A DNA stretch of 64,000 nt from Methanoculleus thermophilus (lineage in GTDB: Archaea > Halobacteriota > Methanomicrobia > Methanomicrobiales > Methanoculleaceae). Under the pieces are notes generated by a model, which worked only from the letters and a program-made list of their open reading frames with translations, searched no databases and was not told the DNA's origin. The position numbers and the translations under genes were made by a program. Positions within the stretch are counted from its first letter, which is position 1. Every line of letters begins with the position of its first letter. Of this stretch, positions 1 through 64,000 are shown one piece after another. The stretch spans positions 186,001 to 250,000 of the forward strand of contig NZ_BCNX01000006.1 of assembly GCF_001571405.1 (NCBI RefSeq), in the 5' to 3' direction.

Positions 1-923
1 GTCAGGTCCACCGGGTCTCCGGCGGTGACCCGGGCCGGATCGGTCCTGATGGAGGCGACCCCCATCTCGGCGCGGCCGACGATGGGGACACCGATCGTCG
101 CCACCTGCCGAAACGCCGCGAGATCGGCGCTCCGGTAATCGGTGATGACGAGAACCGGGGTGAGTCCGAGGGGCGCATTTGTATCGGTCTCAAACGAGAG
201 ATTCAGCACCGTCTCCTCTCCGGCCCCGAGTTCCGGGATGTAGTAGTTCTCCGAGGTCCGTGGGGTGATCGCGTTAGAGGTTGTGTTGATGGCAACGGTG
301 ATGTCGTTTGCACTCGCCTGGCCGTCGTTAATGAGCGTGAGCGTGACGTTGAAGGGAGATCCCGGGTCGACGGTTGTCGGGACGGTCCTCTCCACCCGGA
401 GCGCCGGTTTCTTGGCAAGGGCGTAGGCCGAGTTGACATTCACCGGTATGGGGTAGCGCACATCGGCCGCATCCCGCACGCTGACCCAGATCTCCGGGAA
501 GTAGATCCCTTCTTTTCCCGGAGCGCGTATCTGGAAGGTGAGCGGGATGGACTGGCCGGGACCGATCTCGCCGATATCCTGGAAACTCCCTGTCAGGACC
601 TCGACGCCTTCGCCGTTTACGAGCACGCTCTCGATGTAGGCGTTCTGTGCGGTCTCTGTTGATGTATTCATGTCCAGTCGGATCTCAAGCGGCGATCCGG
701 ATGCTGCCGGAGCAGTACTTGTGAGGACCACCGTGATCGTTCCTTCGTCTCCGGGCATCAGGACGGGAGGGGTAACGGTGTAGTTGGAGACGATCACCGA
801 CGGTGCCTGTGCGGTTGCCGATGCCGGGATGAGCACCAGGATAAGTATGAGTACGATCGCGACGCAGCCGATCGCTTGCCTCCCCGTGCCTCCCCGGGGG
901 TTTGCCTTGGCCTCCAGGACCAT
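1..923 (-). CDS. Surface (S-layer-type) domain protein, 3' end outside window
   Basis: The gene reads leftward from an ATG at 923-921 and stays open to the window edge, so the C-terminus is missing. GGAGG lies six bases before the start. The first ~38 residues hold a short basic stretch and a hydrophobic signal (core IVLILILVLIPASA) ending at an Ala-rich cleavage region. The rest reads as tandem beta-sandwich modules of the COG1361/CARDB type: phrases such as 'ITVVLTST', 'FNVTLTLINDGQASANDITV' and 'GEETVLNLSFETD' are typical of archaeal cell-surface repeat proteins. It is probably exported and sits on the envelope. The exact role is unknown, and the missing end may hold a transmembrane anchor. 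Confidence 0.75.
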   Translation of the reverse strand, partial: MVLEAKANPRGGTGRQAIGCVAIVLILILVLIPASATAQAPSVIVSNYTVTPPVLMPGDEGTITVVLTSTAPAASGSPLEIRLDMNTSTETAQNAYIESVLVNGEGVEVLTGSFQDIGEIGPGQSIPLTFQIRAPGKEGIYFPEIWVSVRDAADVRYPIPVNVNSAYALAKKPALRVERTVPTTVDPGSPFNVTLTLINDGQASANDITVAINTTSNAITPRTSENYYIPELGAGEETVLNLSFETDTNAPLGLTPVLVITDYRSADLAAFRQVATIGVPIVGRAEMGVASIRTDPARVTAGDPVDL

Positions 924-1357
924 CTCTCTCCTCCAGAATATGGTTCTCTGGAGCCCGAAATTTCTGATGTTTGTATATATGCGTTGTGTCTGTCTCACAC
1001 TGCCTGATCTAGACGGTGCAATCTGACCTGGATCTCCGAAAATATTTTATTTTGTATGAATTATATTATGGTCGGGGTGCGGATGGGTCAGTGCGGGACT
1101 GATTAACCAGATGAGTTGTCGCACTATACCTCCATTGATACAACTGCAACGCTCTACACCTCGCCATACGTCAACTTCCGGGCGTATCCCGAACATCGTG
1201 CTGGCCCTCCGTTCTCGTACTTCATTTCAGTTTTTTTGCATGGAGACTGTGCGGATGCACCTTCGTTTCATCGGAGATGGGGGGTGGGTGGTCTTTCGGA
1301 TGAAGGTCTCTTGATGATGAGCTGCCTTTATCACCCCCGTGGAGGTATACCCCGTCC
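924..1357. other. Intergenic region, no convincing gene
   Basis: This 434-base stretch holds the promoter side of the leftward surface-protein gene, with an AT-rich patch around 1040-1070. Short open frames on both strands have unnatural composition, and I do not accept any as genes. Confidence 0.5.
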
Positions 1358-1579
1358 ATGCTACGAGGTGGGGAAGAGACAGAAACGATCCAGTGGTTGG
1401 TGACGCTGACGTTTCGGGTGACGGTAAGTGGTGTCCATGCAAAGGATGACTCGGTGGCTGTGGGCCTTGAGCAACTCAAACGGGATCTCTGCAGCGGCGA
1501 AGATGTTCCGATGGAGGCAAGTGTACGAAGGGTCACAAATATCGTCGAGGAGGAGCCGATCTTCGGTGTGAAGTGGTGA
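1358..1579 (+). CDS. Small hypothetical protein
   Basis: A 73-residue frame that reads like a real small alpha/beta protein: a beta strand rich in alternating hydrophobics (TLTFRVTVSG), a helix (DSVAVGLEQLKRDL), then a final strand. This resembles a compact ferredoxin-like fold, but I recognise no family. The start is uncertain. ATG 1358 has no clear ribosome site, and a GTG at 1400 would begin directly at the first strand (giving 59 residues). It stands alone between the surface-protein promoter and the phosphoesterase gene. The acceptable composition and amphipathic pattern are the only support. Confidence 0.4.
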   Translation: MLRGGEETETIQWLVTLTFRVTVSGVHAKDDSVAVGLEQLKRDLCSGEDVPMEASVRRVTNIVEEEPIFGVKW

Positions 1580-1671
1580 ATCCCGTCTGTTCCGAACCGG
1601 GTGCGGTCTGACGGGGGTTGCCGATCCCAAAGGATAACCCTTTTCTATCGCTGTCGCCTGATCAGCCCTCC

Positions 1672-2349
1672 ATGCATGAACTTCCCGATACAGTTGCCAT
1701 CGACGTTGTCCTTCTGCCGCCGAGACCTATTATGGATACGGCGATCGGCGTGAACCGGACTCTGCTCGCCGGCGCCCCGGACGGTGGGATACGCCTGGGC
1801 TGGGAGGACTGCCTCCCGCATATCTCAGTTGCAATGTTCCCGGCAAAGCGAGACGACCTTCGAGAGATCACGAGAACCGTGGATAAGATCTCCCGGCAGT
1901 GCTCCCCGATGAGCCTGACGATCGATGCCGTCGCAAAACGCCGCACAGGCGCCGGGAGAACCGTCTCCGTCTTTCACATCCTTCGGACGGAGATCATCCA
2001 GCTCTTCCATAAGACGGTGATGAATGCTTTAAAACCGTATTGGGCACTTGATGTGGGACCTGAGAGTTTTGCGGGTGGAGCGTCGGGGTCATCCATCGAT
2101 TGTCTTACCCGGTTCCCGAAGTTATCCGCGTATGAGCGCTACTCGCCGCACATCACGCTCGGCTACGGTGATCTGCCTGAACTCATCCCCGGAGTCGATC
2201 TCCCGCTCCGGTTTGAGGCAACGAAGGCCGCCATCTGCCACCTGGGTGAGCATTGCACCTGCCGGCACGTCCTCGCCGAGTTTGATCTCGGGAACCGGAC
2301 GCCGGTCCCGCGCAACTGGACTGCCCGAACCCGGGCGGGCAGGCTATAG
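1672..2349 (+). CDS. 2H phosphoesterase (2'-5' RNA ligase / LigT superfamily)
   Basis: A 225-residue protein with the two histidine signatures of the 2H superfamily: PHISV about residue 53 and PHITLGYG about residue 155, i.e. two H-x-S/T motifs that form the bilobal active site. Family members hydrolyse 2',3'-cyclic or 2',5'-linked phosphodiesters in RNA or nucleotides; the substrate here cannot be told. ATG 1672 is preferred over an upstream TTG at 1618 because the conserved region begins just after it. The C-terminal end overlaps the convergent gene at 2344 by six bases. Length is slightly above the ~180 residues typical of LigT proteins. Confidence 0.7.
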   Translation: MHELPDTVAIDVVLLPPRPIMDTAIGVNRTLLAGAPDGGIRLGWEDCLPHISVAMFPAKRDDLREITRTVDKISRQCSPMSLTIDAVAKRRTGAGRTVSVFHILRTEIIQLFHKTVMNALKPYWALDVGPESFAGGASGSSIDCLTRFPKLSAYERYSPHITLGYGDLPELIPGVDLPLRFEATKAAICHLGEHCTCRHVLAEFDLGNRTPVPRNWTARTRAGRL

Positions 2350-2730
2350 TAGCAGCCCCTTCACGTACGGCCTTGTGCACAGGACGCACCCGGAGTAGCG
2401 GTTGAGCGTTCCGGTCTCCAGAACCTCAACGGTCGGAGGCTCGCTCTGCATCCGTTCTGCAAACTCCGGATCGCGCTCTGTAATCACCCGGAGGAAGACC
2501 GCAAGCGGCATGAACGGCCGGGCCTGGACGGGGACGATCTGGAAGTCTGCATAGTCGGCGTCGAGCGTCGAGCTCCGTGCGAGGTCTTCATCGAAGTAGA
2601 GGATGACCTCGAATCCTCTGTGTTCCTGCAGGTCTTTTAAGCGGTCGAGCCCGAGCCGCATTCCGGCCGCAAGACCGACCGGTCCGGGTTTTCCCGGTTC
2701 GTCGGGGGAGAAGGTTGCATGTTCTGTCAT
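2344..2730 (-). CDS. Hypothetical protein, 128 aa
   Basis: A compact soluble protein with a natural alternation of strands and helices: FEVILYFDEDL, then FQIVPVQARPFMPLAVFLRVITERDPEFAERM, then an ending with a Cys-x2-Cys pair (GCVLCTRPYVKG). I do not recognise the family. It runs toward the phosphoesterase and overlaps its last codons. Its ATG (2730-2728) shares the palindrome CATG with the start of the divergent gene at 2729, leaving no intergenic space. An internal Met (GMRLGLDRLKDLQ) about 23 residues in is a possible alternative start. Confidence 0.6.
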   Translation of the reverse strand: MTEHATFSPDEPGKPGPVGLAAGMRLGLDRLKDLQEHRGFEVILYFDEDLARSSTLDADYADFQIVPVQARPFMPLAVFLRVITERDPEFAERMQSEPPTVEVLETGTLNRYSGCVLCTRPYVKGLLL

Positions 2731-3082
2731 GGAAGACTCCGCGAGAGTTGTTCTGTACGAAGAGATTTCAGTCCTCCGGCGCGTCGGCAGGATCGCCGGC
2801 CCGAAGGAGCATCCGCTTTTTCCAGCAGATGGTATGCTTCTCCCGTATTATCCGGCATACTTGAAATTAACGAATGATCGTGATCGAGAAGTATTAATTC
2901 TAAAGCCTTGGATACATCAAATACTTCACGATATTCCTGGCGATGTCGAAATAATCTCCCAGAAAGGCCTAGTTTTCGATACAGGCCTTGTTCTGCCGGA
3001 TATCTCGAAGGGATTACCCGGCCCCGCCGGGTGCCGGGCGACCGGCAATGCGGGTGCCGGGGGTGAGGATGAGCAGAAATGA
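2729..3082 (+). CDS. Hypothetical protein coupled to the chemoreceptor
   Basis: A 117-residue protein starting at ATG 2729. It has no recognised domain; the core reads [16 protein letters not shown], then [17 protein letters not shown] and [16 protein letters not shown], and looks soluble and alpha/beta. The C-terminal ~25 residues are Gly/Ala-rich and probably disordered. Its stop overlaps the start of the chemoreceptor gene as ATGA (3079-3082), a strong sign of translational coupling and a shared job with the receptor and CheW. It could be a sensory partner. The start overlaps the divergent gene's start, so one of the two starts may be wrong. Confidence 0.55.
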
Positions 3083-4692
3083 TAAACGCTACACCACCAG
3101 AAAACCCGGCGAAGGATGCCGGAGCGTCCGGTGATGAACTCACCCGGTACAGACTTCTCGTCCAGGGGCTTGATTCGATCGAACTTCCCATGCACCTGGT
3201 CGACACCGAGTATACGATCCTCTACATCAACAAAGCGGCAGCGAACCTCCTCGGGATGAGGCCGGAGGATGCCGTCGGGAAGCGGTGTTACGACCTCTAC
3301 CGGACCGGCAACTGCAAGACGGCGCAGTGTCCGTGCAGGGTCGCGATGGAGCAGCGGGTCATTTACCGTTGCGACAACACCTGCGGCGACGTGATCATAG
3401 ACTGCACCGGGGCCCCGCTGACCGACGAGCGGGGAAGGGTCGTGGGGGCGATCGAGTACTTCCCGGATGTGACCGAGAAGAAGCGTGCGGTCGCGGATAT
3501 CCTCCGCGTGGCTGCGGAAGCGCGAGAGGGGAACCTGAAGGCCCGTGCCGAGGCAGAGCGGTACACGGGCGATATCCGGCAGATCGCCGACGGGATAAAC
3601 GGGATCATCGAGGCGGTGACGGAGCCGCTCGAGGAGGCGATGAGGCTTGCCGACGCTTTTGCCGCCAGGGATTACACCGTCCGGTTCAACGAGGAGATCC
3701 ATGCCGCCGGTGAGTTCGGCAAGTTCAAGGAGGCGCTCAACCAGATCGGGATTGCCTTCTCCACGAACTTCATGGAGCTCAACCGTGCCGTAAACCGGCT
3801 GGAGGCCGGAACGTCGGAGATGACCAAAGGTTCCGACGAGATCGCGAAGGCCTCGGAGCAGGTGGCGCGGACTAGCCAGCGCTGCGCGGACCTTGCGAAA
3901 CAGGTCCTTGCGGAGATCGAGGGTGTCAACCGGCAGATCGCCGATCTCTCCGCATCCAACGAGGAGGTGGCGAGCACTGCTCAGGACGTATTCGAGCGGG
4001 CTCAAAGGGCCGCGTCCCGGGGCAAAGAGGCTCAGGCTCTCGGGAACGAGGCCGAGAAGAAGATGGCCGAAGTCGAGAAGATCACGGAGCAGAGTGTTGC
4101 GGAGATCAAGCATCTCGACGCTCAGATCCACGAGATCGACAAGATCGTCAAGATGATCAACGACGTCGCGAGTCAGATCAACCTTCTCGCGCTCAACGCC
4201 GCGATCGAGGCTGCCCGGGCAGGAGAGCACGGCCGGGGATTCGCTGTCGTCGCGGGAGAAGTGCGGAACCTTGCCGGGGAGACGAAGAGCGCGACCAACC
4301 ACATCGAACAGGTCATCGATGCGATCCAGGTCAGCAGCGAGAAGACGGCGTCTTCAATCCTCTCGGCGAGCGTCGAGATCGGTTCGGGAGTCGAGAGCGT
4401 GAACCGGACAATCGGGGCCTTGAACGAGATCATCGACGAGACGATGGCCGTGACCCGGAGCATCGCGGAGATCGCGAAGGCGACGGAGGACCAGGCGGGG
4501 ACCGCGAACCGGGTGGTGCAGGCCATGAGTGAGGGGACCCGACTGACCAACGAGATGCAGTCGCAGATGGAGAGCCTCGCAGCGCTCGCCGAGGAGACGA
4601 GCGCCTCGGTCGAGGAGATCGGGAGCGTCACGCACGAGATTGGTGAGATGACGGGGCACCTTCGGGAAACGATGAACGGTATCAGGATCTAG
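3079..4692 (+). CDS. Cytoplasmic methyl-accepting chemotaxis protein with PAS domain
   Basis: A 537-residue receptor. Residues ~20-130 form a PAS domain with an unusual set of cysteines ([11 protein letters not shown], then CDNTCGD and a further Cys), which may bind a metal or sense redox state. A HAMP-like linker follows (~150-230), then a long coiled coil with the conserved signalling tip [20 protein letters not shown] near residue 370. No transmembrane segment is present, so it senses a cytoplasmic signal. It lies between a coupled 117-aa gene (ATGA overlap) and cheW, forming a receptor/adaptor unit. No cheA, cheY or archaellum genes are in the window. Confidence 0.9.
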
Positions 4693-4704
4693 GGGGACGG
4701 GCGG

Positions 4705-5178
4705 GTGGCAGCGCTCATCGACGTGGTGGAGTTCGAGATCGGGAACTCCCTGTATGCTCTCGATATCGGTGTCGCTCGTGAGATCGTCGAGATGATCCCG
4801 ATCACCCCGATCCCCCGCTCCTCCCCGTACCTCGCCGGCATCATCAATCTCCGGGGAGAGATCACGAACATCATCAACCTCGCACTCCTCCTCGACCCGG
4901 CATCGGCCGCGGAGATCTCCGACGACCAGAAGATCATCGTTCTGGTCCCGGATGCGGCCGCGGGCTCGAACGTCGGAGTGATCGTGGATGAGGTCCACAG
5001 TGTCATCAAGGTCTCCGAGGAGGATATAGAGGTCATGGACGACTCGATCTCACATATGGCGTGCATCAAGGGGGTCATCAAACTCAGCCGCGGCGAGGGT
5101 GCCGGGCAGACGGGGAGGGATCTCGTGCTCTGGATCGATATCGTCAAACTCCTCGGGGATCTTGTCGCCCACGACTGA
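4705..5178 (+). CDS. cheW: Chemotaxis adaptor CheW
   Basis: A 157-residue CheW-domain protein that links chemoreceptors to the histidine kinase CheA. Typical elements are the first strand VVEFEIGNSLYALDI, then VAREIVEMIPITPIPRSSPYLAGIINLRGEI (the conserved receptor/kinase contact region) and VGVIVDEVHSVIKV. The start is a GTG at 4705 with GGGGGA ahead of it, 12 bases after the receptor's stop; the longest ORF begins at the same codon. The adjacent receptor is its likely partner. No CheA is encoded nearby. Confidence 0.88.
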   Translation: MAALIDVVEFEIGNSLYALDIGVAREIVEMIPITPIPRSSPYLAGIINLRGEITNIINLALLLDPASAAEISDDQKIIVLVPDAAAGSNVGVIVDEVHSVIKVSEEDIEVMDDSISHMACIKGVIKLSRGEGAGQTGRDLVLWIDIVKLLGDLVAHD

Positions 5179-5367
5179 GGGGCGGTATAACCCGCCTGCG
5201 GGGGACGACCCCCATCCCTTTCCTCCGATCCTCGCCGTCGTCTGCATCTTCCGGCCGGACTGTGGGATAGTACATCGTGCCTGATCTCGTGAAAGGAGGT
5301 GTTGTACCACAACCGTCCCGACGGGTAAGCCTTTTTTCCCATCTGGTCCATTCGAAGCGATCGTACG

Positions 5368-5862
5368 ATGAGCATGATTCCATCCCCGGCGGCATGCTTC
5401 GGGTCCCTGGTCCGTGAGATCCGGGCGGAGACCGTCATCGCCGCCCCGCCAGAGGCTGTCTGGCGGGTGCTGACTGACTTCGCGGCCTACCCCGACTGGA
5501 ACCCATTCATCCGGTCGATCGAGGGGAAACCCTGGGTGGGGACCCGTCTCTCGGTCGAGATCCGCCCGCCGGGCATGAAGAGCATGCGGTTTCGGCCGAA
5601 GGTGCTGCGGGTCGCGAAAGGTCACGAGCTCCGGTGGGTCGGCCGTGTCCTGATTGCGGGGCTCCTCGACGGCGAGCACCGGTTCACCATCATTCCCGAG
5701 GGCGACGGCTCCCGGTTCGTCCAGGCCGAGGTCTTCACCGGGCTGCTGGTACCCATCGTCGCCCTCACTGAGACCCTCCGGGCGACGCAGCTTGGGTTCC
5801 TGCTGATGAACCGGGCGCTCAGGGAGCGGGTGGAAGGGAGCGCCCTCCGGAAACCTTCTTAA
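5368..5862 (+). CDS. SRPBCC-family (START/polyketide cyclase-like) protein
   Basis: A 164-residue protein of the SRPBCC ligand-binding fold: the family's opening phrase ETVIAAPPEAVWRVLTDF, then YPDWNPFIRSIEG, and a helical C-terminal lid (ALTETLRATQLGFLLMNRAL). Such proteins bind hydrophobic small molecules in a deep pocket; most archaeal ones are uncharacterised. ATG 5368 and ATG 5374 are both possible starts. The preceding 189 bases hold a GC-rich stretch and then TTTTTTCCC-type sequence near 5331. The following hydrolase gene starts 66 bases downstream, so co-transcription is possible. Confidence 0.75.
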   Translation: MSMIPSPAACFGSLVREIRAETVIAAPPEAVWRVLTDFAAYPDWNPFIRSIEGKPWVGTRLSVEIRPPGMKSMRFRPKVLRVAKGHELRWVGRVLIAGLLDGEHRFTIIPEGDGSRFVQAEVFTGLLVPIVALTETLRATQLGFLLMNRALRERVEGSALRKPS

Positions 5863-5928
5863 CCGCTCTGTGCCCACTATCTGCATGGATTCGTGCGCGG
5901 TGAATGCGGCGTTCGGGAGGCGCTGCGG

Positions 5929-6774
5929 ATGAGGCTTTCGGTCCTTGTCGATAACGTCGCCCTCACCGATCGCTACTTCCTCGCGGAACCCGGGCTCTCG
6001 ATCTACCTTGAAGACGGCGAGACCCGGCTCCTCTTTGATGCCGGCTACTCGGGCATTCTCGTTCCCAACGCCCGGAAGATGGGGATTGACCTCCTCAACG
6101 TCGAAGAGATCGTCCTCTCCCATGGTCACCTCGACCACACCTGGGGCCTTGACGCCCTCATCAGGCTTCATACCGAGGCAATCCTTGAGGGTCAGAGGCG
6201 CGTTCCGCCCACGTTCGTCGCCCATCCCGACGCGTTCCTCACCCGGAGTTGCGACGGCGTCGGAGAGATCGGATGCCACCTCTCGGTCGAGGAACTCTTC
6301 CGGCACGGTAAGGTCCTCCTCACGACGGGCCCTCTCTGGTTGACGAAGAACCTTGTCTTCCTCGGGGAGATCGAGCGGCGGTTCGAGTTCGAACAGACGC
6401 CACCGATAGGCTACGTCTACACACCGGACGGCATCCGGGACGATACCGTCGTCGACGATACCGCGCTCGCCTGCAGGACTCCGGAGGGGCTTGTCGTCAT
6501 AACCGGGTGCTCTCACTCCGGCATCTGCTCGATCGTCGAGCAGGCGCGTGAGGTCTGCGGCGATGACCGGATCCTCGACGTCATCGGCGGGTTCCACCTC
6601 CTCAACACCCCTCCTAGGCAGATGCGCGGAATCCTCGACTACTTCTCCGAGGTGCAGCCGGCTGCTCTTCATCCCTGCCACTGCACCGACCTTGCGGCAA
6701 AGATTGCACTTGCAAAGGTTGCGAACGTCCGCGAGACGGGTGTCGGGCTGACTCTCGAGTACGGGTTCGGCTAA
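5929..6774 (+). CDS. Metallo-beta-lactamase-fold hydrolase (COG1237-like)
   Basis: A 281-residue metallo-beta-lactamase protein with the zinc signature SHGHLDHTWG near residue 66, a second metal region TGCSHSGICSI, and a C-terminal GGFHLL and HPCHCTD. The pattern matches COG1237, which includes the enzyme that makes the ribofuranosyl-aminobenzene phosphate precursor of methanopterin, so a role in C1-carrier synthesis is possible but not shown. ATG 5929 is chosen because GGGAGG lies eight bases upstream; a GTG at 5893 would add 12 residues. Its stop codon overlaps the convergent aminopeptidase stop by four bases. Confidence 0.75.
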   Translation: MRLSVLVDNVALTDRYFLAEPGLSIYLEDGETRLLFDAGYSGILVPNARKMGIDLLNVEEIVLSHGHLDHTWGLDALIRLHTEAILEGQRRVPPTFVAHPDAFLTRSCDGVGEIGCHLSVEELFRHGKVLLTTGPLWLTKNLVFLGEIERRFEFEQTPPIGYVYTPDGIRDDTVVDDTALACRTPEGLVVITGCSHSGICSIVEQAREVCGDDRILDVIGGFHLLNTPPRQMRGILDYFSEVQPAALHPCHCTDLAAKIALAKVANVRETGVGLTLEYGFG

Positions 6775-9617
6775 GTCCTCTTGAGTCCCGGAATCTCGCC
6801 GTGTTCCGCCTCATACGCCCGAGCGGCCTCCGGGGCTCCGAGGAGGAAGCGGCGGATGTTGTTGTAGACCGATGGGTGCGCTAGAGGATCGATCGAAGTG
6901 AGGAGATCCGCGAGGACCGCGACGGTCGGCACCCGGTGCTCTGGCTCCATCGCGTCGATGAACGCGAACGCATCGAGAACCCGGACGGTGCTGTACTCGT
7001 TGATCGGGGCAAGCCGCCTGAGGATCTCCGAAAGGTAGGTCCGCCCTTCATCGGTCTCAAGCGACCGCTTCCTGTTTAATGCAAACCGCCCGTAAAGGGC
7101 CCGCTGCTGGTCTGCCTGCTCGATCGCAAAGGCGGGCGACGACTCGATCCGCTGCAGGATTGGGACGAGGTCATCGCAGTCGCTCCCGGCGACGGCGGCG
7201 AGGAACGACTCCCAGGCAACCGGGTTTTTACTCGATTCGGCAGCAAACTCCTTGAGAACCTCCAGTCGCTTTGGGGCGCTGCTCTCAAGGATCAGCCGGA
7301 ACGCGGTGAGGCGGTCGGTTGCGTTCGTCGCCTCCTCAAACTGTCCAAAGAGCAGTTCGTGGATCGTTGGCGAATCCAGGGTCGCGAGGATGGCGAGGCA
7401 GATGTTCTTCCTCTGCCGCCGCCGGATTGTCGCGGCCTCTGCCTCCAGGCTGGCCGACCTTCCGGGAGCGCTCTCTGCCGCCGCCTGCCGGTAGATCGCG
7501 AGGAGGGCATCCTCGCCCCGTGCGGCGATCGATGCGTATATCTTCTGCCGGGCATCGTAGAGCGCCCGGTAGCGGTGGCGGAACCGTTCGTCCTCGACCG
7601 AGGGGAAGATGGTCAGGAACTGCCCGCCTGCCTCGCCCATGAGGCGATCGTCGCCGAGGAGCGCGATGCAGAGGTCGGTGAACCGCTCCGAGACCTCTGC
7701 CTCCGGGTCTTTGAGCAGCCTGAGCATCTGCTGGTCGGCGAGCGCAAGGAACGCGGTGAACCGGCCGACGATATCGCCATCCCTCGTCACCTGTAGGTAG
7801 AGTTCGTCCTCCGGCGGCCGGTATGCCACCTTCCCGTAGAAGGAGTAGCCGCGGTTGAGGGAGAGGAATGCGGGTTGGTCGACGTCATCGAGGACGATCT
7901 CCCCCTCTTCGTCCGCGATCCGGACTGTCCGCTCCAAAATATCCCGGCCGCTCTGTTCGACGAGCGCGAACCGGAACGGGAACTCCCAGATGCGGCCGCC
8001 CGGCGAGCGATTCTGCCGGTAGGAGAGGGTGAGCCGCCGGAACTCCGGGTCGTAGGTCCGCGTCACGGCAAGGACCGGATACTCTTTCTCCTTCAGCCAG
8101 ACCGCCGCCATCCGCGAGAAGTCCTGGCCCGAGACCTCTTCCATGCAGCGCATCCAGTCGGCCCGCGAAGCGTTCGAGTGCCGGAACCGGTCATGGTAGC
8201 GGGCGAGCCCTTCGGCAAACGTCTCCTTCCCCATCAGCGTCTCGATCATCCTGACGAACTCGGGGGCTTTGACGTAGGTGACGCCGGTGATGAGGTCGTT
8301 TGGGTCGTTGAAGCCGTCCGGCTCGATCGGCATCGAGCCCGCGCCCCGATCGAGCGTGAGCGTCCCGGCCGCAGGGTCAAGGAGGTCGAGGACGGTCTGG
8401 AGGCGCGAGTAGGCCTCCCCGAAGAGGAAGGCATGGTGCTGGTTCTCGATATGGACCGTCACGGCCTCATTCAGCCAGATCTCGAACGGGCTCCACCCCG
8501 TCACCTCGGAGCCGTTCTCGTTGTGGTAGTACTCGTGGACCTTCACCCGGATCATGTACTCGAATGCCGGGTCGGTCGTATCGGGTCCGGGCATGAGCCG
8601 GTTTGCAGCGATCGTCGTGTTTCCGACGTTCTCCATCCCGCCGAAATCGGAGTTCTGCATGGCTATCTCCCGGTAGACCGCACCGGTGTAGGCGTAGCCG
8701 GGGGTGATCTTTGTAATCAGTCCGGCGAGCCTCTTTCTCGTCTCTACAAGTGTCTCCTGATCCCCGGAACGTTTTGCCTCGTCCCGCACCCGCGTAAGAC
8801 GCCAGATCTCCTGGCGGATCTCCCGGTCGCGGTACTGCTCACGGCCGGTGAAGAGGTGGACCCACATCACGGCGTCCGCGAGGATATCGAGCGCCCGCTC
8901 CGCCCCTTCGGGATCGGAGCCGGGTTTTGCGAGGAGTTCCAGCGTGAACGTCCGGCCGTCGGGGTACTCGAACTCCCGCCGGTAGGCATCGTAGCACCCT
9001 ACCCCGAGGAAGAAGAGGTAGGGTGCCATCGGAGTTGTGGTGTTCTCGTATCTCTGGATGGATCGGCCGGGAGCGCAGGGGATCCGTGGTCCCACCGGGT
9101 CGCCGTTTGATATGGTATTCGTGTACCCGTTATCGGCGATGATCGTCGTCGTGTAGGTGCACTTCGCGGTCATATCGTCAAGACAGGGGACCAGCCGCTG
9201 GAACCCCCACTGCTGGCACTGGGTGATCTGGGTGGGCGGTCCTCCAGGGCAGAGTCCGTCGTAGTAGAGCCCTTCAAGGACGTGGCTGCTCGGGCGGCAG
9301 ATCGTCTCGGTCTCGAGGGTGAACCGTGTTCGGGGCGGGACGGGGGTCTCGAAGGCGACGGTGAGGATCGCGGCTTTTCGGTCGTAGGTATGGGTGACGG
9401 GGTACTCGGCGCACTCGACCCGGAGAATGGCCAGGTCCCGGGCGTTCAAGGCGAGGGACGAGAGCGGTGCATCGAGGCTCTCGGCAGTGAGGGCTGAGAC
9501 GACCCGGGTATGGCCGTCGTAGACGTCGAAGATGAGGTCCATGTGGACGACCCGAACGGGGAGCGCCCCAAAATCCTCCGGATAGTAGCGAAAGAGCCGC
9601 TGCTCTACGTAGTCCAT
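6771..9617 (-). CDS. M1-family zinc aminopeptidase (PepN-like)
   Basis: A 948-residue gluzincin aminopeptidase that removes N-terminal residues from peptides. It carries the substrate-recognition motif GGMENVGN (near residue 325), the zinc motif HEYYH near residue 361, and the third zinc ligand Glu in WLNEAV about 19 residues later. The N-terminal beta domain, including the phrase QITQCQQWGFQRLVPCLDD, resembles bacterial PepN more than the tricorn-factor type, and the C-terminal ~400 residues are helical repeats. ATG 9617 overlaps the stop of the HEAT-repeat gene (TGATG), so translation is coupled. A TTG one codon upstream is the other possible start. Confidence 0.9.
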   Translation of the reverse strand: MDYVEQRLFRYYPEDFGALPVRVVHMDLIFDVYDGHTRVVSALTAESLDAPLSSLALNARDLAILRVECAEYPVTHTYDRKAAILTVAFETPVPPRTRFTLETETICRPSSHVLEGLYYDGLCPGGPPTQITQCQQWGFQRLVPCLDDMTAKCTYTTTIIADNGYTNTISNGDPVGPRIPCAPGRSIQRYENTTTPMAPYLFFLGVGCYDAYRREFEYPDGRTFTLELLAKPGSDPEGAERALDILADAVMWVHLFTGREQYRDREIRQEIWRLTRVRDEAKRSGDQETLVETRKRLAGLITKITPGYAYTGAVYREIAMQNSDFGGMENVGNTTIAANRLMPGPDTTDPAFEYMIRVKVHEYYHNENGSEVTGWSPFEIWLNEAVTVHIENQHHAFLFGEAYSRLQTVLDLLDPAAGTLTLDRGAGSMPIEPDGFNDPNDLITGVTYVKAPEFVRMIETLMGKETFAEGLARYHDRFRHSNASRADWMRCMEEVSGQDFSRMAAVWLKEKEYPVLAVTRTYDPEFRRLTLSYRQNRSPGGRIWEFPFRFALVEQSGRDILERTVRIADEEGEIVLDDVDQPAFLSLNRGYSFYGKVAYRPPEDELYLQVTRDGDIVGRFTAFLALADQQMLRLLKDPEAEVSERFTDLCIALLGDDRLMGEAGGQFLTIFPSVEDERFRHRYRALYDARQKIYASIAARGEDALLAIYRQAAAESAPGRSASLEAEAATIRRRQRKNICLAILATLDSPTIHELLFGQFEEATNATDRLTAFRLILESSAPKRLEVLKEFAAESSKNPVAWESFLAAVAGSDCDDLVPILQRIESSPAFAIEQADQQRALYGRFALNRKRSLETDEGRTYLSEILRRLAPINEYSTVRVLDAFAFIDAMEPEHRVPTVAVLADLLTSIDPLAHPSVYNNIRRFLLGAPEAARAYEAEHGEIPGLKRT

Positions 9618-10147
9618 CAAAGTTCCGCCTCGCCGGTGATCTCGCGGAGCGCACGCCGGATCGCGGTCCTGACCTCGGGCTCCTCCTCATCCTCGAGCGC
9701 TGCTGCGAGGGCCGGGACGGCACGCGCATCGTGGAGTTTCCCGAGGGCCTCGGCCGCGGCGGACCTTACATCCTTCTTTTTATCCGATAGAAGTGGACAG
9801 AGCGGTTCGACCGCGCGGATATCACCAAGTTCGCCAAGCGACCAGGCGGCTCCGCGCCGCGCCCACCGGTTGGAGTCGGCGAGGAGGAGAAGGAGCGGCT
9901 CAACCGCCCGGGGATCTCGGAGTTTCCCGAGTGCCTGTGCCGCGACCCAGCGGACCTCGTTCTCCCGGTCGTTGAGGGCGGCAATCAGCGGCTCGACCGC
10001 CCGGGGATCGGCGCACCCCGCGAGTGCCTCGGCCGCCCGGAGCCGGTATGGGGTGCTTTCGTCGGAGAGCTGCTCGATGTATTTGCCGATGTACTCTTCA
10101 CGCCGCTTCTCTTTATCTTCTATGAGGCGTTTTACTGAGCGTTCCAT
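9617..10147 (-). CDS. HEAT-repeat (PBS-lyase-like) protein
   Basis: A 176-residue all-helical protein built from about four tandem HEAT-like repeats with the signature 'RxxAAEALAxxxDPRAVEPLIAAL', e.g. RLRAAEALAGCADPRAVEPL, then NEVRWVAAQALGKLRDPRAV and DVRSAAAEALGKLHDARAV. Such repeats make protein-protein scaffolds. The gene is promoter-proximal (TATA-like CATATATATGG at 10187-10197, GGTGAGATGAG before the ATG) and overlaps the aminopeptidase start, so it may act as a partner or substrate adaptor for that enzyme. The first ~30 residues are a charged helix. Confidence 0.85.
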   Translation of the reverse strand: MERSVKRLIEDKEKRREEYIGKYIEQLSDESTPYRLRAAEALAGCADPRAVEPLIAALNDRENEVRWVAAQALGKLRDPRAVEPLLLLLADSNRWARRGAAWSLGELGDIRAVEPLCPLLSDKKKDVRSAAAEALGKLHDARAVPALAAALEDEEEPEVRTAIRRALREITGEAEL

Positions 10148-10186
10148 CTCATCTCACCAGTGGATGCTGCATGGGAATATCACTTG

Positions 10187-10197
10187 CCATATATATG
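10187..10197 (-). promoter_or_regulatory. TATA-box of the HEAT/aminopeptidase operon
   Basis: Reading leftward the sequence is CATATATATGG, about 40 bases ahead of the HEAT gene's ATG at 10147. Spacing allows a short leader containing the Shine-Dalgarno-like GGTGAG. Confidence 0.5.
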
Positions 10198-10212
10198 TGC
10201 CGGGCACGAGGC

Positions 10213-10253
10213 CCTCAAGCGCGGCAAGTTATGAGTTATGCCGCCGCTTGAGG
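10213..10253 (-). terminator. Stem-loop after the 115-aa hypothetical gene
   Basis: A nine-base perfect stem (CCTCAAGCG with CGCTTGAGG) plus an inner CGGCA/TGCCG stem encloses a 12-base loop, ending four bases past the stop codon of the leftward gene at 10257. No T-run follows on the leftward strand, so it may be an RNA-processing or stability element instead of an intrinsic terminator. Confidence 0.5.
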
Positions 10254-10256
10254 TCA

Positions 10257-10604
10257 TCATACATTCTCGTCCTCGTCTATAACGTCGAATGCCACGACTC
10301 TATAGTTGTAATACCTTCCATCGGGTGCGGTGAATGAGAGGAAGACCATCAGTCCGTGCTCGTCCGATATCCAGAGTTCTCCATCGTCATCAACGGTGTA
10401 GTACTCGAAACCGAACTCGGTGAGAGCCTCCTCGATGGCATTGTCGACCTCCATCTCCTGGACCATCTCAAACGTCGTAGCCAGGGGATACTGCCGCTCT
10501 TCGAGGGCAGAGATCTGGAGTTTTGCACGTTTCTCTGCAAGGAAAAGGCTATCGAGAGTGGCTATGATCTCCTGCGCGACGGCATTGGTCTCCTCGGACC
10601 CCAT
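10257..10604 (-). CDS. Hypothetical protein, 115 aa
   Basis: An acidic soluble protein: a helical first half (AVAQEIIATLDSLFLAEKRAKL) and a second half rich in strands (FGFEYYTVDDDGELWISD, then LMVFLSFTAPDGRYYNYRVVAF). I do not recognise the family. The open frame continues upstream for 78 codons, but those read poorly; Met at 10604 follows AAGGG at fair spacing and begins the natural-looking region. A Met at 10658 is an alternative. It is divergent from the GTPase gene at 10844. Confidence 0.6.
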   Translation of the reverse strand: MGSEETNAVAQEIIATLDSLFLAEKRAKLQISALEERQYPLATTFEMVQEMEVDNAIEEALTEFGFEYYTVDDDGELWISDEHGLMVFLSFTAPDGRYYNYRVVAFDVIDEDENV

Positions 10605-10843
10605 ATCGGTACCCTTGGATCTATCGGTATATCTTTCTTGAGACTCGGGGTGGGCCATCACCCCCAAGGAGCCGGATGCTGGCAACCTGGTGCAGACGCA
10701 TCCGCTGGACCCGGGAACGATTTCACCTCCCTTCCCCTGGGCGGTGGAAAAAACCGTTACTGACCGGCCGGAACAGAGATTTATCCCGCCGAACGCGCTC
10801 GCATAACGAAACCCTAAAACATCTCCGCGCCGATACAAGGCTG

Positions 10844-11329
10844 ATGGCAGAAGGCAGGCTCAAGATTGTCGTTTTCGGTTCATTCAATGCAGGTAAATCC
10901 AGTCTCATCCAGGCACTCGATCCCCAAAGCCGCCACATTGAAGCGGCCTCAAGTGAGGGGCCGACAACCGTCGCCTTCGATTTCGGCAGACTGCAGGTAA
11001 GAGATCAGATGGTCTACCTCTTCGGAACGCCGGGGCAGGAACGCTTCGAGTTTGTCCGGCAGATCCTCTCGCGCGGAATGGACGGCGCGATCATCGTTGT
11101 GGATGCAACCAGGGGGGTGGACGCCATGACGCGCCACCTGTATGCGCAGCTGAAGGCCCTCGGGGTGCCGCTTGCGTTCATGGCAAACAAGTGCGACTGC
11201 CCGGGCGCAATGCCCGAGGCCGTCAGCCAGGCTCTCCCCGGGGAGATGGTGCACCCCATCTCGGCACGGAACGGCGAGAACGTCCATGCAGCGCTCGATG
11301 CCTTCATCACAACCCTGATCGCCCGGTAG
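10844..11329 (+). CDS. Small Ras-like GTPase (COG2229 / MglA-like)
   Basis: A 161-residue GTPase with all the usual motifs: P-loop GSFNAGKSS (residues ~12-20), G3 GTPGQE (DxxG replaced by GTPG), G4 NKCD and G5 SAR. The TPGQ form of G3 is typical of the COG2229/Arf-like prokaryotic group, which often pairs with roadblock proteins or MglA-type switches that control polarity or motility. No roadblock gene is seen here. The start is ATG 10844, 56 codons inside the longest frame, right before the first strand RLKIVVFG. The helical-repeat gene 40 bases downstream may share its transcript. Confidence 0.85.
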   Translation: MAEGRLKIVVFGSFNAGKSSLIQALDPQSRHIEAASSEGPTTVAFDFGRLQVRDQMVYLFGTPGQERFEFVRQILSRGMDGAIIVVDATRGVDAMTRHLYAQLKALGVPLAFMANKCDCPGAMPEAVSQALPGEMVHPISARNGENVHAALDAFITTLIAR

Positions 11330-11369
11330 CGATCACTTTTACTCCCTCCGGGTCGTTCTTTCTAAGACA

Positions 11370-12194
11370 ATGATCCGCAAAGAGAACTATATCAGGGAGG
11401 TTGTCGGGTTGATTTCGGGCCTCCTCGTGAGCGGGGAGGCCGCGGATCTCCTCGCCTACCTGGTTGCGGAAAGCCGTCTGCCGGGAGTGCGGGCGAACCT
11501 TGAGCTTGCCGGAGCCTTCAGCGAAACCGTGCGCGAGTTTGCTGCTGCTGATTCCGACATCCAGCACGTGCTCTGGGACCTCTGTGTCGAGTTCGCTTCT
11601 GTTGACCCCGAGGATGCACCGGCAGATGACCCGCATGAGTTCCTCTCGATCTGCGGCGTCCTGGGGATCGGGGCGATCGGATCCGTATCCCCGGCGTGTG
11701 CGGATAAGGCGGTCGCATACCTTGTGGAGGCCTCCACCGATCCGCGGTGGCGGGTTCGAGACGCGGTGGTGACGGGGGTCCGGGATCTTCTTGCCCGGCA
11801 GCGCGATACAGCCGTCCCCAGACTTGAAGGCTGGGTGGAGGGCGGTTCCTGGCTTGCGATGCGGGCTGCAGTTGAAGGTGTGGCCGCACCGGATCTGCTC
11901 GCCGAGCCGGAACTCGCAGAGATGGCGCTGCGGCTCCACCGGAAGGCGTTGATACGTGTATATATGGCGAAGGAGAGGGGTTCCGATGATTTTCTCGCGC
12001 TCAAAAGAGCGCTTGGCTCTACGCTCAGCCAGGTCGTCACCGCTCTCCCCGGGATCGGCTTTGAGTACCTGCGGCAGCTTGCGACCCTCGATGATCAGGA
12101 TATCCGGTGGATTGTGCGGGAGAACCTCAAAGAGGATCGGCTTGCGAACCGGTATCCTGAGACGGTGGAGCATATCCGGGCACAGCTGACTTAA
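11370..12194 (+). CDS. Helical-repeat (HEAT-like) hypothetical protein
   Basis: A 274-residue all-alpha protein. Repeated helix pairs such as ADKAVAYLVEAS-TDPRWRVRDAV and SWLAMRAAVEGVAAPDLL resemble weak HEAT/ARM repeats, including the DPRWRVRDAV phrase common in HEAT units. No catalytic motif or membrane segment is visible. It lies 40 bases after the GTPase gene in the same direction, so the two may form a GTPase/scaffold pair. I cannot assign a function. The C-terminal segment (EYLRQLATLDDQDIRWIVRENL) looks like a final repeat. Confidence 0.7.
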   Translation: MIRKENYIREVVGLISGLLVSGEAADLLAYLVAESRLPGVRANLELAGAFSETVREFAAADSDIQHVLWDLCVEFASVDPEDAPADDPHEFLSICGVLGIGAIGSVSPACADKAVAYLVEASTDPRWRVRDAVVTGVRDLLARQRDTAVPRLEGWVEGGSWLAMRAAVEGVAAPDLLAEPELAEMALRLHRKALIRVYMAKERGSDDFLALKRALGSTLSQVVTALPGIGFEYLRQLATLDDQDIRWIVRENLKEDRLANRYPETVEHIRAQLT

Positions 12195-12460
12195 GAGGAG
12201 TGCGGAGAGCGCCTCGTGCCCAAAGGTGCATGGGGTGTTCTCCAGCAGCCGCAGGAGATTGTCCTCTCTGAAGCCGGGAGAATGGTCCCGATGGGCATGC
12301 TCTCTCCTCTGCCGAAATGCGCTCGTCGCCCTCACACCCCGTATCGCTGCCATGCCTCCGTAACGTGCGGCGCCTTCATCCCAGGTTAGATGAATGTACC
12401 CCGGGCATGTCGACCCACACCTTTTTACGCGGCGGTATCTTAGGGGTGCACGCTTGCCCC

Positions 12461-13402
12461 ATGATGCCGTTTCGCCAGTTCCTGGAGTTTGTCAAACCTG
12501 CCGTCAACCAGCGGATCGAGGAGGTCGCGAGAGGTGAGGGGGATATCGACCCCGCCGTGCTCCCTCTCCTTACCAGGGGAAAGCGGATGAGGGCCGGGCT
12601 CCTCCTCCGTATCTACGCTTGCCTTGTCCCGGGATGGCGTACCTCCCTCCGCCAGGTGCTCGATCTCGCCTGCGCCGTCGAGTTTGCCCACGCAGCAAGC
12701 CTGATCCTCGACGACATGCTGGACGGCGATGCCACTAGGCGCGGTCTCCCTTCTCTCCATCTCACCCGGGGAGAGGGGCGGGCGGTCCTCGAGACCATCG
12801 GCATCCTTGCTCTTCCCTACGCGCTTGCCGCGCCCTACGGTGCCGGATACGTCGCGATGCTCGCATCGGCTCAGCGGCGCATGGCCCGTGGAGTGGCCTG
12901 GGAGATGCTCGGGGGGCCGGATCTCCCCGCATCGGAACGTTACGATGCGATCGTCACCCGAAAGACCGGGTGTCTCTTCTCGCTTGCTGCGGCCTGGGGC
13001 GGCATGGCGGCGGGAGCTGATGGTGAGGTCGTTAGGGCGCTTGCTCGGTACGGTCTCTCCACCGGGAAGGTGATGCAGATCGCAGACGATATCACGGACC
13101 TGGATGCGCTTGCTAACGGCGTCCGCCAATCTCGTCCGGGATCTGAGTCGCTTCTCCTCCAGTCCGTCATGGAGCGCTCCCATCCGCCGGGGGCCAACGG
13201 CACCCGGGAGGCACTTGAGCGGGTGCTTGAGCGGGAGATCCGTGATGCGGCCGCCGGGATCACGGGTGATGGCTGGGGGCGGGTGCCCCTTGAGGCAAAA
13301 GTGGCTTTCCGGGCGACGATCTACGATATTGTGGGGCTTACTCTCGGGAAGGAGGGGCCGATTGGTGGGGATACGCCCCGCGCTCTCTTCCCGCAACGCT
13401 AA
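12461..13402 (+). CDS. Polyprenyl (isoprenyl diphosphate) synthase
   Basis: A 313-residue trans-prenyltransferase that condenses isopentenyl diphosphate with an allylic diphosphate, the route to archaeal lipid chains. The first aspartate-rich motif DDMLD (with HAASLILDD ahead of it, residue ~80) and the second DDITD (near residue 210) are present, as is the GKRMRAGLLLR substrate-binding region. ATG 12461 begins the conserved part; the longest frame starts 48 codons earlier with poor composition. Product chain length cannot be judged. It is somewhat divergent from the main geranylgeranyl synthase type, so it may be a second paralogue. Confidence 0.82.
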   Translation: MMPFRQFLEFVKPAVNQRIEEVARGEGDIDPAVLPLLTRGKRMRAGLLLRIYACLVPGWRTSLRQVLDLACAVEFAHAASLILDDMLDGDATRRGLPSLHLTRGEGRAVLETIGILALPYALAAPYGAGYVAMLASAQRRMARGVAWEMLGGPDLPASERYDAIVTRKTGCLFSLAAAWGGMAAGADGEVVRALARYGLSTGKVMQIADDITDLDALANGVRQSRPGSESLLLQSVMERSHPPGANGTREALERVLEREIRDAAAGITGDGWGRVPLEAKVAFRATIYDIVGLTLGKEGPIGGDTPRALFPQR

Positions 13403-13435
13403 ATACCACTCTGCCCAACACTCTTTCCGAGATAC

Positions 13436-13621
13436 ATGCCGGTTGTAACCATTCGTATGGCAAGCGGAAGAACGCTTGAGCAGAAACGGATTCTTGCCGC
13501 CGAGATCACCGCCGCGATAACGAGGACGCTCGGTGTCGACCCGGAACAGGTTTTCGTCTTCTTTGAGGAACACGATAAGGAGAATATCGCACAGGCGGGG
13601 AGACTCTTCTCGGAGTCGTAG
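13436..13621 (+). CDS. 4-oxalocrotonate tautomerase-family protein
   Basis: A 61-residue protein with the family hallmarks: Pro directly after the initiator Met (MPVVTIRMASGR), which becomes the catalytic N-terminal base, and an Arg at mature position 11. The single helix EQKRILAAEITAAITRTLG and the strand QVFVFFEEH follow the usual beta-alpha-beta order. Length is exactly that of 4-OT monomers, which assemble as hexamers. The physiological substrate in methanogens is unknown. It follows the prenyl synthase gene by 33 bases and may be cotranscribed. Confidence 0.8.
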   Translation: MPVVTIRMASGRTLEQKRILAAEITAAITRTLGVDPEQVFVFFEEHDKENIAQAGRLFSES

Positions 13622-13663
13622 TTCTTTTACCGGAGGCCTTCATCCTTCCGGGAGTGAACGGAT

Positions 13664-14011
13664 ATGGCACGTGAACTTGACGAGAGGGATTTTGCTATCC
13701 TGCGTAAACTGGCCCCCGAGTACAGCGGCATCCTCTGTCCGGAGTCCGGGCACGAGTTCCGCTCGGTCCTCCCTCCGGTCTCAAACCACATCGCCGTAGA
13801 CGCAGAGGACTTTGCGGAGCGGGTGGGTCGCCTCTCGGATGAGGATTGGGGTTACCTTGCCGACCAGATCCTCTCCGGCCGGGAGGACCTCGGATGTATG
13901 CCCGAGGAGGATATCGATACCATCCTCGCCCGGATCCGGGAGGCTGTCTCCGAGGAGGCGGCGAAACAAATAGAGAGGCTGTACCACCTCTCTGGATGCG
14001 GATTGCTGTAG
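13664..14011 (+). CDS. Hypothetical protein, 115 aa
   Basis: An acidic, mainly helical protein. It includes FAILRKLAPEYSGILCPESGHEF, FAERVGRLSDEDWGYLADQIL and a helix DTILARIREAVSEEAAKQIERLY. I do not recognise the family, though the style is that of conserved methanogen-only proteins. Three scattered Cys residues do not make a clear metal site. It sits 42 bases after the tautomerase gene and 50 bases ahead of the next gene on the same strand, probably within one transcription unit. Confidence 0.65.
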   Translation: MARELDERDFAILRKLAPEYSGILCPESGHEFRSVLPPVSNHIAVDAEDFAERVGRLSDEDWGYLADQILSGREDLGCMPEEDIDTILARIREAVSEEAAKQIERLYHLSGCGLL

Positions 14012-14060
14012 AGATTGGCTACCCCAAAGCAGAATATGTCTCGGGGACAACAGATTCCTC

Positions 14061-14543
14061 ATGGAACTGATTGAAGAACTCTCCGGCGTCCCCGGGATGC
14101 TGCGGCCATTCAAGGCATATCTCCGTGAAGCCGGGCTTGGTGCGGGCGACCAGGTCGCATACTATGGCTGCCCCGGCACCTGCACTCCCTTCATCGAGCT
14201 TCTGGGGTTCGCCGTCCGGGACCTACCTGTCGAACAGGTGTATGTGCCCTACGTTGACGAAGCGCAGGCAAGGGCGATCCGCCCGGTCGAGGGTGTCGGG
14301 ATGCAGGCCTCGTCCGATGTGGTTAGAGTCGACCCGAAGGTGATCGTCCTGATGGGCGGGCTTGCCATGCCCGGGGTCCCGGTCACGAAAGAAGCGGTCC
14401 AGTCGGTCGTCGGCGCCCATCCCGGCGCGAAGATCGTGGGTATCTGCTTTATGGAGATGTTTAAGAAAGGGGGATGGCTTGATGCCTTCGACTTTGACCT
14501 GATCATCGATGCCACCCTCAAGCCGGTCAGGATCTGGCGGTGA
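14061..14543 (+). CDS. DUF2124-like conserved archaeal protein
   Basis: A 160-residue alpha/beta protein resembling the methanogen-restricted DUF2124 group: AYYGCPGTCTPFIELLGFAVRD, then VDPKVIVLMGGLAMPG and IVGICFMEMFKKGGWLD. The CPGTC pair near residue 37 could bind metal or form a disulfide. The Rossmann-like order of strands and the Gly-rich turns suggest a nucleotide or cofactor site, but no function is established that I can rely on. The family assignment is from memory of its sequence style. It is the last gene before a 266-base gap. Confidence 0.55.
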   Translation: MELIEELSGVPGMLRPFKAYLREAGLGAGDQVAYYGCPGTCTPFIELLGFAVRDLPVEQVYVPYVDEAQARAIRPVEGVGMQASSDVVRVDPKVIVLMGGLAMPGVPVTKEAVQSVVGAHPGAKIVGICFMEMFKKGGWLDAFDFDLIIDATLKPVRIWR

Positions 14544-14809
14544 GCGCTCTCCCGGGCGGCGGTGCATCCCGGGAGAGTGCCCTCTGAAAGACCGGAGATC
14601 CTTTGTACCGGAGTAGGGGGGGCAGCCCCCGTCCTCCCTCTCCCGACCAATGAGAAATTCTCCTGGATGCAGCCGATTTTTACAAATGACCTATTTTTTA
14701 TAGGTTGTAGAATGAATCTATTCTTACAGTCCGCTTCACTGAAGCGGTAGCGTGCCGCCGCTCGCCCGTGAAATCCCGGTGCCACAAGAACGCATCCTCT
14801 GGTGAAACC

Positions 14810-17137
14810 GTGTTGACAGACCTTGCCAAAGCTCTCAAAGCGATGGGGTATAACGATGCCGAGATACCGACCCTGGTGAGATCATTCCCTCCCGCTGTCA
14901 CCCGGTATCTGCAGGACTTCCGGTTGCAGGAGGTCCGCGACATTGTCGAGACCCTCCTCTACATCTACATTGCGCAGAACAGTTCATCGTCCCGAGGGGA
15001 GGGCGTGGGCGTGGTCGAGCAGAGTTGCTACGCCTATACGTCGGGGCCGCTCTTCGTCCTTGCGCAGGCCGGCCTCATAGACTCCGTCTCCTGGCACGGG
15101 ATGAAGGTGATCAGCGCAACGGCCGCAGGAGTTGAGATTGCCCGCCCGCTTGTCGAGGCCCGGATTCGGGCGCTGGATATCGAGAGCCTTGCCCATGATA
15201 TCCATGAGGTTGTCCCGACCCTCCTTGCAGGGACCGTGCGGGGGTCATACGTCAACAAGACCTTCCCGTCCACGCTTCCCCGCACCGAAGAGACATTCAT
15301 CGGTTTTCTACTCAACAATTGTCCGGGGCTCTTTATCGAGTGCGAGCGGTTCGCGGCCCGGCTTAAGGACGCCGGATGTGCGGTCCTTGCCTATGCTTAC
15401 GATCTCGACACGGTCGCGCCTGATGGCGTCGTCTATACCTTCCCCCCGGAGTTTGCCTATATCCTCAAGAGGATGCTTGAAGCGATCGATCCCGATCTCC
15501 GGGAGCACTACGATATGCTCCTCGAATCGTTCTGCTCGACATTCACTGTTCTGCGTTATCTTGCCACTGGCGAGGACTACGACCGTATCCGGGCGTCACC
15601 GGGCCACCGACGGGAACTCTCGCGGGTGCTTTCGGTCCTTTCCGACGCAATCTACGTCCTCGAGCAGGTGCCCCAGGCCGATGGGGTCGACCTCTCCCGT
15701 TTCATCATCAAGGACCGGGACCTCTACGACGCGCGCCTTCGCGACCTCGGGCGGGAGTTGATGGCCGAGGTCGCAGAGAAGATCGTCATAGACCGATCCA
15801 CCCCGGAACCCGTGGTAGTACCGGCTCTTTGCAAGGGCGAGGTCAGCCCTGCTCCTGACCCTGCTCCTGAGAGTCTCCCGGTCGCGCCGCCCATACCCTC
15901 TGTTGAGGCGGAAATGGAGGACGAAGAGGAGGACGAAGAGGACGCGTGGGACGACGTCTCCTTTGGAGACGAAACGGATGAAGAGGAGGTTGAACCGATA
16001 CCCCCGGATATCGTGCTGCCCGACCCTTCCCCCTCGACCCCGGCTCCGGCGGTCGTCCCCCGCCCCGGCGGCCTCGATATCTTCCTCGGTTACGCCCAGG
16101 ACGGGCGACGGGTTTACTGGTCGCCTGGGCGGCTCAACAACGGCCACATGATCATCCTCGGCGGTTCGGGGGCCGGCAAGACCGAGACGATACGGTGCAT
16201 CGCCTCGGAACTGGCGGCACAGGAGATGCCGGTCGTCCTGATCGACTTTCACGGGGATATGGCCGCGAACAGCGGGAATATCCGGTCCTACAAGATCCGC
16301 GAGGGCGGGCAGTACTACTTCAACCCGCTTGAACTCGATCCTTCGATCGACGAGATCACCCCGCTCCGGGCCACTTCGGACTTCGTCGATGCAATATCGA
16401 TCAACTTCCCGACGCTCGGGATCCAGCAGCGCAGGAAGATCAAGAATATCATCAAGGACTGTTACCGGATGTCCGGGATCACGGGAAAGACAGAGACCTG
16501 GACGCGGGTGCTCAATTTCGACGACATCGAAGACGAGATCATGAACTGCGAGGATGAGGCGATCCCGGCCTACCTTGAGGATATCTTCGACTACAAGCTC
16601 TTCTCGGGTGAGGAGAAGATCTCGATCCCCACGATCCTCTCCGGGGGAATCACCCATATCAACCTAAACGCCCTTCCGGAGAACCTGCGCTACCTCTTTG
16701 CGGACCTCTTTCTCAGACGGATCTACTACACCCTCCAGGCGATGGGCGAGATTCCGCGTGGGACGCCGGACGAGCGGGCGAAGTTCCGCCTCTTTGTCAT
16801 CGTCGACGAGGCAAAACTCCTGGTGAGCCAGAAGAGCGGCTCAAAGACGGCGATCAAGGCGGTTCTCAACAAATATGCGACCGAGATGCGGAAGTTCGGG
16901 GTCTCGCTCATCCTCGCCTCGCAGCTCATCGCCCACTTCAACGAGGAGATCCTCGCAAACATCGCCGTGAAGTTCTGCATGCGCTCCGAGAATAAGAAAC
17001 AGGCCCAGGAGAACGCCAAATTCTTCGAGGTGAGCGAGAAGGATCTCCTCAACTTCCAGCCCGGGGAGGGTATTCTGATCATCGGTTCGGAGAAGATGAA
17101 CGTCAGGATCGTCCCCTCGACCGAGCGGAACCTATAG
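14810..17137 (+). CDS. HerA/VirB4-like P-loop ATPase with acidic linker
   Basis: A ~775-residue protein in two parts. Residues 1-350 are a helical domain of unknown type. An acidic, Pro-rich linker follows (~375-430, with MEDEEEDEEDAWDD). The C-terminal ATPase has Walker A GGSGAGKTET near residue 453, Walker B FVIVDEAKLL near residue 665 and the HerA/VirB4 phrase VSLILASQLIAHF. The family includes DNA translocases and resection helicases. The start may be GTG 14810, TTG 14813 or GTG 14768; I chose 14810. An AT-rich promoter-like patch lies at 14690-14705. A 3'-phosphoesterase gene follows 44 bases later, which suggests DNA repair. Confidence 0.75.
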   Translation: MLTDLAKALKAMGYNDAEIPTLVRSFPPAVTRYLQDFRLQEVRDIVETLLYIYIAQNSSSSRGEGVGVVEQSCYAYTSGPLFVLAQAGLIDSVSWHGMKVISATAAGVEIARPLVEARIRALDIESLAHDIHEVVPTLLAGTVRGSYVNKTFPSTLPRTEETFIGFLLNNCPGLFIECERFAARLKDAGCAVLAYAYDLDTVAPDGVVYTFPPEFAYILKRMLEAIDPDLREHYDMLLESFCSTFTVLRYLATGEDYDRIRASPGHRRELSRVLSVLSDAIYVLEQVPQADGVDLSRFIIKDRDLYDARLRDLGRELMAEVAEKIVIDRSTPEPVVVPALCKGEVSPAPDPAPESLPVAPPIPSVEAEMEDEEEDEEDAWDDVSFGDETDEEEVEPIPPDIVLPDPSPSTPAPAVVPRPGGLDIFLGYAQDGRRVYWSPGRLNNGHMIILGGSGAGKTETIRCIASELAAQEMPVVLIDFHGDMAANSGNIRSYKIREGGQYYFNPLELDPSIDEITPLRATSDFVDAISINFPTLGIQQRRKIKNIIKDCYRMSGITGKTETWTRVLNFDDIEDEIMNCEDEAIPAYLEDIFDYKLFSGEEKISIPTILSGGITHINLNALPENLRYLFADLFLRRIYYTLQAMGEIPRGTPDERAKFRLFVIVDEAKLLVSQKSGSKTAIKAVLNKYATEMRKFGVSLILASQLIAHFNEEILANIAVKFCMRSENKKQAQENAKFFEVSEKDLLNFQPGEGILIIGSEKMNVRIVPSTERNL

Positions 17138-17181
17138 ACCCGGGAGAACCCTTATTCGGTATCCCGGTGGAATACCTCTTC

Positions 17182-17778
17182 ATGACAGGACCGGATACCC
17201 TCGATGAGTACCGCGGGAAGAGAGACTTTTCCCGAACGCTGGAACCTCCGGGTGATGCGGAGGCCGTGCTTCCGTCTCCCATCTTTGTCATCCAGAAGCA
17301 TGATGCGAGCACGCTCCACTACGATTTCCGCCTGGAGGTCGATGGTGTCCTCAAATCGTGGGCCGTCCCGAAAGGGCCGTCTACGAACCCGAAGGAGAAG
17401 CGTCTTGCGATCCCGACGGAGGATCATCCACTTGGCTATGCCGGCTTTGAGGGCGTCATTCCTGAGGGTAGTTACGGGGCCGGGACGGTTCTCGTCTGGG
17501 ACCAGGGAACCTACCGGAATCTCACGCAGAAGAGCGGTCGGGAGATCCCGGTTGCCGAGGCCCTCCGGCAGGGCCATGTATCGGTCTGGCTCGAGGGGAA
17601 GAAACTCCGGGGCGGGTTCTCTCTCACCCGCTTCAGGACCGGAAAAGGCGAGGCCTGGTTGCTTGTGAAGAAGGACGATGCCGAGGCGGATCCTTCCCGG
17701 GACCCGGTTGCGGCTGAGCCCCGATCGGTCCTCTCTGGCCGGACGCTAGAGGAGGTCGCGGCGGGGAAGGATGAGTGA
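17182..17778 (+). CDS. Stand-alone LigD-type DNA 3'-phosphoesterase
   Basis: A 198-residue protein matching the phosphoesterase module of bacterial DNA ligase D: FVIQKHDASTLHYDFRLE (containing the metal-binding His and Asp residues), SWAVPKGPS, then TEDHPLGYAGFEGVIPEG and YGAGTVLVWDQGTY. The enzyme cleans 3' ends by removing terminal ribonucleotides or phosphates before ligation. Archaea are known to carry it as a separate protein. ATG 17182 is chosen; GTG 17167 is an alternative. It has no ligase or polymerase domain and no Ku gene nearby. The ~35-residue C-terminal tail is disordered. Confidence 0.85.
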   Translation: MTGPDTLDEYRGKRDFSRTLEPPGDAEAVLPSPIFVIQKHDASTLHYDFRLEVDGVLKSWAVPKGPSTNPKEKRLAIPTEDHPLGYAGFEGVIPEGSYGAGTVLVWDQGTYRNLTQKSGREIPVAEALRQGHVSVWLEGKKLRGGFSLTRFRTGKGEAWLLVKKDDAEADPSRDPVAAEPRSVLSGRTLEEVAAGKDE

Positions 17779-18451
17779 CGGGCGAGCCGCCGCAGGGGAG
17801 AGGGACCCGATCTCTTAGCGCTGAATGAGTTTCTCAATCCGGCCATTGCGCCGGGCACCGGCGCGCGCCCGAGCGTCTCCCGATGGCCCGACGGGGGGTG
17901 GAGGCGTGCGGCAGGCCTATCGGGGGTTTCCTTCAAGGCGCGGAAGTGATAATCCAGAGTGCGCGGCGGGCGACAGAGATCACCCCTCTTTTGGTCCGGC
18001 AGAGGTGGCCCTGTAGTCACCGCCCCCTCTGGCTTTCGGTCGGAGTACTGGCAGGTGCGGCGGTAAAAATTTCAAACATCGGCTTAATGATTTTTATGGT
18101 GGGAAATGGGACCAGAATCCCTTACTGGAAAAAGTACTTTCTCTGGCGGCCTTGATCGTTCCTGAACCCCAGGATCTGGGTTCATGGGTCAAGGCCCGGG
18201 GGATGGGGATATTCGCATTTTGTGTTACGTAGATCATACTTTTTTCATACTTAAACACGAATTGGCCAATTAAAGTCACCAATTTCAAAAACTGTCAAAA
18301 TTATGGCGCAGATTTCTGGAGATTCAAGGATTAATCTTGCCGAACTGCGAAATAACGGTTATTCTTCATGAGCACTATGGATAGTTTTAAAATCTGAACT
18401 ATCAAAAACTACAGAGATCATTCGATCAGAGTTTGTCTCGAAGGTGAGATC
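17779..18451. other. Intergenic region with AT-rich promoter stretch
   Basis: A 673-base stretch with no convincing gene. The first part is GC-rich and includes an imperfect hairpin near 18000-18036 (GCAGAGGTGG with CCCCTCTGGC), a plausible terminator of the phosphoesterase transcript. From ~18060 to 18430 it becomes strongly AT-rich and includes a TATA-like TTTTAAAAT at 18384-18392, upstream of the next gene. A long leader or a small RNA there is possible but unproven. Confidence 0.4.
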
Positions 18452-18898
18452 ATGGCAAGTAAGGTAATGACAAACAACGCTGCCGCAGGCGGCGCTGTGA
18501 CACAGGCATTAAGCGACGCAGAGATTGTTGCACAGTTCAAGCAGCGTGGTTGCTGGGGGCTGTACACAAGCGTGGATTTGAAGGGATGCGATCCGGCATC
18601 GATAAGAGATCCAGAAAAGATTCACCAGTTCATCATCGAACTGTGCGACCTCATCGACATGAAGAGATTCGGCGAACCGCAGATCATCCACTTCGGCCCA
18701 AATGAGAGGGTAGCAGGATTCTCCATGACTCAGCTCATCGAGACATCGCTGGTCTCCGGCCACTTCGCGAACGAGACCAACGCAGCCTACCTCGATATCT
18801 TCAGCTGCAAAGAATATGAGCCTTCGAAGGCAGCCGAGTTTTGTAAGGACTTTTTTGGAGCACAGTCAGTGACCTACCAGGTACTGTTCAGGGACTAA
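18452..18898 (+). CDS. S-adenosylmethionine decarboxylase-like protein
   Basis: A 148-residue protein resembling the prokaryotic AdoMet decarboxylase fold. The second half, SLVSGHFANETNAAYLDIFS then SCKEYEPSKAAEFCKDFFGA, aligns with SpeH/SpeD sequences around the self-cleaving serine, the catalytic His and the active-site Cys (here SCK). The usual Glu-Ser-His cleavage motif is not exact (ETSLVSGH), so pyruvoyl formation is uncertain. A canonical enzyme would make decarboxylated AdoMet for polyamines. Upstream is an AT-rich promoter region with GAAGGTGAG just before the ATG. It stands alone between two large gaps. Confidence 0.6.
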   Translation: MASKVMTNNAAAGGAVTQALSDAEIVAQFKQRGCWGLYTSVDLKGCDPASIRDPEKIHQFIIELCDLIDMKRFGEPQIIHFGPNERVAGFSMTQLIETSLVSGHFANETNAAYLDIFSCKEYEPSKAAEFCKDFFGAQSVTYQVLFRD

Positions 18899-19767
18899 AT
18901 ACGAACAAGGCACCCGGCAAACGCATTAATAATACTCTGTGACGGCAAAGAGCCGCTGCCATCTCCCGCCGGTCTAACTGGAAGCCGCGGCGAGGCGGCC
19001 CCCACCCTCGATTTTCTTGGAGTAAAGCGGTCCGGACGGTCGGGTCTACGTAGCTGGAGAATCTGACAGGTCTGTTTTGTAAATACCCCGCTGCACGAAT
19101 TCTGCGGAGATATCGCCATTAGTGGTGTGCGACGTTCCGCAGGAACGGACTTGAGCACCGCTAGGTGCACTTAACAGTGCTCGAACTCCAGTTGTTTCAG
19201 CAACCTTACTGCAATGTTCGAGTTGCTGCTCTCCCTGACTTGCTGATTCCCGTTGATTAAACCAGGCACGGATTCCTACCGGACATCGCATTACAGGGGG
19301 GAGGGGACAGGGGAGGGGGGGAGCATCCCCCCTCCCCTGAAACCCCACCCCAAAGCGCGATACCCCAGTGGTCCAGTGTACTGGACTTTATCCTCGTTTG
19401 CGCTGTTTTCGTCTGCAATTTCGTGCATCGGTTACATGGAAACGAGGTAAAATCATTCCACTGCAGAAGACTCATTCTGTTAGGGATGGTGCCGCACTTC
19501 ACGCAGCCCTCCACAAAATCCACGGACGTGGCTTACACCATTTCGGCTGTTTTTGTTGTAACTTCATCAAATGAGACTGATACCCCGGTTCTCTAACCGG
19601 TCACCCGCGAAACCGTTTTTGGGTTCTCAAGATCCGCCTGCACCCTTTTTGGGCTATTTAACTTGGCACGGCCGATCTGCAGAGCCAGAACTATCCCGGG
19701 GATGTCTCTTTACAGGGGTTAAATACAGGGATTAGAATCCGGCCGGGCTCGATCGAAAAAAAGGTGT
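18899..19767. other. Long gene-free region with several hairpins
   Basis: An 869-base stretch without a believable protein gene on either strand. It holds small inverted repeats: GTTCCGCAGGAAC near 19131-19143, and GAGCAC with GTGCTC flanking an 18-base loop near 19153-19182. There is a G-rich/C-rich palindromic patch at 19300-19342 and TTCTCTAACC-type hairpins near 19590. No tRNA, 7S RNA or RNase P signature was recognised. Small RNAs or a decayed gene are possible. The right end holds the frhB terminator. Confidence 0.45.
19755..19767 (-). terminator. T-rich terminator after frhB
   Basis: Directly after the frhB stop codon the leftward strand reads ACACCTTTTTTTCG. A run of seven T immediately after a stop is the usual archaeal termination signal, here closing the frhADGB transcript. 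Confidence 0.6.
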
Positions 19768-20655
19768 TTAGGGGGACTCGTAGGGGTTCCGGAGACCCTT
19801 CGGGGTTCCGTCCGCCCTGATTCCCACGGTCTTGCGCTCGTCGACGTGCTTCTGGTTCTTCGTGATCTTCTCGGTCGCGAGCTTCTTGACGAGGTCGAGG
19901 CCGGGCTTGACCTGGTCGATGGGCTTCGTCTCGAAGAGACCTGCGGCCAGGGCGCCTTCCCAGACTTCGTTACCCTTCAGGCTCCGGACAAAGACCGTGC
20001 TCCAGCCGTCGGGGCTGCCGACGGACCCGCTCGAGATGTCGGCGAGGTTCGCGACGTAGTCCAGGCAGACGTGGCAGCCGGGCTGCACGTACTTGTGGAT
20101 CAGTTTCGGGGGCATCTGGCTGACTGCACCGCGCTCGGTGTAGACCGTGAACTTGCCCTTGCCGATGTCCATCTTCTTGACGGACTCCATCTTCTGGTTG
20201 CAGTGGTCCTCGACGATCGCCTCGAGCGCCTGGTAGGAGAGGTTCTCCATGCAGAAGATACCGAGCGCGAGGGCGATCTTGTCGTCGACGTCGCGCAGGC
20301 CGATCGGGTAGACCTGCGCCTTGCGGGTCGCCTGGATCTGGCAGGGCGTACCGACGATACCGACGCGGTCGAAACCATAGCTCCGGGTTACCTCCTTGAT
20401 CAGGTAGAGGTTCGGGCTGATGGTGTAGCGCGTTCCGGCAGCGGCGAGAAGTTCGGCCTTAGTGGTCGCGACCATGGGCTCCGGCCTCCAGGGCTCATCG
20501 CTCGGCCCTGCGACGATGGCACCATCGATGATACCCTCTTCGAGCGCGTACGCGAAGAGTGTCGTGATGATACCGCCGTCCTGGGACTTCTTTAAGATGT
20601 CCTTGTCGGTCGAGCGTGCCGAGATTACGGACTTGTAGTTGCCGAGTACATCCAT
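19768..20655 (-). CDS. frhB: Coenzyme F420-reducing hydrogenase, beta subunit
   Basis: A 295-residue FrhB, the subunit that holds FAD and one [4Fe-4S] cluster and passes electrons from the hydrogenase to F420. Diagnostic phrases are KSQDGGIITTLFAYALEEG, VGIVGTPCQIQATRKAQVYP and PGCHVCLDYVANLADIS, whose cysteines bind the cluster. ATG 20655 (MDVLGNYKS) with GGTGAGAAAG ahead is used, 10 bases after the frhG stop; upstream in-frame codons lie inside frhG. It is the last gene of the operon and is followed by a T-rich terminator. The enzyme works in the cytoplasm. Confidence 0.95.
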   Translation of the reverse strand: MDVLGNYKSVISARSTDKDILKKSQDGGIITTLFAYALEEGIIDGAIVAGPSDEPWRPEPMVATTKAELLAAAGTRYTISPNLYLIKEVTRSYGFDRVGIVGTPCQIQATRKAQVYPIGLRDVDDKIALALGIFCMENLSYQALEAIVEDHCNQKMESVKKMDIGKGKFTVYTERGAVSQMPPKLIHKYVQPGCHVCLDYVANLADISSGSVGSPDGWSTVFVRSLKGNEVWEGALAAGLFETKPIDQVKPGLDLVKKLATEKITKNQKHVDERKTVGIRADGTPKGLRNPYESP

Positions 20656-20665
20656 CTTTCTCACC

Positions 20666-21679
20666 TCACTGCATGGCTCCCTTGATGGCATTGATGATGC
20701 CCTCGTAGTTGTTCATGACGTCGAAGTTGAACCAGCTCCTGGGGCACTGCGAGTAGCAGGCGCCGCACTTGATGCACTGGTCGCGGTTCACGTTCGGCTT
20801 GCCGTACTCCATGGTAACGGCGCGGACCGGACAGGTGCCGGCGCAGGTACCGCATCCCATGCAGAGGCCCTGGTTGATGACATCGTACATCAGGTCGCAG
20901 CCGCATGCCGTGTCGCCGCGCTTTGCAAGCTGCATCAGCGGGGTCAGGTAGGCGGTGGCGAGAGCCTTCTGTTCGTCGTTGCCCTTCAGCAGCAGGTAGG
21001 CCATGACGGCGATGTTCCTGACCATCTGGGGGCACGGGGGACAGGACGGGAGATAGAGGTCGACGTCGACGATCTCGCTGATCGGCACGAACGCCTCGTG
21101 GCCGGGCTGGTTCCACTGGCCGCCGCGGCAGAACCGGGTGATGTTGCCGTATGCTGCACAGGCGCCGTAGGCGACCAGCACCTTCGACTTTTCTCTTGCT
21201 TCCTTCAGTTCCTCTATCGAGAGTTCGTCGTTCAGACAGCACGACCCCTCAACCAGGCATACGTCCATCTCGGGGACGTGGCGGGTGTCGACCAGAGTCA
21301 GCGCATAGACTAAGTCTGCGTAGTCATCGAGCAGCTTGAAGAGACCCTCGTAGTTATCTGCAATCGTTACGAGGCATCCCGTACATCCGCTCAGGTGTAA
21401 TTCACCTATAGTAATCTTTTCTGCCACAGGCTTTTCCTCCTTTTGTACAACTTCCACCTTTTCTTTTGTAATTACATCAGAGGGCTTTACCGCGGGCTTC
21501 TCCTGCACGTTCACTGTAGCAGGCTTTGCCTCCGGTTTCACCTCCGGCTTTTTCTGCGGCTGGCTCGCCGCTGGTATCACCTCAGGTTTGCTCTCCGGTT
21601 TTGCCTCCGGTATCTTCTCCGGTGGTTTCTCCCGGTGACGCCCAAAGATGCGTTTCTTGATGGTTGATAGCAGCCCCAT
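20666..21679 (-). CDS. frhG: Coenzyme F420-reducing hydrogenase, gamma subunit with KPE-rich N-terminal extension
   Basis: FrhG is the small [NiFe]-hydrogenase subunit carrying three [4Fe-4S] clusters. The proximal-cluster phrase HLSGCTGCLVTIADNYEGLF is followed by SCPPCPQMVRN and two ferredoxin motifs (CMGCGTCAGTCP, CIKCGACYSQCP). From ATG 21679 it has 337 residues, ~85 more than usual: a basic helix (MGLLSTIKKRIFGR), then a disordered Lys-Pro-Glu repeat region. An internal GTG at 21427, with AAAAGGAGG seven bases upstream, gives the ordinary 253-residue form (VAEKITIGELHLSG). The long form overlaps frhD by 98 bases. Either or both products may be made. Confidence 0.93.
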   Translation of the reverse strand: MGLLSTIKKRIFGRHREKPPEKIPEAKPESKPEVIPAASQPQKKPEVKPEAKPATVNVQEKPAVKPSDVITKEKVEVVQKEEKPVAEKITIGELHLSGCTGCLVTIADNYEGLFKLLDDYADLVYALTLVDTRHVPEMDVCLVEGSCCLNDELSIEELKEAREKSKVLVAYGACAAYGNITRFCRGGQWNQPGHEAFVPISEIVDVDLYLPSCPPCPQMVRNIAVMAYLLLKGNDEQKALATAYLTPLMQLAKRGDTACGCDLMYDVINQGLCMGCGTCAGTCPVRAVTMEYGKPNVNRDQCIKCGACYSQCPRSWFNFDVMNNYEGIINAIKGAMQ

Positions 21680-22145
21680 ATTCTACCCCAATTTCATCCA
21701 GTACGATACGTACTGTTTTGGGAATGGCACCCTCAACCTCCTCAGTGAGCCCTAGTTCAAACTCATGGCTAGCGACACGCTTGGGCTGGCAACCGATGAT
21801 CGTGATATCAATGACGTCTTTTAATCGCTGTAGTGGCTCGGAAAGGTCCCACGAATGGGCATCCCGGTAGGAGCCCGGCGGCAGGTCCTCGGGCCGGAGT
21901 TTCGTCACATCACCGGGTTTGGCGCCGAAATCGACGATATCGATGATGATCAGCTTCTTGACCGGCACCTCCGCATCCTCCATCAGCGTAAAGAGGAAGT
22001 GAGGGGCGCCAAGGCCGGCGTCGATAACCTTGACGTTGTCGGGCAGTTGTAGTTTCTTGAGTTCCTCGACGACTGCAGGACCGAAACCATCGTCTCCGAA
22101 GAGGGGGTTGCCGCATCCTGCGATCACGATCTCACGGAATAGCAT
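21582..22145 (-). CDS. frhD: F420-reducing hydrogenase maturation protease
   Basis: A 187-residue HycI/HyaD-type endopeptidase that trims the C-terminus of the large subunit FrhA after nickel insertion. The N-terminal IVIAGCGNPLFGDDGFGPAV and the later VDFGAKPGDVTKL contain the conserved acidic residues that sense nickel. The last ~27 residues (after EYGAAI) are Gly/Thr-rich and lie over the start of the extended frhG frame. It starts at ATG 22145, 10 bases after the frhA stop, in the usual order frhA-D-G-B. Confidence 0.92.
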   Translation of the reverse strand: MLFREIVIAGCGNPLFGDDGFGPAVVEELKKLQLPDNVKVIDAGLGAPHFLFTLMEDAEVPVKKLIIIDIVDFGAKPGDVTKLRPEDLPPGSYRDAHSWDLSEPLQRLKDVIDITIIGCQPKRVASHEFELGLTEEVEGAIPKTVRIVLDEIGVEYGAAINHQETHLWASPGETTGEDTGGKTGEQT

Positions 22146-22155
22146 GCGTGTACGC

Positions 22156-23523
22156 TCACTGAATGAGTTTCTGGGCTACCAGTCTCTTGTCTTCGTCGAT
22201 CACAATCATGTGCGTCGCACAGGAGACGCAGGGGTCGTATCCACGCATGATGACTTCCGCGAGCCTCCAGGGCGCACCGGTCAGCGCACGGCTGCAGGTG
22301 GGGAAGTTCCAGGTGGTCGGGACGAGCATCGAGAAGTACTGCACCCGGCCGTCCTTGACCCGGGCAAGGTGGATGTCTGCACCACGGGGTGCCTCGTTCG
22401 CGGCCCATCCGAGGGAGCCGTCGCCCTGCGGGATCTCATCGGCGACTACCTTTCCAGAGGTGTTGAGCGCATCGAGTGCGTCGATGATGCCGTAGGCAGT
22501 CTCGGGGAACTCCATCTGGCGGGCGATCTGCAGGCCGATGGTGCCCTTCTCGTCGAAGTTCTTGAAGATGGCCTGACGTGCACGCGGTCCGACCTCGACG
22601 GGCTGGCCGTCGTAGAGCGGGACGCCGGTGCAGGCTTCCATCTGAGGCCATGCCTTGGTGCCAACGGGGGAGGTACCGCCGATTGGGTAGTTCGGGTCGG
22701 CCTCGGTGACTTCGACCTCACCCATGTACCAGTCCCAGGGGCGGACTTCGGTGAACCGCTCGGGGAACCACTTCGGGTCCTCGTCGAGGCTCGAGCTGCC
22801 GTAGACCGGTGCGACGGCCATGTAACCCTGGTTGTGGTAACCGAGATCCTTCGGGATCGGGACTTCGACGCCGCCGACCTCTGCCCAGTCGCGCTTCTGG
22901 TAGTTCCGGAAGACCGCGATCATGAACTCCATCTGTTCCTGGACGAGGACACGAGCTTCCTTCGCGAGGTCGTAGATCTTCGCCTTCGCACGCGGGGTGA
23001 TGTTCTTGTACATACCGCCGACGCGTGGGTTGCTCGGGTGGATGGCCTCTCCGCCGACCATCTCGCCGATGGTCTGGCCGATCTCACGGATCCGCTGGAT
23101 CCGGAGTGCAACGCTCCTGACCGGTTCTTCCTTCGAGAACGGGTTGATCTTCATGTCGGTCCCGGGGAGGTACATGTCCGGGAGGGCCAGGATGTTGTGG
23201 ATGGCGTGGCTGTGCATCCGGTTGGCACACTGCAGGATGTAGCGCAGGAGTTTTGCGTCCTCGGGGATCTCGCACCCGATGGATGCCTCCATCGCCTCGG
23301 TAGCCGCCAGGGTGTGTGCAATGGGGCAGATACCGCAGACGCGCGATGCAATCTTTGGAACCTGATCCATCGTCTTGCCGATGGCGAGCTTCTCGACACC
23401 CCTCACCGGGGTGATGCTGAGCCAGTCTCCACGCTCGATGATGCCTTCATCGTTGACCTTCAGAACGAGCTTTGAGTGGCCTTCATGTCTCGTAGTTGGG
23501 GAAATCTCTACAACTTTCGACAA
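22156..23523 (-). CDS. frhA: Coenzyme F420-reducing hydrogenase, alpha (NiFe) subunit
   Basis: A 455-residue large subunit that binds the Ni-Fe centre and oxidises H2 to reduce F420 for methanogenesis. Both metal-binding cysteine pairs are present: RVCGICPIAHT near residue 62 and DPCVSCATH near the C-terminus. The C-terminal tail after the His is the peptide removed by FrhD. The start is a TTG at 23523 with GAGGCGAT nearby; the N-terminus VVEISPTTRHEGHSKL matches the family. It is the first gene of the operon, with a ~100-base structured leader and a strong promoter. Confidence 0.95.
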   Translation of the reverse strand: MSKVVEISPTTRHEGHSKLVLKVNDEGIIERGDWLSITPVRGVEKLAIGKTMDQVPKIASRVCGICPIAHTLAATEAMEASIGCEIPEDAKLLRYILQCANRMHSHAIHNILALPDMYLPGTDMKINPFSKEEPVRSVALRIQRIREIGQTIGEMVGGEAIHPSNPRVGGMYKNITPRAKAKIYDLAKEARVLVQEQMEFMIAVFRNYQKRDWAEVGGVEVPIPKDLGYHNQGYMAVAPVYGSSSLDEDPKWFPERFTEVRPWDWYMGEVEVTEADPNYPIGGTSPVGTKAWPQMEACTGVPLYDGQPVEVGPRARQAIFKNFDEKGTIGLQIARQMEFPETAYGIIDALDALNTSGKVVADEIPQGDGSLGWAANEAPRGADIHLARVKDGRVQYFSMLVPTTWNFPTCSRALTGAPWRLAEVIMRGYDPCVSCATHMIVIDEDKRLVAQKLIQ

Positions 23524-23548
23524 ATATATCGCCTCATTCCGATATTTG

Positions 23549-23561
23549 GTGTTCTGAACAC
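23549..23561 (-). promoter_or_regulatory. Perfect palindrome in frhA leader
   Basis: GTGTTC-T-GAACAC is a perfect 13-base inverted repeat 26 bases upstream of the frhA TTG start. It could be an RNA hairpin near the ribosome site or an operator. Confidence 0.4.
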
Positions 23562-23609
23562 TATACCGGTGTTATGCAGATTTGTTACCACACAATGTTG
23601 TACTGGAAA

Positions 23610-23623
23610 CGTACGCGAGTACG
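23610..23623 (-). promoter_or_regulatory. Inverted repeat near frh transcription start
   Basis: CGTAC-GCGA-GTACG is an inverted repeat with a four-base spacer, about 25-40 bases downstream of the likely TATA box, i.e. at or just after the expected transcription start. This is a typical place for a repressor operator. Confidence 0.4.
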
Positions 23624-23647
23624 TCGGAAAGAAGTATGACGAAAACA

Positions 23648-23665
23648 GAGTTTATAGCTTTCGCT
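23648..23665 (-). promoter_or_regulatory. Promoter (BRE/TATA) of frhADGB
   Basis: The leftward strand reads CGAAAGCTATAAACTC: a purine-rich BRE-like CGAAA followed by TATA-like CTATAAAC. It lies ~125 bases before the frhA start, giving a leader of about 100 bases that holds two inverted repeats. Confidence 0.55.
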
Positions 23666-23760
23666 CTAGTGTCTCTCGAAATAATACCTTTCGTAAAACG
23701 CGTACCACTTGATGATAATATTGATTTACATAATATATTGTGCAAAAAATATTATCAGTT

Positions 23761-24702
23761 TTATAGTGCGCCTTTGTCCATCTCCGCGACGAGCTCCGCT
23801 ATCGTTGCCTTTCGCTCCGCGTAAGCATTGTGCTGATGAATGCTCTCCTCATTCGTCTGCTTAATCGTGACTACAGTATCTCCTGGGAGATACCTGAACT
23901 GCGCGATTACCTTGCGGGCCATTTCGCGAACGCAGTCCTCTACGAACCGCGGGTTCTTGTGTGCTTCCATCACCACGTAACTCTCGTCCCCCCGCTTGAG
24001 AAGTTCGTAGATGCGCGCACTCATGGAATCCTTCAGGATCTTGATGATCTTCTCGAGGCTGACATGCTGATCGTCATCTGTCTCAATGCAGAGGAAGCCC
24101 CGACCGCGCTGGTTGTGCGTGGCCATCGGCACCTCCTTGAAGAATGCCTCGATCTTTTCCTCCTCCACGCCAAGGTTCTCGAGGACATGCAGGGCATGAT
24201 CCTTCATGATGTTCTGAGCGCAGGGGCAGGCGGTCATCCCGGTTACTTCAGCGCCGATGCTCTTTCGGATGATCGGGTTCCCATCGTTTCTCTGGGCTAC
24301 TGCACTTGCGTGGACGTTCACGACCTCATGACAGCTCGTCTCGCTGACCGGGGTCTCGCGTCTGACCATGAACTGGCTCCGCATCCGGACCTCGGTCCGC
24401 TCCGCGTACTCATGCCGGTCGAGGAGTTTCCTCGCCACTGCACTGCAGAGTTCCTCGATCCCGTTGACATCACCGTCGATGGCATGTTGCAGCACGTCAT
24501 CGATCACTTCGAAGTTCCGGGAGAGGTTTGCACCCTTGAGACTTCCCGGAAGATCAACGAAGACGTCAAAGACGGAGATGAATATGACCGGCCGTTTGCC
24601 GGGTCTGGCGACTTCAACAAGTTTTTTGACGTTCTTCACACCCACCCGGGTCAGGTTGATGCGAACCTCGGGCAGGCTGGACTGGACATCTGGCAGATCC
24701 AT
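23761..24702 (-). CDS. mptA: GTP cyclohydrolase MptA (FolE2 family)
   Basis: A 313-residue enzyme that converts GTP to 7,8-dihydroneopterin 2',3'-cyclic phosphate, the first step of methanopterin synthesis. The FolE2/MptA signatures are VKNVKKLVEVARPGKRPVIF, SETSCHEVVNVHASAVAQRN and VTGMTACPCAQNIMKDHALH with the metal-binding Cys/His set, then MATHNQRGRGFLCIE. ATG 24702 is used; the preceding codon is a GTG that would add one residue. It is divergent from ilvC and lies just upstream of the frh promoter region on the same strand. Its 3' end falls in AT-rich sequence. Confidence 0.92.
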   Translation of the reverse strand: MDLPDVQSSLPEVRINLTRVGVKNVKKLVEVARPGKRPVIFISVFDVFVDLPGSLKGANLSRNFEVIDDVLQHAIDGDVNGIEELCSAVARKLLDRHEYAERTEVRMRSQFMVRRETPVSETSCHEVVNVHASAVAQRNDGNPIIRKSIGAEVTGMTACPCAQNIMKDHALHVLENLGVEEEKIEAFFKEVPMATHNQRGRGFLCIETDDDQHVSLEKIIKILKDSMSARIYELLKRGDESYVVMEAHKNPRFVEDCVREMARKVIAQFRYLPGDTVVTIKQTNEESIHQHNAYAERKATIAELVAEMDKGAL

Positions 24703-24754
24703 CACAAATCCTCAATCACGTATTGGGATCAAGGTTTCACTTCATCAACCTTAA

Positions 24755-25819
<1,065 letters not shown>

Positions 25820-25874
25820 TACTCCTCTTCTTTTTGGATCCTCGTTTTTATACTAACCTGTCATATCCCCTGGT

Positions 25875-26366
25875 ATGGCTGTCTGTATCATCTACCACTC
25901 GGAGACCGGCAACACCCGGACCGTGGCCGAGCGGCTTAGCGCGGAAGTCGGCGGCGATCTCGTCGCGGTCCGGGACCTTGCAGGGTACTCGAAGGTGGGG
26001 ATGTACCTCCGGGGCGCTCCGCGAGCCCTGCGTGGGGAACTTGCCAGGATCGAGCCTGCCGTCATCGATGTCTCCGGCTACGACATTGTTGCTCTTGGAA
26101 CCCCCGTATGGGCGGGCAACCCCACCCCTGCGGTGAACGCGGCAATCGGCGCCCTTGTGGGCATCGAAGGAAAGGCGGCCGTCGTCTTCTGCACCTCGGG
26201 CGGGATGCCGGGTAAGACGCTTGAAGCCGTAACAGCGATGCTTTCAAACCGCGGCGCCGACGTCAGGGGTGCGGTCTCGTTCACGGTGCAGGATCTGCGG
26301 CAGGGGGCGCCGATCGATGCCCTGGCCGATCTCGTCCGGCAGCTGGAAAAAGAGAAGGTCGTTTAG
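25875..26366 (+). CDS. Flavodoxin-family protein
   Basis: A 163-residue flavodoxin with the FMN phosphate loop at the very N-terminus ([17 protein letters not shown]) and the second FMN loop [15 protein letters not shown] near residue 75. A Gly-rich strand [14 protein letters not shown] is typical of the WrbA/flavodoxin_3-type. It likely acts as a one- or two-electron carrier or quinone-type reductase; the partner is unknown. It follows ilvC by 55 bases and its stop overlaps the convergent purL stop by four bases. Confidence 0.85.
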
Positions 26367-28432
26367 AAACGCATCGTCCGGGTCGTGGTGGAGAGCGCGG
26401 TCTCGAGTTCTTCCGGCGTGATGACGACCGTCTCGCCCTTCAGCCGGAGGGTGAGGGCGTCGCCTCCGACGGTGCCGATGATCCGGTACTCCACCCCGGC
26501 GAGGGCCGACTCATCCGGAACCGCGACCAGGAACCGACCGTAGGTCTCGGAGAAGAGTTCTTCCAGGGGATCGCCGGTGAGGGTGACGTCCGCACGCGGC
26601 GCGATCTTTGCAAGCGCGGCAAGAAGGCCGCCCCGGGAGAGATCGGTTGCGGTGGTGCGCCCCTCCCTCACAAGGTCGCGAACGACGGCAACGACGGCCG
26701 GATCGGCCATTGCGGGTGCGGATCCTCCGCATCCGGTGACTGCGTCGAGGACCGATCCGCCAAAGTCCGGCTCGGTCTTCCCGATCAGGGCAAGTTTCTC
26801 CCCACTCTTTGGCGCCGTCCATCTCCGGATCTCGCCCCGTCCGACCATCCCGAGCGAGGGCGTGGGCTTGATCTGCGTACCAAACTCGTCGCTTTCGTTG
26901 TAGAGCGAGACGTTGCCGCCGACGATCGGGGTCTCAATCTTGCGCGCCGCATCCCCGAGCCCGAGGATGGATTGCTCGAGCTGCCAGTAGGTCTCCGGGT
27001 GCTCGGGGCTCGCGAAGTTCAAGCAGTCGACGATGCAGAGCGGGTCGGCGCCGAGACAGGCGAGGTTGCTCGCGTTCTCGATGACGGCGTTTGCCGTCCC
27101 TTCAAAGGGCTTTAAATAAATGTGCCGGGGGTTGCACCCGCAGGAGAGGACGAGGGCTTTATCCTCCAGTCGGAGGACTGCTGCGTCGTGGACGAGCGAG
27201 ACCGACTGGAGCTGGACGTCTTTGTCGTACTGCTCGTAGACCCAGTTCTTCCTGGCCACGTCGGGGTGCGAAAGGACCGCGAGCGCGAGGTCTTTTACCG
27301 GCATCGTCGGGCGGACGAATGGGGTTTCGGCCGAGTACGGCTTCTTGTCCCAGGCGCAGAGCGGGGCTCCGCCGACGAGGAGGTCGATCGGGAGATCGGC
27401 AACGGTCTCGCCGTGGAACTTCACGATGTAGCGGGGTTCTTCGATAACCTCACCGATATCGCTCCAGCGGAGATCATACTTCTCTGCGATCTCCCCCATC
27501 AGGGCGACGTCTTCGGGCGCCACCTCGATGAGCATCCGTTCCTGGGACTCCGCGAGCATGATCTCGCGCGGCGTCATTCCGGTCTCGCGAAGATGGACCC
27601 GATCGGCGTAGATGACGGCGCCGAACGTGCTCGCCATCTCGCTCGATGCTCCTGCAAGGCCTGCGGCCCCGAGATCGCGGCAGGAGAGGACCTTCCCGGT
27701 CTCCGCCATGGCAAGGATTGCATCGATGAGGAGCTTTTCCGTGTATGGGTCGCCGACCTGAACGCTCGGCCGGTCGGCAGCCTCCGCATCCTCTGCAAGG
27801 TCGCGGGATGCGAACGATGCGCCGCCAAGCCCGTCCCGGCCTGTCGAGGAGCCGATCAGGACAAGGTGGCTCCCCGGCCGTTTTACCCGGGCGGTGATGT
27901 AGCGGTCGGGTTTGACGGTCCCGACGCAGACGACGTTCACGAGCGGGTTTCCCGAATAGGATGGGTCGAAGACGAGTTCACCACGGACGACCGGCACACC
28001 GATACAGTTGCCGTAATCCCCGATCCCGGCGACGACGTGCTCAAAGAGGTAGCGGTTCTTCTCGCTTGCGAGGGGGCCGAAGTAGAGCGGGTCCATCAGG
28101 GCGATGGGCCGGGCGCCCATTGAGAGGACATCGCGGACGATCCCGCCGACTCCGGTGGCGGCGCCGTCGTAAGGGTCTACGTAACTGGGGTGGTTATGGC
28201 TCTCCATCCCGATGGCGAGGGCACAGGTGTCGCTGAACCGCACGATCGCGGCATCGTCTCCCGGCCCGAGGAGCACCTCGCTCCCGGTGGTAGGCAGCGT
28301 CCGGAGAAGTGTTTTGGTGGACCGGTAACTGCAGTGTTCGCTCCAGAGGTTTTCAAAGCAGGCAATCTCGACGTCGGTTAAGTCCCGTCCGAGGGTTTTG
28401 CGCAGCAATTCAAGGTCCTGTGCCGGCAACAT
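26363..28432 (-). CDS. purL: Phosphoribosylformylglycinamidine synthase II
   Basis: A 689-residue small-type PurL. It uses ATP and glutamine-derived ammonia (from PurQ) to make FGAM in purine synthesis. Typical features are the N-terminal [20 protein letters not shown], the catalytic His in [20 protein letters not shown], the Mg/ATP region [19 protein letters not shown] and the second AIRS-like half with [12 protein letters not shown]. Length is usual for archaeal PurL, which needs separate PurS and PurQ; neither is nearby. It starts at ATG 28432 with no clear ribosome site, so the mRNA may be leaderless. The gene is monocistronic. Confidence 0.95.
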
Positions 28433-28527
28433 ACTGTAAAACTGATGGGTTGCCTATCTACATAAGTATGTGCAAGCCCGGGAGTTTGGGGAACCACTTT
28501 TTGACGTCGCGCGACCAATACTGAGGC

Positions 28528-29145
28528 ATGACTCCTTCATACGAGGATCTTCTAAAGAAGGCTTATACCAATATCACGGAGCCGACGGAGTTTGAGGATA
28601 GGTTCACGGTTCCGACCGCCCGCGTCTTCATCGAGGGGAAGACCACTGTTCTTGAGAACTTCGCAGAGATTGCAAATACTCTCCGGCGCGACCAGGATCA
28701 CCTCATGAAGCACCTCCTCGGAGAACTCGGCACCGCCGGCAAGATCGAGGGGACGCGAGCCATCTTCTCGGGGAAGTTCGAGCAGGAACAGATCAGCACG
28801 ATCATCAAGGGTTACGTCGACGACTACGTCATCTGCTCCGAGTGTGGAAAGCCGGATACCCGCCTCGTCAAGAGCGACCGGGTCCTGATGCTCCGGTGCG
28901 ACGCCTGCGGTGGTCACAGACCGGTCCGGAAGAGAAAGGCGACCCAGGACTCCTCTGCAGCGGTAAAGCCGACCGAGGGGGCAGTCATGGAGGTCACCCC
29001 GCAGTTCCTCTCGAAGCGCGGTGACGGCGTCGTGAAACTCGACCGCTACACAATGTATGTCGCAAACGCAAAACCGGGTCAGAAGGTGAAGGTGAAGATC
29101 ACCCGGATCGCCGGGACGATCATCTTTACCGAGCGCGTGGACTGA
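28528..29145 (+). CDS. Translation initiation factor aIF2 beta with C-terminal TRAM domain
   Basis: A 205-residue aIF2-beta. The N-terminal helix and the core [21 protein letters not shown]-type region match the family, followed by the zinc ribbon (CSECGKPD and CDACGG, residues ~109-132). After a short linker, residues ~150-205 form a TRAM RNA-binding domain ([20 protein letters not shown], then [18 protein letters not shown]). The factor helps bring initiator tRNA to the ribosome as part of aIF2. The TRAM fusion is not universal in archaea. Its last 20 bases overlap the convergent methyltransferase gene. Confidence 0.93.
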
Positions 29146-29758
29146 GCACGCCTTTTCTGATCTCCACCCACATCCCCTCCTCTTCTTCCCGGATACGGGC
29201 GTGGGCGAGACCACTCTCTCTAAGTTCCCGGCGGAGCGTCTCGGGAGTCGCCTGCCCGCTTCGCCGGGCGACGTCGTCGTCCCAGTTCGGGTTTCGCCGC
29301 CGCATCTCAGCAAAAATGGCTTTTTTGATCTCGGGGGTCCCGAAACTTCCGCCGACGAACGCAACGCCGCCGGGTCGGAGGACCCGCTCGATCTCGCGGA
29401 ATGCCTGGGGCCGATCTTCCCAGAAGTAGATTGAGCCCCGGCTGACGGCGAGGGAGACGGAATCGTCCCGGAGGGGCATACAGTGGACATCGCCGGTGAC
29501 CGGGATTACTCTGGCCGGCAAGTCTGCGGCAGTCTTTTGGGCAATCCGGGACATCGCCGGGTCGGCATCGAGCGCGATGACGGAGAGGTTGCTCCGCTCG
29601 GCGAGCGCGACGGCAAGAAGGCCCGGCCCGCTCCCGATATCAAGCGCAAACCCGTCCCGTATCCCGGACCACTCGAGCGCCTGCTCGGCGATGACGGGAT
29701 AGATGGGGGCAAAGACCTCCCGCGCGATCCGGGCGAAGCCCTCGGCGCTCCTCTTCAT
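29126..29758 (-). CDS. Class I SAM-dependent methyltransferase
   Basis: A 210-residue methyltransferase with a Rossmann core: motif [20 protein letters not shown] near residue 40, the acidic end of strand two ([10 protein letters not shown]), then [15 protein letters not shown] and the UbiE/COQ5-type phrase [20 protein letters not shown]. The substrate cannot be inferred. ATG 29758 is eight bases downstream of the rpo11 stop, so the two genes are probably cotranscribed. It ends inside the 3' end of the convergent aIF2-beta gene. Confidence 0.85.
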
Positions 29759-29766
29759 GGGCAGTC

Positions 29767-30045
29767 TTATGCGGTATCGAGGGTTTTGACCTGCCGGAGG
29801 AGTTCTTCAGCTACGCTGGAGAGCCGCTTTGCAGCATCGGTGACTGCAAGGAGAGGGGGCCGGCCGTTAATTGTTGTGACGACCAGTTCGGGGTCGGTGA
29901 ACTTGAACGCCTGACGGCGCTGCGCCACGTCCACGTCGGGATCGTTCAAGAGTTCGGCGGCGAGCGCGTTGATATATGTGTTGCCTTCGCCTTCAAAGAG
30001 GATCCGGGCCTTATCGTCAGTCAACTCCAGGAGTTTGATCTTCAT
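29767..30045 (-). CDS. rpo11: DNA-directed RNA polymerase subunit Rpo11 (L)
   Basis: A 92-residue RNA polymerase assembly subunit equivalent to eukaryotic RPB11. The opening MKIKLLELTDDKARILFEGE and the following GNTYINALAAELLNDPDVDV match the family closely. It pairs with Rpo3 in the polymerase assembly platform. Starts at 30045, 30051 (ATG) or 30057 (TTG) are possible; 30045 fits the family's usual N-terminus. A methyltransferase gene follows in the same direction. Confidence 0.93.
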   Translation of the reverse strand: MKIKLLELTDDKARILFEGEGNTYINALAAELLNDPDVDVAQRRQAFKFTDPELVVTTINGRPPLLAVTDAAKRLSSVAEELLRQVKTLDTA

Positions 30046-30178
30046 GGCCATACGCAACTATGTTTGGTTTTGTGAGGAGTATATAGGTATGGGTGGGTCC
30101 GGATCATCCTCCGCTGCGTCAGTGCTTCAGGAGCGCTGTGGCCGGGGAGCCATGCCGCGTGATGATCCCTCCCGGTCC

Positions 30179-31211
30179 TTATGACCCGTGCACGTCCGGC
30201 GCGACCAGGTCGCGGAGTTCCCTGCGGTCGCGCGATGTGTCCCAGACCCCGGGTTCATCATCTGCCCGCGTGATGATCATGGCCTCTGGATAATCTTCGA
30301 GATCCAGAAAAATTATCACCTCGTTTACCGTGACCACCTTCGGCGACCCGTCAACGAGATAACCTGTCTCAAACGTCGTGGGGATCGGGAAGTTCATCGC
30401 GACGTAGGTGCCGTTCTGTTTCATGGCCTCCAGTTCCTCCGGCGAGAACCCCGTCTTGTACTGAGCAGAGATGCACCGGATCTGCTCGCCGCATTCTGCT
30501 TCGATGGCGGGATACCCGGGGTCTTCCGGGTGGAGGAAGACGCTCAGGCCTCCTGCGCGGTGAATCTCGATGTAGGGGGTATCCTCCCCGGGGTTGTCTG
30601 CCGGACGAGGCGTCCAGTCCCCCGGCATTCCCGGCAACGCCTCGCCATGATCCAGTCCGAGGAAGAAACCTCTCCCAACCTCCCATCCCGCACCCTCCAT
30701 CCAGACAACAATCGCTTCTGCCGGTATGGTTCGATTGTTCAGGGCGGCCAGATGCATCTTGAGGCGTACCTTCTCCCCCATCCGAAGGGTGAAGGAGTCC
30801 GGGACATAGGAGACGCATACATCATCGGGCAACCCGTCGGTCCGAACGACCCTGACATCAATACTGGTGTCGGCCTCCGAGGAGACGATGATCAGGAGGG
30901 TCGCCGATGCATTCGATCCCAGAATGAGTGTCGGCGCTCCCGGGCGATCGACCCTCACTTCCTCAAAGCCCGAGGAGTTCCCCGTATCGAACTCAAAGAG
31001 GAAAGGAGGAGCCCCCTCCTTGCCAGCAGGAGCGTTGATGATCGGCTTATCCAAGATGTCTGGCTGGAACGTGGGGGGTCGGTACCGAAGTCACATCGCC
31101 AAGTACCCCCTCGCTCGTACACCCGGCCATAAGAAGGACACACCCCAGAATAGCAAGAGAGAGCATAGGGGCCGGCACTGTCTTTTTAAGCCTGCTCCTT
31201 TCCTTTTCCAT
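30179..31211 (-). pseudogene. Lipoprotein gene interrupted by a one-base frameshift
   Basis: The first frame starts at ATG 31211 (GGAGGAGTG ahead) and encodes a lipoprotein signal: a basic start (MEKERSRLKK), a hydrophobic core and the lipobox LLMAGC, after which the mature protein would be lipid-anchored outside the membrane. It stops at 31047. A second frame carries on from there to 30179 with 290 natural-looking residues (beta-rich, many DxxG turns). Deleting one C from the six-C tract (31073-31078 on the plus strand) joins them as SVPTPTFQPDILDKPII. This is either gene decay, phase variation or a sequencing error. The product family is unknown. Confidence 0.75.
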
Positions 31212-31285
31212 CGTCTCTTCACTCCTCCCGCTGCGGGAACGTGCATTACGTCCCCCAATTTGCTTCCGGTACTCGCTACTACAGC

Positions 31286-32116
31286 CTAAAACTGACTCGC
31301 CGTCAGGCAATATGTCCATAGGACTGCCGAACCCGCGCTGTCCTGCCGCCTCTCTTCGCAAATCCCATACATGGACTGCGTCCCCTCATAATTTCCAATC
31401 CAATCAACCGCATACTTCCCGGCGTTTCCCACCCGGCATTCACCCGGTTTCGGCCTGATCTTGCCCTGGTGCAGGATGAAGTCCTTGCTGATGTTGTGGC
31501 AATCCGAACCCGAAAACTCGAGGCCAAACCGTAATGTAACTGTATTTTCAACACCACGCATATCCCCATCGGGGGCGTACCAGAGCAAGTTTGATGTGGA
31601 ATTTTCGAACTCTACCCGGCTCCAAAAGTTCCGAAGGTTTGAGTCGTCGCCCATCCAAGTATCCTCGCGATTTTTCGTAGCGCCCCACTGCCACCAGTAG
31701 TAATGATCTCTGCCCTGCTCGTCGGTCAGGTCTAACGCATAGAGAACCAGTGCATTGTCGGAATCTGCCAGGACCACGCCGTCGTTGTTCCCGATTTCCA
31801 GACTGCCGCTCCATGCCGACACATACCGGATATTCGGCGTCGCACCCGCCCCCTGAGAGGGACCGCGGGTTTCGTCAGGGATGTGCAGTCTTAATGCGCT
31901 CACGGCCTCCGGACCGTATTTCTGCTCCATTCTCCCGGCGTAGGCCATAAATTCTTCTTCAGACATGCCTGAACTATTGGGGGCAATTCGCAGCGTTTCC
32001 TGAGCAGTATTCGCAGAGAGAACTGCCTCGGCACCCACCGCCAGCACGAAGGCTACGCCTGCGATCAGCAGCGCCACGAACAGGACACAGATGCCGATCA
32101 GAAATGTTCTTTTCAT
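31286..32116 (-). CDS. Membrane-anchored or secreted hypothetical protein
   Basis: A 276-residue protein starting with a clear N-terminal hydrophobic segment (MKRTFLIGICVLFVALLIAG), which is either a signal anchor or cleaved peptide. The outside part begins with a short helical region (SEEEFMAYAGRMEQKYG) and then a beta-rich domain with many aromatic residues (DHYYWWQWGATKNRED). Several Cys near the C-terminus (SDCHNI, GECRVG, GICEE, YCLT) could form disulfides. I do not recognise the family. Its 5' leader holds the structured repeat shared with the gene at 34979. The lipoprotein gene follows 75 bases downstream. Confidence 0.7.
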   Translation of the reverse strand: MKRTFLIGICVLFVALLIAGVAFVLAVGAEAVLSANTAQETLRIAPNSSGMSEEEFMAYAGRMEQKYGPEAVSALRLHIPDETRGPSQGAGATPNIRYVSAWSGSLEIGNNDGVVLADSDNALVLYALDLTDEQGRDHYYWWQWGATKNREDTWMGDDSNLRNFWSRVEFENSTSNLLWYAPDGDMRGVENTVTLRFGLEFSGSDCHNISKDFILHQGKIRPKPGECRVGNAGKYAVDWIGNYEGTQSMYGICEERRQDSAGSAVLWTYCLTASQF

Positions 32117-32156
32117 GATTCTTCACTTTCGTTCATGCATACACAAGATCACGGAG

Positions 32157-32312
32157 CCGCAACGACTATCCCCGATGACAGTCAACAGCCCTCTGCCCTC
32201 GAGCACGCGGTGGGGGTCGGGACACGACGCCAATCAGGCTTCCCGGCTCCCTCGGGATTCCGCATGCGGCTTCCCCGATTGAGGCGTCAACGTTCCTCCT
32301 CATAACGTTTCT
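32157..32312 (-). repeat. Structured leader repeat, copy 1
   Basis: About 156 bases upstream of the 31286 gene align end to end with 35539-35697, about three quarters identical by eye. On the minus strand a stem GACT...AGTC encloses the conserved loop CATCGGGGAT; the other copy has GGCT...AGCC in the same place. A CCGCATGCGG hairpin is enclosed by a longer stem (GACGC with GCGTC, CAATC with GATTG). Copies lie in the 5' untranslated region of secreted-protein genes. Confidence 0.6.
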
Positions 32313-32572
32313 GTGCATTCCCTTGAACTGTCATCGCGGTTCAGGCCCGCCGGTTCTCCCAAATTAACAGCGAACAGTCTGATTCGTGAGTGGAACGGCC
32401 GATCTCTAGTCGAAATTTGCCTCGGCCGGCACCTCGCGGGTTTGAGAACACACCCCGACCGAAAACCCGAATAAATTCATCTGATACTTAAATCCTGTGA
32501 TACTGTTGGCCAAATTCCTTCACGGCTCCTCGACGTATAGGAAATGCGCGCTGGCCGGGCTGCCCTCTACCG

Positions 32573-33588
32573 TCACCGGACATCCATCCGCATGAACTTC
32601 CCGTATGCGGCAGCGAAGAAGACCGACGTGAAGGCGACCAACGCCGCGATGCCCCTCCAGATCCTGCTTGTCGCATCATCAGGCGACAGATCCGATGGAT
32701 CGACAACCGTCCATGCCACCGCGTAATAATTCACCATCGGTGAGAAGAGGTTGACCGTATCGGTGACGAACTGCATCTTGTTCTGGTATGTTTTCATCTC
32801 CGCGTCGTATCGGTCGCACTCCTCCTCGTACGCTTTCAGCACTGCTATGTCGCCTGAGATATGGGTCCTCCCGTCAGCGTCCGTCCAAGCCGGCATTTCC
32901 GGTCTCTGCGGCGGGTCGCCCGCGGCCACGCCCCCGAGAATCATCCCGAACAGTTGTAGCACGTAGGCGAGGGCAAAGAAGAGTGCTAGACCGTAGACCA
33001 TCGCATGCCCGCTCTCTTTTGTGACGACCGAGAGAGCAAGAGCGAGGGCGAAGAACGCCAGCAGGTACATGAGTGATACGAACCCGAGAGCTCCGATAGC
33101 GAAAACCTCGTCCGGCGTCGGCACGATCGAGCAGACGAGGAGCACGCGAGGGTGATGGCAAACGCGATAACAAGAGCAACCCCGAGAGCTGCAGCCCCAC
33201 CGAGCGCTTTGCCGTTGATGATCTCGTCCCGGAAGATCGGGTGGGCGAGGAGCGTCTTTAACGTTCGGGTCTCCTTCTCCTTTGATATCAAGTCAAACCC
33301 GGTCGCAATCGCGAGGACGCCCCCGAACGGTACCAGGGAACTGACCAGTTGCATGAAGATGAAGAGGATCGACGGCCGGTCGGGCATCATGCCGGGTCCG
33401 GTGGAGTCCCCCGCTGCCTGTAACTGCTGGTTATACGACTCGAGACTCTGGTTGTACTGGTCGATCCCCTGGTGCATGCCGAGCAGGGCAAACATCAGGA
33501 GCAATGCAAGGATCACCAGGAATTTCCGGCTGGTGAGGTGGTCGGTAAACTCCTTCCCGGCCACGGTGAAGATTCGTTCTGCTGTCAT
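32573..33588 (-). pseudogene. ABC-2 type permease, frameshifted paralogue
   Basis: The N-terminal half reads from ATG 33588 (MTAERIFTVAGKEFTDHLTS) to the frame break at about 33140; the C-terminal half continues in another frame from 33145 to 32573 (LLVCSIVPTPDEV to YGKFMRMDVR). Compared with the intact paralogue at 33824, which reads ITAILLVLSIVP at this point, the shift is a net gain of two bases or loss of one. The joined protein would have six membrane helices and a large outside loop with the shared GDPPQRPE motif. No homopolymer is at the break, so decay is more likely than read error. No ATPase gene is adjacent. Confidence 0.75.
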
Positions 33589-33614
33589 GAATTCACTCTG
33601 TTATCCTCGTCGCT

Positions 33615-33734
33615 CTAGAGCGAGCCCCCGTCAATGGTCACGGCACACAACTCGTTCTCCACGCTGACCGGTATCACTGCCATACAGACAAGGGCGGCGG
33701 CAGCGCATGCTCCGAACATTTTCTTCTGTTTCAT
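33615..33734 (-). CDS. 39-residue secreted-peptide-like protein
   Basis: Between the two permease genes an ATG at 33734 is preceded at good distance by GAGGTGAAA, the same ribosome site used by the secreted-protein genes at 35497 and 37844. The 39 codons give MKQKKMFGACAAAALVCMAV as a basic start plus hydrophobic core, then a short tail with one Cys and acidic residues ending in TIDGGSL before TAG. It looks like a signal peptide with a very short mature part, or a small membrane peptide. It could be the cargo or a regulator of the flanking permeases. No family is recognised. Confidence 0.5.
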   Translation of the reverse strand: MKQKKMFGACAAAALVCMAVIPVSVENELCAVTIDGGSL

Positions 33735-33823
33735 GATGGTTTCACCTCATCTTCACGGAACCCTAGCAGTCCGGCGGGGAACCGGGAAGAGGACACACTT
33801 CTCCGTGCCGCCGCTCCCCGCCC

Positions 33824-34876
33824 TCACCGAATGTCCATCCGCATGAACACCCCGTACGCGGCGGCGAAGAAGACCGACGGGAAGACGATCAGACCCACGA
33901 TACCTGCCCAGACACTGCCAAGAGATTCCGGAAGCGATCGCTCTTGGGGCGCAGAAATGACATCGGCTACAGTCTGGTAACTCTTCTGCGGCGAGAGAAG
34001 CGTGACCACATTGGTGACGAGTCTCTTCTTCTCGGTATACGCCGCCAGGTCCTCCTGATACTCTTTCAACGCTTCGTGCCGAGCGGAATCAGCACCCTGG
34101 GCGACATACGACCCGGTTGCATTGGAGACGTATGTGAATGTGAGTTCCTTGACCGCCGGTGTTTCGGGGCGTTGCGGCGGGTCGCCTGCGACAAGCCCTC
34201 CAACCGTCGCCCCGAGCACCGGGAGGAGCGACGAGACGACGAAGAGGACCACGAGGGTGAAGATCAACGCGTTGCCGCTCTCCCGGGTGACCGCCGAGGT
34301 CGCTAGAGCGACGGTAAACCAGGCGATCAGGAAGAGGAGCGAAACTACCCCGAAGATCAGGATAGCGACGACCTCGCCCGCCGTCGGGACGATCGAGAGC
34401 ACGAGGAGGATGGCGGTGATGAGGGCAAGGGCAAGCCCCACGACGACTCCCAGGGCGGCGGCGCCCCCGAGTGCTTTGCCGACGATGACCTCGTCGCGGT
34501 AGACCGGGTGCGCAAGGAGGGTTTTGAGCGATCGGGTCTCTTTCTCGCGGGTGACCAGGTCGAACCCGGCTGCGATGGCAAGCAGTGCGCCGAGCGTCAT
34601 CGTGGTCCCGGTCATGGAGCTGAAGACGTATAGGATCGAGGGCTTGCCCGGCATCTCAAGCCACCAGGCCCCGAGTTCCTGCAGGTCCCGGTACTCGTCT
34701 GCCGCCTGCATCGCTTTGTTGTACGAAGCCAGGGCGTCATCGTAGCGCTCGATCCCTTGGGCCATACCGACCATGGCGATGATGAGATACAGGGCGAAGA
34801 TCAGGAGGAACCGCCGGCTCGTGAAGAGGTCAGAGAACTCTTTTGCGGCTACAATGAGGCTGCGTTCTGCGGTCAT
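33824..34876 (-). CDS. ABC-2 type transporter permease
   Basis: A 350-residue membrane protein of the NosY/ABC-2 group. An N-terminal cytoplasmic segment (MTAERSLIVAAKEFSDLFTS) and helix one are followed by a ~60-residue outside loop, the cytoplasmic coupling phrase GFDLVTREKETRSLKTLLAH (typical of these permeases), four membrane helices, another long outside loop with GDPPQRPE, and a final helix. It needs an ATPase partner that is not in the window. It is a clear paralogue of the broken gene downstream, with the small peptide gene between them. Start ATG 34876 has GAGAGAAAA upstream. Confidence 0.85.
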   Translation of the reverse strand: MTAERSLIVAAKEFSDLFTSRRFLLIFALYLIIAMVGMAQGIERYDDALASYNKAMQAADEYRDLQELGAWWLEMPGKPSILYVFSSMTGTTMTLGALLAIAAGFDLVTREKETRSLKTLLAHPVYRDEVIVGKALGGAAALGVVVGLALALITAILLVLSIVPTAGEVVAILIFGVVSLLFLIAWFTVALATSAVTRESGNALIFTLVVLFVVSSLLPVLGATVGGLVAGDPPQRPETPAVKELTFTYVSNATGSYVAQGADSARHEALKEYQEDLAAYTEKKRLVTNVVTLLSPQKSYQTVADVISAPQERSLPESLGSVWAGIVGLIVFPSVFFAAAYGVFMRMDIR

Positions 34877-34951
34877 GGGATGTTTTCTCTCTGGTTTCCG
34901 GTCCTGACGCCAGATCTCCCCAGGTCGATCGGTAACCCAGTCAAGAACAAA

Positions 34952-34971
34952 GGGTGCCGTTTACGGCACCC
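34952..34971 (-). terminator. Hairpin between secreted-protein gene and permease gene
   Basis: A perfect nine-base stem with a two-base loop (GGGTGCCGT-TT-ACGGCACCC on the plus strand) eight bases after the stop codon of the 34979 gene. On the minus strand it is followed by TTTGTTCTT. It may terminate or attenuate the transcript before the permease gene. Confidence 0.5.
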
Positions 34972-34978
34972 GAGATCG

Positions 34979-35497
34979 TTATGTTTGCAGTTTAGTTGTT
35001 CCATCAAACCAGGTATTTCCGGCAAGACTGATCTTCTCGACGACAACCCGATAGATATCGCCTTCCTGGAGACGCTGGTCGTACCGCACGTGACGCTCAC
35101 CGTTCTCGGTGAACGGGAGCCATGGCCCATCGTCCTGCGCGAGGACGCGGTTGTTGCTGTCGACCAGTTTCAGTCGCAGGTCGCTCCATTCGCCGTCGAC
35201 CTGATAGAACTTCATGTCGACCTGAATGGAGTTGTAGACGCCGGAGGGCACCGCAAACTGAAAGGTCCGACTGGGCTGCGATTCAGTGATGGTACTTCCA
35301 AAGGGAAATGTAGCGACATCCTGTACACCAATTTCTCCTAAAATCTCTCCAGAAAGCACATCAACATCCGTGGCATCGCCCGCATCCGATGATGGGGGCT
35401 GGAGATATACGGCAAAGTCGGCCACTTCTTCCGCCGAAACTCCCCCAAAGCAGAGCAGCACGAGGAGTGCGGCTATGCCAATCTGCAATAGTTTCAT
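34979..35497 (-). CDS. Secreted PPC-like beta-sandwich protein
   Basis: A 172-residue exported protein: signal peptide MKLLQIGIAALLVLLCFGGVSA, a short Ser/Asp-rich linker, then a beta-sandwich that resembles bacterial pre-peptidase C-terminal (PPC) domains (FQFAVPSGVYNSIQVDMKFY, then SDLRLKLVDSNNRVLAQDDG). The neighbouring secreted protein at 36716 has the same pattern (HQFYVGSGVEYLEVYLNWG, DSLALTIYTPSG). ATG 35497 follows GAGGTGAAAACC. A ~190-base leader with the structured repeat and a TATA box precedes it. It probably stays outside the cell, bound to the surface or to a partner. Confidence 0.7.
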   Translation of the reverse strand: MKLLQIGIAALLVLLCFGGVSAEEVADFAVYLQPPSSDAGDATDVDVLSGEILGEIGVQDVATFPFGSTITESQPSRTFQFAVPSGVYNSIQVDMKFYQVDGEWSDLRLKLVDSNNRVLAQDDGPWLPFTENGERHVRYDQRLQEGDIYRVVVEKISLAGNTWFDGTTKLQT

Positions 35498-35538
35498 GGT
35501 TTTCACCTCATTCACGCGTGCTCCGGAAGGCCGTAGAA

Positions 35539-35697
35539 CCGCAACGGCTATCCCCGATGGGAGCCAACAGCCCTGTTGCCCTCCGGGCACGCTGTGGGAG
35601 TCCGGGATCCGACGTCAATCAGAGTTCCCCGCCCCCGCGGGATACCGCATGCGGTATCACTGATGGAGACTTCGCTGTTCTTCTTTATACCGTTTCT
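35539..35697 (-). repeat. Structured leader repeat, copy 2
   Basis: The second copy of the ~156-base leader repeat, ahead of the 34979 gene. It contains the perfect 18-base palindrome GATACCGCATGCGGTATC at 35641-35658, the stem GGCT/AGCC around the conserved loop CATCGGGGAT, and a long-range stem (ATCAG with CTGAT). Pairs that differ from copy 1 mostly change on both sides, which supports a folded RNA. Confidence 0.6.
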
Positions 35698-35714
35698 CGG
35701 ACAAACGCCGATTC
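35683..35714 (-). promoter_or_regulatory. Shared element plus TATA box of the 34979 gene
   Basis: On the minus strand GAATCGGCGTTTGTCCG (35714-35698) is followed six bases later by the TATA-like GGTATAAAG (35691-35683). The first part is one of three copies of a motif in this block and lies where BRE or an operator would be. Confidence 0.55.
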
Positions 35715-35850
35715 ATCCGGGCGTTCATAGACCTCAAGTTCATGGAAAAGAGCTGGAGTGCTGGTATCAGAGCCTGGTACTCCGGTGCTTCTCCCAAAGA
35801 CTGGTGTGCAGGCGGAGTGCGCGCACTCGGGGCCGTAGCGAGGCCGGGCG

Positions 35851-36696
35851 TCACGACGAACGATCGCCAACGTGGGGGACCGGGTCAAACCTCAGTTGAG
35901 AGAGGAGGCCGTCGATATCCCTCCCCGGGGCTGATCCCTCCAGCGGGTGCTGCCGCGCTCCGGGCCGGTTCGGTATAATGATCCGCATGTCCGTCAGTAT
36001 ACGAGAATAGTTCTCGGCGAGAGTATACCGCACACACCGCCCATCCCTCTCTGCGATCACAACACCCAGATCTTCCAAGTATCGTAGGTGCTCATAAACT
36101 GTAGTTCCTGATAACTCGACGTTTTCTGCAATCTCTTCGTTGCATGCGCCTTGATTGAGATAGATTTCTGTTATAATTCTCCGCAGACTCTCGTTCCTCA
36201 GTGCGATGATGAGGGTCTCCTCCTCGGCCGAGTATGGAGCATCTGCAACGAAGTAATGAGTCCTCCCTCTTTCCAGTATCGTCTTTAAGAGACCCACGGA
36301 TTCCATCGTTTTCATATGGTAATCAAGCGTCCCTCGCGTCAGAGGCACACGCCTCAATATCTCCCTGAAGTGCAATCCCGGGTTCCTCTTGACAAATCTC
36401 AAGATCTTGCGTCTCTGCGGACTCTCAAGGGCGTTTTCTTTGCAAATCCGTTTGTACCCGAGGTATCCGGCGGCCTTCAACGGAATGAGGGTCTCGATCG
36501 GGGCTGCCGTCAACTGGGGAAATACAGACAGCAGCAGAAAGAGCCAGAGCGGTATCGGGTCTACCTCCTGCACCTTCTCGCCCGATATGGACATGCCGGG
36601 CTCTTGCCCGACGTTTCTTGAGGGCCGGACCGTGTATTCGGTGGCATCGGCAACCGCTACCAGCAGCACCAGAAAAAGGATCGAGAGGATAAGCAA
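35851..36696 (-). CDS. Membrane-tethered regulator with two winged-helix domains
   Basis: A 281-residue protein from TTG 36696 (GGTGG ahead, 19 bases past the preceding stop). Helix one (LLILSILFLVLLVAVADA) leads into a ~28-residue outside segment beginning with YTVRPS, then a second membrane helix (PLWLFLLLSVFP, ~49-65). The cytoplasmic part has two winged helix-turn-helix domains: residues ~92-150 (RRKILRFVKRNPGLHFREIL) and ~167-228 (NEEIAENVELSGTTVYEHLR). It is best read as a one-component sensor that binds an outside ligand and controls nearby promoters. The ~45-residue tail is Pro/Arg-rich. An ATG-start longer frame overlaps the upstream gene and is rejected. Confidence 0.75.
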   Translation of the reverse strand: MLILSILFLVLLVAVADATEYTVRPSRNVGQEPGMSISGEKVQEVDPIPLWLFLLLSVFPQLTAAPIETLIPLKAAGYLGYKRICKENALESPQRRKILRFVKRNPGLHFREILRRVPLTRGTLDYHMKTMESVGLLKTILERGRTHYFVADAPYSAEEETLIIALRNESLRRIITEIYLNQGACNEEIAENVELSGTTVYEHLRYLEDLGVVIAERDGRCVRYTLAENYSRILTDMRIIIPNRPGARQHPLEGSAPGRDIDGLLSQLRFDPVPHVGDRSS

Positions 36697-36715
36697 CCGG
36701 AGATGTCCACCGGGC

Positions 36716-37168
36716 CTAGTATTGGTAGAGGTTGAGGGTGTATGATCTCTCTGATGATACCTTCTCGCCGTAAACATCGAGCGTCCAGGTTCCCCGGTCC
36801 ACATAATTGCCATCTGGGTCAATGTCGATATGAATCTTGCCATCCATCATTCCGTCGCTACTGTCGCGGAACGTGCCGATCTTGCTTCCCGAAGGGGTGT
36901 AGATGGTCAACGCCAGAGAATCGGAGGTCGAACCCCAGTTAAGGTATACCTCAAGGTACTCGACGCCGCTTCCGACATAAAATTGGTGCCTGTTGGTCTC
37001 GCCCTGGCCGACGGTGTCGGAGAGCCCCAATATCGTCACCGGGTCATCTGACACCGAAGGGCGGACTGTGTATCCGACGCCTTCGTTCGCCGATACAGGA
37101 GGCACGGCAAGGAAGGCAACGGCGAGCAGCAGGGCAAAAGCCCCGTATTTTCTCTTTGCCGATGTCAT
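36716..37168 (-). CDS. Secreted PPC-like protein next to the regulator
   Basis: A 150-residue exported protein: signal peptide (MTSAKRKYGAFALLLAVAFL, cleaved near SANE), mature start GVGYTVRPSVSDDP, then one beta-sandwich resembling PPC domains (QFYVGSGVEYLEVYLNWG, LALTIYTPSGSKIGTFRD, GTWTLDVYGEKV). Its YTVRPS matches the outside segment of the regulator encoded 19 bases downstream, so the two probably belong to one system. The promoter carries the shared GGTGTTTGTCCC element. It could be the ligand, a decoy or a surface partner of the regulator. Confidence 0.7.
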   Translation of the reverse strand: MTSAKRKYGAFALLLAVAFLAVPPVSANEGVGYTVRPSVSDDPVTILGLSDTVGQGETNRHQFYVGSGVEYLEVYLNWGSTSDSLALTIYTPSGSKIGTFRDSSDGMMDGKIHIDIDPDGNYVDRGTWTLDVYGEKVSSERSYTLNLYQY

Positions 37169-37189
37169 AATGGATTGTTGTGACCTGTG

Positions 37190-37221
37190 TTTTATGAGTT
37201 TTATGGGACAAACACCGATTC
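37190..37221 (-). promoter_or_regulatory. Shared element and promoter of the 36716 gene
   Basis: The minus strand reads GAATCGGTGTTTGTCCCAT (37221-37203), then AAAACTCATAAAACACAG, a TATA-like tract. The gene start is 35 bases beyond the element, so the transcript would have a very short leader. Confidence 0.55.
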
Positions 37222-37843
37222 TATTCTCGTCTCCGTCCGCTTCGAATCCCGGGAACGAACATGCTTGAGGACCGTCACGCCCGTACCGTGCCCGAAGTTA
37301 TCATATCCAAAGAAATTGGTGCAGTACGGTCACACCGGGGCGGCCTGCGCGCAGTGAATGAAGAGAGGGGCCCTGCACCGGATCTGCTGGAACATCCCTG
37401 ATCATACCGGCGATACTTTTGTCATTGGGAGGGAATTCCTTCGGGACGGGTCTGCCGCAGAGGAGACCATTCCGGTGATCATAGGGCGTTAGAACTGCTT
37501 TTTTTTTTAAAGAGACGGTTTCGAGTTGGTGTTTGTCCCATAAACAGTTTATCCCGAAACGACCCAGTGAACAATTGTGGGCGCCGCAGGCAGCGCCTGC
37601 ACCGGTGCGGAGGTTCGCCCGGCCGGTTTGCCAAACGTCCGGGTAAACGTCTCGCATGCCCGGAGGCAATGGGAACGCACACGTTTTGCATACTAAAATG
37701 TGTGCCTCTCCTGTCTTCAAGGGGCGCTTGGAAGATAGTAACTGGAAACACGAAGATGCGGGCACCATGTTCATGGCAGTTATCCCGGTGAATGCGGGTG
37801 TCATCCCGGCGAGTTATATTCCAATCATGATTGAGGTGAAGAG
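37222..37843. other. Gene-free region and long leader of the 37844 gene
   Basis: About 620 bases with no convincing gene; open frames on both strands have odd composition. It includes an A/T-rich patch at 37497-37512, the third copy of the shared element (37526-37545), and a strong hairpin GCAGGC-AGC-GCCTGC near 37585-37600. The right 280 bases would form an unusually long leader if transcription starts just after the element. Confidence 0.45.
37526..37552 (+). promoter_or_regulatory. Shared element, plus-strand copy
   Basis: TTGGTGTTTGTCCCATAAAC (37526-37545) followed by AGTTTAT matches the elements at 37203 and 35698 but points rightward, toward the secreted-protein gene at 37844. The distance to that gene is ~300 bases. 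Confidence 0.5.
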
Positions 37844-38677
37844 ATGAAAAATAAGCGGCTCACGGCGGCATTTGTTATATTCATGCTGACGCTATCGGTC
37901 TGCCCGGGGTTTGCTTCCGCAGTCCAGATTGTCGATGAGTGCGGCATAGATATCGAACACGGGGAACGAACGAACAGCGTTGAACTCCTGAAGGCCGGTT
38001 TGAACAAACGAGAGCCCGTCACCATCACACTCGGAGGGCTTCCTTTCTCAAAGGGTGGGCGGAACGCGTCGTATTCCGATTTGGAGAACTTCACCGCCGC
38101 CACGTGGGGCCTGATGCAGGAGCACTACCTATATCCCAACGGGCCCGTCATCGGTTTCGGCTACGACGTCGATGGGTATCTCCGAGTGAGTCTCTGGAAC
38201 GGCCCGCCCCTCCCGGAAAACGCCTCTTCCGTGGGTTCACTGCACACGATGCTTGATGAACGGGCAAAGGGAATGGGAATTGAGAATATCCCTGTGAAGT
38301 TCACGGTATTCATCTCCCCTCCGGAGTTGGTCCTTGATGGCGACCGGATGAGCCCCTCGGACCGTACCGGCTCCTACGCACAGTCGCCGGAGAACTGCCC
38401 GGCGAAAGTCACCTCCCTCGATGCATTGACCGTGGCGCTTCGCGATCCGGAGGTCGTCGGGTTGCTGGAGAACAAGAGTATCGAGACGATCACGTTCTCA
38501 AAAGGCACCTATGCCGACAGAAATATGAATTACACCCAGATGGTCTTCCGCCCGGAGGACCCGGATCCCGGCGACTGCATGACCGCTCCGACGATCGTGG
38601 TTCAGGTTAACGAGTCGTGCGGGGTTTATGCCGCCTACGAGACCTACCCTTCGCATATTCCGGGCTGTAAGTTATGA
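37844..38677 (+). CDS. Secreted hypothetical protein
   Basis: A 277-residue exported protein. The signal peptide is MKNKRLTAAFVIFMLTLSVC with cleavage near FASA. The mature part has five or more Cys (DECGID, ENCPAK, GDCMTA, ESCGVY, PGCKL), which suggests disulfide bonds, and regions such as EPVTITLGGLPFSKGG and GFGYDVDGYLRVSLWNG. No family is recognised. GAGGTGAAGAG precedes the ATG, the same ribosome site as other secreted genes in this block, and a shared promoter element lies ~300 bases upstream. It is the only rightward member of the block. Confidence 0.7.
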   Translation: MKNKRLTAAFVIFMLTLSVCPGFASAVQIVDECGIDIEHGERTNSVELLKAGLNKREPVTITLGGLPFSKGGRNASYSDLENFTAATWGLMQEHYLYPNGPVIGFGYDVDGYLRVSLWNGPPLPENASSVGSLHTMLDERAKGMGIENIPVKFTVFISPPELVLDGDRMSPSDRTGSYAQSPENCPAKVTSLDALTVALRDPEVVGLLENKSIETITFSKGTYADRNMNYTQMVFRPEDPDPGDCMTAPTIVVQVNESCGVYAAYETYPSHIPGCKL

Positions 38678-38703
38678 TCCTCAAAAGAGGAAGAGCCGAG
38701 TAA

Positions 38704-39429
38704 TCACCAACAGAACGTCTCCATATCGTATCCTGCGTGCGGCATACCCGGCGGGACCAGGTGACTCATGTGGACGCACCGGTAATCCCTCGCCCCGACG
38801 TCGCGTGCGAACCGGACCGCCTCGGCGTAGTTCATGTGTTTGGTGATGGAGTAGCCTGCAGGAGCGATGGCGTCGAGAAAGAGGAGATCGATATCCGCCT
38901 CCTTGAGGAGGTCCCTGCTCTCGTCCGGGATATCCTCCCTTGTGTCGCTTGTGTAGGCGATCGTTACATCGTCGTGCTCGAGGAGGAGGCCGCAGGTGTA
39001 GACCGGCGGGTGGTTCACTTCAAAGAACGTGAAGGTGAGGCCGAAGAGGTCGAACGGCTCGTAGACGGGGTGCGGGTGCTTTTCAAAGGAGAGGAAGTGA
39101 AGGTAGCCGGAACAGTAGTCAATCACATTCGGCGCCGCATAGACCGGGGGGATCTTCTGCACCCGGTAAAACTCTCCAAACCCTATAAAGTGGTCGTAGT
39201 GACCGTGCGACCAGATGACCGCGTCGATCTGGGGCGAGCAGGCCCGGAGGAGTTGCTGCCTAAGATCCGGCGACGACTCAATAAGAATGTGCTTGCCCTC
39301 AGTCTCGACGAGGAGGGACGTCCGGAGCCTCGACCTCCCCGCTGCGATCATCGCCTGGCAGTTCTCGCAGTCGCACCCTACCTTCGGCGTCCCGATGGCG
39401 TCCCCGGTCCCAAGCAGCGTTATCTGCAT
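38704..39429 (-). CDS. Metallo-beta-lactamase-fold hydrolase (PhnP-like)
   Basis: A 241-residue zinc hydrolase with SHGHYDHFIGFGEFYRV carrying the HxHxDH signature near residue 75. The N-terminal LLGTGDAIGTPKVGCDCENC has the Gly-rich turn and Cys cluster (GCDCENC) that define the PhnP/cyclic phosphodiesterase subgroup, and CVHMSH lies near the end. Known relatives cut cyclic phosphodiesters; the substrate here is unknown. It starts five bases after the AAA ATPase stop, so the two are in an operon. Confidence 0.85.
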   Translation of the reverse strand: MQITLLGTGDAIGTPKVGCDCENCQAMIAAGRSRLRTSLLVETEGKHILIESSPDLRQQLLRACSPQIDAVIWSHGHYDHFIGFGEFYRVQKIPPVYAAPNVIDYCSGYLHFLSFEKHPHPVYEPFDLFGLTFTFFEVNHPPVYTCGLLLEHDDVTIAYTSDTREDIPDESRDLLKEADIDLLFLDAIAPAGYSITKHMNYAEAVRFARDVGARDYRCVHMSHLVPPGMPHAGYDMETFCW

Positions 39430-39434
39430 ATTCT

Positions 39435-40724
39435 CTAGTACCCGGTCCCACGGATGACGTTGCGCTCCTCGACCCTGAGGAGTCCCTGCTCGATATCCAC
39501 CGGATCGACCCGGTGCCGGCCTTCCATCAGCGCCGACATCACCGCCTCTTTCATCATTATCCGGAGATCTGAGCCCGAGAACCCCTCCGTCCGGGCGGCG
39601 AGGTCAGCGAAGTTGCAGTCGCACTCAACGGTGGCTGCGATCTTTTTAAGGATGGCCTGGCGCATCGCCTGATCCGGGAGCGGGAACTCTACCACCTCGT
39701 CGAACCGGCGCCAGGCGGCCTCGTCGAGGATCCGGGGGTGGTTCGTTGCCCCGATGAGGAGGACACCGTTTTTGATGAAACTGATCTGGTCGATGTTCTT
39801 TAGGAGCATATTCACCGCACGCTTCATCGCGCCGTGGTCGTCGCTGACCCTGGTCTTTGCGACAAAGTCGAACTCATCGATGAAGAGGATGCAGGGAGCG
39901 AGTTTCTTCGCGAGGTCAAAGATCCGGTCGATGTTCTTCGAGGTCTCGCCCAGGTATTGGGAGGTGACCATCGCAAGGCGGACCTCGAGAATCGGCATAT
40001 GGAGTTCCCGGGACATCGCAAGCGCAAGTGACGTCTTCCCGGTGCCGGGCGGGCCGACGAAGAGGAGCCGGCCGAACTCGTAGATGCCGCGCTCTTTTAA
40101 AAACTCCCTGTTCTCGAGGGCGACAGCGATCTTTCTGATGATCTCTTCCTGCCGCGGGGTGCAGACCAGTCGATCGAGCGAGAACTCGACCTCATCCGGC
40201 GCGCTGATGATGATCAGATCGCGGGCCTCCCGCATCTCCTCGCTCTCGCCGATGATCCGGGAGACCTTCCCCTCGATGTAGTCTTTTGTATCTTCAAACC
40301 GGGGGTTCTTTGCCAGAACGTCCCGGTATCGGACGTCGATGCCGTCTTTTCCTTCGTAGTAATACGCGAGGACGGGGTTCTCCCTGATCCTCTCTGCCCC
40401 GCCCTTCTTGAGGAACCATCCTGCCGCCGCGTCGAGCGAGGGCAGACTCAGACGCTGGCCGAACTCATCGTAGCCGACGAACGGGTTCTGGCGGACGGTC
40501 TGGCAGACAGTGTCCGGGCTGCCGAAGGCCCTCTTGATCGCACCCTCGCTCACGATCAGGGGTCGCTTCACCTCGGCGCTCCCGCTGCTCCCGGCGCCGA
40601 AGAACTCGCGGCAGCGTGGATTGAGATCGTTGATGCCGAGTTCCTCGTTTCGATTGAATATCTCCGCGGTGAGCAGGACCTCTATGATGGTGAGGACGTC
40701 ACGCGTACCTGTCTCGTCGGTCAT
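39435..40724 (-). CDS. AAA+ ATPase
   Basis: A 429-residue AAA protein with Walker A GPPGTGKTSLALAMSRELHM near residue 228, Walker B CILFIDEFDFVAKTR, sensor region GATNHPRILDEAAWRRFDEV and the arginine-finger segment of the FtsH/Cdc48/ARC superfamily. The first ~200 residues form a mostly helical domain of unknown type (IEVLLTAEIFNRNEELGIND) that probably sets substrate choice. It is the first gene of a pair with the PhnP-like hydrolase. Family members unfold or remodel proteins as hexamers; the target is unknown. Confidence 0.88.
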   Translation of the reverse strand: MTDETGTRDVLTIIEVLLTAEIFNRNEELGINDLNPRCREFFGAGSSGSAEVKRPLIVSEGAIKRAFGSPDTVCQTVRQNPFVGYDEFGQRLSLPSLDAAAGWFLKKGGAERIRENPVLAYYYEGKDGIDVRYRDVLAKNPRFEDTKDYIEGKVSRIIGESEEMREARDLIIISAPDEVEFSLDRLVCTPRQEEIIRKIAVALENREFLKERGIYEFGRLLFVGPPGTGKTSLALAMSRELHMPILEVRLAMVTSQYLGETSKNIDRIFDLAKKLAPCILFIDEFDFVAKTRVSDDHGAMKRAVNMLLKNIDQISFIKNGVLLIGATNHPRILDEAAWRRFDEVVEFPLPDQAMRQAILKKIAATVECDCNFADLAARTEGFSGSDLRIMMKEAVMSALMEGRHRVDPVDIEQGLLRVEERNVIRGTGY

Positions 40725-40768
40725 ATCTGTAAACTATCATATTTGTGTGCGATATCAATAAGCGTAAC

Positions 40769-41650
40769 TCACCGGGTTGTGACCTCGCACCCATCTTCCG
40801 TGACGATCACGGTGTGCTCCGCCTGCGAGACGAAGGAGCCCGGCTCGTCGTGCAGCACCGGGAAGGGGTGGAGGATTCCGTTCCGGACGAGCGTGGCCAG
40901 CCCAATCTCGACCTTGTCCCCCGGGATCCAGCGGCGGGAGAACGGGAGGCCCCGGCGCGGCCGGGCTACTTCGAGGACCCGCCTTGCCGAAGGCAGGCGG
41001 GCCGGGCGGGCGGCGATCTGTCGGTAGATCTCCACGCGCGGTGCCTCGCGGACCCGTCCCGATCCTGTGGTGGCGAACGGTTCAATTGCAAAGACCATTC
41101 CCTCCTCGAGGACGACACCTCCGGAGATCGCGACGTTCGGGATCATGGGACTTCCATGGAGGTTGTAGTGGTCGAGGCCGTGGCCCGTGAGGTTTGCAAC
41201 CGACTGATAACCGCGCTCCTCGATCGCCGCCTGGATGGCGGCCCCGAGTTCGCCGGTTGCGACCCCCGGGCGGACGGCGGCGATCGCCGCTTCAAGGGCC
41301 GCCCGGGATGCCTCGACGAGCGCTCCGTGGTCGCCGAGGTCGACGGTCATGGCGGTGTCGGCGATGTATCCATCGATCGCTACACCAAGGTCGACCTTGA
41401 CGAGGTCTCCCCGGGAAAATACCCTCTCGTCGCCGGGCATGGCGGTGTCGTGGGCTGCAGCCTCGTTGAAGGAGACATTTAAGGGGAAGGCGAGAATTGC
41501 TCCCTCCTCGACCACCATCGCTTCAACCGCTTCGACCATCTCAAGGAGGCTAGCCCCCTCCTTCACCATACTCGCGGCCCGGTTGAGTAACTTGTTTGCC
41601 AGCGCCCCCGCTTCATGGTAGGCGTCGTAGACTTCATCATCCATGCTCAT
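40769..41650 (-). CDS. map: Methionine aminopeptidase, type II
   Basis: A 293-residue archaeal-type Map that removes the initiator Met from proteins with a dinuclear metal site. Metal ligands appear in KVDLGVAIDGYIADTAMTVD (two Asp), TGHGLDHYNLHG (His), FAIEPFAT (Glu) and the C-terminal SQAEHTVIV (Glu). The ~60-residue helical insert between the last two ligands marks type II. It begins at ATG 41650, overlapping the stop of the upstream Xaa-Pro peptidase gene as ATGA, so the two peptidases are translationally coupled. Confidence 0.95.
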   Translation of the reverse strand: MSMDDEVYDAYHEAGALANKLLNRAASMVKEGASLLEMVEAVEAMVVEEGAILAFPLNVSFNEAAAHDTAMPGDERVFSRGDLVKVDLGVAIDGYIADTAMTVDLGDHGALVEASRAALEAAIAAVRPGVATGELGAAIQAAIEERGYQSVANLTGHGLDHYNLHGSPMIPNVAISGGVVLEEGMVFAIEPFATTGSGRVREAPRVEIYRQIAARPARLPSARRVLEVARPRRGLPFSRRWIPGDKVEIGLATLVRNGILHPFPVLHDEPGSFVSQAEHTVIVTEDGCEVTTR

Positions 41651-42777
41651 AGCGTGAGCTCCTCTTCGTATTGGGTGAACCGGTCAAACCCGGTCTCCGT
41701 CACCGCGCCCATATCCTCCAGGCGGACGCCGCCGGTCCCGGGGTAGTAAAGCCCCGGCTCGATGGTGACGACGTTCCCGGCGACGAGAGCCTCTCCCTGC
41801 GGCCCGAGCGACGGGTCTTCGTGCACCTCTAGCCCTACACCGTGCCCCAGGCTGTGGATGAACCCCCGCGTATCGCTCTCGTAGCCGCGGTCGCGGAAGA
41901 ACTCGACCGTCGCGCGGTAGAGGTCGGCGCCGACGGCTCCGGCCCGGATCATCGATGCACTGAGGGCTTTTGCATCCCGGACGGCCTCAAACATCTCCCG
42001 GATCTCCGGGGACGGCTCGCCTCTCACGACCGTCCGGGTCATGTCGGCGTGGTAGCCGCTCTGTTCGTTCTGGGGGAAGATGTCGATGACGATAGGCTCG
42101 TCTGCAAGGAGCGCCCCGAAGCCTTCGTTGTGCGGGAGGGCGGTATCCGGGCCGCAGGAGACGATGGTGTCGACCCCCCGGCATCCGTGGGCGAGGAGAA
42201 CTGTGTGCATCTCCGTGCGGACGGCTTCCGAGGTGAGCGGCCGGCCGTCCCGGTGGAGGACGCCGTTCTTTTGGACAGCGGTCCGGATGAGCGCGATCCC
42301 CCGCTCCATCGCCGCTTCAGCGGCCCGCTGGACCGAGCGGATCTGTTCGATCTCCTCGGGAGTCTTGACCGCTCTCATCCTCTCGACGGCACCCTTCTCG
42401 TCGAGGATGACCGGGTGGAACGACTCGAGTTCCCGGGCGAGGGCAAGGGGGAAGTTTGCAGGGACGAGGATGGGGCCCGCGGCGAGATCTGCGATCATAT
42501 GGGCCGTCGCCCGCCAGCGCGACTCTCCGGCCTTGATGTACTCGAGGTATCCTGCATCGGCGCGGGTGACGACCGCTGCAGGAGATTCCCTGACCGCCCG
42601 TTCGTGCTCCATCTGCGGGACGACGATCATCCCGCGCTCGTCCATCCTCTGAATATAGACCACGGGGTCGGTGGTGCGGAATCGGGTTAGATAGCGCACG
42701 TTGGCATCTGCAGATGAGCCATAGGCAGCGTATGCCGCTGCTCCGGCATCCCGGAGAGCCAGATCCAGTCCATTCAT
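41647..42777 (-). CDS. M24-family peptidase (Xaa-Pro aminopeptidase-like)
   Basis: A 376-residue creatinase-fold peptidase. The first ~140 residues are the creatinase N-terminal domain (AYAAYGSSADANVRYLTRFR). The catalytic half has metal ligands in IVIDIFPQNEQSGYHADMTR (two Asp), SLGHGVGLEVHEDPS (His), VVTIEPGLYYPG (Glu) and GVRLEDMGAV (Glu). ATG 42777 is chosen; the longer frame adds 25 poor residues. It is coupled to map by an ATGA overlap, so peptide end-trimming genes are kept together. Confidence 0.9.
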   Translation of the reverse strand: MNGLDLALRDAGAAAYAAYGSSADANVRYLTRFRTTDPVVYIQRMDERGMIVVPQMEHERAVRESPAAVVTRADAGYLEYIKAGESRWRATAHMIADLAAGPILVPANFPLALARELESFHPVILDEKGAVERMRAVKTPEEIEQIRSVQRAAEAAMERGIALIRTAVQKNGVLHRDGRPLTSEAVRTEMHTVLLAHGCRGVDTIVSCGPDTALPHNEGFGALLADEPIVIDIFPQNEQSGYHADMTRTVVRGEPSPEIREMFEAVRDAKALSASMIRAGAVGADLYRATVEFFRDRGYESDTRGFIHSLGHGVGLEVHEDPSLGPQGEALVAGNVVTIEPGLYYPGTGGVRLEDMGAVTETGFDRFTQYEEELTL

Positions 42778-42836
42778 TCTACCATCTCTTCCGTTGAAAC
42801 CACAAGTACTTTTACCCCCGCGTTCAAGTATGAATA

Positions 42837-43070
42837 ATGGATGAGGCAACAAAGCAGGTCTTCAAAGCCAAGTTTATAGTACTGACGGTCATGCTGAACA
42901 TCATCATCCTCTGCTTTGCCATGGCCGTCTTTATCCTCTTCCGGTTCGCGCCCGAAGGAACCCTCTGGCTTGTTGTCGGGCTCCTCCTCCTCGCTACCGG
43001 GGTGGCCGTGTCCATACCGTTCCGGAAGCGGTATCTCCAGACGAAGGCCTGGCTGCACGAGCAGCCGTAA
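42837..43070 (+). CDS. Small two-helix membrane protein
   Basis: A 77-residue protein with two clear membrane helices (FIVLTVMLNIIILCFAMAVF and LWLVVGLLLLATGVAVSI) joined by a short loop, and basic residues at the C-terminal end (PFRKRYLQTKAW). By the positive-inside rule both ends face the cytoplasm. No family or function is recognised. It is divergent from the M24 peptidase gene (59-base gap) and 18 bases ahead of a small DNA-binding protein gene, likely one transcript. Confidence 0.75.
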   Translation: MDEATKQVFKAKFIVLTVMLNIIILCFAMAVFILFRFAPEGTLWLVVGLLLLATGVAVSIPFRKRYLQTKAWLHEQP

Positions 43071-43088
43071 TGCATGTGAATCTGGAAT

Positions 43089-43397
43089 ATGACGGATATG
43101 CTGTCAAAACTCAAGTCCGAGATTGAACTTGTATCACGGCACCTCGAGGTGATCCGGGCGGTCGTGGAGCACCAGCCTATCGGGATCATGAAACTCTCCG
43201 AGATCCTTGGCCTCCCTTACCACCGGGTCCGTTATTCGCTACGGATCCTCGAGCAGGATGGATATATCCGTGCCTCATCGGCCGGCGCGGTGGCGACACC
43301 GCTTGCGGCCGACCTCCTTGCCTCCCTCGAGGGCGAGGTTGATGAACTGATCGCTCTCCTTGAGACCATCAAGCGGGAAAACTCCCGTAATATTTAA
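43089..43397 (+). CDS. Small winged-helix transcriptional regulator
   Basis: A 102-residue protein. The first ~25 residues form a helix, residues ~27-70 a winged helix-turn-helix (IGIMKLSEILGLPYHRVRYS, then LRILEQDGYIRAS as recognition helix plus wing), and the C-terminal helix DELIALLETIKREN probably dimerises it. Similar small regulators are widespread in Methanomicrobia. It follows the small membrane protein by 18 bases. The TATA-like region of tRNA-Asn overlaps its last codons. Confidence 0.75.
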   Translation: MTDMLSKLKSEIELVSRHLEVIRAVVEHQPIGIMKLSEILGLPYHRVRYSLRILEQDGYIRASSAGAVATPLAADLLASLEGEVDELIALLETIKRENSRNI

Positions 43398-43400
43398 TAC
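43388..43400 (+). promoter_or_regulatory. TATA-box of tRNA-Asn
   Basis: GTAATATTTAATA overlaps the stop codon of the preceding gene and lies about 40 bases ahead of the tRNA 5' end, normal spacing for an archaeal tRNA promoter. Confidence 0.55.
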
Positions 43401-43436
43401 AATTCAGGGAAGACATTATAGAGCACTTGTTACGGT

Positions 43437-43509
43437 GCCGCCATAACTCAGTTGGTAGAGTGGCTGGCTGTTAACCAGCATGTCACAGGTTCGAGTCCTG
43501 TTGGCGGCG
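43437..43509 (+). tRNA. tRNA-Asn (GTT)
   Basis: A 73-base cloverleaf. The acceptor GCCGCCA pairs with TGGCGGC and G is the discriminator. The D arm contains AGTTGGTAGAG, the anticodon arm TGGCT-GTTAA-CCAGCA has anticodon GTT, and the T arm is CAGG-TTCGAGT-CCTG. CCA is not encoded. No intron. Confidence 0.97.
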
Positions 43510-43706
43510 TCCTCACTTTTACTCAAAAATTCTGTTATACCTACGGCTCTTGCGTCTCGCCTCATGATCTAAAAAGCAGTAATCGTTCTACGTCATCGGG
43601 GCGCATTCGCCGGGCATGGATCATGTGCTCCCCGCCAAAGTCTCCACTCTTCGACGGCGAAGATTATGCACAGACCCTCTGGCGAGGCCTGCTTTGTCCG
43701 GCCGGG

Positions 43707-43892
43707 TTACTTGCCCCAGGGTGATCGGCCTGCGATCAGGACTCTTTCCGGCTGGTCTCTTCGCTCGGCGGCATTCTGTTTCGCTGCCGCTTCCAGGCAC
43801 TCCGGGCTGCAGTAGAGTGCGCTTGCGCTTGTGGCTTTCTCCCTCAGCAGGAACTCTCGACCGCAGTATGCGCAGTAGACAGATTCAGGCAT
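43707..43892 (-). CDS. Small zinc-finger protein
   Basis: A 61-residue protein with four cysteines in a treble-clef/zinc-ribbon layout: YCAYCGREFLLREK (C-x2-C) and LYCSPECLEAAAK (C-x3-C). This C-x2-C...C-x3-C spacing resembles MYND/FCS-type or 'SPECL' zinc fingers seen in small archaeal proteins. The tail is basic and probably disordered. A role in nucleic-acid or protein binding is likely but unproven. It is convergent with tRNA-Asn and lies upstream of the epoxide hydrolase on the other strand. Confidence 0.6.
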   Translation of the reverse strand: MPESVYCAYCGREFLLREKATSASALYCSPECLEAAAKQNAAERRDQPERVLIAGRSPWGK

Positions 43893-44054
43893 CCGAACTC
43901 ACCTTAGGTGGAGAGGAGCATATCAGGGGATAAGCCTTTCCTCCCATCAAGAAGATCGCCATCCCCCGGTTCTGCATCACCGAGGACTTCGGCGGTACAG
44001 GGCCGCGATCGGCATCGGGAAAGAGTTATCTCATCTCGCACCAGCAGTCGCTGC

Positions 44055-45233
44055 ATGCCGAAGGACTCGTTTCGTATCGCTATCCCCCAGCCGATCCTGG
44101 ACGACCTGCATGATCGGCTCTTCCGTACCCGCTTCCCCGACGAGGTCGAGGGTGCGGGCTGGGACTACGGGACGAACCTGGCGTATCTGCGGGAGCTGGT
44201 CGATTACTGGCTGCACACCTACGACTGGCGGGCCCGTGAGGCGGAGTTGAACCGGTTCCATCACTACATCGCCGATATCGACGGAAACGAGATCCGGTTC
44301 ATCCACGAGCGCGCCAAAGGGCCGGATCCAATGCCGCTCATCCTCTTCCACGGCTGGCCTGACTCGATCTGCCGCTATCTCAAACTGATCCCGATGCTCA
44401 CCGATCCGGCGGCGTACGGCGGCGATCCCGCCGACTCGTTCGACGTCGTCGTCCCCTCGCTGATCGGCGATCCGGGGATGTCGCGATCGGACAAAGAACA
44501 ACCCCTTGCAAAGATGGCGGAGATATCCTATCGGCTGATGACCGAGGAACTCGGATATGAGCGGTTCGGCGCCGGCGGAGGGGACGGCGGCAGCCCGATA
44601 TCGCAGATCATCGGCGTCCGCCACCCGGAAGCGATCGTTGGCCTCCACCTCACCGACATCGGTTTCCCCATTCTCACGGCAAACTTCCCGGATCTCTCGG
44701 ATGCGGAGCGTGAGTATCTCGCGAGATCGCAGGCGTGGGGTCTTTCCGAGGGAGCGTACATGGTGCTCCAGGGGACGAAGCCGCAGACCCTTGCCTACGG
44801 GCTCGTCGACTCGCCCGCGGGCTACGCTGCATGGATCATCGAGAAGTTCCGCACCTGGAGCGACTGCGACGGCGACCTGGAGTCGGTCTACACGAAGGAT
44901 GAACTGCTGACGAACGTCATGCTCTACTGGACGGCCGGGCCTTCGGTCAGGGCCGTCAGCTACCGCGAGGAGTGGGTATCGGGTTCGCTTGCGCCCGACC
45001 AGCGGGTCGACGTCCCGGTGGGGCTCGCACTCCCCCCGAAGGATATCGATCCGATCCCTCCGCGGGAGTTTGCGGAGCGCAACTTGAAGGATATCCGCCG
45101 GTGGACGGTGCTCGAGCGCGGCGGCCACTTTGCGGCGATGGAGGCCCCGGAGTTGATGGCCCGGGAGATCCGGGAATTTTTCAGGCCGTTGCGTGCGAGA
45201 CAGAGAGGCAATCCTGAAGGGAAACGTTCGTAA
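44055..45233 (+). CDS. Epoxide hydrolase (EHN-domain alpha/beta hydrolase)
   Basis: A 392-residue alpha/beta hydrolase. The N-terminal ~110 residues match the EHN domain (IPQPILDDLHDRLFRTRFPD, YDWRAREAELNRFHHY) found in microsomal-type epoxide hydrolases. The oxyanion motif LILFHGWPDS is near residue 98, the nucleophile elbow GGGDGGSP near residue 176 (Asp rather than Ser), and the catalytic His in LERGGHFAAMEAPE near the end. Epoxide hydrolases add water to epoxides. The family is mostly bacterial and eukaryotic, so transfer is likely. ATG 44055 follows unnatural upstream codons. The gene appears intact. Confidence 0.88.
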   Translation: MPKDSFRIAIPQPILDDLHDRLFRTRFPDEVEGAGWDYGTNLAYLRELVDYWLHTYDWRAREAELNRFHHYIADIDGNEIRFIHERAKGPDPMPLILFHGWPDSICRYLKLIPMLTDPAAYGGDPADSFDVVVPSLIGDPGMSRSDKEQPLAKMAEISYRLMTEELGYERFGAGGGDGGSPISQIIGVRHPEAIVGLHLTDIGFPILTANFPDLSDAEREYLARSQAWGLSEGAYMVLQGTKPQTLAYGLVDSPAGYAAWIIEKFRTWSDCDGDLESVYTKDELLTNVMLYWTAGPSVRAVSYREEWVSGSLAPDQRVDVPVGLALPPKDIDPIPPREFAERNLKDIRRWTVLERGGHFAAMEAPELMAREIREFFRPLRARQRGNPEGKRS

Positions 45234-45273
45234 CCCCTGGCGTCGAGTTCCATGCATCGATGGGACGATCGAG

Positions 45274-45420
45274 ATGCCGAGGCTGGTACTGATCGATACG
45301 GCGACGGGTACAAGGATCCGCCACCGTATCAGGAGCTTAAAGCAGGCCTTACAGCAGCAAGAATGGTACGAAGCAAGGCTCGGCCGGCGCGTGCGGATCG
45401 AGAAGGAGTTTGAGCGGTAG
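45274..45420 (+). CDS. Small basic hypothetical protein, 48 aa
   Basis: A 48-residue basic protein: a short strand pair (PRLVLIDTATGTRIRH) and a charged helix (RSLKQALQQQEWYEARLGRR). It starts at ATG 45274, 40 bases after the epoxide hydrolase stop; the longer frame back to 45193 lies inside that gene. Composition is natural and the fold may be a tiny beta-beta-alpha unit, but nothing identifies it. Confidence 0.45.
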   Translation: MPRLVLIDTATGTRIRHRIRSLKQALQQQEWYEARLGRRVRIEKEFER

Positions 45421-45474
45421 CGCTGCTCCGGCGCCGGGAAAGGCTGATGCTTCCGCCGGGCGAACCTGAGAATC

Positions 45475-45886
45475 ATGCACGACGATGCAGTGGAACGGGT
45501 CTCTCTTGGGGAGGCTGTGACGGCGGCGGAGGTCTCCCGCCGGGAGGGGAGGAAGAACCCGGCGATTGCAGCAGGGCTCTCGCTCATCTTCAATGGTCTG
45601 TCTTGGTCAGGCATACAACGGGCAGTTCGCACGAGGCGTCCTGGTGCTGCTCGGGAGCCTCCTTGGCCTCTTTGTTCTGATCGTTCCGGGCGTGGCGATC
45701 TGGATCTGGGGCGTCTACGATGCCTACCGGACGGCGAAAGGGATGAACGAAGGGCTCATCCCCTACCGGGAGACGAGTCCCCTCATGATCGTGGCGTTCG
45801 TGGTCGTCTGGGCGGCGACGATCGTTCTGCTCTCGGCGGCTTCGGCGATGCTGCTCGCCGCGCTGGCGCTGCGGGGGATGCTGTAA
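45475..45886 (+). pseudogene. Frameshifted small membrane protein (TM2/DUF5683-like)
   Basis: The first frame, from ATG 45475, reads to KNPAIAAGLSLIFNG, the second continues as LGQAYNGQFARGVLVLLGSL and on to 45886, with two more membrane helices. Families of this kind have the unbroken phrase '...FIFPGLGQLYNGQFAKG...'. At 45597-45606 the DNA reads GGTCTGTCTTGG where GGTCTTGG would restore the frame, i.e. a four-base insertion that looks like slippage on TCTG/TCTT. The function of the intact family is unknown. It lies between the epoxide hydrolase unit and the ABC importer operon. Confidence 0.65.
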
Positions 45887-46060
45887 TGAGGCCCTTGCGT
45901 TCAATATCCTCAGCGATGGGACGAAAGGATAAGGAGATCTCGACCCTGCGTTGCATCACTCCGTCCAGGCTCTCGTCCCGATATACTCCCCACCCCTATT
46001 CTTCAGACTTGTTAGCACAATAAGAAACGTTCATATTACCAGATCGACAATAAAAGACCC

Positions 46061-46576
46061 ATGATTGGTCTCCCGGCGAATCGCCTCTTCTGCATTGCTC
46101 TCCTGTTTCTTTTCATCCCGGCTGCGGTCTGCGGCGTCCCCGTCACGCGCACGCTCTCGACTGCGGAGCCCGGGGCTGGCGAGGTATTCACCGTCTCGCT
46201 CTCGATCGACGGCATCCCCCTCGGCGGGGTTGTCGAGACGCTGCCGCCTGGTTATGCCTTCGCAGGAACCGATCACCCGGAGGACCGGGTCATTCTCCGG
46301 GGGCAGCAGATAGGATTTGCCGTGATGAACGATACCCGCATAACCTACTCTGTTGCGGCCCCCGCCTCCGGGAGCGGGGATATCACCGGGACATGGGAGG
46401 ACTTCCTTGGCGAATCGTACGGAGAGGTGGCCCCGTCGCACGTTGCAGTGGACGGCATCGAGACGGTGGCAATGAGCGCCGGGGAGAGACCTGCCTCGCA
46501 GGAGGCCGCCCCACCGTTTGCGGTTCTTGCAGCGATTGCCGCCCTCCTCATCGCCGGGTGGGGTGGTCGGCGGTGA
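46061..46576 (+). CDS. Secreted, C-terminally membrane-anchored protein
   Basis: A 171-residue surface protein with a signal peptide (LFCIALLFLFIPAAVCG), a single beta-sandwich domain (GEVFTVSLSIDGIPLGGVVE, ITYSVAAPASGSGDITGTWE) and a C-terminal membrane helix (FAVLAAIAALLIAGWGG) ending in Arg-Arg. The stop overlaps the GTG start of the substrate-binding gene (GTGA), so it is the first gene of the importer operon. The domain resembles adhesion or ligand-binding modules of archaeal surface proteins, so it may help capture the imported ligand. No family is confirmed. Confidence 0.65.
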   Translation: MIGLPANRLFCIALLFLFIPAAVCGVPVTRTLSTAEPGAGEVFTVSLSIDGIPLGGVVETLPPGYAFAGTDHPEDRVILRGQQIGFAVMNDTRITYSVAAPASGSGDITGTWEDFLGESYGEVAPSHVAVDGIETVAMSAGERPASQEAAPPFAVLAAIAALLIAGWGGRR

Positions 46577-47793
46577 AGCCCATTCCCATCCTTGCTCTTG
46601 CCCTCCTCCTGGTCCTCGCCGTCCCGGCGTCGGCCTCGACTGGTGGGGGCATCGTGGGGGACGCCGATGGCGACGGGGTTCTTACCAGCGCCGAGTACGC
46701 CTCGGCGACCCTCGCCTACCTCGACGCCGCCTATATGGGCGGCACCGGAGTTCTTGACCGGACCGATATCCAGGACGCCGCCTGGGTCTACACCTACTGG
46801 GATGGGAGACCCCTCACGATCACCGACTCGTCCGGGAAGACGATGACTCTCTATCGGCCCCTGCGCCGGGTCGTGACGTTCAGCGGCGAGTCTCTCGAGA
46901 CCCTGCGGTCGCTCGGGTTCGATATGGAGAAGGTCGTCGCCGTCGACAAATACAGCCACGAGAAGAAGACCTTCTTCCCCGAGTGCCAGGGTAAAGCGAA
47001 CGTCGGTTCGGTCTGGTCGCCCGACATGGAGAGGGTCCTCTCCGTCCGGCCGGATGCAGTCTTCCTCTACGCGACGATCAGCGTCTCCGCCTGCGACGAT
47101 ATCCAGAAGCGGCTCGAGGCGAGCAGCCCCAATATCCGAGTCTTCCGGTTCGACTGCTTCAAGCCTGCGACCTATGCAGGCGAGATCCGAACAATCGCAT
47201 CGATGATCGGTCGCAAGGATCGAGGCGAGGAGTTCGCATCGTTTTACGAGTCGACGATGGACCGGATCCGGGACGGCACGGCGGGCGTCCCGGACGGCGA
47301 GAAGACCAGGGTCTACTTCGAGTACTGGTACGACTACACGACGGTCTCGGCCGGGTCGGGCTACAACGAGAAGATCGGACTTGCCGGAGGAGTAAACCCC
47401 TTCTCCGTCGGGACCACGGAGTACCCAACCGTCGACCCCGAGGCAATCCTCCTTGCGGACCCGGAGGTCGTCGTCAAACTGGCCGGGCAGGGTCTGGCCG
47501 TCGGCGGATACGCGGGGCACGATCCTGAGGCACTCGGTGCAATCCGGTCGACGCTCATCGAGCGGCCGGGGTGGTCGAGCATCTCCGCGGTGAAGGACGG
47601 CCGCGTTTACGTCATCCACTCCGACATCCTCGGCGGCGCCCAGCACTTCATCGGGACGGCCTACCTCGCGAAGTGGTTCTACCCCGACCGGTTCGCCGAC
47701 CTCGACCCGCACGCCATTCACCAGCGCTACCTCACCGAGTTCCAGGGGATCGATTTCGACCTCGCATCCAAAGGGACATTCGTCTACCCGTGA
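46573..47793 (+). CDS. ABC transporter substrate-binding protein (iron/B12 type) with dockerin-like segment
   Basis: A 406-residue binding protein: signal peptide (IPILALALLLVLAVPASA), then at residues ~30-75 an EF-hand-like, dockerin-type segment (GDADGDGVLTSAEYASATLA, then GVLDRTDIQDAAWVY). A periplasmic-binding domain of the BtuF/FepB group follows (LYRPLRRVVTFSGESLETLR, ...LGFDMEKVVAVDKY, ...VEKDGRVYVI-type ending SAVKDGRVYVIHSDI). It starts at GTG 46573, overlapping the previous stop. The permease and ATPase follow directly. The ligand is probably a ferric complex, cobalamin or a related corrinoid. Confidence 0.85.
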   Translation: MKPIPILALALLLVLAVPASASTGGGIVGDADGDGVLTSAEYASATLAYLDAAYMGGTGVLDRTDIQDAAWVYTYWDGRPLTITDSSGKTMTLYRPLRRVVTFSGESLETLRSLGFDMEKVVAVDKYSHEKKTFFPECQGKANVGSVWSPDMERVLSVRPDAVFLYATISVSACDDIQKRLEASSPNIRVFRFDCFKPATYAGEIRTIASMIGRKDRGEEFASFYESTMDRIRDGTAGVPDGEKTRVYFEYWYDYTTVSAGSGYNEKIGLAGGVNPFSVGTTEYPTVDPEAILLADPEVVVKLAGQGLAVGGYAGHDPEALGAIRSTLIERPGWSSISAVKDGRVYVIHSDILGGAQHFIGTAYLAKWFYPDRFADLDPHAIHQRYLTEFQGIDFDLASKGTFVYP

Positions 47794-47804
47794 CCGGTGC
47801 AGCC

Positions 47805-48857
47805 ATGGAGCAGAACGTCACCATTCAAGAAGGATATGCCCGGCTGAAGAAGACCCGGGCCCTCTTCATCGGCGGACTCCTCATCGCCCTCGTCATCCTC
47901 ATCGGCGTCGCGGTCACGCTCGGATCGGCCGACTACACCATGGCCGAGTCGTACATTGCGATCCTTGCCGGGCTCTTCCCCGGGAGATTCACCGCCCCGG
48001 AGATGGCCGAGATCATCGTCTGGGACTACCGGCTCCACCGGGTGCTCTTTGCGGTCTGTGCCGGGTTCGGGCTTGCGGTGGCGGGCTCGATCATGCAGGG
48101 GATTCTTCGAAACCCGCTCGCGAGCCCCTTCACCCTCGGGATTGCTTCAGCAGCCACGACCGGCGCCTCGATCGCGATCGTCCTCGGCGCCGGGGTTGTC
48201 GGAGGGGAGTACCTCGTCATCGGCAACGCCTTCCTCTTTGCCCTGCTTGCCGCGCTTGCCATCTACGGGATGGCCCGTTACCGCGGGATAGGATCCGAGA
48301 CGATGGTCCTTGCCGGTATCGCCATTATGTATCTCTTCTCGGCGGTGACGTCGCTCTTGCAGTACGTCGGCAGCGCTGAACAGCTCCGGGCGGTGGTCTT
48401 CTGGACCTTCGGTTCGGTCGACAAATCCACCTGGCCCAAACTTGCCATCGTCAGCCTCGTCCTCGCCTGCACCATACCCTACCTCCTCTACCGCGCCTGG
48501 GACCTCAACGCCCTCGCCGAGGGAGACGAGGTGGCGGCAAGTCTCGGGGTGCCCGTGGAGCGCTCGATGATCCTCTTCATGATGATCGCCTCCCTGATCA
48601 CCGCGGTGATCATCTGCTTCACCGGGACGATCGGGTTTATCGGGCTTGTGGCTCCGCACATCACCCGGATGGTCATCGGCGGGGACTTCCGCACGCTCAT
48701 CCCCGCCTCCGGTCTCGTGGGAGCTCTCCTCCTCCTCGGTGCCGACAGCATCGCGCGCAGCATCCTTGCGCCGCAGGTCCTCCCCGTCGGGATCGTGACG
48801 GCGTTTCTCGGGGTGCCGTTCTTCATCTACCTCTTCATGCACCGGAGGAATGCCTGA
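47805..48857 (+). CDS. ABC transporter permease (FecCD/BtuC type)
   Basis: A 350-residue permease with about ten membrane helices. Family phrases are RLHRVLFAVCAGFGLAVAGS, MQGILRNPLASPFTLGIASA and the coupling segment GTIGFIGLVAPHITRMVIGG followed by LIPASGLVGALLLLGADSIA. Two copies form the channel with two ATPases. ATG 47805 is used; GTG 47790 overlaps the previous stop (GTGA) and is an alternative, as that overlap is also used one gene upstream. The stop overlaps the ATPase start (TGATG). Confidence 0.92.
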   Translation: MEQNVTIQEGYARLKKTRALFIGGLLIALVILIGVAVTLGSADYTMAESYIAILAGLFPGRFTAPEMAEIIVWDYRLHRVLFAVCAGFGLAVAGSIMQGILRNPLASPFTLGIASAATTGASIAIVLGAGVVGGEYLVIGNAFLFALLAALAIYGMARYRGIGSETMVLAGIAIMYLFSAVTSLLQYVGSAEQLRAVVFWTFGSVDKSTWPKLAIVSLVLACTIPYLLYRAWDLNALAEGDEVAASLGVPVERSMILFMMIASLITAVIICFTGTIGFIGLVAPHITRMVIGGDFRTLIPASGLVGALLLLGADSIARSILAPQVLPVGIVTAFLGVPFFIYLFMHRRNA

Positions 48858-49645
48858 TGGCCCGGCTCTCGGTCGAAGACCTCTCGTTTGCCTATCGTGA
48901 CCGCCAGGTGCTCCGGGGGATCACCTTCTCGGTCGACGCGGGCGAGGTCCTTGGGCTCGTGGGGCCGAACGGGTGCGGGAAGACGACGCTCATCCGGTGC
49001 ATCGACGGCATGCTCACCCCCCGGAGCGGCAGGGTGGTGCTCGACGGTCGGGAGACCCGCGGGATGCACCGGCGGGAGGTCGCGCAGGCGATGGCCTACG
49101 TGCCGCAGTCGGCCGGGAACCAGACCGCAGCGACGGTCTTTGAGACGGTCCTCATGGGGAGGCGGCCTTACCTGAACTGGACGGTGAGCAAGACCGACGA
49201 GGAGAAGGTGATTGCCGCGCTCGATGCTCTGGATCTCGGGGGGCTTGCGCTCCGCAGAGTCGGCGAACTCTCCGGCGGGGAACGCCAGCGGGTGATGATC
49301 GCCCGGGCCCTCGTGCAGGAGACGGGGGTGATCCTCCTTGACGAGCCGACGAGCAACCTGGATCTCTGCCACCAGATGGGGGTCATGGAGGTCCTCCGAG
49401 GCCTGGCTGAGAGGACGGGTCTTGCGGTCGTCATCGCAATCCATGACCTGAACCTTGCAGCCGCATACTGCCACCGTCTCATGGCGCTCAAGGCCGGCTC
49501 GGTCTACAGTTACGGGACGCCGGAAGAGGTGCTGACCGAGGAGATGCTCCGGTCCGTCTACGGCATCGAGGCGGTGGTGAAACGGGATCTTGCGGCGCCC
49601 TATGTGGTTCCTGTCCGGGGAGCGCGCCTGCAAAAAGAGGTGTAG
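48857..49645 (+). CDS. ABC transporter ATP-binding protein (FecE/BtuD type)
   Basis: A 262-residue ATPase with Walker A LVGPNGCGKTTLIRCIDGML near residue 36, Q-loop VPQSAGNQ, signature LSGGERQRV, Walker B VILLDEPTSNLD and the H-loop IHDLNLAA. The 'LDLCHQ' and 'AAYCHRL' context is typical of the iron-siderophore/B12 branch. It overlaps the permease stop and is the last gene of the four-gene importer operon. The gene ends before a ~80-base gap. Confidence 0.95.
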   Translation: MARLSVEDLSFAYRDRQVLRGITFSVDAGEVLGLVGPNGCGKTTLIRCIDGMLTPRSGRVVLDGRETRGMHRREVAQAMAYVPQSAGNQTAATVFETVLMGRRPYLNWTVSKTDEEKVIAALDALDLGGLALRRVGELSGGERQRVMIARALVQETGVILLDEPTSNLDLCHQMGVMEVLRGLAERTGLAVVIAIHDLNLAAAYCHRLMALKAGSVYSYGTPEEVLTEEMLRSVYGIEAVVKRDLAAPYVVPVRGARLQKEV

Positions 49646-49727
49646 GGTCGCCCCTCCCCGACAGAAAATCGATCCTTCCGTCTGCTTGCAAAAATAGAGT
49701 GGTTTTCCAGCCCGTCGGTATTCTGGT

Positions 49728-50213
49728 TTACCTCGGGGGTGTCCGCCGCTCGACCCGTTCTGTTGTGACGATCTCGGATGGTGGGGGCTCTTCCCTCCTC
49801 ATGGCCTCCGCTTCCTCCCTGGTCGGGGGAGTCATCGTCCCGGCCGACTGGATCAGGCTGTAGTCCGCTTCCTCTGGCCAGTTGTCCTCCTCGAATCCTG
49901 GCTCATTGTCCAGCCGCTGTTTGTCGATGTTCACGACAAAGTTGTCCTCCCCCGGGCGGTAAACCACGGACTCGGGTGGGACCGCAAACCTCTTTGCCGC
50001 CATGCCGAGGATGCCGCCGTACCTGAGGACCAGGTACTGGACCCGGCCTTCGGGGAACCCGATCCGCATATCGGATATCTCTCCAAGGTCCTCGCCCAGC
50101 TGGTTGACCACGTTCTTTCCCAGGATGTCGTCAGCCGACATGAACCATCGCTCTCCGGCTGCCCGAGTCCTGCGCTCAAGAATAACTTCCGAACGTTCCT
50201 GCATCTTCCTCAT
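49728..50213 (-). CDS. PRC-barrel domain protein
   Basis: A 161-residue protein. Residues ~25-100 form a PRC-barrel (FMSADDILGKNVVNQLGEDL, GEISDMRIGFPEGRVQYLVL, GMAAKRFAVPPESVVY), a small beta-barrel found in photosynthetic reaction-centre H subunits, RimM and many archaeal proteins. The C-terminal ~50 residues are acidic then Pro/Arg-rich and likely disordered. ATG 50213 or ATG 50204 may be the start; GGAG lies close to both. In archaea PRC-barrels are linked to division (CdpB) and RNA work, but this one has no decisive partner nearby. Confidence 0.75.
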   Translation of the reverse strand: MRKMQERSEVILERRTRAAGERWFMSADDILGKNVVNQLGEDLGEISDMRIGFPEGRVQYLVLRYGGILGMAAKRFAVPPESVVYRPGEDNFVVNIDKQRLDNEPGFEEDNWPEEADYSLIQSAGTMTPPTREEAEAMRREEPPPSEIVTTERVERRTPPR

Positions 50214-50466
50214 CTCCACTGCCCCACTCTCGGTAAGGCTGATATGCCTCCAGATCTTGGGCGTGCACTGAGTGCCCGTCCCCCATAAAATGATTACGCT
50301 GTAAGTACGAGATCCGCCGGCAAGGGCTAATCCGGCGGTATGGGCAATGATGCGGGCTCTCATTCCAATCAGAGTTATCAGCCCTGTCAATTGCCAAAAT
50401 AATGTTCAAATTGGCCCTGGAGTCAAATGGATGAAGTTATGTAGTGCTTACATCAATCCCCTCTCC

Positions 50467-50760
50467 ATGGGACCAACCGTCAGATTGAATCTTACCAAGA
50501 TTCTCGAGGCAACAGGTGAGTTGCAGAACTTTCTCGACCTTGGTAACGCCCGCCTGAAGGCGGAGGGAGCGTTATCGCAAGAAAGTTCTGAGGCTTTGAT
50601 CTTTGGCATGGCTGACGAGCTTGAGGATCACCTTCGGGCGATGCGTGACAGACAGGGGTCTGCCAGCATCAAGGATCTCCGGATCTGGACCCGGGCCTGG
50701 ATTGACGAGCGTCGGGAGATGCTCTCGAAGGGTTCTCCGCCGCAGGAGGACCGGGGATAG
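50467..50760 (+). CDS. Small helical hypothetical protein, 97 aa
   Basis: A helical protein (LNLTKILEATGELQNFLDLG, ALIFGMADELEDHLRAMRD) with a basic Arg/Lys-rich second half (DLRIWTRAWIDERREMLSKG). No family is recognised. The longer frame from 50347 starts in poor sequence, so ATG 50467 is chosen. The upstream 250 bases include the divergent promoter region shared with the PRC-barrel gene. Confidence 0.6.
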   Translation: MGPTVRLNLTKILEATGELQNFLDLGNARLKAEGALSQESSEALIFGMADELEDHLRAMRDRQGSASIKDLRIWTRAWIDERREMLSKGSPPQEDRG

Positions 50761-50813
50761 GCATCCTGGGTGATATCCGCCGGTGTTCAGGGGTTGGTTG
50801 ACCCGGGCTAGGG

Positions 50814-51350
50814 ATGACATTACCCTTTATTATTTCCCGGATCAATGCGGCCCCGATGCCTCACTTCGAACTCTTCTTCAAAACCGAGGAACTGCGGCGG
50901 AGGCTTGAGCCGCACTTGAAGATTATCCCGCCTTTCTTTCAATTCACGGTCCGGACCGGGACGCCGCAAGTCCGCTACTTCGATCAGAAGGATCCGATGT
51001 GGAAGGGCTTTCCCTTCCCGGTCCCTGATGGAACCGTCTATGTCTTTGACGATGACATCCCCGCAAGAGCCCTCGGGGGCGGGATGCAGAACCGGGCGAG
51101 CATCCGGGTCACTCCGGAGGATAAGGATGACGAGGCGATCGTCCTTCGCATCTGGCACGAGCTCCTGCACGCTATCGGGCAGCCTGCAGACGACATGGTC
51201 CGGCGGGCGGACGAATGGCAGAGCATCTCCGATCGACTGATCTGGGCGGCCTGGCAGTCGCTCTCGCGGCCGCTCGACGTGCCGTACTGGCATCGGAAAT
51301 TTTACTCGTGGTTGACGGATCGGGCGGCCGCAGGTGCTGGGGGCAGGTAG
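50814..51350 (+). CDS. Putative zinc metalloprotein with HExxH motif
   Basis: A 178-residue protein containing IVLRIWHELLHAIGQPADDM with HELLH, the classical zincin motif, near residue 120. The N-terminal half is a small alpha/beta region (FELFFKTEELRRRLEPHLKI) and the fold after the motif contains a Trp-rich helix (LIWAAWQSLSRPLDVPYW). The third zinc ligand is not certain; an Asp or Glu ~10 residues downstream (DDM, DEW) is possible. ATG 50814 or ATG 50856 (MPHFELFF) may be the start. There is no signal peptide, so it would act in the cytoplasm. Confidence 0.65.
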   Translation: MTLPFIISRINAAPMPHFELFFKTEELRRRLEPHLKIIPPFFQFTVRTGTPQVRYFDQKDPMWKGFPFPVPDGTVYVFDDDIPARALGGGMQNRASIRVTPEDKDDEAIVLRIWHELLHAIGQPADDMVRRADEWQSISDRLIWAAWQSLSRPLDVPYWHRKFYSWLTDRAAAGAGGR

Positions 51351-51750
51351 AGCCGCGGGCACTGCCCCCCGTTACTCCTCCCTCAACTCGGAAGCGGCTC
51401 CCGCGGTGTGTGCCCTCTTGGGGTTCCGTTGGCCAGCCGGGAAGATGGGCGACGAGATCCCCGGTCGTTCATGACACCCTCTTCATCGCCCGGGTCTTTC
51501 CGCGTGGTTCGCATCGGACGGCAGCATCCTTCTCTCCATTGGAGTTCTCCGGGGAGATTGAACTGGATTCCCAACTCCCTGGCGATCATTTTCCCCCCGC
51601 CTCCGTTACAGTATCGGGTGTGATACCATAATTGCCTTCTAAAGTCCTATGCTGTCTCATCTAACCGAATTTCTGTATATTTCCCGCAATTTGTAGAAAT
51701 GTATTCCGAAATCCTCAAAACTCCAGAGGAAAACCTATACTGGTTTCTGG
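51351..51750. other. Intergenic region
   Basis: A 400-base stretch. A leftward 68-codon frame (51383-51589) has GGAGG upstream of its ATG and could be a small gene, but its Arg/Pro-rich composition looks like noise. The last 130 bases are AT-rich (TATATTTCCC near 51676) and carry the symporter promoter. Confidence 0.4.
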
Positions 51751-53349
51751 ATGACCATTGAACTTCTGATTATCCTGCTGTACCTCGCAGCGATGCTTGC
51801 CATCGGTTTCATCGTCCAGCGTCGTGGCGGCGTCGATACGTCGAGGGGTTACCTGGTTGCCAATAAAAGCGTCGGCCCCCTTCTCATCGGCGGGACGCTC
51901 TTTGCCACGTTCTGGGGCGGCGGCACCCTTCTCGGGGGCGCCGGAGCGGCCTACAGCGGCCATATGCTCGCCACCATCGCGGATCCGTGGGCCTCGGGCG
52001 TCACGCTTATCCTGATGGCGATCTTCTTCGTGACGATTCTCCGGAAGTTAAAGATCGCATCTCTCGGTGAGATGTATTTCCTGCGGTATGGGACGCGGGG
52101 CGCACACCTCGCCTCGCTCCTCTCCCTCCCCACGCTCATCTTCTGGACCTCGGTGCAGATCCTTGCCATTGGTAAGATCCTCAACGTCCTGGTTGGTCTA
52201 CCCGGTGTCGAGAGCGCCATCCTCGCGGGGCTGATCGTGATCATCTACACCTACCTCGGCGGGATGCTCGCTGTCATCATCACCGACAATATCCAGATGG
52301 TTCTGATCCTCCTCGGCCTTGCGATCCTCATACCGACGGGTATCACATTCGTCGGCGGCATCGATGTCATCGCCGAGAACACCCCGACGGACTTCTGGTC
52401 GATCCTCCCTAGCGACGCTTCCCCGAGTGGTCTAGGGTGGACCTTCACCGGTATCATGGCCTGGTTTGCTGCATGGTGCGGCATGGGGCTTGGCAGCCTC
52501 GCATCGCTCGATATCTCCCAGCGGGTCTTCTGTGCACGCGACGACCAGGCCGCAAGGCAGGGTCTTGTCCTTGGCGCGGGGCTCTACTGGGTCGCCGGCC
52601 TCGGGCCCATATTCCTTGGCCTGCTCGGGATCGTGATGGTCAACACCGGCATGATCGACGGCGCCATCCTGGCCGAGGACCCCGAGCTGATCGTGCCCTT
52701 CCTGGCAAAGACCCTGCTCTCCCCCTGGATGATGGCCCTCTTTGTTGGCTCCCTGATGGCGGCGATCATGTCCACGGCGAGTTCCGCCATCTTCGCGTCG
52801 GCCGCCGTGATCTCGACCACCATCGTTCACGGGGCGGTCTCCGATCATGCCCGGGACGACAAGAAGGTTCTGAGGCTCACCCGTGCTCTCGTCGTCGTCA
52901 TCGGGCTCTTCAGCATCGGGATCAGCTTCGTTGCGCCCGGCCTCTACGACCTGATGATCTTTGGGTTCACCCTGCTCTTTGCCTGCCTCTTCTGGACGCT
53001 CGTCTGCGGTCTCTTCTGGAAGCGGGCGAACGCACCCGGCGCCATAGCCTCGATGGCGGGCGGTTTCCTCACGACGGTGGCGGGCGTCGTCGTTCTCTCG
53101 GTGCAGCAGGGGACGCTTACCCTCGTTCCGCCGGATAACGAGTGGACGGTCTTCTTCACCTTCGTCCCGATGGTCGTTGGCGGGATCCTGATGTACACGG
53201 TCTCGATGCTGACGCAGAAGATTTATCCCCCCGTCCCGCTGAAGGATACGGATGGGGTCGTCCTCAAGTGGCCGGACCTCGAGGAGACGACGATCGTGAC
53301 GGAGAAGGGGTATCCCGTCGCCCAGGTGGCGGCCGGCGATGAGGATTGA
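51751..53349 (+). CDS. Sodium:solute symporter (SSS family)
   Basis: A 532-residue membrane protein with about 13 helices. The opening IELLIILLYLAAMLAIGFIV, the Gly-rich core FATFWGGGTLLGGAGAAYSG, YTYLGGMLAVIITDNIQMVL and the sodium-site phrase LMAAIMSTASSAIFASAAVI are typical of the PutP/pantothenate/urea SSS group. It couples Na+ to uptake of a small solute; the substrate is not evident. The C-terminal tail (~60 residues) is cytoplasmic. It has its own promoter and is followed at ~100 bases by another membrane-protein gene. Confidence 0.9.
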   Translation: MTIELLIILLYLAAMLAIGFIVQRRGGVDTSRGYLVANKSVGPLLIGGTLFATFWGGGTLLGGAGAAYSGHMLATIADPWASGVTLILMAIFFVTILRKLKIASLGEMYFLRYGTRGAHLASLLSLPTLIFWTSVQILAIGKILNVLVGLPGVESAILAGLIVIIYTYLGGMLAVIITDNIQMVLILLGLAILIPTGITFVGGIDVIAENTPTDFWSILPSDASPSGLGWTFTGIMAWFAAWCGMGLGSLASLDISQRVFCARDDQAARQGLVLGAGLYWVAGLGPIFLGLLGIVMVNTGMIDGAILAEDPELIVPFLAKTLLSPWMMALFVGSLMAAIMSTASSAIFASAAVISTTIVHGAVSDHARDDKKVLRLTRALVVVIGLFSIGISFVAPGLYDLMIFGFTLLFACLFWTLVCGLFWKRANAPGAIASMAGGFLTTVAGVVVLSVQQGTLTLVPPDNEWTVFFTFVPMVVGGILMYTVSMLTQKIYPPVPLKDTDGVVLKWPDLEETTIVTEKGYPVAQVAAGDED

Positions 53350-53448
53350 GGGTCTCCCCTCGCCTCATGACGGCGATCGGGGTGGTTCGGGCTCTCGGCC
53401 CCCGATTCACCTGCTTTTTTATAGATAATCCTGGAGAAATTATGATCG

Positions 53449-54711
53449 ATGAGACTGCCGCGTGGGAGCCGGTCCGGGAAGGATAGCGAGGCGGGGGTGC
53501 CGGCGATCTCGCCGGACGAGTTCTCGCAAAGGCTTGCATCCACCCGGATCGAGGCGGAGAAGGTCATCGCCGCGGCAGAGAGCGACCTGGTCACCCTCAG
53601 TCGGGTGAAGTGGAGCCTTGAGTACACCTCGCCCATCCTCGGAGCGGCGCTCCTGATCAACCTGGGGCTTTTAGTCGCATACACCGGGGAGTATCTCTTC
53701 TACTGGATCATGGCGTCCTTTCTATTCCTGATGGTAAACCCCTTCCTCCTCCTGCTTCCGACCGATACGGAGGCTCTGAAGTCCTACATCAGGTATCTCA
53801 TCGATCTTGGGAATCGAAAGAGAACGAGTCTTGAAGAGATCATCTCATGGGAGCGCCTCGGAAAGGGCGCCGCCATCCCTGCCGAGGCGATAGAGACGGC
53901 TCGGAGGCTCACGCAACAGAGGAATTCCCTCTACGAACTCGGCTGGAACCTCTTCTTCATCAACTGCCAGCCGCTCGCCCCTGGCTTTCTCGTGCTCTTT
54001 TCCCTCTCCTCGATCTTCTCACTTGCAGGCTGGCTTGTGAATGGAGAGTTTACGCCGCACTCCGCCGTGATCGTCACCGTCCAGTCCGCCGCAATCATCG
54101 TCTTCTATCTCGCTATCGTGTATGTGCAGCCGTACTCGCGGGGCTTTTTTGCCGGGATCCTCGGCATGCAGTCCCGCATCAAAGAGCGGTATAACGAGGC
54201 ATGGACCAAGGGACTGAAATACGCGCTCACCGTCGCCGTCGTGACGACCGTTGCCGGCATCATCACCATTGCGGCGATCGTCCTCCCCGGGGTGACCTAC
54301 GCGAGTTTCATCTCCGCCGAGGCCGATATCGAGTTAGGGGCCGGCATGTTCGCTCTTATCTTCCTTTCGCAGATGATCGTCGTGCGGCACCTGCAGGGAG
54401 GTTACAGCCGCACGCTCGTCGACTCCCTCCTCTCATCCAGGATCGAGACGATCCGCAAGGATGTGCTCCAGGCCGTCGAAAACCTCGCCCCAGCTGTGCG
54501 GGGCGGCACCGTGACAGTGCAGATGGTGCAGGACCTCGAGAGGATCACCCTTGACCTCGCCCGGTACCGGGCGCTCAAGATCGATTACGCGTCGCTCTTC
54601 GGTTACTTCCCCGTCTGTATGGTGACGCCGGACGTCGGTGCCATCATGCGTATCGCCTGGACGATGGACGTCGACCGCAATAGATCCCAGGTCGAGGTGG
54701 CGGCAGCGTAG
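53449..54711 (+). CDS. Multi-helix membrane protein of unknown family
   Basis: A 420-residue protein with a ~60-residue cytoplasmic N-terminus, two membrane helices (SPILGAALLINLGLLVAYTG, LFYWIMASFLFLMVNPFLLL), a ~80-residue soluble loop, two more helices (PGFLVLFSLSSIFSLAGWLV, SAAIIVFYLAIVYVQPYSRG), another soluble segment with a further pair of helices (YALTVAVVTTVAGIITIAAI) and a soluble C-terminal region. No transporter or enzyme motif is visible. It is downstream of the symporter in the same direction, with a ~100-base gap. It could be a partner or an unrelated protein. Confidence 0.7.
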   Translation: MRLPRGSRSGKDSEAGVPAISPDEFSQRLASTRIEAEKVIAAAESDLVTLSRVKWSLEYTSPILGAALLINLGLLVAYTGEYLFYWIMASFLFLMVNPFLLLLPTDTEALKSYIRYLIDLGNRKRTSLEEIISWERLGKGAAIPAEAIETARRLTQQRNSLYELGWNLFFINCQPLAPGFLVLFSLSSIFSLAGWLVNGEFTPHSAVIVTVQSAAIIVFYLAIVYVQPYSRGFFAGILGMQSRIKERYNEAWTKGLKYALTVAVVTTVAGIITIAAIVLPGVTYASFISAEADIELGAGMFALIFLSQMIVVRHLQGGYSRTLVDSLLSSRIETIRKDVLQAVENLAPAVRGGTVTVQMVQDLERITLDLARYRALKIDYASLFGYFPVCMVTPDVGAIMRIAWTMDVDRNRSQVEVAAA

Positions 54712-54749
54712 GTTTCCGCGGCGACGGACCAGAATCACCGCCGGGTGGA

Positions 54750-55244
54750 TTACCCTTGAGAACTGAGAGCCCGGCTCATTTGTCGACCTTCTGCAAACCT
54801 TCTCGCCTCATTGGGCGTGAACGCATACTCCGGTTCATGCGACCCCGCTCGTTGACGAAAGCGCATCCCGATCCGGCAAAAGAGGCGTTGCCCCTCGGCC
54901 GTTGGGAGTGCGACGACCCCCTGACCTTTATCGGCGGCGATCTTTGCCACTTCCCGCATGAGTCGTTGCCCGTACCCGCAGCGCTCCCGGATGACCCCTA
55001 TGCGGGAGACATAGATGTTCTTCTCATCTCCGTAGCGCGTGCAGAACGATAATGCTCCAAGGAGTTTCCCATCCGGTGCCTCAAGTACTAACAGGTCTTC
55101 GTTAGCATCTGCGATGGCGTCCCACGCGTAACTTGCTCCGCTGCTCGAGTGAATTATCTCGGCCCACTCTCGGTTGGCTCTCTCTAAAATTGCCTCTCTC
55201 TCCTTACTATCGCCGCAAATGAATTTAATCGTCACATCGTCCAT
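54750..55244 (-). CDS. GNAT-family acetyltransferase
   Basis: A 164-residue N-acetyltransferase. The acetyl-CoA site has the pattern VSRIGVIRERCGYGQRLMRE, the P-loop-like R/Q-x-x-G-x-G/A (ERCGYGQR), followed by a long helix and LFCRIGMRFRQRAG, the usual strand 6-7 region ('YxxxGF'). Substrate unknown. ATG 55244 has no strong ribosome site; it is a leftward monocistronic gene with an AT-rich upstream region at 55250-55280. It is convergent with the 420-residue membrane protein gene. Confidence 0.8.
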   Translation of the reverse strand: MDDVTIKFICGDSKEREAILERANREWAEIIHSSSGASYAWDAIADANEDLLVLEAPDGKLLGALSFCTRYGDEKNIYVSRIGVIRERCGYGQRLMREVAKIAADKGQGVVALPTAEGQRLFCRIGMRFRQRAGSHEPEYAFTPNEARRFAEGRQMSRALSSQG

Positions 55245-55395
55245 ATTTACTGATAAAGAGTATTCTCTGCTTCTTCTTTTTAAAACAGGCCCCCGATGCC
55301 GTTGTGATACGAAATATTCTTGATTGCCGCTTTATTCTTGAATCCTTAACGCCGATCGGCCTTGATGCATTCTCGGCCGGGAATATCCCTCTCGC

Positions 55396-57735
55396 TCATT
55401 CATCGACCTTCTTGAGCGTAAAGCGAAACGCAGCTCCCTTTTCGGGGTGACCGGCCACCCGATCTTCGACCCAGACGCTGCCGCCGTAGCGCTCAACAAG
55501 GATCTGCACGAGGTAGAGCCCGAGCCCCTCGCCGACACCCCGCTTCTTCTTCTCGTAGCGGCGAAAGATCTCGCTCTTCTCAGCGTCCGGCACACCGGGG
55601 CCCGTATCCTCGACCGTTACCAGCACTTTGTCGTTCTGCTCCTCGGCCTTGACGGCGATCTCGACATCCGGCCCTCCGAACTTGACGGCATTGCCGATGA
55701 GGTTGTCAAAGATCACCGAGAGGAGGTCATCCGCCCAGACCTGGCAGCGAACTGCGTTATAGTGGATGGCACTGCCCGGGAAGTTCTCGATCACTCTGCT
55801 GACTGCCGCGTCGAGATCCAGTGGTTTGAGTTCGCGGGATGCCTGATGAATCCGGCGGATGGTGGAGACGGTGCCCAGGATCTCGATGCTTTTTTTGATG
55901 CTCCGCCGAAGGTTCTCTGCGTATCTGCCGGCCTCACCATCCAGAACATCGGCGAGCAACTCGGCGTAGAGGTTCGAGACGTTCTCCGTGTTCTTGATGT
56001 CGTGCGTGAGGATATCCAGATAGAGGTTTGCTTCTCGGTTCGCAACCACCAGGTCGTGATGGAGCCGGGCCCTCTCCTCCTCGATTCGCTTGCGCTCGGT
56101 GATGTCCTGCGCGAACTCAATGAGACCGATAAGTTCCCCCGCTTCATCGATGACGGGATACCCGCGGAGGAAGAAGACCCTCCCGTTGGGTGCGGTGATC
56201 TCGGCCTCTTGAGGCTGCCCGGTCTCCCGGGCAATGACAACCGGGCATATGTCGCAGACACTTGTACGGTTGTGCCATATCTCGTAGCATCGGTATCCGA
56301 CCAGGTCCGCCGGTTCTCTGCCGATGAATGCGGCGGCGGCGCGGTTGACCCAGATTACATTGAGATCTCTGTCGTAGTAGGTGAACATCTCGACCGTCGA
56401 GTCGAGGACAAGGGCCTTTTCCCGTTCTGCCCGCCGCAGGGCATCTTCTGTCCGCTTCCGCTCCGTGATGTCCCATGCGTTTACGACAAAGCCCCTGATA
56501 TGGGGGTCTCCCAGGAGGTTGGTCACGATCGCCTCGATCACGTGCGTGCCGCGCGGGCCCCTGAAGCGAACCTCGACCTGCATGCTTCCTCCCGGCCTCC
56601 CTGTCAGGGTCGATACCACCTCCTCCACCAGCGGGAGGTCCTCGGGCTGGATCATATCGAACGCATGCCGGCCAACCAGCGCCTCGGGCGGGAAACCGTC
56701 TATCTGCTCGATAGGCGGGCTTGCAAACCGGATCGTCAACTGCTCGTCGATGATGAGGATGAACTCTGAGCCCTTCTCGATGAGGGTCCGGAACGTCTTT
56801 TCGCTCGCACGCAGTTCGGCCTCCGCCCGGTGCCGCTGGAGGGCGATCGAAGCGAGGTTCCGGAGGACCTCGACGGCCCGGAGATTGATCTCTCCTTCCT
56901 CCAGCCGGGTGAGGATCACGGCGGTCCCAAAGATCTCGCCTTTCCAGGTAAACGGAATGCAGTAGATCGGCCCGAACCCGGCAATTGCCTCGAATTTCCG
57001 GCAGGCTTCCTGGAAGATCCGTTCGGGGATGATCTCCTGCAGGCCCCCCTTCACCTCCTCGATCTCGCCGCTGATCATGATCTCCCTGATGTACGGCGGG
57101 ATCTCGACCGTGATCCCGGTGAGGTTCTCCCCGAAGACCTCGATGATCTCCGGCAGGAACGGCTCGATACCGAAGAACGCCCGCGGGCTCAGGGTCCCCG
57201 CCTGGATGTCGGCGGCGCTCACGACGACGATGGAACCGGGCGCGAGTTCATGGAGGTGGGCGCCGATTGCGGAGAAGACGTCGGCTTCGGGCGGCATCCC
57301 GGCAAGTTCGGTCGCCGCCCGGGAGAGGAGAGCCTGATCGGCCGATATCCGCCGCACCTCTTCTTCGGCGATCGTTTGACGGGTGACGTCGCGGAAGCGG
57401 ATGATCCAGTCGCCGGTCTCCGGCACCTGCCGGGAGGAGACGGCGTACCATCGCTCCCCGGCCTGGACCGTGACTTCCCCGGACCCTGTGCGGGTGGAAA
57501 GTAGCGCGAGGACCGGCCCTCGCTGGCCGGTGTCCGGGAGGATTCGGTTGGCGACGATATGGGCCGCATCCGCACCACGGACGCCGTCGGCGGAGATCCC
57601 GGCGAGGCGCTCCATGGATGGGGTGATGGTCCGGATCTTCATCCGGGAATCGGCAAGGATGATGCCATCCTCAATGGCTTCCAGTATCTGCAGTACCTCG
57701 GGTCGCACCTCCATGTTCGGCTCAGTGGTCTGCAT
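55396..57735 (-). CDS. Multi-PAS/GAF sensor histidine kinase
   Basis: A 779-residue soluble kinase: PAS (~10-110), GAF (~130-300), PAS (~310-420) and PAS (~430-550; carrying CYEIWHNRTSVCDICPVVIA, the same Cys pattern as the chemoreceptor's PAS), then a phosphoacceptor H-box (DILTHDIKNTENVSNLYAEL, His near residue 577) and an ATPase domain with N-box DNLIGNAVKFGG, G1 VEDTGPGVPDAEK and G2 GEGLGLYLVQILVERYGG. No transmembrane helix, so it senses cytoplasmic signals. No response regulator is adjacent, so the partner is encoded elsewhere. Confidence 0.92.
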   Translation of the reverse strand: MQTTEPNMEVRPEVLQILEAIEDGIILADSRMKIRTITPSMERLAGISADGVRGADAAHIVANRILPDTGQRGPVLALLSTRTGSGEVTVQAGERWYAVSSRQVPETGDWIIRFRDVTRQTIAEEEVRRISADQALLSRAATELAGMPPEADVFSAIGAHLHELAPGSIVVVSAADIQAGTLSPRAFFGIEPFLPEIIEVFGENLTGITVEIPPYIREIMISGEIEEVKGGLQEIIPERIFQEACRKFEAIAGFGPIYCIPFTWKGEIFGTAVILTRLEEGEINLRAVEVLRNLASIALQRHRAEAELRASEKTFRTLIEKGSEFILIIDEQLTIRFASPPIEQIDGFPPEALVGRHAFDMIQPEDLPLVEEVVSTLTGRPGGSMQVEVRFRGPRGTHVIEAIVTNLLGDPHIRGFVVNAWDITERKRTEDALRRAEREKALVLDSTVEMFTYYDRDLNVIWVNRAAAAFIGREPADLVGYRCYEIWHNRTSVCDICPVVIARETGQPQEAEITAPNGRVFFLRGYPVIDEAGELIGLIEFAQDITERKRIEEERARLHHDLVVANREANLYLDILTHDIKNTENVSNLYAELLADVLDGEAGRYAENLRRSIKKSIEILGTVSTIRRIHQASRELKPLDLDAAVSRVIENFPGSAIHYNAVRCQVWADDLLSVIFDNLIGNAVKFGGPDVEIAVKAEEQNDKVLVTVEDTGPGVPDAEKSEIFRRYEKKKRGVGEGLGLYLVQILVERYGGSVWVEDRVAGHPEKGAAFRFTLKKVDE

Positions 57736-58110
57736 ACGGCCCAGCCCCGTCCGGGCAGGAGCGCCATAGGGAGATCCTCGTTGCAGGGCTCTTCATGAGG
57801 AGAACGTCATGGATGATATATAATAGTCTGTCGGCTCGTCCGGGCTCCTTCCTCGTCCGTATTGCGCATCGCAATGGTCTTGCCGGGGCAGGAGGTTCGC
57901 TCCGCCGAAATTCCACTGTTGCCCGGCAGGTGATGGTTGGGCATTCATGACTGCACGGCTTTGCCCCTCGGATCTGTCCACCGGGATTTGCACTCCGTGG
58001 AACGCTTTGAAATGAGTCGATTTTTCACGTATTTGAGGCTATTTCGGCCGGTACGACGATAGAGGATATATAGAAAAACGGCAAATAGAATCAATCATAG
58101 TCACAGTGAG
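57736..58110. other. Intergenic region between divergent genes
   Basis: A 375-base stretch upstream of both the kinase and the small lysine-rich gene. A leftward frame (57722-57916) overlaps the kinase start and looks like noise. The right part (58060-58100) is AT-rich, with GGATATATAGAAA fitting a TATA box for the 58111 gene. Confidence 0.45.
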
Positions 58111-58260
58111 ATGACTGACTGTATGGCAATGAGCAAGAAACAATTGGAGAAACATAACAGAGAGAAGAAGGCCAAAGCAGAAGAACTTGCAGCGCAGGCG
58201 GCCGCCGGCAACCAGGCCGCCAAGAAGAAACTCAAGAAGCTTGAGAAGAAGATCAAGTGA
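58111..58260 (+). CDS. Small lysine-rich protein, 49 aa
   Basis: From ATG 58111 (or ATG 58123 or 58129) the frame gives MSKKQLEKHNREKKAKAEEL, an Ala/Asn stretch, and a Lys-rich end (AAKKKLKKLEKKIK) before TGA. It is a single long amphipathic helix with strong positive charge, suitable for binding nucleic acid or ribosomes. A TATA-like GGATATATAG lies ~45 bases upstream, and T-rich sequence (TTTTCTTTTTTAG) follows the stop, so this is an independent short transcript. Similar tiny Lys-rich proteins are common in Methanomicrobia. Confidence 0.65.
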   Translation: MTDCMAMSKKQLEKHNREKKAKAEELAAQAAAGNQAAKKKLKKLEKKIK

Positions 58261-58275
58261 GTTGCCCTGGGCTTT

Positions 58276-58293
58276 CAGGTGTTTTCTTTTTTA
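58276..58293 (+). terminator. T-rich terminator after the small lysine-rich gene
   Basis: GTGTTTTCTTTTTTAG begins 18 bases after the stop codon, a typical archaeal T-run terminator. Confidence 0.5.
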
Positions 58294-58618
58294 GTTTAGG
58301 GTCGATAGAGCACGTAGTCATCCGTATCACCATCTACTGGCCCTCTAGATCACGTTTTCAATATCTATCAGAATGTAACAAACTGATAGATAGTGATAGG
58401 AAGTACCTGCCAAATCAGTATAGTAGTTGAGGGCTCGGGACCCTGGCCCCGCTCCCCGGAAGACCGCCCCTGATCTACCCGGATCACATCCTCTTGCTTG
58501 TGATGGACTGAACGCCGGTCTCTAACCCCCGCCAGATTAATGGAATATTATCAATAATTCATACTGGAGGGGGTTCGATCCGATCACGGCAGAGGGCGAA
58601 GCGGACGCAATCCATCAA
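58294..58618. other. Intergenic region
   Basis: About 325 bases without a believable gene. AT-rich sequence around 58345-58395 includes an inverted repeat, CTATCA...TGATAG, that may carry the promoter of the DUF2115 gene. The frame of the following gene stays open back to 58543, but without a usual start codon. Confidence 0.4.
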
Positions 58619-59173
58619 ATGGCCCGGCGGATGGCGGCCGCGGCGACAAAAGGCGATCTCGGGTTGATCCTCGGCGAAGAAGTCAGTCGTTACTCGCTTG
58701 CGGACCTCCAGATCATCGGAGGACGGCTGCACGCGGAGATGGTCCGGCTGCCTGAGCCCTACCGAAAACAGGTGCACCCCTACATCACCGAACAGCTGTT
58801 CGGCGCTCATCACCAGCTTCTTTCCATGTACCGGTCGGGCCGATTCCTCTCCATGACCGAACCGATCACCGATTGTGCAACGTTCGTTGAGTTCTGCAAT
58901 ATGATCCCCGACGGATGCCTCCGGTGGGATGAATCCACACAACGGCTCCCGTTTCGGTATACACCCCGACATCGGGCCTTTTATTACCTGATCTCGGCTT
59001 TTACGATCTTCGTGCTCGACCGCCCGGGCCACCCGGTGGGGACGCCGTTTCCGGGAGGGTTCCGGGTCGAGGAGCGCAACGGGTCCTACTATTGCATCAT
59101 TCGCGACCGCGAAAAGGACGTCCCGTTCTCGATCTGCAACTTCTGCCCGGCTCTGCAGACCGAGGAGGGGTAG
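58619..59173 (+). CDS. DUF2115 (UPF0305) family protein
   Basis: A 184-residue methanogen-specific protein. The C-terminal block RPGHPVGTPFPGGFRVEERN, then YYCIIRDREKDVPFSICNFC and PALQ, is the family hallmark; its cysteines (ICNFC, plus a Cys upstream at FCNMIPDGC) suggest metal binding. Function is unknown, and no enzyme activity has been assigned that I know of. The start is uncertain: ATG 58619 has a weak ribosome site and the frame stays open upstream. It is convergent with tRNA-Leu and the esterase. Confidence 0.75.
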   Translation: MARRMAAAATKGDLGLILGEEVSRYSLADLQIIGGRLHAEMVRLPEPYRKQVHPYITEQLFGAHHQLLSMYRSGRFLSMTEPITDCATFVEFCNMIPDGCLRWDESTQRLPFRYTPRHRAFYYLISAFTIFVLDRPGHPVGTPFPGGFRVEERNGSYYCIIRDREKDVPFSICNFCPALQTEEG

Positions 59174-59262
59174 GTTCCGGGCGGTCTGAATGAGTGTGGT
59201 GGTGACGTCTGCGTAATGGATGGGCGCAGGGCAAAGCGGGGCAGATTTTTCGAAAACCAGAA

Positions 59263-59345
59263 TGCGAGGGGAGGGATTCGAACCCGCGAACTCCTTCGAG
59301 AGTCGATCTTGAGTCGACCGCCGTTGACCGCTTGGCTACCCTCGC
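59263..59345 (-). tRNA. tRNA-Leu (CAA)
   Basis: An 83-base class II tRNA read leftward. The acceptor GCGAGGG pairs with CCCTCGC and A is the discriminator. The D arm starts TAGCCAAGCGGTC, the anticodon arm GTCGA-CTCAAGA-TCGAC has anticodon CAA, a long variable arm (CTCGAAGGAG) follows, and the T arm is GCGGG-TTCGAAT-CCCTC-like. CCA is not encoded. No intron is seen. Confidence 0.95.
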
Positions 59346-59397
59346 GCCTGTACTGATTGGACCTCCGGGGTAATGAGCTTGATGGCGGCCTGCCTCT

Positions 59398-60225
59398 TTA
59401 TCCCTCATCCGGCACGTGCCGCCGGATGAACGCACCGACCCGCTCGACCGCCGCCGCGCCCTCGGGGAGGACCGCGGCGAAGACCTGCCAGCAGTGAAAC
59501 ATCCCCTCGACGCAGTCGAAGGCGACCGGCACCCCCTGGAGCCGGGCGGCGCTCACGAAGGCCTCTATCCCGTCGATCAACACCTCCCCGCCCCCCGCCT
59601 GGACCAGGAGGGGCGGCAGACCGGCGAGATCCGCATAGAGCGGCGAGGCCAGCGGGTCTGTCGGATCGCGGTCGGGGAGGTAGGCGTCCCGCATCGCCGC
59701 GAGGGTCTTTGGCTCAAGCCAGTCCGTCTCCTGATTGAATATGACCGAATCGCCGAGGAAGAGCATATCGACGGCCGGGGAGAGGCAGACCCCCGCCGCC
59801 GGCATCGGGAGCCCCGCATCGCGGGCGGCTAGAAGCATCGAGACAACAAGCGTCCCCCCGGCCGAGAGCCCGGCCGGCACCACACGCTCGGGAACGTAGC
59901 CGCTCGTGAGCAGGTGGCGGTAGGCGAAGAGAGCGTCCTCGACCGCCGCCGGGAAGGGGTGCGCCGGGGCGAGCCGGTACTCGACCGAGATGATCTCGGC
60001 CTCTGCAGCATCCGCGATCCGGGCGCAGAGGTCGAGGGAGTCGAATGTCGAGCCGCCGGTGGACCCCCCGCCGTGGAAGAAGAGGACCGTCCGGTCGGGC
60101 CGGGAGGCCGCCGTCGTCAGCCGGTATGCCGGGATCCCGGGCAGCGGCTCGACATCCGGCCGCCGGCAGTCTCCCGCAACGGGGCGGCCGGCCTTGATGG
60201 CCGAGAGGATCTCTCTGGCCTTCAT
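59398..60225 (-). CDS. Alpha/beta hydrolase (HSL-type esterase)
   Basis: A 275-residue esterase of the hormone-sensitive-lipase group. The oxyanion motif LFFHGGGSTGGS is near residue 50, the nucleophile elbow GLSAGGTLVVSMLL near residue 120, and the catalytic Asp and His lie in the C-terminal half (LVQAGGGEVLIDGIEAF and EGMFHCWQVFAA). Substrates are short-chain esters or similar. ATG 60225 lies six bases after the polC stop, so it is in the same operon as DP2. It has no signal peptide. Confidence 0.85.
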   Translation of the reverse strand: MKAREILSAIKAGRPVAGDCRRPDVEPLPGIPAYRLTTAASRPDRTVLFFHGGGSTGGSTFDSLDLCARIADAAEAEIISVEYRLAPAHPFPAAVEDALFAYRHLLTSGYVPERVVPAGLSAGGTLVVSMLLAARDAGLPMPAAGVCLSPAVDMLFLGDSVIFNQETDWLEPKTLAAMRDAYLPDRDPTDPLASPLYADLAGLPPLLVQAGGGEVLIDGIEAFVSAARLQGVPVAFDCVEGMFHCWQVFAAVLPEGAAAVERVGAFIRRHVPDEG

Positions 60226-60231
60226 CGCGCC

Positions 60232-63200
60232 TCACATAAAGTCCGCGAGCCCGAGCTGCCGCTCCGGGGGCTCGCCGAAGGTCGACTCGATCTGCATGAA
60301 GAGCACCTCAACCCGCTGCTTCGTATACTCCGATATCGCGTAGGTTGCGCAGATCTCGCGCGACATCTCCAGATACTTCTTCACCGACCCCTCGTGAACC
60401 GTCGGGATGATGTTCCCCCCGCAGCGGGTACACTTCCCGGCAAGCGGCATCCGCCGGTACTTCGCGTTGCACTTCATGCATCGCACTTTCTGCTTTGAGA
60501 ATGCGTTGAGATTGCCCTGGAGATCGCGGATGAAATGGGTATTTAAGACCCGTTCGGCGACATCATCCTCGTCCACCGCCCGGATCCTCTTTGCGAGGTC
60601 GAGTTCCGCCTCGAGTTTCTCAAGCATCGACCCGAGTTTCGTGTACGTGGACTCAAGCGGCCCCGCCGAGATGTCCGATGTCTGGTGGGTGAAGAGGAAA
60701 CCCTCGCACTGCGCCGGGGTTCCGAGCCGCCGCTCCACCCGGTCGACGTACTCGTCAAGGTCTTTTGGGTGGGTGTAGGCAAGGCAGCCGTTGTAGACCT
60801 CGAGGGGGTAGTGATCGCAGACATCGACGTTGAGGCACTCCTTATCGACCTCCGCCGGGTCGATCCGGGTCGTCAGGACGAGCGGCGCATCCATCGACCC
60901 GCCCCGGGTCTCGGGGAGATAGGAGCGGGAGAAGTTGATCAGCCCGTCCAGGAGAAGCATCACGCAGTCCTCATCACCGTCGCACTGCCCGCAGAAGATA
61001 CCGTTTGCGATCAGAGTGTGGTTATCCGCGACCGTTAGACAGTAGACCCGGTCGTCGAGCGCCTGAACGATCTCGCGGGAGACGACCTCGTCCGCAATGA
61101 CAAGCCCCCCTTCCTCCGCCGGAACCCGGTCGCCTATCCGAACCTCGAGCGCCCGGATCTTCCTGAGATAATCGGTGTCCCAGACGAGCATTGCGTGTTC
61201 AGGCGTCACCGTGAGGATCTTCCCCCGCCGCGTCACGAACCGGATCAGGTGCGCCGGAGCCCGGTGGACGGAGACGGACGTCACCTTCTTTAGGCTGACC
61301 TTCCCCTGGGTATCGATGCTCTGGACGTAGAACGGCTGCCGGGGGTCCGAATAGAATGTTCCCACGTGATCGATCCCGGGCTTCGATACATCGAAGTTCT
61401 CCACCACGAACTGCCGGATCGGGACCGTCATCCATCGCCGTCCGTCCGAGACGGTTATCTCCGTGTCGCCTGCAAAGCAGTTGCGCCGTTTCGCTGCGTG
61501 GAAGAACGGGTGGCCGTATCCGACCGGGGCCTTCGAGAATCCGATCAGCCGGGCGAGAACCCCGGCGCTTGTGTGGGGAGCAAGCCCTATCAGGAGCTGG
61601 CCGACGAGATCGAGCGGTCTCTCCGCACGGTAGAACGGCTCAAGTCCGTAGACCTTCACGAGGAGTTCGTCGACGAACTTCGCCACCCGGACCAGCCACT
61701 CGCCGCAGTCCTGAGAGACCAGGATATCCTGCGGACGGAGTTCCAGCACCTGGTCGGCGCTGACGAGCTCCCGGCCGTAGGTGTCGTGGGTGTAGCCGAG
61801 TTCCCGGAGCCGCTCGACCGGGACGCCGACCTCGTCCGGCCGGAAATGAGTCAGGGGAAGGTCAATCATATCGTAGCGGACTGTCCCGTCTTTGAAGACA
61901 TAAAGGTTCTGCAACGCCCGGAGAATTCCCTTCTCGATCGGCTCCACCGGCCGCTCGCGTGAGATCAGCCCTTTGACCCCCTTGAGGAGCGGGACTGCCG
62001 TATCCCGGACACCAAGGTTCGCGAGCGCTGCCATATACTCGTCTTTTACGTTGATCTTGATCTTCTGGAGGCAGACCGTCGAGACACCGCACCGGGGGCA
62101 GAGGTCTTTCCCGATATCCTGCCCGCACTTCGGGCACCGGAGGATCGGGACCGTGTGCGTCCCGCACGTACAGAGGTTCTTATAGGTGTGTGCGCCGCAG
62201 GCGGGGCAGCGCCGCTCCCCGACCTCAACCTCAATCACTCCGCCGTCGGTGTTGGACCGTGGTTTTGAGGTGCAGGCGGCCTGGAACGATCGGCGTGCGC
62301 CACCATCGTCGCCGATCGGAAAGAGCGAGTGCGGCGGCGGTTTCATCTCCCGCGGCTTTGACTTCCCCGGCCGTCCCATCCGCCCGCCGACCCGGGTGCC
62401 CGCCCTCGATCGCAGGGTAAAGCCCGAGAGGTGCATCACGAGGTCCATGGAGTTCTCCATCGGGGCGTCCTGCCACGTCGGCCGCTTTTCAAGTTGGAGC
62501 GTGAGCCCCAGACACGCAAGGAGGACAAGGTACTCCTTGATTGCGATGCAGTCGCCAGAGAGGTGGTGGGGGACCAGGAGTTCCTCGAGGATCGCTTTGA
62601 CCTCCACGCTGTTAGGGACCAGCAGCACCCCGTCCTCGATCCTCCCTTCGGCGCTGATCCGGTCGGCAAGGAGGGCGATATCGGCCGGGGCGATATCGTC
62701 CCACATGTAGGTATAGTCGGGGTGGAGCGGAATCCCGTCGAGCGCGAACTCTATCGCCTCGAGTTCGTTTTCGGGGTGGCGGGGGCCGCCTTCAAGCCGC
62801 CACCACTCCTCGCAGTAACTGGGAGGCATCAGCGGGTGGTTGTTCTCCATGAACTCCCCGAAACTGATCAGGATCTCGCCGACGTCCAGGATCTCCTCGA
62901 CCTGATCAGCGATCCGCTTCGCCTCCTCCTCGTCGTCCACCCGGCGGACCTCACCGCTCCGGAGTTTGACCGTCGGACCCTGGATCGAGTCCACCGGTAC
63001 GATCCCGGCAGCCTTTCCCGGGCGTTCGACCTTCATCTGGGTCCCGACCGCGAGGAAGTCCCCGAGGATGTGCATCGTCGCAGGGTTCAGGCCCGCGGCC
63101 GCAAACCCGGTGTTTCGCGCCCGGCCGAGGCGCAGCCGGAACCCGCCCTTGCGCATCGGATACGAAAAGACCGGGCGGCCGCCGATCAGGTCGCGGATGT

Positions 63201-64000
63201 ACTTGTCTTTCGGCTTGATCGCGGCGCTCGCATCATCGTCCCCGCTCTTTGCCGATGCGCCGCCGCTGATCAGGTCCTCGAGCCAGTCCCAGCCCTGCAT
63301 CTTCATCTTCCGGACGTTCTTTAAGATCTTCGGGGCCTTCAGGGCCAGCCCTTCCGCGACGACGAGCGCCATCCCGCCCCGGACGGTGTTCGTCTCCACC
63401 CGCTCCAGGTTCCGGTAGCCGCTCACCTCCTGCTGCTCGGTCGGTTCGCCGTCGATACAGACCGGGCAGTTCTCGATGATCATCCGGAGTTCCTTTTCGC
63501 TCGGGAGATACTGCAGGCTCATGATGCTGTTATACTGCCGGATCTCCTCGATGTAGCGCTCCACCTCCTCAGGGCGGGGGATGTAACGGTTGATCCCGAG
63601 GGCCTGGCGGACGTAGTCGCCCACCAGCACGGAGAGCGCCTGCGCCGTCCCTCCGGCGCTCCGGATAGGGCCTGCGTAGTAGATCTTCAGATACTCCGTC
63701 CCGTCGTCGTTCTTCCCGAGACCGACCTTCGCGATCCCCTCCGTCGGCGCGGCCACCACACCCTCGGTCAGGAGTGCCATCGCCGCCCGGATAGCGTGAT
63801 CGAGGATCTCCTCAGGCGTCGTCTCGCCGAACTTCCGTGCCACAAAATCGTCGCCGATGCGGAGCGCCACCTCTTCCCGGGACATCTCCTGCTCGAGTTC
63901 CCGTATCCTCGCTGCAATTCCTTTGTAGCCGAGGAGCGCCTCCACGCGGTCGGCGAGGTCGCTTGCTATCGGGATCTCGATCTCCGTTCTCGGGTCGAGT
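60232..64000 (-). CDS. polC: DNA polymerase D large subunit DP2 (polC), with mini-intein; 5' end outside window
   Basis: The catalytic subunit of archaeal PolD. The frame enters from the right edge ([20 protein letters not shown]) and runs 1,255 codons here. It has the DP2 phrases [35 protein letters not shown]-like segment [18 protein letters not shown], zinc-ribbon cysteines ([38 protein letters not shown]), and the acidic active site in CDGDEDC, where an intein is inserted. The C-terminal half ends in [23 protein letters not shown], another zinc module. The esterase gene follows six bases downstream. Confidence 0.95.
60985..61479 (-). mobile_element. Mini-intein in polC, 165 codons
   Basis: The insertion splits the catalytic motif of DP2 (RRN | CDGDEDC). 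It starts with [13 protein letters not shown] (block A), has [11 protein letters not shown] (block B-like) and ends with [13 protein letters not shown], followed by Cys +1. Only splicing blocks are present; at 165 residues there is no room for a homing endonuclease. The usual His-Asn ending is replaced by Gly-Gln. Removal would restore the polymerase active site. Confidence 0.85.

Follow-up and report, generated by a model that had tools for sequence, protein, structure and literature searches.

An apparently undescribed family of folded leader RNAs preceding exported-protein genes in methane-making archaea

The window analyzed here, a stretch of 64,000 nucleotides from Methanoculleus thermophilus (contig NZ_BCNX01000006.1, positions 186,001 to 250,000), contains two similar segments at 32157–32312 and 35539–35697, which raise the question of whether they specify a folded regulatory RNA, as the original prediction proposed, and how such an RNA might act. 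The two segments align end to end as described, 78% of the 162 aligned nt being identical (E 2e-29 within the own genome), and each indeed lies in the 5′ leader of a secreted-protein gene, both downstream reading frames having signal-peptide-like N termini and lying on the minus strand. The RNA is therefore complementary to the strand as printed and reads 32282→32130 in copy 1 and 35667→35509 in copy 2. The two copies are members of an apparently undescribed family of folded leader RNAs of methane-making archaea, in which they belong to a group termed class A, each copy spanning from just 3′ of a TATA-like box up to the Shine-Dalgarno (SD) site.

The class A leader of copy 1 (32130–32282, minus strand as for all features of both copies; positions 1–158 of model R1, cmsearch score 124.4 bits) is preceded by the TATA-like box GTTATGAGG (32298–32306), a putative promoter element placed within a conserved AGAAACGTTATGAGG block of the class A alignment. 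The RNA is composed of the P1 hairpin GGGGAAGCCGCATGCGGAATCCC (32254–32276), the P2 stem-loop (32212–32251) and a long helix, termed P3, in which GCGTGCTCGAGGGC (32195–32208) pairs with GATCTTGTGTATGC (32137–32150) and encloses the P4 hairpin (32154–32191, core GACTGTCATCGGGGATAGTC at 32164–32183). A weak SD-like sequence, AAAGTGAAG (32121–32129), is followed by the gene of an exported protein of 276 amino acids (31286–32116), which has relatives in Methanoculleus, the closest named one in Methanoculleus sp. FWC-SCC3. The layout of copy 2 (35509–35667, 162.8 bits) is the same, with a TATA box GTATAAAG (35683–35690, from the class A alignment), P1 (35641–35658), P2 (35596–35636), P3 formed by GCGTGCCCGGAGGGC (35578–35592) and GCCTTCCGGAGCACGC (35516–35531), the latter being a candidate anti-SD strand, P4 (35536–35573, core GGCTCCCATCGGGGATAGCC at 35546–35565), the SD GAGGTG (35504–35509) and a gene for an exported protein of 172 amino acids (34979–35497). 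Neither of the two window proteins has a Pfam family.

The paired changes first noticed between the copies are recovered on the RNA strand, where the stem GACU/AGUC of copy 1 becomes GGCU/AGCC in copy 2 around the loop CAUCGGGGAU (32183–32164 and 35565–35546), and the CCGCATGCGG hairpin is kept, its copy 2 form being the 18-nt P1 hairpin GATACCGCATGCGGTATC. The long-range stem also exists as predicted, but its extent was misjudged, the helix passing the 3′ ends first assigned to it. The original intervals end before the 3′ strand of this stem and before the ribosome-binding site, and the strandedness of the RNA, the competition for the SD and a third copy were likewise overlooked. This third copy is a leader RNA of a different class, class B, of the same superfamily (37576–37735, plus strand), and scores 126.4 bits with model R3, the copy itself being part of the R3 training alignment. 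Its P3 helix has the 5′ strand CCCGGAGGC (37659–37667) and the 3′ or anti-SD strand GTCTTCAAG (37713–37721), which is complementary to the sequence CTTGGAAGA in the SD position (37727–37735), and the gene belonging to it is degenerate.

In total about 240 distinct sequences were read (114 + 97 + 33, with a small overlap). In a BLAST comparison of 61 genomes, most of those from the own genus carry class A copies. The class A model R1 (55 pairs, built from the 39-sequence alignment A3) was run against 232 genomes of the order and 394 of the phylum, and its matches are restricted to the own genus (28 of its 35 genomes, at most 10 copies each) and one genus of another family, g6, nine genomes of which have full-length matches (best E 5e-20); that g6 is Methanofollis is only a guess. 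Class B first surfaced in a profile search as weaker relatives with the same layout and different sequences. The default RNAalifold structure for this class (R2) was poor; with a structure drawn by hand in its place (R3), class B is found in 53 of the 232 genomes, which belong to four families of Methanomicrobiales and 11 of its 40 genera, and 18 genomes outside Methanoculleus were rescanned. The R3 scan of the phylum extends class B beyond the order into related ones, with matches in the families f8 and f30 (E 1e-8 to 1e-5), those in f8 being mostly in one genus (g87, genomes of 2.9–4.6 Mb) that, to judge from genome size and protein style, is probably Methanosarcina. These leaders are treated here as one superfamily with at least two classes and exchangeable domains, because a profile seeded with class B alone grew to take in class A and the g6 copies, and because in a mosaic copy (L063:13858–14023) the 5′ domain is of class B and the 3′ domain of class A.

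Compensatory changes are found throughout the proposed helices. The class A alignment A4 (122 copies, 114 distinct), which like A7, A8 and A9 was fitted to a model and thus leans toward it, contains 366 double-changed cells compared with 116 after shuffling (0/500), in a permutation test that ignores phylogeny, as do the partner-swap tests given below. Change on both sides is seen in 50 of the 55 pairs, and 87% of cells are paired compared with 36–45% once the partners are slid. The Methanomicrobiales alignment of class B (A8) gives 289 double-changed cells against 88 shuffled, the other genera of the order 141 against 53 and the Methanosarcina-like genomes 131 against 50, with slid-partner controls far lower than the real pairing, and covariation is present in each group taken separately. 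The plain alignments A2, A3, A5 and A6 have no lean toward the models, and the g6 copies, when aligned plainly with MAFFT and no model, again fold into P1, P2 and P4, with P3 recovered too under a second aligner setting. Covariation between two copies alone could have been chance, which is not so with 114 distinct copies. A structure that independent copies conserve through compensatory changes is the pattern of a structured cis-regulatory leader, and the many further covarying copies found with the covariance models in related genomes, again before signal-peptide genes, uphold the proposal of a folded leader RNA.

The genes downstream are united by export. A signal-peptide-like N terminus, as called by a hydrophobicity heuristic rather than by SignalP, is encoded downstream of 90 of 112 class A and g6 copies, with corresponding figures of 26 of 30 for class B outside Methanoculleus and 31 of 34 beyond the order, compared with a background of 7 of 50 reading frames in the window; some copies sit before degenerate reading frames or ones lacking a signal peptide. 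The start codon lies 5–16 nt 3′ of the RNA end in most copies, and this constant position before functionally coherent genes is that of a cis-regulatory leader. The mature proteins fall into 26 clusters with no mutual BLASTP similarity at 1e-4, among them subtilase (Peptidase_S8), C39-like peptidase, PD40 propeller, DUF6345 and PepSY/DUF4901 proteins. In g6 the TATATA box is mostly located 22–27 nt 5′ of the first base of the model, and the RNA is therefore likely to make up the entire 5′ UTR.

The part of the fold next to the ribosome-binding site is a conserved platform in which CCCGGAGGC pairs with GCCUCCGGG directly 5′ of GGAGG. In class B the P3 5′ strand CCCGGAGGC is nearly invariant, whereas all other helices vary freely. 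The 3′ strand of P3 is complementary both to the 5′ strand and to the SD a few nucleotides downstream, and as one strand is common to both helices, P3 and the anti-SD:SD hairpin are mutually exclusive. If the second helix is functional, the P3 3′ strand is expected to track the SD of its own mRNA, which can be examined by swapping partners between leaders. For the Methanosarcina-like leaders the own partners pair at −9.45 kcal/mol compared with −7.57 kcal/mol (S.D. 0.34) for swapped ones (0/10000), with the matched anti-SD/SD types CCUCCG/CGGAGG, CCUCCUG/CAGGAG, CCUCCUAG/CUAGGAG, CCUCU/AGAGG and CCUCG/CGAGG. The same test gives 0/2000 for class B, leans the same way for class A (41/2000) and is not significant for g6 (1454/2000); column-wise covariation between anti-SD and SD in A8 is modest (12 cells against 7.0, 15/500), the swap of partners in the other families being the stronger test.

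The two alternative states differ little in energy in class B (median difference 1.1 kcal/mol, with 26 of 49 leaders having states at most 3 kcal/mol apart) and in f8/f30 (1.8 kcal/mol, 19 of 32 leaders). In class A, the class of both original copies, and in g6 the SD-free fold is favored by about 7 kcal/mol. Folding of class A leaders gives no general excess of SD exposure (0.35 compared with 0.41 for shuffled sequences), and we do not claim that this class is "on" by default. Mutually exclusive helices predicted to control the SD, as in a translational riboswitch, are a property of class B and f8/f30, where P3 and the anti-SD:SD hairpin draw on one strand, and are more weakly developed in class A.

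The reading that we consider probable is a family of structured 5′ leaders that, in Methanomicrobiales and related methanogens, acts in cis as a riboswitch-like switch on the translation of exported-protein mRNAs. Transcription would start about 22–27 nt past the TATA box, at P1, and the RNA would fold into P1, P2 and then a 3′ domain in which the long helix P3 encloses P4 and terminates a few nucleotides before the SD. The 3′ strand GCCUCCGGG, complementary to the 5′ strand and to the SD (CGGAGG), would leave the SD free and translation on when P3 is formed, and with P3 open or blocked it would form a hairpin with the SD, hiding it and turning translation off. A signal acting via P4 and P1/P2, either a metabolite or a protein as ligand, may select between the two folds. 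Put more broadly, and more tentatively, the leaders could constitute a secretome-wide translational riboswitch or an export-sensing protein-RNA switch of methanogenic archaea, present up to a dozen or more times in a genome. Interchangeable P4 sensor hairpins of class A or B would then be mounted on one SD-competition platform, and recombination would have placed such cassettes before the genes of dozens of unrelated exported proteins. Known or predicted archaeal cis-regulatory RNAs number "only a handful" (PMC7247131). If the reading is true, the family (11 of 40 Methanomicrobiales genera plus the Methanosarcina-like genomes), tied to exported proteins instead of a single pathway, would represent an RNA regulon of unusual size for archaea; it would make the co-ordination of cell-surface and secreted protein production in methanogens directly testable, and the P3/anti-SD/SD triple yields precise predictions for three-way compensatory mutants.

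Several other explanations have been weighed against this switch. The 26 unrelated clusters of mature proteins argue against both one gene family, the duplication of which is ruled out, and a MITE. A MITE or transposon end, named at the outset as the finding that would count against a leader RNA, could account for multiple copies per genome, several of them close together, and is nonetheless rejected as extremely improbable: orientation and spacing to the signal-peptide genes are fixed, with the start codon at 5–16 nt, the inverted repeats that are present are the internal covarying hairpins, and none of the terminal kind was seen flanking the aligned unit. Duplication or gene conversion of a cassette of promoter, leader and signal peptide, with an RNA fold that has no function of its own, is suggested by copies clustering within a few kilobases, by the promoter and signal-peptide sequences they have in common and by mosaics such as the one described above. 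This process explains how the copies spread but not why they covary, and with compensatory changes in all helices, distant families included, and the fold retained in copies scoring down to about 28 bits, we regard it as very unlikely.

The original prediction left open whether the RNA is a cis-acting leader or a small RNA. The former stands; a trans-acting small RNA gene that chances to adjoin secreted-protein genes, although compatible with a TATA-like box of its own and a compact fold, is not favored, since the structure reaches the SD with the start codon of most copies a few nucleotides on, and it is also hard to reconcile with an anti-SD:SD relation inside one mRNA, so that we consider it highly improbable. 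No poly-U terminator before the reading frame was seen in the leaders examined. Less remote, but still unlikely, is a constitutive leader whose fixed 5′ fold, without switching, stabilizes the mRNA or keeps the SD exposed so that highly expressed exported proteins are initiated efficiently. The ground state with P3 formed and the SD free in class A and g6 and a 5′ UTR structured over its full length would fit such a role, and the tie to one functional class could reflect high expression. It is at odds with the near-equal energies of the two folds in class B and f8/f30, with a P3 3′ strand that covaries with the SD, and with a P3 that is near-invariant while the other helices vary freely.

A comparison with Rfam 15, as had been suggested, shows only two tRNAs in the window and no match for the leaders of classes A, B, g6 and f8/f30 at either the gathering score or a relaxed E-value, and no published description was found in the open-access literature, although a report elsewhere is possible. 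By analogy, the leader would work like a translational riboswitch or a protein-binding leader. With riboswitches that control translation by SD sequestration it has in common a structured 5′ leader, a sensor-like conserved domain and an anti-SD strand common to two exclusive helices; the differences are targets united by export instead of a pathway, a range that is here confined to archaea and the absence from Rfam. The crcB/fluoride riboswitch (PMC2864571) is likewise a class of leader RNA, present in both bacteria and archaea, but it is associated with different genes and has no Rfam match among the leaders described here. The L7Ae k-turn leader (PMC5539422) is an archaeal leader proposed to mask the SD, a system without a link to export, and no k-turn consensus was recognized by eye in the conserved loops of the present family. 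The ribosomal-protein leaders of archaea (S15 in Methanomicrobia, eL15 and L4; PMC7247131) are likewise cis leaders of the same archaeal class found through covariation. These precede ribosomal-protein genes, whereas the genes following the present leaders encode exported proteins such as Peptidase_S8, C39-like and DUF6345 proteins.

Leaders occur in runs of three to five over stretches of 8-14 kb in the Methanosarcina-like genomes L233, L238 and L248 and in the Methanoculleus genome L134, with the exported proteins mostly differing among the leaders of one run. In these four genomes near-identical leaders bear different Shine-Dalgarno/anti-Shine-Dalgarno types, suggesting cassette exchange. 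A chimeric leader at a further compared locus (L063:13858-14023, +) has a class A 3' domain fused to the 5' domain of class B. The class B P4 loop is strongly conserved around UACUURAA in most copies read (for example in L211, L213 and L233), which makes it a candidate site for contact with a ligand or a protein.

At 32573-33588 (-) of the window lies a pair of ORFs that overlap in separate reading frames and are jointly similar to the intact permease-like gene at 33824-34876, of which the pair is probably a frameshifted paralogue. The ORF at 35851-36843 (-) has winged-helix-like sequence and shares the N-terminal stretch ATEYTVRPS with the neighboring exported protein (36716-37168); no leader match lies upstream of either. 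In the region 37576-37800 (+), the gene belonging to the class B leader is degenerate and has lost its ATG, and MNGKIGMRAFSMLLAVLLVSV-type signal peptide remnants precede the intact gene at 37844-38677, an arrangement also observed at L053:4465-4625 in another compared genome.
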